A stretch of DNA of 21,482 bases from a virus, in IMG/VR virus record IMGVR_UViG_3300022074_000441, positions 1 through 21,482 of that record, one strand, 5' to 3'. The notes beneath the pieces are model-generated. The model made no database searches. It had not been told where the DNA came from and saw nothing but the letters and a program-made list of their open reading frames with translations. A program made the translations under genes and the position numbers. Of this stretch, positions 1 to 21,482 are shown in pieces. The stretch's first letter is position 1, and the number at the start of each line of letters is the position of its first letter.

Positions 1-1076
1 AGACCCGCATCGTGGACTTCTTCTGCAATCAACCCGCCAAAAAGAGTTTCACCATCATTAACGCCTTTGTAGGTCACGGACCTCAAGTTCAATACATCTG
101 CAAGACCGTGTGTTGCATCCGTAATTTCTGTTTTGTACCGGCGAGATGACGTTGATTTTTGAAAGTTGTTGCCGCCTGATATAAACAGGTTTGCCGAACT
201 TACCGTTGTGTTACCGGCAACTCCTGACGAATTAATTCCGTTGACGGTAAATTGAACCCTTTCTGTGCCTGAACTGCTTCCCGGCGTTCCACCTGAACGA
301 ACACTCAACACACCGTCTTCAGCAAAAAGAGCGTATCGGGTGTTGCTGCTGTCAAAAAACAAACGACAGCTATCCGCAGCATCGCTCTCGTCTCTCAACA
401 AAAACAGACCGTTTGCGCCACTAGCTGAAATTGTGAGAGGTTGTGTCGGAGAATTTGTACCGATGCCGACGTTGCCGCTGTGGTCTATCCGCATTGCCTC
501 GCTGTTTTCAGTCTCGAAAACTAGGTCGTTGTCGTTGCCGTCACGCACCGAAGCGATTGACGCACCATTTGCATCTGACGTATTATCTGTAGAATTGATA
601 AACCTAATGCGAGAACCTGTGCCGCTAGAAGTGGCGTTGTTTCGTATTTGAAGGCTGTCGTTCACAGAACCAGCGGCAGTGGCTACGATTTCTACGTTGT
701 GAGCCGGGGCGTCTGTGCCGATACCTACATTGCCCGTAAGAGTGGATGTGCCGGTAACACTTAGATTACCACCTACACTTAGGTTGCTATCTACATCGCC
801 GCTGAACACACTGAACGTGTCGTATACAACGATCTCTACTTGGTCGTTTGCAGCGAGAGCGGACAGACCGCCGATAGTGTTTGCCGTCGTAGTGTTGTAG
901 TCCGTACCCGCAACGAGTGACACACCGTTCAGTTTGACATCGACAAACTCACCGTCGTTGAAGGTAAGCGTACCACCAGTGGTCATCGTGCCAGAGATGG
1001 ATGTCTCACCCCCGCTGGCAGTCTTGTAGTATCGTTGGCGTGTGGCCTGTGATGGTGTCTTACCTAGATATGGCAT
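1..1076 (-). CDS. Tail fibre with S74 chaperone domain, 3' end cut by window
   Basis: The reading frame is open from an ATG at 1074-1076 to the left edge, about 358 codons, so the C-terminus is missing. The start is supported by a GGAGGA Shine-Dalgarno inside the end of the preceding gene and by the N-terminus MPYLGKTPSQ, which resembles the MPYIGSG start of its neighbour. The middle is Gly/Ser/Thr/Asn-rich beta-type sequence with the phrase SGNVGIGTNSPTQPL, seen in similar form in the neighbour (NNVGIGITPTSPL). Near the edge, SSRRYKTEI followed by GGLIAEEVHDAG marks a Peptidase_S74 intramolecular chaperone domain; the predicted nucleophile/Lys pair is S310 and K315 (codons at 147-149 and 132-134). 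In that family the domain guides trimerisation of fibres and then cleaves itself off. Probable receptor-binding fibre; the target is unknown. Confidence 0.85.
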   Translation of the reverse strand, partial: MPYLGKTPSQATRQRYYKTASGGETSISGTMTTGGTLTFNDGEFVDVKLNGVSLVAGTDYNTTTANTIGGLSALAANDQVEIVVYDTFSVFSGDVDSNLSVGGNLSVTGTSTLTGNVGIGTDAPAHNVEIVATAAGSVNDSLQIRNNATSSGTGSRIRFINSTDNTSDANGASIASVRDGNDNDLVFETENSEAMRIDHSGNVGIGTNSPTQPLTISASGANGLFLLRDESDAADSCRLFFDSSNTRYALFAEDGVLSVRSGGTPGSSSGTERVQFTVNGINSSGVAGNTTVSSANLFISGGNNFQKSTSSRRYKTEITDATHGLADVLNLRSVTYKGVNDGETLFGGLIAEEVHDAG

Positions 1077-1077
1077 G

Positions 1078-2304
1078 TTATGCGTCCTCCAGTGCCGTGA
1101 CACGAGCCTTGAGGGCAGTCATTTCGGTTTCGAGTGTTTCAATGCGTGTCATTGCTTCTTGCAATGCCTTTAAGGCCTTCATGTAAAGAACGCTATACTT
1201 TACAGACTTCTTAAATTCACCGTTACGCACAGGCTCATCTTCTTCGTTGGCAGAATACATTTCCACCGACTCAACCAAGCCACTCATTCCTGCGGCTTCA
1301 AGCTCCTGCGCTACCACGCCAATCTGGATTTCATCGCTGTCGATAAAGTTGTATTTGCGTACCTGTATGGCCCTGATATCATCCCATTGCGACGTACTGT
1401 CGACAATGTTTTCTTTAAGTGTTTGGTCAGAGAGAGAGCCGTAAGAGTTGTTGCTGTTCAACAAATTGCCGTTGGCTCTAATTAACATTTTTAATGTTGA
1501 GCTGTTTTCAAAAACAGTCAGATTATTGTATTCCGTAGTCGCACCAGACCTGCCACAACGAATTTGTAAAACATCGTTTCCGTAGCTTGTGTTAGTGGCT
1601 ATAACATTGGCTACATTGCCTGTGCCAGCAGATGAAACGTGAAGTGGTGAGGTAGGTGTAATGCCGATGCCAACATTATTACTAGTGTCCACATTCAATC
1701 CTGCACCAGAAGAGCCACCAGACCTAATGTTCACAGCATTGGCTGCACTGCCATCGTAGCCCACCAAATCAATCTGATTAGCAGTTTGGCTGTTTACATA
1801 CAGACCCGTGCCACTGTTTGCAGTGGTATTGATGATTGCGATATCGCCAGAGCCGGTGCCGTTGATGTTGAGTGTGTCACCGCTAACTACTCCTGTGACA
1901 TCCACGCCTGTGCTGGTGGTGGCAATTTTGGCTGCGTTGTCGTGGTACAAAGTTACTGCACCATCCGTCGCAAATACTGCCTTGTTCTCTGAACCAGCAG
2001 CGTTTTGTATGTTGAGGTTCGTGTCGGTGCGGAGGTGAAGGTCGCCAGTACCGGCATCAGTGATAAACGAGCCAGACCCGTTGTGCTGTATCTGCAAGTC
2101 CAAGCCCGAACCTAGATACAGCACATCGCTGTCAGCGAGTTTTATATCTCCATTGCTGTCGATGGTGGCTGTGCCTACGGTAACACCAGCATTTGCTGTG
2201 ACTGCACCTGTAAGAGTAGAGGCACCAGTTACTTCTGCCGTGCCGCTAACAGTCAGTCCGTCAGCCGTATTAAATCGTGATACCCCAGAACCAATGTACG
2301 GCAT
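1078..2304 (-). CDS. Tail fibre with complete C-terminal S74 self-cleaving chaperone
   Basis: 408 aa. Residues 1-285 are low-complexity, beta-rich fibre sequence (many Gly, Ser, Thr, Asn, Ala) with phrases typical of phage fibres such as VLYLGSGLDLQIQHNG. Residues 292-300 read SDQTLKENI, the hallmark of the Peptidase_S74 (endosialidase-type) intramolecular chaperone, with predicted catalytic S292 and K297. VGVVAQELE-like sequence follows at about 328-336, and a terminal coiled coil (about 373-408, heptads of Leu/Met/Thr/Val) ends the protein. In the family this domain trimerises the fibre and is autocatalytically released, which here would free about 117 residues. The ATG overlaps the stop of the 119-aa gene (TAATG), implying translational coupling. 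The next fibre starts 1 nt after its stop. A structural fibre is well supported; the receptor is unknown. Confidence 0.9.
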   Translation of the reverse strand: MPYIGSGVSRFNTADGLTVSGTAEVTGASTLTGAVTANAGVTVGTATIDSNGDIKLADSDVLYLGSGLDLQIQHNGSGSFITDAGTGDLHLRTDTNLNIQNAAGSENKAVFATDGAVTLYHDNAAKIATTSTGVDVTGVVSGDTLNINGTGSGDIAIINTTANSGTGLYVNSQTANQIDLVGYDGSAANAVNIRSGGSSGAGLNVDTSNNVGIGITPTSPLHVSSAGTGNVANVIATNTSYGNDVLQIRCGRSGATTEYNNLTVFENSSTLKMLIRANGNLLNSNNSYGSLSDQTLKENIVDSTSQWDDIRAIQVRKYNFIDSDEIQIGVVAQELEAAGMSGLVESVEMYSANEEDEPVRNGEFKKSVKYSVLYMKALKALQEAMTRIETLETEMTALKARVTALEDA

Positions 2305-2663
2305 TAGGTTATCTCCATGATGCTCATAGTTATGCTGGCCTTGTCAGCAACAGAACAGTCGATCTGAATCTTATCTGTTGTTTCAAGGACCACCTTGTTG
2401 CCTGAAAGAATTTCGAGAGACGAACCCACCGGAAGGGGTGCATCTTTCAACAAAAACGTCGTCGTGTTGGTTGCCGTTCGCCCACCGCCCGATGTATCAC
2501 TGACCAGCTTCACGCTCACCGTGACTTGGCTGGTGTGTACGTTTGCAAGCACCATACCCAAGATGATTGTGGTGGTGCTGCCGGGGCAGGTGTAAAGGTC
2601 TTCTGGCGTACCGCTAGATGCTGGCATAACGTCATGCGATACTACCTTGAATGTGTTAGCCAT
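2304..2663 (-). CDS. Small beta-rich protein preceding the fibres
   Basis: 119 aa, not assigned to a named family. Thr/Ser/Val-rich with alternating hydrophobic pattern (for example TTTIILGMVLANVHTSQVTV at about 25-44), suggesting an all-beta fold. No signal peptide or membrane segment is evident. Its start follows a GAGAAGGGA Shine-Dalgarno about 5 nt before the ATG at 2661-2663, and the gene sits directly downstream of a strong promoter (2685-2713). Its stop overlaps the start of the S74 fibre as TAATG. By position it may be a fibre-associated or virion decoration protein, or a fibre assembly factor; this is inference from context only. Confidence 0.75.
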   Translation of the reverse strand: MANTFKVVSHDVMPASSGTPEDLYTCPGSTTTIILGMVLANVHTSQVTVSVKLVSDTSGGGRTATNTTTFLLKDAPLPVGSSLEILSGNKVVLETTDKIQIDCSVADKASITMSIMEIT

Positions 2664-2684
2664 TTGTTATCCCTTCTCGGATAT

Positions 2685-2713
2685 AGTATACGTCATTTAT
2701 TGTCGATTGTCAA
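2685..2713 (-). promoter_or_regulatory. Sigma70-type promoter upstream of fibre genes
   Basis: On the minus strand a perfect TTGACA -35 (2708-2713) is followed by a 17-nt spacer and TATACT -10 (2685-2690). It lies 2 nt after the stop of the 605-aa gene and would start transcription near 2678, about 15 nt ahead of the next ATG. It is intergenic and correctly oriented for the 119-aa gene and both S74 fibres. Box match and spacing are seen; activity is inferred. Confidence 0.8.
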
Positions 2714-2715
2714 GG

Positions 2716-4533
2716 TCAGCCGAGTGCAATCGCAAGGGCTGTCGCCTCATCGGCAATTACTGTGTTGAGAGCGGTGCCGTTCACTGTGATAGCATCCGCC
2801 TCTAGGGTTCCGTCGATGTCGGCATCGCCAGAGATGTCGAGTGACCCAGCGTCGAGTTCGCCCGTCAGGGTGATGTTGCGGAAGCTAGATACGTCCTTGT
2901 TTGCGTCAACAGTCACAACCTTGCTGGCTACGACTGTACCTACAGACGCGCCCGTGTCGCTGTAGTTGAGTTCTGCTGTGGTGGCAGTGACCCCGTCGAG
3001 GATGTTCAATTCCGACGCTGTCGATGTCACACCATCTAAGATGTTGAGTTCTGCAGCAGTCGAAGTAACCCCGTCGAGGATGTTGAGTTCGGCAGCGGTG
3101 GACGTAACATTCGTACCCCCGATGTCGAGTGTGGTCATCGATACCTCACCGGCTACGGTCAAGACGCCGTTCGCTACCGTCATCAAGTCGGTGTCGTCGG
3201 TGTGACCGATGGTGGTGCCGTTGATAACAACGTCGTCGATGTCGAGCGATCCGCCGGTAATCAAGCCTGTGGTCGTAATCGTAGAGGAGCCGTTGTCGAT
3301 GTTGCCGAATCCGCTCGTGATAGAACCCGAGTTGAGTGCGCCGACGGTGGTGATGTTCGATGTCGTGTCGAGTGCAGACTCGAAGAACGTCTCGAAGTCG
3401 GACAAAGCAACCTGCTTCATGGTGCCGTTGTCGTTGACGATGACACGGTCTGCATCTGCAAGTGTCGTAGATGAAGCCGTCGTGTCTCCGTCGAGGATGT
3501 TTATTTCTGCGGTGGTTGCCGTCACGCCATCAAGGATGTTGAGTTCGGTGGCGGTGGATGTCACCCCGTCGAGGATATTGAGTTCAGAAGCAGTGGAAGT
3601 CACACCGTCAAGGATATTCAACTCTGCTGCCGTCGAGGTTACGTTCGTACCCCCGATGTCGAGCGTAGTTACGGACAATTCGCCAGCAACTGTGGCAACG
3701 CCGTTTGCAACTGTGATGAGGTCTGTGTCATCCGTGTGGCCGATAGTGCTGCCATTGATCACGACATCGTCAATGTCGAGAGAGCCACCTGTGATCAGGC
3801 CGGTGGTTGTGATGGTAGACGAGCCGTTGTTGATGTTACCAAAGCCGCTGGTAATCGATCCGGAGTTGAGGGCACCTACTGTCGTCACATTAGACAGGGT
3901 GTCGAGTGCGCCTTCAAAGTACGTCTCGAAGTCCGTGAGTGCAACTTGCACCATCGTACCGCCATCATTTACAACAACGCGGTCAGCGTCAGCGAGTGTG
4001 GTCGAGGTGGCGGATGTGTTGCCGTCGATGATGTTGATCTCGGCAGCAGTAGACGTTACGCCGTCGAGGATGTTTAGTTCTGCAGCGGTGGACGTAACGC
4101 CGTCCATGATATTCAACTCCGCAGCAGTAGCCGTGATGGCAGTGCCGTTGAAGTTGATGGCGTCTACGTGAGCCGTGCCGTCGATGTAAAGGTCTTTGAA
4201 CTCTTTGCTCGACGAACCGAGATCGATGTCGTTGTCAGTTGTCGGCTCAATCACGCCGTCCTTAAAGACAACTTGTTCTGTGGACGTACCCGATACGTCG
4301 ATACTGACTTCGATCTGATTGTTCGGATTATCAACAACAACCTTGTTCTTCGGCGTAGTCTCGCCCGGATCACCGATGAGTCCGATGACCGGACCCTCTG
4401 CTGCTGTGCCGTCGTGTTTGTGACCGGTCGAGTTGTTGAACGCAGCTAGTACCTGATCAAATTCGTTGTTACTGTGTGCGGCGGTAATCGTGTCACCGTC
4501 AGAGTACGAAGACTGCCTAGTATATCCTGCCAT
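2716..4533 (-). CDS. Repeat-rich tail fibre / distal tail protein
   Basis: 605 aa. The N-terminal 1-60 segment (MAGYTRQSSYSDGDTITAAH, then FNNSTGHKHDGTAAEGPVI) is a non-repetitive head, probably for attachment to the tail; GHKHDG could bind metal. From about residue 134 the protein is built from a 13-residue motif, LNILDGVTSTAAE, in three arrays, embedded in two near-identical 178-residue blocks (about 177-354 and 355-532). The tail 533-605 is again unique (SLDISGDADIDGTLEADAIT). Such Asp/Thr/Gly-rich tandem repeats are typical of elongated beta fibres. It lies 3 nt after the stop of the nozzle gene, and 2 nt before a promoter. Fibre or fibre-adaptor role is likely; it lacks the S74 domain present in the next two fibres, so trimer formation may be intrinsic or helped by them. 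Confidence 0.85.
   Translation of the reverse strand: MAGYTRQSSYSDGDTITAAHSNNEFDQVLAAFNNSTGHKHDGTAAEGPVIGLIGDPGETTPKNKVVVDNPNNQIEVSIDVSGTSTEQVVFKDGVIEPTTDNDIDLGSSSKEFKDLYIDGTAHVDAINFNGTAITATAAELNIMDGVTSTAAELNILDGVTSTAAEINIIDGNTSATSTTLADADRVVVNDGGTMVQVALTDFETYFEGALDTLSNVTTVGALNSGSITSGFGNINNGSSTITTTGLITGGSLDIDDVVINGSTIGHTDDTDLITVANGVATVAGELSVTTLDIGGTNVTSTAAELNILDGVTSTASELNILDGVTSTATELNILDGVTATTAEINILDGDTTASSTTLADADRVIVNDNGTMKQVALSDFETFFESALDTTSNITTVGALNSGSITSGFGNIDNGSSTITTTGLITGGSLDIDDVVINGTTIGHTDDTDLMTVANGVLTVAGEVSMTTLDIGGTNVTSTAAELNILDGVTSTAAELNILDGVTSTASELNILDGVTATTAELNYSDTGASVGTVVASKVVTVDANKDVSSFRNITLTGELDAGSLDISGDADIDGTLEADAITVNGTALNTVIADEATALAIALG
2938..3471 (-). repeat. 178-residue coding repeat, copy B
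   Basis: Encodes residues 355-532 of the 605-aa fibre, directly following copy A. It carries its own array of the 13-residue LNILDGVTSTAAE motif near its C-terminal end (about residues 478-524). Boundaries are approximate because the short motif array can be phased several ways. Confidence 0.85.
3472..4005 (-). repeat. 178-residue coding repeat, copy A
   Basis: Encodes residues 177-354 of the 605-aa fibre. Pairs with copy B immediately downstream at exactly 534 bp period. Shared stretches include TTVGALNSGSITSGFGNI and SSTITTTGLITGGSLDIDDV. By eye about 18-21 of 178 residues differ, while many third-codon positions differ at the DNA level. Confidence 0.85.
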
Positions 4534-4536
4534 GTG

Positions 4537-6060
4537 TTATCTCCTGCCCCCCGGCGTAAATTCTAGTTGGTAACCTTTTATTGAAATGGGGGCTGCGCCT
4601 TGTGTGTCGTCCAAGCGTACGGCTACTGTAAATCCCCCGCCCTCTACGCTCTGTCGTACGAGCGGTGTGCCCGATGATCCGTACACTGCTGTGCCGTATG
4701 TTGATGCCGTCAAGCCGTAGATAGCGATTGCCGAGCCAGTGATCAGATCGTACTCTGCGGGTTGTGGTACGTCTGCAGAGCTAAAGTCGTAACGAATACG
4801 AAACTTGGAGTTCACTGCACTTTCGTTTTCGTAGTTCCAGATGATACGCTGCATCAGCTTGCGGATGCCAGCATCACCCATTGTGTAGTCAGGAGAGCGG
4901 TAGATGGCATTTATGTTTGTGCCATCGAACGTGTTGCCAGACTCCTGCTTGTATATGTATCCGTCGTGTCCGCCGTGGAGGATTGTCTCGGTGCCGCTGA
5001 TGAAGCCGGATGCACAACAGGCGGGTTTGATGCCCTTGATGTCAGCATACTCCCAGCCTATGCCGCCTTCAGTGCCAGCCTTGATGACTCCGATAAGTCC
5101 GGGCTGCGTGGACTCAGTGCCTGTATCCGACGGAAAGAACAAGCGATACTGTGTCTTACCCCTAATTACCAGCGACGAGATGCGATCCGTAGTGATGTTA
5201 TCCAAGCGTGGCTGTATCTGTTTCGATACGGTGCCGAGTTCAACGTCACCAATCTTCTCTGTACCAGCAACTGTACGCAAACCGTCAGGTGCAAGAAAGA
5301 CAATGTCACCCGATATCTCTTGAATGCTGAAACCGTCTATGCAGCCGATTTTACGTGTGACTGGTACGACTGCAAAGTCAGACGAACTCGAACCTGCAAT
5401 CTTGAAAATAGAATCTTCGCAGAAAACAAAGAGATTTTCACGGAAGACTTTGATGCCCTTGATAATGCCGTCAACCTTGATTGACCCTGCGCCACTACCG
5501 CTTGTGAAATTATCTTCGTCAAACGGTACACTGAAGATAAGTTCTTGTGGGCTTGCAGACATGCCTGCGTAGAATACGTGGCTTCGAAATACTTCCACAA
5601 ACGCGGGGTCTGCGGGTCTGCCGCTGGCACTTACGTCTGTGATACTGCTGTTGTCAAAGACGGATGCAAGGTTCGCACCGTCTACAAAAACAACTTTGTC
5701 CGTACCATTGAAGTTGAAGTTGACGAAGTTGTATCGGCCTGCGCTAGTGCGTCCTGTGTCTATCTCTGTCCACGATCCGGTTGCGCCACCCTTGAATACC
5801 TTCGTGCCTCGCGCAGCGATGACCTGATCTTTGTAGATGTGTACGCCGAGAACCTTTTCAGTGGACGCGCTAGTCTGAGGTACGATGTTTGAGTTGAACT
5901 TGGCAAAGCCGTTGAGGCGACGATAGCCGCCGTTGATATCTGGCTCGAAGTTTTGCAACTGGGTCGCCGCTCCCGGCGGGAGAGTGAAGGCATTCTTGTC
6001 GAGCATCAAGCCGCCGCCTAGCTTCACAACAAACGGGCTGAGTAGTGAAGTATCTGGCAT
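4537..6060 (-). CDS. Tail tubular/nozzle protein B-like
   Basis: 507 aa. Starts MPDTSLLSPFVVKLGGGLML with GAATQLQNFEPDINGGYRRLNGF at about 30-52, a pattern typical of podovirus nozzle (T7 gp12 / P22 gp10-like) proteins that describe a beta-propeller around the tail channel. Hydrophobic beta-strand spacing persists to residue about 340, followed by IYRSPDYTMGD and a C-terminal beta domain ending GYQLEFTPGGRR. The length is below T7 gp12 but in the range I expect for marine podoviruses. The ATG overlaps the stop of the protein A gene (TGATG), the classical A-B order. It would form the distal short tail tube and contact the fibres encoded next. Assignment rests on order, size and sequence style rather than on a searched match. 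Confidence 0.8.
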   Translation of the reverse strand: MPDTSLLSPFVVKLGGGLMLDKNAFTLPPGAATQLQNFEPDINGGYRRLNGFAKFNSNIVPQTSASTEKVLGVHIYKDQVIAARGTKVFKGGATGSWTEIDTGRTSAGRYNFVNFNFNGTDKVVFVDGANLASVFDNSSITDVSASGRPADPAFVEVFRSHVFYAGMSASPQELIFSVPFDEDNFTSGSGAGSIKVDGIIKGIKVFRENLFVFCEDSIFKIAGSSSSDFAVVPVTRKIGCIDGFSIQEISGDIVFLAPDGLRTVAGTEKIGDVELGTVSKQIQPRLDNITTDRISSLVIRGKTQYRLFFPSDTGTESTQPGLIGVIKAGTEGGIGWEYADIKGIKPACCASGFISGTETILHGGHDGYIYKQESGNTFDGTNINAIYRSPDYTMGDAGIRKLMQRIIWNYENESAVNSKFRIRYDFSSADVPQPAEYDLITGSAIAIYGLTASTYGTAVYGSSGTPLVRQSVEGGGFTVAVRLDDTQGAAPISIKGYQLEFTPGGRR

Positions 6061-6722
6061 CAGACAGCCCTCATGTAGTCCTTACGATTGATCAGTTCGA
6101 TACGCATACGTCCCAGACCATCGACATAGTCCTTCAAGGCAAGCTGTGAAAACTGGACATCCGAGCGGAGCATATGCGTGTAGTATCGAGCGCGATTTAC
6201 GATTACGTCGTGGAAACGCTCTGGAATCGTAGGGGTGTCGGTATTAGCAGACATGTCGCTCACTGTCTTGTAATAATAATACCGGACCGTGTACGTAGAC
6301 ACGTCCGGCACGGGAGACAAACCAAGTTTTTGATCAGGCGTTTTATAAATAAACTCCGGTAGAGCGCGAACGCTTGTATCCGGATTCGTGTCAGCTTCGT
6401 TGCGACGTTCTAAGTATTCGTTAAACGAAAGATACTTCAATCGTTTTTCTGGGGTAGACGCGGACTCTTGTACAGTAAAACTATCATAATCAACAGTTTT
6501 TGCATTTGATTCTCGGGAATACTCCGCTGTTCCCGCAGTAGTCGTAAAAGATTGACTAACAACAGTAAACGGCCACTCAACTTCAGAGTTGATAATGTCG
6601 CGCTGTGCCTTATTGATGAAGTCTTTGACTGACGTTTGAATACCGCGTGTCGAAGCGACTGTGGTAATCTCCACTTCATTGATCTCTCGTAACACAGCAT
6701 TTATAAGTTCTAGGAATGTCAT
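6060..6722 (-). CDS. Tail tubular protein A-like head-tail adaptor
   Basis: 220 aa, close to T7 gp11 in length (about 196 aa). N-terminus MTFLELINAVLREINEVEI with an amphipathic helix, then VKDFINKAQRDIINSEVEWPF (split about 32-52), and a C-terminal helical part with PERFHDVIVNRARYYTHMLR (about 168-187) and LKDYVDGLGRMRIE. This is the layout of podovirus tail tube protein A, which forms the ring between portal and nozzle. It starts directly after the TAG of the 87-aa gene and its TGA overlaps the nozzle start, so the A and B proteins are translationally coupled. Confidence 0.85.
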   Translation of the reverse strand: MTFLELINAVLREINEVEITTVASTRGIQTSVKDFINKAQRDIINSEVEWPFTVVSQSFTTTAGTAEYSRESNAKTVDYDSFTVQESASTPEKRLKYLSFNEYLERRNEADTNPDTSVRALPEFIYKTPDQKLGLSPVPDVSTYTVRYYYYKTVSDMSANTDTPTIPERFHDVIVNRARYYTHMLRSDVQFSQLALKDYVDGLGRMRIELINRKDYMRAV

Positions 6723-6986
6723 CTATCGTACCTTGCGATAAGCGCGAGTCTTCTTTGCTACCTTCTTCGGTTGCCTCGCAACCTGTTTACCCTTCTTCGT
6801 GGCTTTACGCTTTGCGCGAGTCGTAGCAGCGTACTCCTTCGCGGAGAGCGCCTTAATAGCTTTTTCCGGTAGATATCTCTCCCCGGTAGCTTTCGAACCT
6901 TGTGTGGACGGTTTCCCACTCTTGGTACGCCACTTCTGTTTAGTCCATGCTTTCAGAGATCGTTGAGGTTTCTTCAACGCCATCAT
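6723..6986 (-). CDS. Basic small viral protein (KRSLKxWTKQ family type)
   Basis: 87 aa, strongly basic. Motifs: KKPQRSLKAWTKQKWRTKSG, then TGERYLPEKAIKALSAKEYA and TTRAKRKATKKGKQ. I recognise this as a recurring small protein in phages and some large viruses (I believe a Pfam DUF, number not certain), with no function known to me. The ATG at 6984-6986 (a second ATG follows at once) lies inside the preceding gene, giving a 47-nt out-of-frame overlap. The stop is directly followed by the ATG of protein A. Possible roles are DNA binding or an accessory to tail or head completion; neither is shown. Confidence 0.75.
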   Translation of the reverse strand: MMALKKPQRSLKAWTKQKWRTKSGKPSTQGSKATGERYLPEKAIKALSAKEYAATTRAKRKATKKGKQVARQPKKVAKKTRAYRKVR

Positions 6987-7191
6987 ACATCCCCATCGTT
7001 AGAGCAGCGAGCGCAGTCAATTTATCTTGCGCGTCACCCCATTTCGTAAGCGCCGTGTCCATCTCCTCCAGCAGACCCGGATGTTCACCGACGCCCACCG
7101 GCTTATCGAGATAAACTTGGAACACAAATTCTGCATCTGCTATCTCCGCCTGATACTTATGTCGCAACGCTTCTATCGCTAGTCTTTGCAT
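6940..7191 (-). CDS. Conserved small helical protein
   Basis: 83 aa from the ATG at 7189-7191: MQRLAIEALRHKYQAEIADA, then FQVYLDKPVGVGEHPGLLEE. Predicted mainly helical, acidic towards the end. A TTG at 7201-7203 would add four residues, but the ATG has GGGGG five nt upstream and is preferred. I associate the VGVGEHP phrase with short marine phage proteins of unknown role. It is the first gene after the promoter at 7212-7240 and its last 47 nt overlap the start of the basic 87-aa gene. Likely an accessory of the tail module by position only. Confidence 0.75.
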   Translation of the reverse strand: MQRLAIEALRHKYQAEIADAEFVFQVYLDKPVGVGEHPGLLEEMDTALTKWGDAQDKLTALAALTMGMYDGVEETSTISESMD

Positions 7192-7211
7192 GTCAACCCC
7201 CAAATATCCCT

Positions 7212-7240
7212 ATTATATCATAAAAACATAAGTTTTGCAA
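7212..7240 (-). promoter_or_regulatory. Sigma70-type extended -10 promoter for tail module
   Basis: Minus strand: perfect TATAAT -10 (7212-7217) preceded by TG one base before the hexamer (extended -10), 17-nt spacer, TTGCAA -35 (7235-7240, 4/6 match). Predicted start near 7205, only about 14 nt ahead of the ATG at 7191, with GGGGG as ribosome site. It sits in the 54-nt AT-rich gap after the 146-aa gene. Confidence 0.8.
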
Positions 7241-7245
7241 GTGAA

Positions 7246-7686
7246 TTATAACTTACCCTGATGGTAAGCCAGTAAGACAATAAAACCTACAAGCACCGAT
7301 AATAGTGCGGACAAGATTATTACGATAAGAGTCCAGTCTAACATTTTCTGACGACGTTTAGCTGCGGCCACTTCTGATTCTCGTCGTGCAATTCGAGCCT
7401 TTGCCTGAAAGCGCTGCCAGTCACCCCATAGTCCGGGGCGTCCAGCGTAAATCATAATCTGTTTCAGTTGCTCTTCTTGTTCGCGGAGCTTTTCAAGCGC
7501 CAGAAACTCTTCCAAGTCAGAGCCGCCAGCCCTACCTCCTTTTTTGTCAACCTTACGCTGTAAGTCTTCTTTCGCCCCGACGAACTGAGCAATAGCAGAA
7601 CCTGCTGATGCAATTTCTTTTCCGTTCTGAACACACTGTTTGATAACGGCAAATGCGGCGTTTGCTGCGGCTAATTCTGCTAACAT
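7246..7686 (-). CDS. Conserved protein with C-terminal membrane anchor
   Basis: 146 aa from the ATG at 7684-7686; the TTG codon just before is not needed. N-terminal Ala-rich helix (MLAELAAANAAFAVIKQCVQ), the phrase VGAKEDLQRKVDKKGGRAGG at about 36-55, a charged helical region LEEFLALEKLREQEEQLKQI and MIYAGRPGLWGDWQRF (about 79-94), then a basic stretch and one strong membrane helix near residues 118-141 (WTLIVIILSALLSVLVGFIV). Probably an inner-membrane protein with a long cytoplasmic or periplasmic coiled part. It overlaps the preceding signal-peptide gene as TGATG. The pair could be a spanin-like or lysis-accessory set, but no spanin motif is visible, so function is unassigned. Confidence 0.8.
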   Translation of the reverse strand: MLAELAAANAAFAVIKQCVQNGKEIASAGSAIAQFVGAKEDLQRKVDKKGGRAGGSDLEEFLALEKLREQEEQLKQIMIYAGRPGLWGDWQRFQAKARIARRESEVAAAKRRQKMLDWTLIVIILSALLSVLVGFIVLLAYHQGKL

Positions 7687-7877
7687 CAATACACCTGTAC
7701 ACTTTTATCGACTAATTTTGGTAGACAATACGCTGTTATCAGATTACCTTGTCTATGTAGAGTTTGTGCGAACCATATACATTCGTTGAGATCACGAAAG
7801 TACATGTCTTTACTGACAGTGCGCTGATCTTCTCCAGCTGTGCCGAGAAGCACAAACAGGAGAAACACGTGCTGCAT
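7686..7877 (-). CDS. Small secreted protein with signal peptide
   Basis: 63 aa. Residues 1-14 (MQHVFLLFVLLGTA) form a short hydrophobic signal-like segment; the remainder is soluble and contains MYFRDLNECIWFAQTLHRQG and ITAYCLPKLV, with Cys33 and Cys51 positioned to form a disulfide in the periplasm. No lipobox cysteine follows the hydrophobic part, so it is not an obvious o-spanin lipoprotein. Start and stop overlap both neighbours (TGATG on each side). It is probably periplasmic and may assist lysis given the nearby holin and lysozyme; unproven. Confidence 0.7.
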   Translation of the reverse strand: MQHVFLLFVLLGTAGEDQRTVSKDMYFRDLNECIWFAQTLHRQGNLITAYCLPKLVDKSVQVY

Positions 7878-8239
7878 CAGTTTTTGTAGCCGCCTCCAGC
7901 CTTTTTGTAGGCTGACGCGAGCATCTGAGCTTTACGCGCCGACCACTGCCCGGGGCGTCCGCCCTTGCCACCGGCCTTGATACGGTTGAAGATACGTTTT
8001 CTCATTCCGGGCTTAGTGTAGTTGCCAGCCTCATTAACTCGACTCTTGCCCTTCGCTTTAGACTTCGACGGTTTGCGAGTTTTTCCAGCCCTGCCACCCT
8101 TCTTGAGTTCTTCTGCTTCCTCGACGCCTTTAATTTTTCCGGCGTTGCGTGTCGCGTAGAAAACTTGCTCACCCTTACGACCCCCGTATGTGCGCTTCAT
8201 AGAAGACATGATTTTTTCACCCTTGTCTGTTAGAGGCAT
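7877..8239 (-). CDS. Basic two-part small protein (PLTxKGxKIM / GQWSARKAQ type)
   Basis: 120 aa, very basic. The N-terminal part MPLTDKGEKIMSSMKRTYGG with KGEQVFYATRNAGKIKGVEE, a Lys/Ser/Arg linker (about 47-68), then a second part NYTKPGMRKRIFNRIKAGGK and GRPGQWSARKAQMLASAYKK ending AGGGYKN. Both parts look to me like separately recurring small modules in marine phage proteins, so this gene may be a fusion of two. No membrane segment. Start overlaps the preceding stop as TGATG, its own stop overlaps the signal-peptide gene likewise. A nucleic-acid-binding or virion-internal role is plausible from charge only. Confidence 0.75.
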   Translation of the reverse strand: MPLTDKGEKIMSSMKRTYGGRKGEQVFYATRNAGKIKGVEEAEELKKGGRAGKTRKPSKSKAKGKSRVNEAGNYTKPGMRKRIFNRIKAGGKGGRPGQWSARKAQMLASAYKKAGGGYKN

Positions 8240-8484
8240 CAGAGATTGTCCGGTCTAATAGGTTTGATGTCACTACCCGGACTTGTACCAGCACGGCGGC
8301 GGCGACGTTTAGCTTCACCTAGTCTAGCCCCCGCCATAGCTGCGCCGCCAAGACCAGCTAAAGCAGTTGCTGTTGCAGCTTTCAAAATTGCATTCGAGGT
8401 ACGCATCGCCTGTTGATCAGGCTTAGATAGCTCTGAACCCTCTGTAACTTTACGAGGTCGGTTCATATAATTCTTTTCACCCAT
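8239..8484 (-). CDS. Small protein with Ala/Gly helix and poly-Arg
   Basis: 81 aa from the ATG at 8482-8484, chosen because it overlaps the lysozyme stop (TAATG) and follows GGGGGAG; an upstream in-frame ATG at 8550 would overlap lysozyme by 67 nt and is less likely. Sequence: polar start (MGEKNYMNRPRKVTEGSELS), a helix rich in Ala and Gly (AILKAATATALAGLGGAAMA, about 33-52) that could lie in or on a membrane, then AKRRRRRAG. The hydrophobic segment followed by positive charges suggests a membrane-associated peptide, perhaps a lysis regulator, but nothing confirms this. Confidence 0.65.
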   Translation of the reverse strand: MGEKNYMNRPRKVTEGSELSKPDQQAMRTSNAILKAATATALAGLGGAAMAGARLGEAKRRRRRAGTSPGSDIKPIRPDNL

Positions 8485-8969
8485 TAAAACTCCCCCTTCT
8501 TCATTGCGTCCGAAAGTTTTACCGCTCTCGAACCTACCTGTGTTGCCCAACGGGAATCGAGCATCTCTCGCCCAGCGGCGTCGAACTTACGCTCGTGGAT
8601 TGCAGCCCACATACGCTTAAATTTACAGAGACGTGGCACGCCCATATTGAAGGCCATGTCCATCAGGATAAGCTGACGTACTGCGTCGAGGTCTTCTACG
8701 CACTTGTGTACACGGCACAGTTCATCTTCGACTATCTTCATGTCGTTCATGGCAAGGTATCGTGCATCAGCCTCTGTGATACCATGCTCGTACACGACAG
8801 CCATCGACGGAATGTCCATGTAGTCGAGTTCTTCTTTACTGATCCCCCGGTCTTTTAAATTACGCCCGATACCAATAGTGTCGATGCCGAGAGTGTCCTG
8901 ATACACGGTAAGGACCAAGCCCTCGTGTGCAATCAGCTTATCTAAGAAATGTGATGTGTTATATTTCAT
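8484..8969 (-). CDS. Endolysin: T4-type lysozyme (GH24 muramidase)
   Basis: 161 aa, the normal size for a T4 lysozyme. The catalytic triad is visible with exact family spacing: E16 in HEG, D25 in YQD and T31 in IDTIGIGRN (T4 lysozyme E11, D20, T26). The C-terminal motif RWATQVGSRAVKLSDAM matches the family's closing helix. It cleaves peptidoglycan after holin-mediated access. No signal peptide or SAR membrane segment is present, so it should depend on a holin; two holin-like genes lie immediately upstream. Its ATG overlaps the preceding stop by 4 nt (ATGA) and its stop overlaps the next start. Confidence 0.93.
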   Translation of the reverse strand: MKYNTSHFLDKLIAHEGLVLTVYQDTLGIDTIGIGRNLKDRGISKEELDYMDIPSMAVVYEHGITEADARYLAMNDMKIVEDELCRVHKCVEDLDAVRQLILMDMAFNMGVPRLCKFKRMWAAIHERKFDAAGREMLDSRWATQVGSRAVKLSDAMKKGEF

Positions 8970-9175
8970 TTGTTCGTCTCATGTCCCATCCACACTGCGA
9001 ACGCTCCCGTCATCGCCCCCGTCACCACACTTACAAGTGCAGCCTGTTGACTTGTCGGGTCCGCTAGTCCCATGAACCATTCCACTACGCGCCATGCCGA
9101 GATCGACATCCCCAGCATCATCAAACGGGGGAGTATCTTCCACTTCAGGATGCGCTCCATAGTAACTTCGGCCAC
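8966..9175 (-). CDS. Small two-helix membrane protein, holin-like
   Basis: 69 aa from a GTG at 9173-9175, or 64 aa from an ATG at 9158-9160 (MERILKWKILPRLMMLGMSI); the sequence does not settle the choice. Two hydrophobic helices: about residues 16-34 and 46-63 (AALVSVVTGAMTGAFAVWMG), separated by MGLADPTSQQ. Size, two membrane spans and position directly before lysozyme (ATGA overlap) suit a class II holin or an antiholin partner for the adjacent 127-aa holin. Function inferred from context. Confidence 0.75.
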   Translation of the reverse strand: MAEVTMERILKWKILPRLMMLGMSISAWRVVEWFMGLADPTSQQAALVSVVTGAMTGAFAVWMGHETNK

Positions 9176-9177
9176 GC

Positions 9178-9561
9178 TTAGTTTTTCCCAAAGAACCTAG
9201 TAGCGCTACGAACGCCAAATGAGGCAGCAACGATAACCCCCAAAGAATACTGATACCATTGCGGCATAGCCTTGAGTTGTTCGAATCCATTAGCTACGAC
9301 TCCCTCCATGCCCGGAATGAACGCAAGGATCAACGGCACCGAAAACAAAATAACCAGCCACTCGTCTTTCCACGACGACTGACTTCCGCGTGCCATCTCC
9401 AAGTCCCAGTCGAGTTCTCCCGTGGCCTTCTTTTCCATGATGGTTGCTTCGGCTTTTGCCCTTGCGACTTTGGCCCCTGTCTCGGCTTTTGTTTTTTCGA
9501 CCTTGCCTTCTAGCCACGTACCGGCTAAATTTGCTATCGGGCCAATCAATGCAGTTAGCAT
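9178..9561 (-). CDS. Putative holin (GTA 3TM-holin-like)
   Basis: 127 aa from the ATG at 9559-9561, which has GAGG 5-6 nt upstream; a GTG two codons earlier is possible. N-terminal hydrophobic helix (MLTALIGPIANLAGTWLEGK), a charged Ala/Lys/Glu-rich helix (about 20-55), then membrane spans near residues 67-84 (EWLVILFSVPLILAFIPGM) and 104-120 (YQYSLGVIVAASFGVRSA). The IPGM...WYQ...GVxVAASFGVR pattern resembles the three-helix holins first named from gene transfer agents of alphaproteobacteria. It is upstream of another holin-like gene and the lysozyme. It would permeabilise the inner membrane to release the endolysin. Its ATG overlaps the stop of the 94-aa basic gene by 7 nt. Confidence 0.8.
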   Translation of the reverse strand: MLTALIGPIANLAGTWLEGKVEKTKAETGAKVARAKAEATIMEKKATGELDWDLEMARGSQSSWKDEWLVILFSVPLILAFIPGMEGVVANGFEQLKAMPQWYQYSLGVIVAASFGVRSATRFFGKN

Positions 9562-9839
9562 TTCCACCTCTTCCGCGCCTGTCGTAGGCGGCTATTCGGA
9601 TTTTTTGCTGCTTTCGGGAACTTTTTCATCTGACCAGCAGAGCGGGCACAGAATGACTTGCGCCGCTTTGCGTCCTTGCTTCCGGGTTTTACTTTGCCGG
9701 TGACTGCAGTCTTGAGTTTAGAGCCGGGGTTTTTGCGACGATACGCAGCCACCCCGGCCTTAGTCATGCCGGCCCCTGCTTTCGTAGGCCGAAAGTTCTT
9801 TTTGTTACGGGCTGGCATCTTGTCGTCTTTGCGTGCCAT
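9555..9839 (-). CDS. Hyperbasic small protein (KRRKSFCAR type)
   Basis: 94 aa, of which about 32 are Lys/Arg and only 3 are acidic. Motifs: GAGMTKAGVAAYRRKNPGSK, LKTAVTGKVKPGSK, AKRRKSFCARSAGQM and the end RLRQARKRWKC. The two cysteines (C64 and C94) are in conserved-looking places. I recognise this as a recurrent short phage protein family without a known role (possibly a Pfam DUF; number not certain). It is the third of three successive basic genes, coupled to the 49-aa gene by TAATG. Candidate nucleic-acid binding or virion-internal protein. Confidence 0.75.
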   Translation of the reverse strand: MARKDDKMPARNKKNFRPTKAGAGMTKAGVAAYRRKNPGSKLKTAVTGKVKPGSKDAKRRKSFCARSAGQMKKFPKAAKNPNSRLRQARKRWKC

Positions 9840-9988
9840 TATCTCTTCCTTGCAGTCTGAGCCGCACGCTTAAAGTTGCCTGATGTCGGTGCGCCTTTGC
9901 TACCAGCCTTACGCATCTTCTCACCGCTACCGGCTTTGATGCGACGTTTCTTGGCTGCGATGTTGGCGTATAGTCCGCGACGTGCCAT
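9839..9988 (-). CDS. Very short basic protein MARRGLYANI
   Basis: 49 aa, ATG at 9986-9988, TAA at 9839-9841 overlapping the next ATG. The protein starts MARRGLYANIAAKKRRIKAG and continues SGEKMRKAGSKGAPTSGNF, ending QTARKR. About 16 of 49 residues are Lys/Arg and one is acidic. I recall closely similar sequences (RGLYANIxAKxxRIxAGSGEKMRKxGxKGAPT) in cyanophages and other marine phages, always very short and uncharacterised. Despite its size the reading frame is supported by start-stop overlaps on one side and a 4-nt gap on the other. Confidence 0.8.
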   Translation of the reverse strand: MARRGLYANIAAKKRRIKAGSGEKMRKAGSKGAPTSGNFKRAAQTARKR

Positions 9989-9992
9989 CGGA

Positions 9993-10247
9993 CTACGCCA
10001 TCTTTACGAGCTTGTAGCCCTTTGCTTTGGCAGCAGTACGGATTTGTGCAATAGTCATAGTCGGCTTCTTTGCTGCTTTTTTCTTGCCGCCTGTTGCACC
10101 GCCTTTTGCATAGCCTTTCGACTTCATAGCAGTACGACCGCCTTTATTCATCATCCTACGGCCACCGCGCATACCGCCTTTTGCCATGCCTTTGGCTTTC
10201 ATCTTGCCGCCGCGCTTCATGCCTTTACTCTTCATCATCTTCTTCAT
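9993..10247 (-). CDS. Lys/Gly/Met-rich hyperbasic protein
   Basis: 84 aa from the ATG at 10245-10247, chosen because GGAGAG lies 5 nt upstream; the frame stays open further upstream inside the 228-aa gene but without a ribosome site. By count 28 of 84 residues are Lys/Arg (22 K, 6 R), 12 are Met, and there are no Asp or Glu. The first 50 residues repeat K-G-M / K-G-G units (MKSKGMKRGGKMKAKGMAKG); the C-terminal third (TIAQIRTAAKAKGYKLVKMA) looks like a small folded helix-loop unit. Composition recalls protamine or histone-tail proteins, suggesting DNA compaction or neutralisation in the head. It overlaps the 228-aa gene by 23 nt. Confidence 0.75.
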   Translation of the reverse strand: MKKMMKSKGMKRGGKMKAKGMAKGGMRGGRRMMNKGGRTAMKSKGYAKGGATGGKKKAAKKPTMTIAQIRTAAKAKGYKLVKMA

Positions 10248-10911
10248 AATCGCTCTCCGCATAGAGGTTATCAAATACCCGTGCCGTATCGCTGACATAG
10301 TTCGGGTCTTGTTTTGAATGATGGACCCACTGACTAGGAGTGAAGTCCGGTGGGCCATCGCCCGTTACAAACCACGCCGGGTTCGTTACTCGTACTCTAT
10401 TGTTTGGTAAGGCAACGATGTTGCCTGTCCACTTGCCAGCATCCATGAGTTCGAGTACGTGACTCTGCTTGTGCTGCGCTGGATCGTCCGCTACTTCAGT
10501 GTCTGTGTAGTCTACAGTGAAGTAGTATTTAGCCGGATAAAACTCTCCGTCTATCTTTGCCAACCACGGGCAGGGCGTACCTCTGTTGAGAACAAATACT
10601 GAGTGGTGATGTGACTGACAGTCCCACGGCTGTGCCAGATAAGTAGGAATAGGTTCAGGCCATTCATCGAAGGGTGTATCTCCTACTAAAGCTGTGAGCG
10701 GCATGCGTGCCCACATCGCTCCGCCGTGTACGTTTTCTTCTTCGTCGCATCCAGTAAACAAGACTTGGAATGACAGGGTACGCATGGGCAGGGTAGTTAC
10801 CCCGATCACCATTGCATGTAAGAACTCACCGTGATATCTATCGTGACCTGTGGTGTATTCTCTTCGCACCCACGCCTTAAAGTACGGGATATTACTTGTG
10901 ATGTAATTCAT
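10225..10911 (-). CDS. Conserved protein of unknown function, 228 aa
   Basis: Soluble, aromatic- and His-rich protein beginning MNYITSNIPYFKAWVRREYT, with the segment RYHGEFLHAMVIGVTTLP (about 25-42), QPWDCQSHHHSVFVLNRG (about 94-111) and FYPAKYYFTVDYTD (about 123-136), then a very acidic end ESDYEEDDEE. The protein has many Trp, His and Cys residues but no enzyme motif I can name. I associate the type with marine podovirus genomes, in the neighbourhood of capsid genes. It is the first gene after the promoter at 10955-10983, with GAGGAG as the ribosome site inside a potential hairpin. A head-completion or structural role is possible; unassigned. Confidence 0.8.
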   Translation of the reverse strand: MNYITSNIPYFKAWVRREYTTGHDRYHGEFLHAMVIGVTTLPMRTLSFQVLFTGCDEEENVHGGAMWARMPLTALVGDTPFDEWPEPIPTYLAQPWDCQSHHHSVFVLNRGTPCPWLAKIDGEFYPAKYYFTVDYTDTEVADDPAQHKQSHVLELMDAGKWTGNIVALPNNRVRVTNPAWFVTGDGPPDFTPSQWVHHSKQDPNYVSDTARVFDNLYAESDYEEDDEE

Positions 10912-10954
10912 CAGGAATGCTCCTCTGGGAGTTTACCCCGGCAGGGGATTCCTG
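10912..10954 (-). promoter_or_regulatory. Structured leader covering the ribosome site
   Basis: Minus strand, just ahead of the 228-aa ATG. Two small hairpins, CCCC-TGCC-GGGG and CTCC-CAGA-GGAG, are flanked by a 7-bp inverted repeat CAGGAAT / ATTCCTG. The second hairpin contains the GAGGAG ribosome site. Because the -10 box is directly upstream, the CAGGAAT arm would be largely missing from RNA made by the local promoter and present only in read-through RNA. Pairing is seen; regulation is inferred. Confidence 0.5.
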
Positions 10955-10983
10955 CTTATACCATATAAAATAGAGGATGTCAA
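10955..10983 (-). promoter_or_regulatory. Sigma70-type promoter after capsid genes
   Basis: Minus strand: perfect TTGACA -35 (10978-10983), 17-nt spacer, TATAAG -10 (10955-10960). Predicted start near 10948, about 37 nt before the ATG at 10911. The -35 box forms the 3' arm of the hairpin at 10978-11006. Confidence 0.8.
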
Positions 10984-11006
10984 GGGGGCAACGCGCCCCC
11001 CTGACA
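10978..11006 (-). terminator. Strong hairpin downstream of capsid genes
   Basis: A 29-nt element with a 12-bp stem (TGTCA, G-T wobble, GGGGGC pairing with GCCCCC and TGACA) and a 5-nt GCGTT loop. It starts 6 nt after the stop of the 155-aa gene. The following sequence (TCCTCTATTTTA) is only partly U-rich, so it may be a leaky terminator, an RNA 3'-end stabiliser or a processing site. T7 has a terminator at the equivalent place after its capsid gene. Confidence 0.65.
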
Positions 11007-11012
11007 AGTTTG

Positions 11013-11480
11013 TTATGTGCCGGTCGAAACCGTAGCAGACTCAACAGGGTTCTGCGACACGTCGCACAAGACGGCGTGTACACGGAAACGCAGTGCAGTC
11101 GTACCGGATGATCCGGAGTCAAGCACAGTCACCTGAACAGAGTTGGCAGCAGTAACCATGTTGATTGCTGCGGCCTTCAGGTTGAACTGGATGATTGCAG
11201 CAGCGTTACTTGCGCCACCGTCAACGAAGGCGTCAACATCATCGCTGGTGCCTACGTCGAGCGTCACGGACGAGTTGCCCGAAGCCTCAAGGACTTCGAT
11301 ACAGCCGCCAATCACCATCGTGTCTGCAGGCAGATCGATGAGCTTGACGATATCAGCGCCAGCGAGCGAGGTGTTATCCACCGCGTCGTAAACCGGGGAG
11401 GTGACGATGTATGGACGGGGCAGGTTGCCCGGATGCCCTACAGTACCGCCGCCGGTAATAGTACGATCATAAGTAGCCAT
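11013..11480 (-). CDS. Small head-associated (decoration-like) protein
   Basis: 155 aa. Starts MATYDRTITGGGTVGHPGNL and continues with a Thr/Ser/Ala/Val-rich pattern of alternating strands (IVKLIDLPADTMVIGGCIEV, SVTLDVGTSDDVDAFVDGG, FRVHAVLCDVSQNP), suggesting an all-beta trimer-forming or surface protein. No signal or membrane segment. It lies 16 nt after the capsid gene with a GGGAGGA ribosome site and is the last gene before the hairpin, so it should be made at capsid-like levels. Decoration or head-stabilising protein is the best guess from position and composition; no named family recognised. Confidence 0.75.
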   Translation of the reverse strand: MATYDRTITGGGTVGHPGNLPRPYIVTSPVYDAVDNTSLAGADIVKLIDLPADTMVIGGCIEVLEASGNSSVTLDVGTSDDVDAFVDGGASNAAAIIQFNLKAAAINMVTAANSVQVTVLDSGSSGTTALRFRVHAVLCDVSQNPVESATVSTGT

Positions 11481-11496
11481 TACTCAGTCCTCCCTA

Positions 11497-12471
11497 CTAA
11501 TCGAGGCTAACAACGCCACGGACGATGGCTTCCGGACGGAGAACTTTCCGACCAAAGACATGCAGACCGCGAACGATGTCGCTGAAGGTTTCAGTCGAAC
11601 GGACAACCTCAGTCTTCGCAATGTGCGAAGCGGTAGCCGTTGAGGACATGTGACCGCCGAGAATAACATTCTCAGAGCCGTCCGTAGCGAGGCCAGTCAG
11701 CGTTACCTGATCCGTACCCGCATTCGAGACGAGGGCAGTGGACTTGTAGCACTGGAAGCCAGCAATGTTGCCCAGCGAGACAAGACCGTTACGCAGCGGG
11801 GAAGTCGCATCGCCAGTTACCTGAACTTCTGCGAACTTCGCACCAGCCGAGAAGAGGTGCTTGTAGAATGCCGGGGGAGCAACGAACCAACGATTCTCTT
11901 CCGGAACCGATTCGTTGTCGAGTGCTTCTGCCATCTTCAGCATGGTGTTGACAGCAGTATCGCCGGGGCTAGATGCACCACCGATATCAAGGGCAGAACC
12001 GAGCGTACCGATACCCGAGATTTGGGTGGTGGTAGCAGTGGATTCACCGTTAAGACCTGCGTCAGTCGCCATGAGGTCGAGGACAACAGCGTCGTACTTA
12101 CGCTTCAGGGAGTATGCACCCGAAGAAGTCGCAAGCGCTTCGAAGTTTACGTGAGACTGACGCTCTTCAATGTCGTCAATCTTGAACGAAAAGGCGTTTG
12201 CCTGATCGACCACCATAGTGATCTGATCGTCAGCAAGGTCCTGTGCGTTCACAACCGAGCCGCGAGTATACGAGGAGACGGTAATTGTCGGCTCCTTGAT
12301 AATGCGGACGGTGTCGCCAAAGTTCTCAATTTCGCCAGCGTAGTCGGTATTCGTAATATCTTCTGCAACCGAAGCGCGACGGAAGAATTTGAGAACCTTT
12401 TGGCTAAAGATTTCCGGCGTAAAGTTGCCGGAAGGCAGGTTACCATAACCTGCAGAAGTACCAAAAGCCAT
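11497..12471 (-). CDS. Major capsid protein (P22 coat-like, HK97 fold)
   Basis: 324 aa. The N-terminal half carries FSQKVLKFFRRASVAEDITN, GEIENFGDTVRIIKEP, YTRGSVVNAQDLADDQITM and FSFKIDDIEERQSHVN, the signature order of P22 coat-5-type HK97-fold capsid proteins in podoviruses. The middle contains PEENRWFVAPPAFYKHLFSA (about 193-212), a standard motif for this fold, and the end is VLRPEAIVRGVVSLD. It forms the icosahedral shell around the scaffold encoded immediately upstream. Start at 12469-12471 has AAGGGAAGGAAAG upstream. Placement between scaffold and decoration gene fits. No unusual truncation. Confidence 0.92.
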   Translation of the reverse strand: MAFGTSAGYGNLPSGNFTPEIFSQKVLKFFRRASVAEDITNTDYAGEIENFGDTVRIIKEPTITVSSYTRGSVVNAQDLADDQITMVVDQANAFSFKIDDIEERQSHVNFEALATSSGAYSLKRKYDAVVLDLMATDAGLNGESTATTTQISGIGTLGSALDIGGASSPGDTAVNTMLKMAEALDNESVPEENRWFVAPPAFYKHLFSAGAKFAEVQVTGDATSPLRNGLVSLGNIAGFQCYKSTALVSNAGTDQVTLTGLATDGSENVILGGHMSSTATASHIAKTEVVRSTETFSDIVRGLHVFGRKVLRPEAIVRGVVSLD

Positions 12472-12496
12472 TGGTCTTTCCTTCCCTTGTTGAGGT

Positions 12497-13399
12497 TTAG
12501 TTGTTGTAGTCTATTCGGCCTTCAGCCCGTGCGGCGTCGAGTTCAGCTTCGAGCTTCTCGAATTCCCACGGCTTCATGCGGCCTATTTCTGAAGCTTTCC
12601 AAACCTTCCCTGTCGCGTCTTTGACGGACAGTTCTTTCGGGGTTTGTCTTGTTACGCTAGCTGCAGCGTCACCCCTAGAAGATTTAGTCGTCTTCTTTTT
12701 ACTGATACCTTTATCAGCTTTGTAAAGGTCAATCACGCGCCCTGCTAGTGCAGCGTTCGTGTTGTTCTTGTAGATGCCGTCACTGAGTGATTCGGGCTGG
12801 TCTTCAAGCCAGCTAATAAAATCTTCGCTGGTTTTCAGTCCATCGAAATCGGGATGAAGTCGGAGAAGTTCAGAGTATGCAGTCTTTTTCTCCGCCTCTT
12901 TCTCTCGCTCTCGAATGACACTGATTTCTTTTTGAAGCTCAGAAACTTGATGATGAGCTTGCATCGCCGATACGGTTTGCACGACTTCAAACATCTCAGG
13001 GTACTTATCACGGAACTCTATCAACTCTTGTTCTGTTTTCGGCATTTCAATTCCTTCGATTGGTGCCGAAGAGGGTTGACCGTTCGCCTTCAAAGCATCT
13101 AATTCTTGTTTGAACTCATTGACCTTCGCATCGTAGTGACGCTTCAAGTCGTCATATCGTTTCTTGTAGTCGTGAGAATCTTCGTCTGCTTTCGCCTCTA
13201 CGAAGCTATCTCCGCCCTGTTGAGTGGCCGACTGCTCGTCGGGGTCAACTTCACTTTGTGCCTCTTGTCCTTCTTCTTCATCATCTTCATCTTTGTACAC
13301 TTCTTCACGGTACTTACCCTTGTAGAGTGTATTTGAATTGACGGTGCCGAAGGAATCATTCGGCTTGTTGGCACGATGGCCCTTTACACGTTTTGCCAT
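12497..13399 (-). CDS. Capsid assembly scaffolding protein
   Basis: 300 aa from the ATG at 13397-13399 (MAKRVKGHRANKPN), preceded by GAGGT at 7-nt spacing; 22 further in-frame codons upstream lack a ribosome site and are rejected. Charge is segregated: a basic start, a very acidic region about 36-75 (YKDEDDEEEGQEAQSEVDPD), a coiled coil (DYKKRYDDLKRHYDAKVNEF), a second helical region with MQAHHQVSELQKEISVIRER, and LHPDFDGLKTSEDFISWLED typical of podovirus scaffolds. It should template prohead assembly and then leave. Position directly before the major capsid gene confirms the call. Confidence 0.88.
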   Translation of the reverse strand: MAKRVKGHRANKPNDSFGTVNSNTLYKGKYREEVYKDEDDEEEGQEAQSEVDPDEQSATQQGGDSFVEAKADEDSHDYKKRYDDLKRHYDAKVNEFKQELDALKANGQPSSAPIEGIEMPKTEQELIEFRDKYPEMFEVVQTVSAMQAHHQVSELQKEISVIREREKEAEKKTAYSELLRLHPDFDGLKTSEDFISWLEDQPESLSDGIYKNNTNAALAGRVIDLYKADKGISKKKTTKSSRGDAAASVTRQTPKELSVKDATGKVWKASEIGRMKPWEFEKLEAELDAARAEGRIDYNN

Positions 13400-13430
13400 T
13401 TGTTTTACCTCACTTGCGGGGCCACTTGGC

Positions 13431-13479
13431 TGTGGGTAGCCGCTCCGGTTGTGTCGGGGCCGCATGTTGCGGGTAGCCG
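13431..13479 (-). repeat. Short imperfect direct repeat before scaffold gene
   Basis: The 12-mer CGGCTACCC(G/A)CA occurs twice, at 13468-13479 and 13431-13442, a 37-nt period, each followed by GGCCCCG. It lies in the 88-nt gap between the 987-aa gene and the scaffold start. Its role is unknown; it may be chance. Confidence 0.4.
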
Positions 13480-13487
13480 ACGAATCT

Positions 13488-16451
13488 CTATCTGAGAATC
13501 ATCTGGACGCCATTCATCATGATGCGTCTAGGTTGAGTGTTGCCGCCTCTCGACATCTGACGACGGTCAGGAGTTGTCTGGCGCGTAATTGTAGGTGATC
13601 TTGGGATTGGCATGTTCGGAACCGGCATGTCTAGTTCAGTGGGACTCTTCATCTCAAACTCTTCCGGTATTTGAACTATGCCCCGGCTCTTAGCTTCCTC
13701 TGTCACTTCCCTAGTTTTTTCGGGTGTCATGAAGCCTTCTTCCGCAGAGAGTTTGGGGGGCTTTGCTTTTACAGGAGGTGTAGCCACTCCCTTGCCGCCC
13801 ACTTCTTCGAAGTAACTTCCTTCACGAATTATCGAGAAGCCCTTCTTGTACCGCTTAGAAAACTTCTGCCACTCCCCAAACTTTAACGATTCGTTAGGAC
13901 TGTGATGCGCTTTCATGATAGCTTCGATACCCGTCAGGCCGTGTTTCTTTTGTACTCTAGCCTCTTCATCGATCAGGGATGTCAAGTATATCTTGTTGAG
14001 GACAGGCATGAACTTTTCGTGCATTTCTCTAGGCAGCATACCCTTGCCTCGTGCGCCAAACTCAGGGACTTTTTTTGAAAATTTAGTAGGATTGCCATAC
14101 TCCCTGTTTACTTTTTCTCTTCCATCTTCTACGAGACTTGCAAGGTATGCTCGGAAAGACGAAGGAGCGTCTTTGAAAAATCCTTTTTCTTCTAGGTTTT
14201 CGATGGTCGAGTAGGTGATCTGGAACGGCCCGAAAGCACTAGAAGGTTGCTTCCCTCTCTTGGCAGCAGCAGGAGTTATTACTTTTTCTGTGAATATATA
14301 AGGGTTCTTCAGATCGTATGTGCCCTCTCCCTTCATGATGAGGACAGCTAATTCTTCAGGCTTCAGCCCAGCTATGTTAGGCACATCAATCGACTTTGCG
14401 TATTCGATCAGTTCTGCATCTGCGGCTCTATCACTTGCTTTGCGTTCCTCCGGCAGAGGCTCTGGCAACTCTTGTGGGAGTGCTGCTTTGGCTGCAGGCG
14501 AAGTTACGAACTCTCGTTCGGGTCCGGGTTCTGACGGCAAACCTCCTGCGGCTTTGCCTATGAAACCACCCGATGCAGCGAGGGCGCGAGGTTGACCGTT
14601 TTCTTCGATACGCTCGTCAACTTCTTTTTTGCCGCGATTGTTGATCTTTTCTAGACGATCATAGCCGATGATCTTTGCGATGCGAGGCGGGATGACAACC
14701 TCTCCGCGTGATACGGCGATGTCAACTTCTTCGTCTGACGGTACGTCGAAGCCTCGATCACCGGCAATCGCGTATGCTTCGCGGAGCATTTTTGCGACAT
14801 CAGCCTCGCCCATCTTTTCTACAGCCGGGGCGTTGATCACAAACGTCCCCTTTTTGACGCTCATGGGCTTATCGTCCGCTACGGTAGCTGCCTCCGAGAC
14901 TTGAGACGGAGGCCGCTCTACGAAGCCCATAGGCTCTTCAGAGGGCATTCCACCAGCAGCTAAGCCTACACGGCCACCGCTGGCGTAATCATCGGGATCA
15001 AGACCTTCCGTGTCGCTCACATTGTCAAAGGCAGATTCCTGCGGTCCACTAGGTCCGGACGAAGAAAGTGACGGGCCACTTTCATCGCTGTCATCATATC
15101 GATTTTCATCACTGTAAGACGAACGACGATCTGCAATTTCCTGTAGACGTTGTCTCTCTTGCTCTGCAGCGATACGTTCATAATTCCTCTGACGCTCTTG
15201 TGCCGCTGCTTGTGCCGCTGCCGTCCTTTCAGCGGCTCTTACCTCTCTGTCTAGGGCTTGTTTAGATTTAACTTCACCCTTGATGAATTGCTGAAAAGTC
15301 TGGCCGACGACTTTCTTTCCGAATAGACCGCGCCTTATGTTAGAAGAGTTGCGGTATTCTTCGAGCTTCGCGTTGTACCAGTCCGCTCCGTAGTTGACGC
15401 CGAGTTGTGAGTCGATAGCGTTGAAGTAGTCCTGTTTTTTCTGATTACGATACGAACCACGCTGACCGTAGGCATTGACCCAGTCACCGTTGACGTTCAT
15501 ACCGATGCCACCGTTTTTCCAGTGTTCCGTGCTGATGATGTCTTTGTCTCCGAAGTTGCGGCTAAAAGAACCATCGTCGTTCTTTGTTTCTTTTTGCCAC
15601 GCTCCCGGAATGAACCCCTGACTGATAAGCTCCAAGTTTTGAAGTTGTCGTATGTCTAATCCGCTTGTCTGTCCTGTGTAGCCCGAAGAGCCGGGACGAC
15701 GAGTAATATTAAATCCGTTGATCTTTCCGGCGAAGCCACCGTTGCCTACGCCACCATTCGCGGTTATAAAGGCAACATCCGCCTTCTGTCGTGACGCCGC
15801 GATGCCACCCCCTATCGCTGCAACTGCGCCGAAAGGTTGTGGAATCCCTGCAGCAAGTGCTGGGGGCAAACCTGTCGCAACAGTCTTTGAGGGATCGAGG
15901 GGGTCAGGGACAGTGGGAGCTTGCCCCGGAGTGCGTAGATCGAAGCTTCCGGCCAGCGAGTCGCGGACAGTGCGGAAGTAATTTCCGCTCATGTCTGGTG
16001 CGCCACCGAGTTCGGAAAGGTACGGACCGCCTAGATTGGCAACTTCGAAAGAAAACGGCTTATCCCTCACGCCACCTGTGAGGGAGTATTGACGAGGACC
16101 CATGTTGGAACCGGGGAGAAACGGGACGTCGTCGTCATCTCTAGGCTGCGTGAGAGCCGTGATGTCAACTACTTCTTCTTCTTCCTTGTCAGGATCATCA
16201 ATGACATCAACATCAACCCCGCCTGCGTCTAGTGTTTGATAGTAGGGGTTGAAGTATCCGGCTTGATACGCATCTACGCCGACTTTTTCAAATCCTGACG
16301 AAAGCGCTCCGTAACCACCCCTGTTCTCAAAGGTCATCTCACCTACTTTAGGACGCCTCTGACCGCTCGACGTGGAATCAATCGGCATAATTCCGGGCAA
16401 GTCACCCGGACCAATCACTCCGGAACCTAAAAGATTATCTTGTTCAGCCAT
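13488..16451 (-). CDS. Large virion protein with lysozyme/transglycosylase-like motif
   Basis: 987 aa. Residues 1-390 are Gly/Pro/Asp-rich with no family recognised; 395-445 is an Ala/Arg/Gln coiled coil; 446-490 is Ser/Asp-rich and disordered. Two related Gly motifs, ASGGRVGLAAGGMPSE (490-505) and ASGGFIGKAAGGLPSE (626-641), flank a conserved-looking domain with VKKGTFVINAPAVEKMG and SRGEVVIPPRIAKIIGYDRL. From about 680 to 880 lies a lysozyme-like region: E709 in IMKGEGTYD, then SSAFGPFQIT at 737-746, the arrangement of a catalytic Glu followed by the G-x-F/M-Q-I motif of transglycosylases. Such domains in virion proteins digest peptidoglycan during DNA entry. It sits between portal and scaffold, overlapping the 74-aa gene by 8 nt. 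An ejected internal protein is the likely role. Confidence 0.8.
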   Translation of the reverse strand: MAEQDNLLGSGVIGPGDLPGIMPIDSTSSGQRRPKVGEMTFENRGGYGALSSGFEKVGVDAYQAGYFNPYYQTLDAGGVDVDVIDDPDKEEEEVVDITALTQPRDDDDVPFLPGSNMGPRQYSLTGGVRDKPFSFEVANLGGPYLSELGGAPDMSGNYFRTVRDSLAGSFDLRTPGQAPTVPDPLDPSKTVATGLPPALAAGIPQPFGAVAAIGGGIAASRQKADVAFITANGGVGNGGFAGKINGFNITRRPGSSGYTGQTSGLDIRQLQNLELISQGFIPGAWQKETKNDDGSFSRNFGDKDIISTEHWKNGGIGMNVNGDWVNAYGQRGSYRNQKKQDYFNAIDSQLGVNYGADWYNAKLEEYRNSSNIRRGLFGKKVVGQTFQQFIKGEVKSKQALDREVRAAERTAAAQAAAQERQRNYERIAAEQERQRLQEIADRRSSYSDENRYDDSDESGPSLSSSGPSGPQESAFDNVSDTEGLDPDDYASGGRVGLAAGGMPSEEPMGFVERPPSQVSEAATVADDKPMSVKKGTFVINAPAVEKMGEADVAKMLREAYAIAGDRGFDVPSDEEVDIAVSRGEVVIPPRIAKIIGYDRLEKINNRGKKEVDERIEENGQPRALAASGGFIGKAAGGLPSEPGPEREFVTSPAAKAALPQELPEPLPEERKASDRAADAELIEYAKSIDVPNIAGLKPEELAVLIMKGEGTYDLKNPYIFTEKVITPAAAKRGKQPSSAFGPFQITYSTIENLEEKGFFKDAPSSFRAYLASLVEDGREKVNREYGNPTKFSKKVPEFGARGKGMLPREMHEKFMPVLNKIYLTSLIDEEARVQKKHGLTGIEAIMKAHHSPNESLKFGEWQKFSKRYKKGFSIIREGSYFEEVGGKGVATPPVKAKPPKLSAEEGFMTPEKTREVTEEAKSRGIVQIPEEFEMKSPTELDMPVPNMPIPRSPTITRQTTPDRRQMSRGGNTQPRRIMMNGVQMILR

Positions 16452-16668
16452 TATTTTTTACTACCGCCTCGTAGTTACTCTTCAATTTGAGGAGCGTTTC
16501 CAGTAAAACCAGCTTCCCCTGCGCTTGGCGCAGTTCCGATTCCGATTGTGCCGTTGCCAGACCCCGCACCGTCAGTTCCCGCAACTCCACTAGGTACTCC
16601 TCCATTCGGGGCCATTCCTTGTTGTTGAGGAGCGGGGCTAGCGTCTGGGCTTGCTGCTTGCTGAGCAT
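16444..16668 (-). CDS. Small coiled-coil protein overprinted on portal 3' end
   Basis: 74 aa, ATG at 16666-16668, overlapping the last 194 nt of the portal gene in another frame and the first 8 nt of the 987-aa gene. MLSKQQAQTLAPLLNNKEWP leads into MEEYLVELRELTVRGLATAQ and RQAQGKLVLLETLLKLKSNY, a continuous amphipathic helix pattern with regular Leu spacing. AAAGGA lies about 10 nt before the ATG. I recall similar short proteins (LAPLL.N.EW..., LR...L...) after portal genes of marine phages. The portal frame in the same DNA is low-complexity Pro/Gly/Ala sequence, so this frame appears to be the more constrained one. Function unknown; possibly virion assembly. Confidence 0.72.
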   Translation of the reverse strand: MLSKQQAQTLAPLLNNKEWPRMEEYLVELRELTVRGLATAQSESELRQAQGKLVLLETLLKLKSNYEAVVKNNG

Positions 16669-18583
16669 TTTGCATCATTCCTTTCAACATCTCTGAATAC
16701 AGTTGTGCCTCGTTCATATCGTTGACGAGACTGTCGGGATCGATGTCTTGCGTGATAGCAAGCTCTTTCATCAAGTTCGGAATCTTCACAAACGGAGCGA
16801 GCATCGGATTCGCCACAGTCTGCAGGAGAGCGGTCAGTCGCTGACTGCGAACCTCCTTTTGCATCACGGCTGCAACGCCGCGAGGTTTAATTTCTAAGTC
16901 ACCCTCTACATCTTCGACGTCTTCGTTGAACTGCATGTTCCACTGAAAGTACGCCTCACCCACCGGCTTCAAAAGATAGTCGTCGATGTTCTTGATCACC
17001 GTCTTCATAGACAGCCCTGCCGAGCCGAGTAGCATCGACAAGCCTGAAGCTGTGCGTCCTGTGCCAGTAACACCCGTCTGTCCGTGCATGATCGACGGGA
17101 TGCCCGTCTCTTCGTCGGCAAGCTGACGACTAATCTGATACATCTGAATGTTTTCAGGGGCCGTGTTCGGGAACTTGAGGCCGTTAATTGCCGTGCCAGT
17201 GACGCCCGACTGACGGCGGAATATCTTACCGGGGAAGATATCCATGTTCTGTCCGGGCACGAGGCTGGCTTCATCAACATCAAAGACAAGGTTGCCAGCA
17301 AGAGCGAGATTGTCGATTGCCATGCGAACGTGACCGTTCATCAGCATCTGCGCGTCTTCCATGTTCTCAGCTACGCCGACGCCCCACAACTGATAGGGGT
17401 TGATTTCGAACGGAAACGCTTGGAAGGGGATGCGTGCAGGAGTGAACGGATTAGCTACACAGCGGATAATCTCATTGCCGCAGAGCCAGATGTTTACTTG
17501 AACTTGCTCAAATCCACCGAGTTCTTCTGCACCCTCAAGACCTGCCTCTTGTGCCATCTTGGCATCAAGTGTACCCCAATACTCAAGCACCTCGAATCTA
17601 TTCTCTTGGTAATAAGCCTCAGTCTCGTCTTCACGAATCGTATCTTCATAATACTTGTCCGTGTAGTTTGCGCCTTTAGCGAGACAGTTTTCAATAGCCA
17701 TCGCGTCGAAGTACGGACGAGATACCAAACCTCGAAGCTGCTGCCGGTTCATTCTGTGACGTTGAATGACATACTCACAGTCTTCGATGCTGGTGCCAGA
17801 GGGGTCAGGGAAGAAGTCCCAAATAGAAACCGCTTCGATACGCGGCACGGTCTTTTCGTAAGGAGAGTATTTGCGACCGTCCTCCCCCCGTTCCCACTTG
17901 TGGATACGCTTATAGAAGTTGAACGGACCTTTTACGACGCCCGTTCCCAAAAGTGCTGACTCGAAAATTGCTTTTCTAAATACGTTGACAGCGTTCGTGT
18001 CAAGAAGCTGGTCGTGAATGCACTTCTCCATCCGGCGAGCCTGCTCTTTTGCTGGCTCGACTTGAGGCTCTCCCACCTTCGCTTTGCCCGGAGACAAGAC
18101 GCCCTCGAACTGCTGCCCGTAAGCACCCATGTTCGGCCCCTTAGACGCAGATAGCGCGCCGGGAAGCATCTCTCGTCCATCACCTTCGAATCCGTAGGGG
18201 TCTTGCTGTGCTTGATCCAGAGGTGTGGTTAGGTGTGCAAACTCCACGATACCTTCCGGCATCGGAGTGGATTCTACAACGATAGGAAAGCGCTTGTTAG
18301 CGAAAAGAATATCTACAATCTGCCCGTACGCCGCAAGAACTTTGGTCTTCGTAATCTTGATGAAGACCTTCGATCTTTCCGAATCACGGTACTGTGTCGT
18401 CGAATCGTAGATGCCACGAAAGTTTTTGTACGCTTGCAGCCAGCGCTGCTCGTATGCAAACCGTCCGTTTTCCGCGTCTTCGAACTTGCCGCGAATGTAG
18501 CCCGTCAGTCCGGGCATCTCCTCTGCGGGGTTTAGAAGAGGGATACCCGTATCATCTTCGGGCTGTAGATAGTCTTCTGACAT
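16475..18583 (-). CDS. Portal (head-tail connector) protein
   Basis: 702 aa. Motifs of podovirus portals: FAYEQRWLQAYKNFRGIYDS and FIKITKTKVLAAYGQIVDIL (about 42-90), DPSGTSIEDCEYVIQRHRMN in the clip/stem half, and the helix-rich part DEETGIPSIMHGQTGVTGTG followed by ASGLSMLLGSAGLSMKTVIK and YLLKPVGEAYFQWNMQFNED. Twelve copies form the DNA channel at the head vertex. The C-terminal about 65 residues are a Pro/Gly/Ala/Gln-rich tail that shares its DNA with the 74-aa gene. AGAGAG precedes the ATG. It is 9 nt after the 70-aa gene and ahead of the scaffold and capsid genes, as expected. Confidence 0.9.
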   Translation of the reverse strand: MSEDYLQPEDDTGIPLLNPAEEMPGLTGYIRGKFEDAENGRFAYEQRWLQAYKNFRGIYDSTTQYRDSERSKVFIKITKTKVLAAYGQIVDILFANKRFPIVVESTPMPEGIVEFAHLTTPLDQAQQDPYGFEGDGREMLPGALSASKGPNMGAYGQQFEGVLSPGKAKVGEPQVEPAKEQARRMEKCIHDQLLDTNAVNVFRKAIFESALLGTGVVKGPFNFYKRIHKWERGEDGRKYSPYEKTVPRIEAVSIWDFFPDPSGTSIEDCEYVIQRHRMNRQQLRGLVSRPYFDAMAIENCLAKGANYTDKYYEDTIREDETEAYYQENRFEVLEYWGTLDAKMAQEAGLEGAEELGGFEQVQVNIWLCGNEIIRCVANPFTPARIPFQAFPFEINPYQLWGVGVAENMEDAQMLMNGHVRMAIDNLALAGNLVFDVDEASLVPGQNMDIFPGKIFRRQSGVTGTAINGLKFPNTAPENIQMYQISRQLADEETGIPSIMHGQTGVTGTGRTASGLSMLLGSAGLSMKTVIKNIDDYLLKPVGEAYFQWNMQFNEDVEDVEGDLEIKPRGVAAVMQKEVRSQRLTALLQTVANPMLAPFVKIPNLMKELAITQDIDPDSLVNDMNEAQLYSEMLKGMMQNAQQAASPDASPAPQQQGMAPNGGVPSGVAGTDGAGSGNGTIGIGTAPSAGEAGFTGNAPQIEE

Positions 18584-18592
18584 ATCGCTCTC

Positions 18593-18805
18593 TTAGTAGT
18601 CGCGCTGTTCAGCCATGCTGAAAAGGGACGCCTCGACTGTAGCCTTAGTCTGCTTCTTCGGCATATCTTCCGTCAGCACGCCCTGTGCTGTCGTAGTGTC
18701 GAATTCCAGACCTTCACGGTACAGCTTGTCTGCGCCCATCTGATCGTCTACGGACGTCTTGTCCGAGTTCATAATGTACGCTTCGCCCATGTTCAGGTTT
18801 TGCAT
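18593..18805 (-). CDS. Small acidic protein upstream of portal
   Basis: 70 aa, MQNLNMGEAYIMNSDKTSVD, then QMGADKLYREGLEFDTTTAQ and KKQTKATVEASLFSMAEQRD. Hydrophilic, no membrane segment, mildly acidic. The start follows a strong GGAGGA ribosome site at 11 nt after the 866-aa gene. I do not recognise a family. Its fixed place between the recombinase-like gene and the portal suggests a head or packaging accessory. Confidence 0.7.
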   Translation of the reverse strand: MQNLNMGEAYIMNSDKTSVDDQMGADKLYREGLEFDTTTAQGVLTEDMPKKQTKATVEASLFSMAEQRDY

Positions 18806-18816
18806 TTCTTCCTCCG

Positions 18817-21417
18817 TTAGGGTGACATTGTTAGAAAGCTATCATCTGGTGCGGGAGCAGCTTTCTTGTTCTCCCGTGGTGAATCCGGGAACATCGACAT
18901 ACGTGTTCCGGCCTCAATATCTACTTGTTCTGACGCCTCTCGCTGTTCGTACATTTCACGAGCAGTCATAGGAAGGGGGCTAAAGACAGCTTCAGCCACT
19001 TCTCCTGCGTACTGTGCTTGTTTTTTAGCGGGTACGGGTTGGAAACTCTCTGGGTATGTTTCTTCGAACATTCCGCCAGTTTCGGGGGGCATACCAAAAG
19101 CCGGTTCAGGCTTCGACAGGCCGTAAATACCAGACCCGGTAAGAGCGGCTAGACCTGTCATTTCTCCTACGACGGGTAGGTTTATTGACTTCAAAACCTT
19201 TCCGGCCTTACCCAAAAGTCCGGGCTTTGCATCCGGCGCATCTTCTGCAGGGGTCTTCGGATCGACCCTAACTCCGAGCCTTCTCCACTTTTCTTTTTGT
19301 GCCTCATCCATCTCTGGAGATAGATCGAGGTTACCAGCTAGCTTCGCTTTTTCGTCGTCTCTGATTCTTTTCTTTTCAGCTTGATCACGAACTTGTTTGC
19401 GTATCGCTTCTTCGTCGATTTTATCGACTTCTTTCTCTAGTTCGATACGCCTCTTCCTCTTTTCAAGAGTGGCGATCCTGTAGCCTTCAGCCCTGTCTTC
19501 ACTAGCAGCAATCTGTTCGAGATTGAATGCTTCTGTTACACGCGGATCAGCGTCAGGAGCTTGTCCTTTAGGATACGAGCCTTCTCCGTGATCAGGGCTG
19601 ATGCCAGCTATGAACTTGTCGCTGTTCGGAATGGCCTCTACGAATTCAGGGTCTGTCAAGAGGTCAGCACTGACGACGATATTCTTTGTCTTATTTCCGA
19701 TCTGAAGATTTAGGTTAGCGCCTAGTTGAGCAGTGCTTGGGGCACCCATATATCCAGAAATGGCACCGACGACCCGCTTGTTCGCTGCATCTATTCGGCG
19801 CTTTCGAGCGGCTTCAGAGACGTATCCTGCCGCCTCGTTAGCATTCGCACGTCCGTTTAGGAAGTTTACATCGCCTTCTTCTAAGCCCCCGACGTCTGTC
19901 AGCAGAGTCTCGTGCATATTGCGGAGCTTGTAGACAGTGAAGTCTTCGGGAGTAATAGAACCATCAGGGCGAATAAATGTGACCTGATCGAGGCGGTCCT
20001 TCAAGACAATGTTAAGCGCTCTCTGGTTCTTTGCTTTGTTCGGGAAGATTTTACCATCCGGCCCGATTTTATCCCCTTGAATACGAATGGCTTCATTAAT
20101 TACATCAACAGCGAGAGGGTTGAGAACGATAATTTTATTCTTTTTCGACTTCGCATCGTAGAACGTCATCAAGCCGTTCTTTTTGTCGTAGCCCTTTACC
20201 GTGAAGCTTCCGATGTTTTCTGGTCGCAAGCCGCCGAGCAGGTGTCCACCAAGCTGCAGACGAGCTTCGTATGGTATCTCTTTGTCTACAAGGATGCCCT
20301 GAAGTTGTTGATAGACGTCGGGCGGAAACTGTGTTGGTGTCTTTCGTCCGCGTTTGAAACGCCAGCCCGACTCCGTTTCGAAGTCTTCTGTGCCGAGATA
20401 GTCTTTAACGGCGGTGGCAACATATCCCTGACCGTAGCCAGCACCGGACCACATCGTGTTCAGGCGGGTGATCAGACCGGATGAGCGAGAGCGGTATTGA
20501 GTTGCTTCGATGTCAGCATCACGGAAAGGGCTGTCGGAGATCACATCTCCCATGACCTGTCCGATGTCTATGTCACCGACAATCATGTCGAGAACAGGCG
20601 TCTTCGTCTTCGGGTCGATGATTTCTTCTAGTTGACGAACTTGGGACGTGACAGCTTTAGAAGTGTTCGCGCTTTTCTGACTGGCCTCATACGCAAAGTA
20701 TTCGCGCAGGGTCATCTTTTTCTTTTCGTCAGCGGTTACGCGGACCCGCCCACTTTCGCCAGCTTCACCGCCCCCTGACATCGCTTGTCGGAACTTAGGG
20801 CTTTCAGGGTTTAGCTCTTCCACGCGATCTAACCTCTTTACGTACTCAGAAAACTCCTCCACCTCCATCTCAGAGGGAGTGGCTTCCATTATCTTGTCTC
20901 GCTCTCGGCGGTAAAATCCCTTCTCTCTCTCTGCAAAGCCCGGAAACACTTCGTCGTCACCCGGACGAAGAATCTGATCGAGGACCATATCATCTTTAGG
21001 AGAAACACGTTCGTCGAAAAGTTGTTCGTTAATTTCACGTTCTCTTTTACGAGAGACGAGACCCTCTGCCGTCGTGTCTTCGGTCTTGTAGAGAGGAGCG
21101 ACATCTCGGATCATCCGACCGAAATCTTCGTCTGTGAACCTCTTTCCTGCGTAGGGATTTGGCACCTTTTCACGCTCAAAGGGGTCATCGCTTTCAACCG
21201 TGGGCTTAGGCAGTCCAACATTACCGGCGTAGAAAAATCTCTGCTTTTCCCGGTAAAAGTAACGGGCCATTTCCTTCTGATTTGAAGTGTAGCCTTCGTA
21301 CTGTTTTCCAACGATACGTCGTAGCTCTTTGTCAAGCTCTCTGATACCACGAGACTCTTCGAACTCTTCAGTGCCGCGCTTTTGCTGCGCGATTGGTTGT
21401 GGGTTACGACGGGCCAT
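18817..21417 (-). CDS. 866-aa virion-region protein with embedded tyrosine-recombinase domain
   Basis: Residues 1-230 are charged and helical with no family recognised. Residues about 235-345 resemble the SAM-like core-binding domain of tyrosine recombinases (MTLREYFAYEASQKSANTSK to RSSGLITRLNTMWSGAGY). Residues about 363-540 resemble the catalytic domain: R398 in GGLRPENI, K423 in YDAKSKKNK, R499 in YKLRNMHETLL, and Y532 in NGRANANEAAGYVSE. The two histidine positions are Y496 and R523. Residues 640-705 form a coiled coil (LEKRKRRIELEKEVDKIDEE); 747-768 (LPVVGEMTGLAALTGSGIYG) is a Gly-rich possible membrane segment; the end is Pro-rich. The gene begins right at the stop of the preceding gene (TAAATG) and heads the structural block. 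It could be a virion-carried recombinase, a structural protein built on that fold, or an ejection protein. Confidence 0.75.
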   Translation of the reverse strand: MARRNPQPIAQQKRGTEEFEESRGIRELDKELRRIVGKQYEGYTSNQKEMARYFYREKQRFFYAGNVGLPKPTVESDDPFEREKVPNPYAGKRFTDEDFGRMIRDVAPLYKTEDTTAEGLVSRKREREINEQLFDERVSPKDDMVLDQILRPGDDEVFPGFAEREKGFYRRERDKIMEATPSEMEVEEFSEYVKRLDRVEELNPESPKFRQAMSGGGEAGESGRVRVTADEKKKMTLREYFAYEASQKSANTSKAVTSQVRQLEEIIDPKTKTPVLDMIVGDIDIGQVMGDVISDSPFRDADIEATQYRSRSSGLITRLNTMWSGAGYGQGYVATAVKDYLGTEDFETESGWRFKRGRKTPTQFPPDVYQQLQGILVDKEIPYEARLQLGGHLLGGLRPENIGSFTVKGYDKKNGLMTFYDAKSKKNKIIVLNPLAVDVINEAIRIQGDKIGPDGKIFPNKAKNQRALNIVLKDRLDQVTFIRPDGSITPEDFTVYKLRNMHETLLTDVGGLEEGDVNFLNGRANANEAAGYVSEAARKRRIDAANKRVVGAISGYMGAPSTAQLGANLNLQIGNKTKNIVVSADLLTDPEFVEAIPNSDKFIAGISPDHGEGSYPKGQAPDADPRVTEAFNLEQIAASEDRAEGYRIATLEKRKRRIELEKEVDKIDEEAIRKQVRDQAEKKRIRDDEKAKLAGNLDLSPEMDEAQKEKWRRLGVRVDPKTPAEDAPDAKPGLLGKAGKVLKSINLPVVGEMTGLAALTGSGIYGLSKPEPAFGMPPETGGMFEETYPESFQPVPAKKQAQYAGEVAEAVFSPLPMTAREMYEQREASEQVDIEAGTRMSMFPDSPRENKKAAPAPDDSFLTMSP

Positions 21418-21482
21418 TTAGTATCCGAATACTTCGTCTTGAACTTTATAAACGTGGTTCTTGATTGCGCTGAGTTGTTGGT
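21418..21482 (-). CDS. 3' end of an upstream gene
   Basis: The last 20 codons of a minus-strand gene are visible, ending NHVYKVQDEVFGY and a TAA at 21418-21420 directly next to the ATG of the 866-aa gene. By gene order in podoviruses this could be a terminase large subunit, but the fragment is too short to identify and the product is left open. Confidence 0.6.
   Translation of the reverse strand, partial: QQLSAIKNHVYKVQDEVFGY

What the first reader, a model, noticed from the sequence alone, without database searches (positions are those of the whole stretch)
19790..20720. Tyrosine recombinase fold hidden inside a large protein of the structural gene block
Seen: in the 866-aa protein, R398, K423, R499 and Y532 are spaced like lambda Int R212, K235, R311 and Y342 (R to K 25 vs 23; R to R 101 vs 99; last His-box position to Tyr exactly 9 in both). 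The HxxR histidine is Y496 and the GH-box histidine is R523, within YKLRNMHE and LNGRANANEAAGY. A plausible core-binding domain precedes it. Known: phage integrases are normally 300-400 aa stand-alone genes outside the late structural module. Inference: this could be a virion-packaged recombinase that acts on entering DNA, a protein acting on genome ends or concatemers, or a fold co-opted for structure. Long extra arms and a possible membrane segment suggest ejection with the DNA.
Basis: partly seen in the sequence, partly recalled or inferred. Interest (0 to 1): 0.9.

Follow-up and report, generated by a model that had tools for sequence, protein, structure and literature searches.

The report
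Tyrosine recombinase in phage packaging operon
A group of uncultured marine phages carries, between the genes for its DNA-packaging motor and its portal, a very fast-diverging enzyme of the cut-and-rejoin (integrase) type whose tail shares a short tag with neighbouring virion-type proteins, which suggests, but does not prove, that the enzyme works with or inside the virus particle.

Summary
The 866-aa protein (18817-21417, minus) contains a core-binding plus catalytic tyrosine-recombinase fold: AlphaFold2 is confident for residues ~230-690 and all best-ranked PDB matches belong to that fold. Every contig of this marine HMO-2011-like clade with enough sequence upstream of the portal has a homologue at the same place: TerL > recombinase > 70-aa ORF > portal. 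Core dN/dS is 0.04-0.2. The HxxR histidine is missing in all members; the GH-box position is R or H. Contigs of 37-47 kb show no other integrase. Catalytic modules and C-terminal tails are swapped between phages, but most tails end in a [GSN]F[LIVM] motif that recurs in the hypervariable protein downstream of the portal (and, as GF[TS], in the portal tail) and is rare in other genes. Best reading: a late-expressed, probably active recombinase tethered to the head, either packaged and ejected or acting during packaging. Virion packaging, target site and reaction are not shown. The membrane segment is not supported.

The parts
18817..21417 (-). 866-aa large tyrosine recombinase gene; ATG immediately follows the TerL stop codon
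   Evidence: ORF; TerL C-terminus QQLSAIKNHVYKVQDEVFGY* abuts the ATG; family
20353..20730 (-). Core-binding (SAM-like) domain, about residues 230-355; most homologues start near here
   Evidence: AF2 pLDDT 66-96 by ten-residue block; aligned with core-binding domains of lambda Int, XerA, Tn1549 Int and Cre from model residue ~226-236
19738..20340 (-). Catalytic domain, about residues 360-560
   Evidence: Pfam Phage_integrase E 0.008 on residues 367-467
20224..20226 (-). Catalytic Arg I, R398 (57/57)
20140..20142 (-).
19921..19923 (-). Catalytic Arg II, R499 (57/57); the HxxR His position is Y496
19849..19851 (-). GH-box position, R523 (R 36, H 20, K 1 of 57)
19822..19824 (-). Nucleophile Tyr, Y532 (57/57)
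18820..19560 (-). C-terminal extension, residues 620-866: long helix, then a disordered tail that is exchanged between phages
18820..18840 (-). C-terminal motif SFLTMSP (residues 860-866; F861 conserved in 54/57)
18593..18805 (-). Conserved 70-aa ORF between recombinase and portal; so no attP-like gap
16475..18583 (-). Portal protein, SU10/HMO-2011 type; C-terminal GEAGFTGN motif
13488..16451 (-). 987-aa hypervariable protein between portal and scaffold with several GF[LIVM] motifs; homologue in L011 carries a Cell Wall Hydrolase domain
21418..21482 (-). 3' end of TerL

Best explanation
The protein is an active, lineage-specific tyrosine recombinase made late from the packaging/structural operon and tethered to the phage head through a variable tail ending in a short [GSN]F[LIVM] motif. 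Shown by sequence and predicted fold: the recombinase fold, invariant catalytic Arg/Arg/Tyr, fixed position TerL > recombinase > 70-aa ORF > portal, no other integrase found in large contigs, module swapping, and a motif shared with the downstream hypervariable protein and, as GF[TS], with the portal tail. Inferred: that it cleaves DNA through Y532, that it is expressed late, that the motif is a head or packaging signal, and that the enzyme acts on the phage's own genome. The form I think most likely is packaged and ejected with the DNA to circularise or otherwise resolve the incoming genome; nearly as likely is resolution of concatemers or branched DNA at packaging. (About 0.95 that it is a tyrosine recombinase by descent, about 0.85 that it is catalytically active, 0.45 for the head-tethered reading as a whole.)
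For: Fold: AF2 pLDDT 80-97 over nearly all of residues 366-620; Foldseek prob 1.00 to lambda Int, XerA, Tn1549 Int and Cre; VIA-align Z about 13 to 3nkh, XerA, Tn1549 Int and the lambda Int core; the L074 homologue gives the same families. Family: 23/57 members hit Phage_integrase at E<0.01, two records pass Pfam's cut-off in this same gene, and 27/57 hit phrog_1 integrase, best E 3e-15. Catalysis kept: R, R, Y 57/57 and K 49/57; dN/dS 0.04-0.2 for the core of most close pairs. Place: 76 of 80 portal loci have it; in the other four the contig ends within about 520 bp upstream of the portal. Head link: C-terminal [GSN]F[LIVM] in 84% of recombinases vs 6% shuffled and in 36% of downstream proteins vs 3%, at most 2% elsewhere; by tail clusters 17/22 (shuffled mean 1.1, max 5) and 8/25 (mean 1.0, max 5) versus 1/33 and 1/32 for other genes.
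Against: No virion proteome, DNA target or enzymatic activity is known. The HxxR His is absent throughout and the GH His is mostly Arg, so the chemistry may differ. The GF motif could be an assembly or chaperone tag rather than a packaging tag; the strict motif is not in the portal (GFT/GFS there). Late expression is inferred from operon position only.
Confidence: 0.45

Rival explanations
1. It is an ordinary lysogeny integrase that has replaced the one beside the replication module and now sits in the packaging operon; swapping of catalytic modules reflects changes of attB.
For: HMO-2011, CRP-2, CRP-3 and ctYwJ313 carry one conventional integrase elsewhere in the genome and CRP-3 integrates (PMC9038755); contigs of this clade show only this gene or no detectable match, so the two look mutually exclusive. 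Integrase exchange between phages is common (general knowledge).
Against: No prophage: the portal scan of 84,980 species genomes gave only two MAG contigs at 52-53% identity, without the recombinase, and 385 genomes of one class gave none closer. No adjacent attP-like gap: both sides are coding. No HTH_3 repressor or HTH_17 excisionase above cut-off, although CRP-3 lacks them too. A long tail with a head-type motif is not usual for integrases.
Confidence: 0.22
2. It acts in the producing cell at packaging, like baculovirus VLF-1: it resolves concatemers, dimers or branched DNA beside TerL and portal, and may stay at the portal. (This is the second variant of the best explanation, told apart here.)
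For: The gene is between TerL and portal and abuts the TerL stop; the portal tail carries a related GF[ST] motif, conserved even in phages without the recombinase. VLF-1 is an integrase-family protein at nucleocapsid ends, proposed to process the genome (PMC6669607).
Against: No interaction data; extreme divergence and module swapping are not expected of an enzyme with only conserved internal partners and site.
Confidence: 0.25
3. The fold is co-opted as a non-catalytic structural or regulatory protein, as with recombinase-derived phage regulators MrpR, YopR and SroF.
For: Those proteins appear among the fold matches; the HxxR His is lost.
Against: R, R and Y are invariant in 57/57 and Lys in 49/57, and the core is under purifying selection.
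Confidence: 0.05

Closest known systems
Phage tyrosine integrases (Pfam PF00589, PHROG 1; lambda Int, HP1 Int, Brujita Int)
   Same: Core-binding plus catalytic domain, R/K/R/Y set, profile hits of many members
   Different: About 530-870 aa with a swapped C-terminal extension; in the packaging operon; no attP-like gap beside it; HxxR His absent; GH His mostly Arg
HMO-2011-type conventional integrase (CRP-3 gp02 and its counterparts in HMO-2011 and CRP-2)
   Same: One tyrosine recombinase per genome in related phages
   Different: Those are frames of 300-390 aa upstream of the replication module (PMC9038755) and were not detected in this clade's large contigs
Baculovirus VLF-1
   Same: Integrase-family protein that is a virion component and linked to DNA processing (PMC6669607)
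   Different: Virion presence is shown for VLF-1 and only inferred here; an analogy, not a family assignment
Phage P1 Cre-loxP (from memory)
   Same: Recombinase that circularises incoming phage DNA
   Different: Cre is made in the cell and is small; no lox-like site was found here
Xer-type recombinases of virulent phage Lacusarx (PMC5648845)
   Same: Tyrosine recombinases in a phage that tested as virulent
   Different: Different genome regions; not described as large tailed proteins

Membership tests
Tyrosine recombinase superfamily | Core-binding domain plus catalytic fold | tested here: met
   (predicted structures)
Tyrosine recombinase superfamily | Arg I, Lys, Arg II and Tyr conserved | tested here: met
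   57/57, 49/57, 57/57, 57/57
Tyrosine recombinase superfamily | His of HxxR (usual but not universal, general knowledge) | tested here: not met
   0/57 His
Tyrosine recombinase superfamily | His/Trp at the GH-box position (usual but not universal, general knowledge) | tested here: not met
   Arg in the window protein and in 36/57; His in 20/57
Phage integrase family (PF00589 curated cut-off) | Score above 27.1 bits | tested here: not met
   Window protein 16.4 bits; two syntenic homologues, 35 and 31.9 bits, pass
Temperate-phage integrase (functional) | attP next to int | tested here: inconclusive
   Both flanks are coding; an att site elsewhere is not excluded
Temperate-phage integrase (functional) | Integrated prophages | tested here: inconclusive
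   None found; hosts unknown and marine genomes sparse
Virion-packaged recombinase (VLF-1-like role) | Protein present in virions | not testable with these tools
   Only indirect: operon position and shared motif
Telomere resolvase (protelomerase) | Hairpin genome ends or palindromic telomere site | not tested
   Contigs are fragments with unknown ends

The most novel reading that the evidence does not exclude
A tyrosine recombinase is loaded into the phage head by a C-terminal cargo motif shared with a co-packaged ejection-type protein, enters the cell with the DNA and recombines the genome at once; its catalytic specificity module is swapped like a cassette between phages.
Probability: 0.33. 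Interest if true: 0.85.

Novelty: new variant of a known kind. Interest (0 to 1): 0.62.

Why it matters
HMO-2011-type phages are dominant in the sea, and subgroups IV to X were reported to lack any identifiable lysogeny gene (PMC9038755). An integrase-fold enzyme hidden in the packaging operon of a large uncultured clade would be missed by that criterion and could change how their life cycle is read. If packaged, it would be, as far as I know, the first phage tyrosine recombinase delivered with the virion, and the GF motif would be a testable head-targeting tag.

Tried and rejected
attP beside the gene: the ~230 bp gap before the portal is a conserved 70-aa ORF. Lox-like inverted repeats: a TAGATTAGTTTCTA hairpin upstream of TerL in several contigs looks like an intrinsic terminator (T-run after the stem). 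tRNA-based att sites: no tRNA in the window, one in eight large contigs. Close relatives of the window protein by peptide patterns or tblastn: none in viral contigs or phage records; three divergent members also found nothing in phage records; the route through the portal worked. Defence-system models: no hit. phmmer against PDB sequences: no hit. TerL seemed split (311-aa ORFs), but a single 465-469 aa match in large contigs suggests only a non-ATG start. Literature searches for a virion-packaged phage tyrosine recombinase found none.

Full report
What the window is. The record is a 21,482-base virus fragment. Its portal is 45-51% identical to those of HMO-2011-type podoviruses (HMO-2011, HTVC033P, HTVC103P, CRP phages), and it has an SU10-type adaptor, a major head protein and tail genes. 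The long genes all lie on the minus strand. The last 65 bases encode the end of TerL (..KVQDEVFGY*), whose stop codon is followed at once by the ATG of the 866-aa ORF.

The observation. Residues are as stated. On its own the window protein gives only a weak Pfam hit (Phage_integrase, E 0.008, residues 367-467) and no PHROG integrase hit. The decisive data are its homologues. A portal search gave 80 contigs (portal 75-93% identical); in 76 the ORF upstream of the 70-aa ORF and portal belongs to one linked family, and the other four contigs end within ~520 bp upstream of the portal. In 57 aligned members only R398, R499 and Y532 are invariant, with F458 and F861 at 90% or more. The catalytic Lys is most likely K426 (49/57). 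The HxxR histidine is missing in all; the GH position is R or H. 23/57 hit Phage_integrase at E<0.01, 27/57 hit phrog_1 integrase, and two records exceed Pfam's cut-off in this gene.

Fold. AF2 of the window protein with its family alignment is confident from ~230 to ~690. The top Foldseek and VIA-align matches are tyrosine recombinases or fold relatives (topoisomerase IB, recombinase-derived regulators), covering model residues 226-589; named BFVD matches are viral integrases or Tyr-recombinase-domain proteins. A homologue modelled separately agrees. Residues 1-225 and the tail after about 720 are of low confidence and their fold was not tested.

Selection and modularity. Most close pairs give dN/dS 0.04-0.2 in the core. 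Fifteen pairs share tails (>60% identity) with catalytic domains under 35% identical, and 21 pairs show the reverse (catalytic domain >75%, tail under 35%); the window protein itself shares its catalytic domain with L002 (78%, tail 19%) and its tail with L006 (68%, catalytic domain 29%). So modules are exchanged at a fixed locus while catalytic residues are kept.

Distribution. In the related isolates inspected (HMO-2011, HTVC033P, HTVC115P, HTVC103P, CRP-2, CRP-13, phiM6, CHOED, ctYwJ313, Slicky01) no gene of this kind is annotated between TerL and portal, and two MAG contigs with 52-53% portal identity have little room for one (about 0.6 kb). Conversely, the canonical integrase of HMO-2011, CRP-2, CRP-3 and ctYwJ313 is not detected in this clade's 37-47 kb contigs, although primase, helicase and polymerase are present in all but one of the eight examined. 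In several large contigs the packaging-operon recombinase itself scores below the Pfam search threshold, so a very divergent second enzyme cannot be fully excluded, and the contigs are not complete genomes.

Link to the head. The C-terminal 25 residues contain [GSN]F[LIVM] in 84% of recombinases (6% in shuffles) and in 36% of the hypervariable proteins between portal and scaffold (3%), but in at most 2% of other genes. After collapsing related tails, 17/22 and 8/25 clusters carry it, versus 1/33 and 1/32 for other genes; shuffles of the first two sets never exceeded 5. I chose the motif after looking at the recombinase tails, so the independent test is its enrichment in the downstream protein and its rarity elsewhere. 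The portal ends in GEAGFTGN or similar, also in phages without the recombinase. One downstream protein carries a Cell Wall Hydrolase domain above Pfam's cut-off (L011), as expected of an entry protein. This is indirect support for a head or virion role; it is an inference.

Mechanism. Most likely a catalytically active recombinase that acts on phage DNA with or inside the particle. Two variants remain open: packaged and ejected (circularisation or resolution on entry) and action at packaging. Plain lysogenic integration is the main rival and is weakened, not excluded, by the lack of prophages and of an adjacent attP-like gap. No target site was found.

Comparison. It is a member of the tyrosine recombinase superfamily by fold and by R/K/R/Y; it departs from the consensus at both histidine positions, in size, in tail and in genomic place. 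It may work like VLF-1 of baculoviruses (PMC6669607), but that is an analogy. PMC9038755 describes the conventional integrase of HMO-2011-type phages upstream of the replication module and none in subgroups IV to X; the passages I read do not mention this gene, and supplementary files were not searched.

Noticed in passing
L034:4497-4582, L056:4839-4926, L005:4602-4690, L002:3332-3405 and others: A ~90-bp conserved noncoding element (..GCAnGGGnCACC..CCCCCnGCATTTGCTAGCAATnnCGnCAT..TTTT..GTTA), once per contig 1-2 kb upstream of TerL in the clade; not detected in the HMO-2011, CRP-2 or HTVC stretches held. Candidate cos/pac, origin or recombination site.
   Followed up: partly
window 13488-16451 and its counterparts in related loci: The protein between portal and scaffold is hypervariable with unrelated C-termini and repeated GF motifs; the L011 copy has a Cell Wall Hydrolase domain, and the window copy has a transglycosylase-like stretch (IMKGEGTYD..SSAFGPFQIT) by eye only.
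   Followed up: partly
window 18593-18805: 70-aa ORF between recombinase and portal found in 192 fetched loci (overlapping fetches counted) and easier to align than the recombinase; at best a marginal hit in HTVC033P.
   Followed up: partly
L034:4192, L049:4839, L056:4538, L025:4931, L078:898: Terminator-like hairpins upstream of TerL share a loop TAGATTAGTTTCTA while the outer stem varies in a compensated way.
   Followed up: partly
L002:5989-6426 and 6143-7888: The nearest relative's recombinase is broken into two overlapping frames: a real frameshift or an assembly error.
   Followed up: no
window 10225-10911: Protein matching PHROG 3704 (ferredoxin, auxiliary metabolic) within the structural block.
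   Followed up: no
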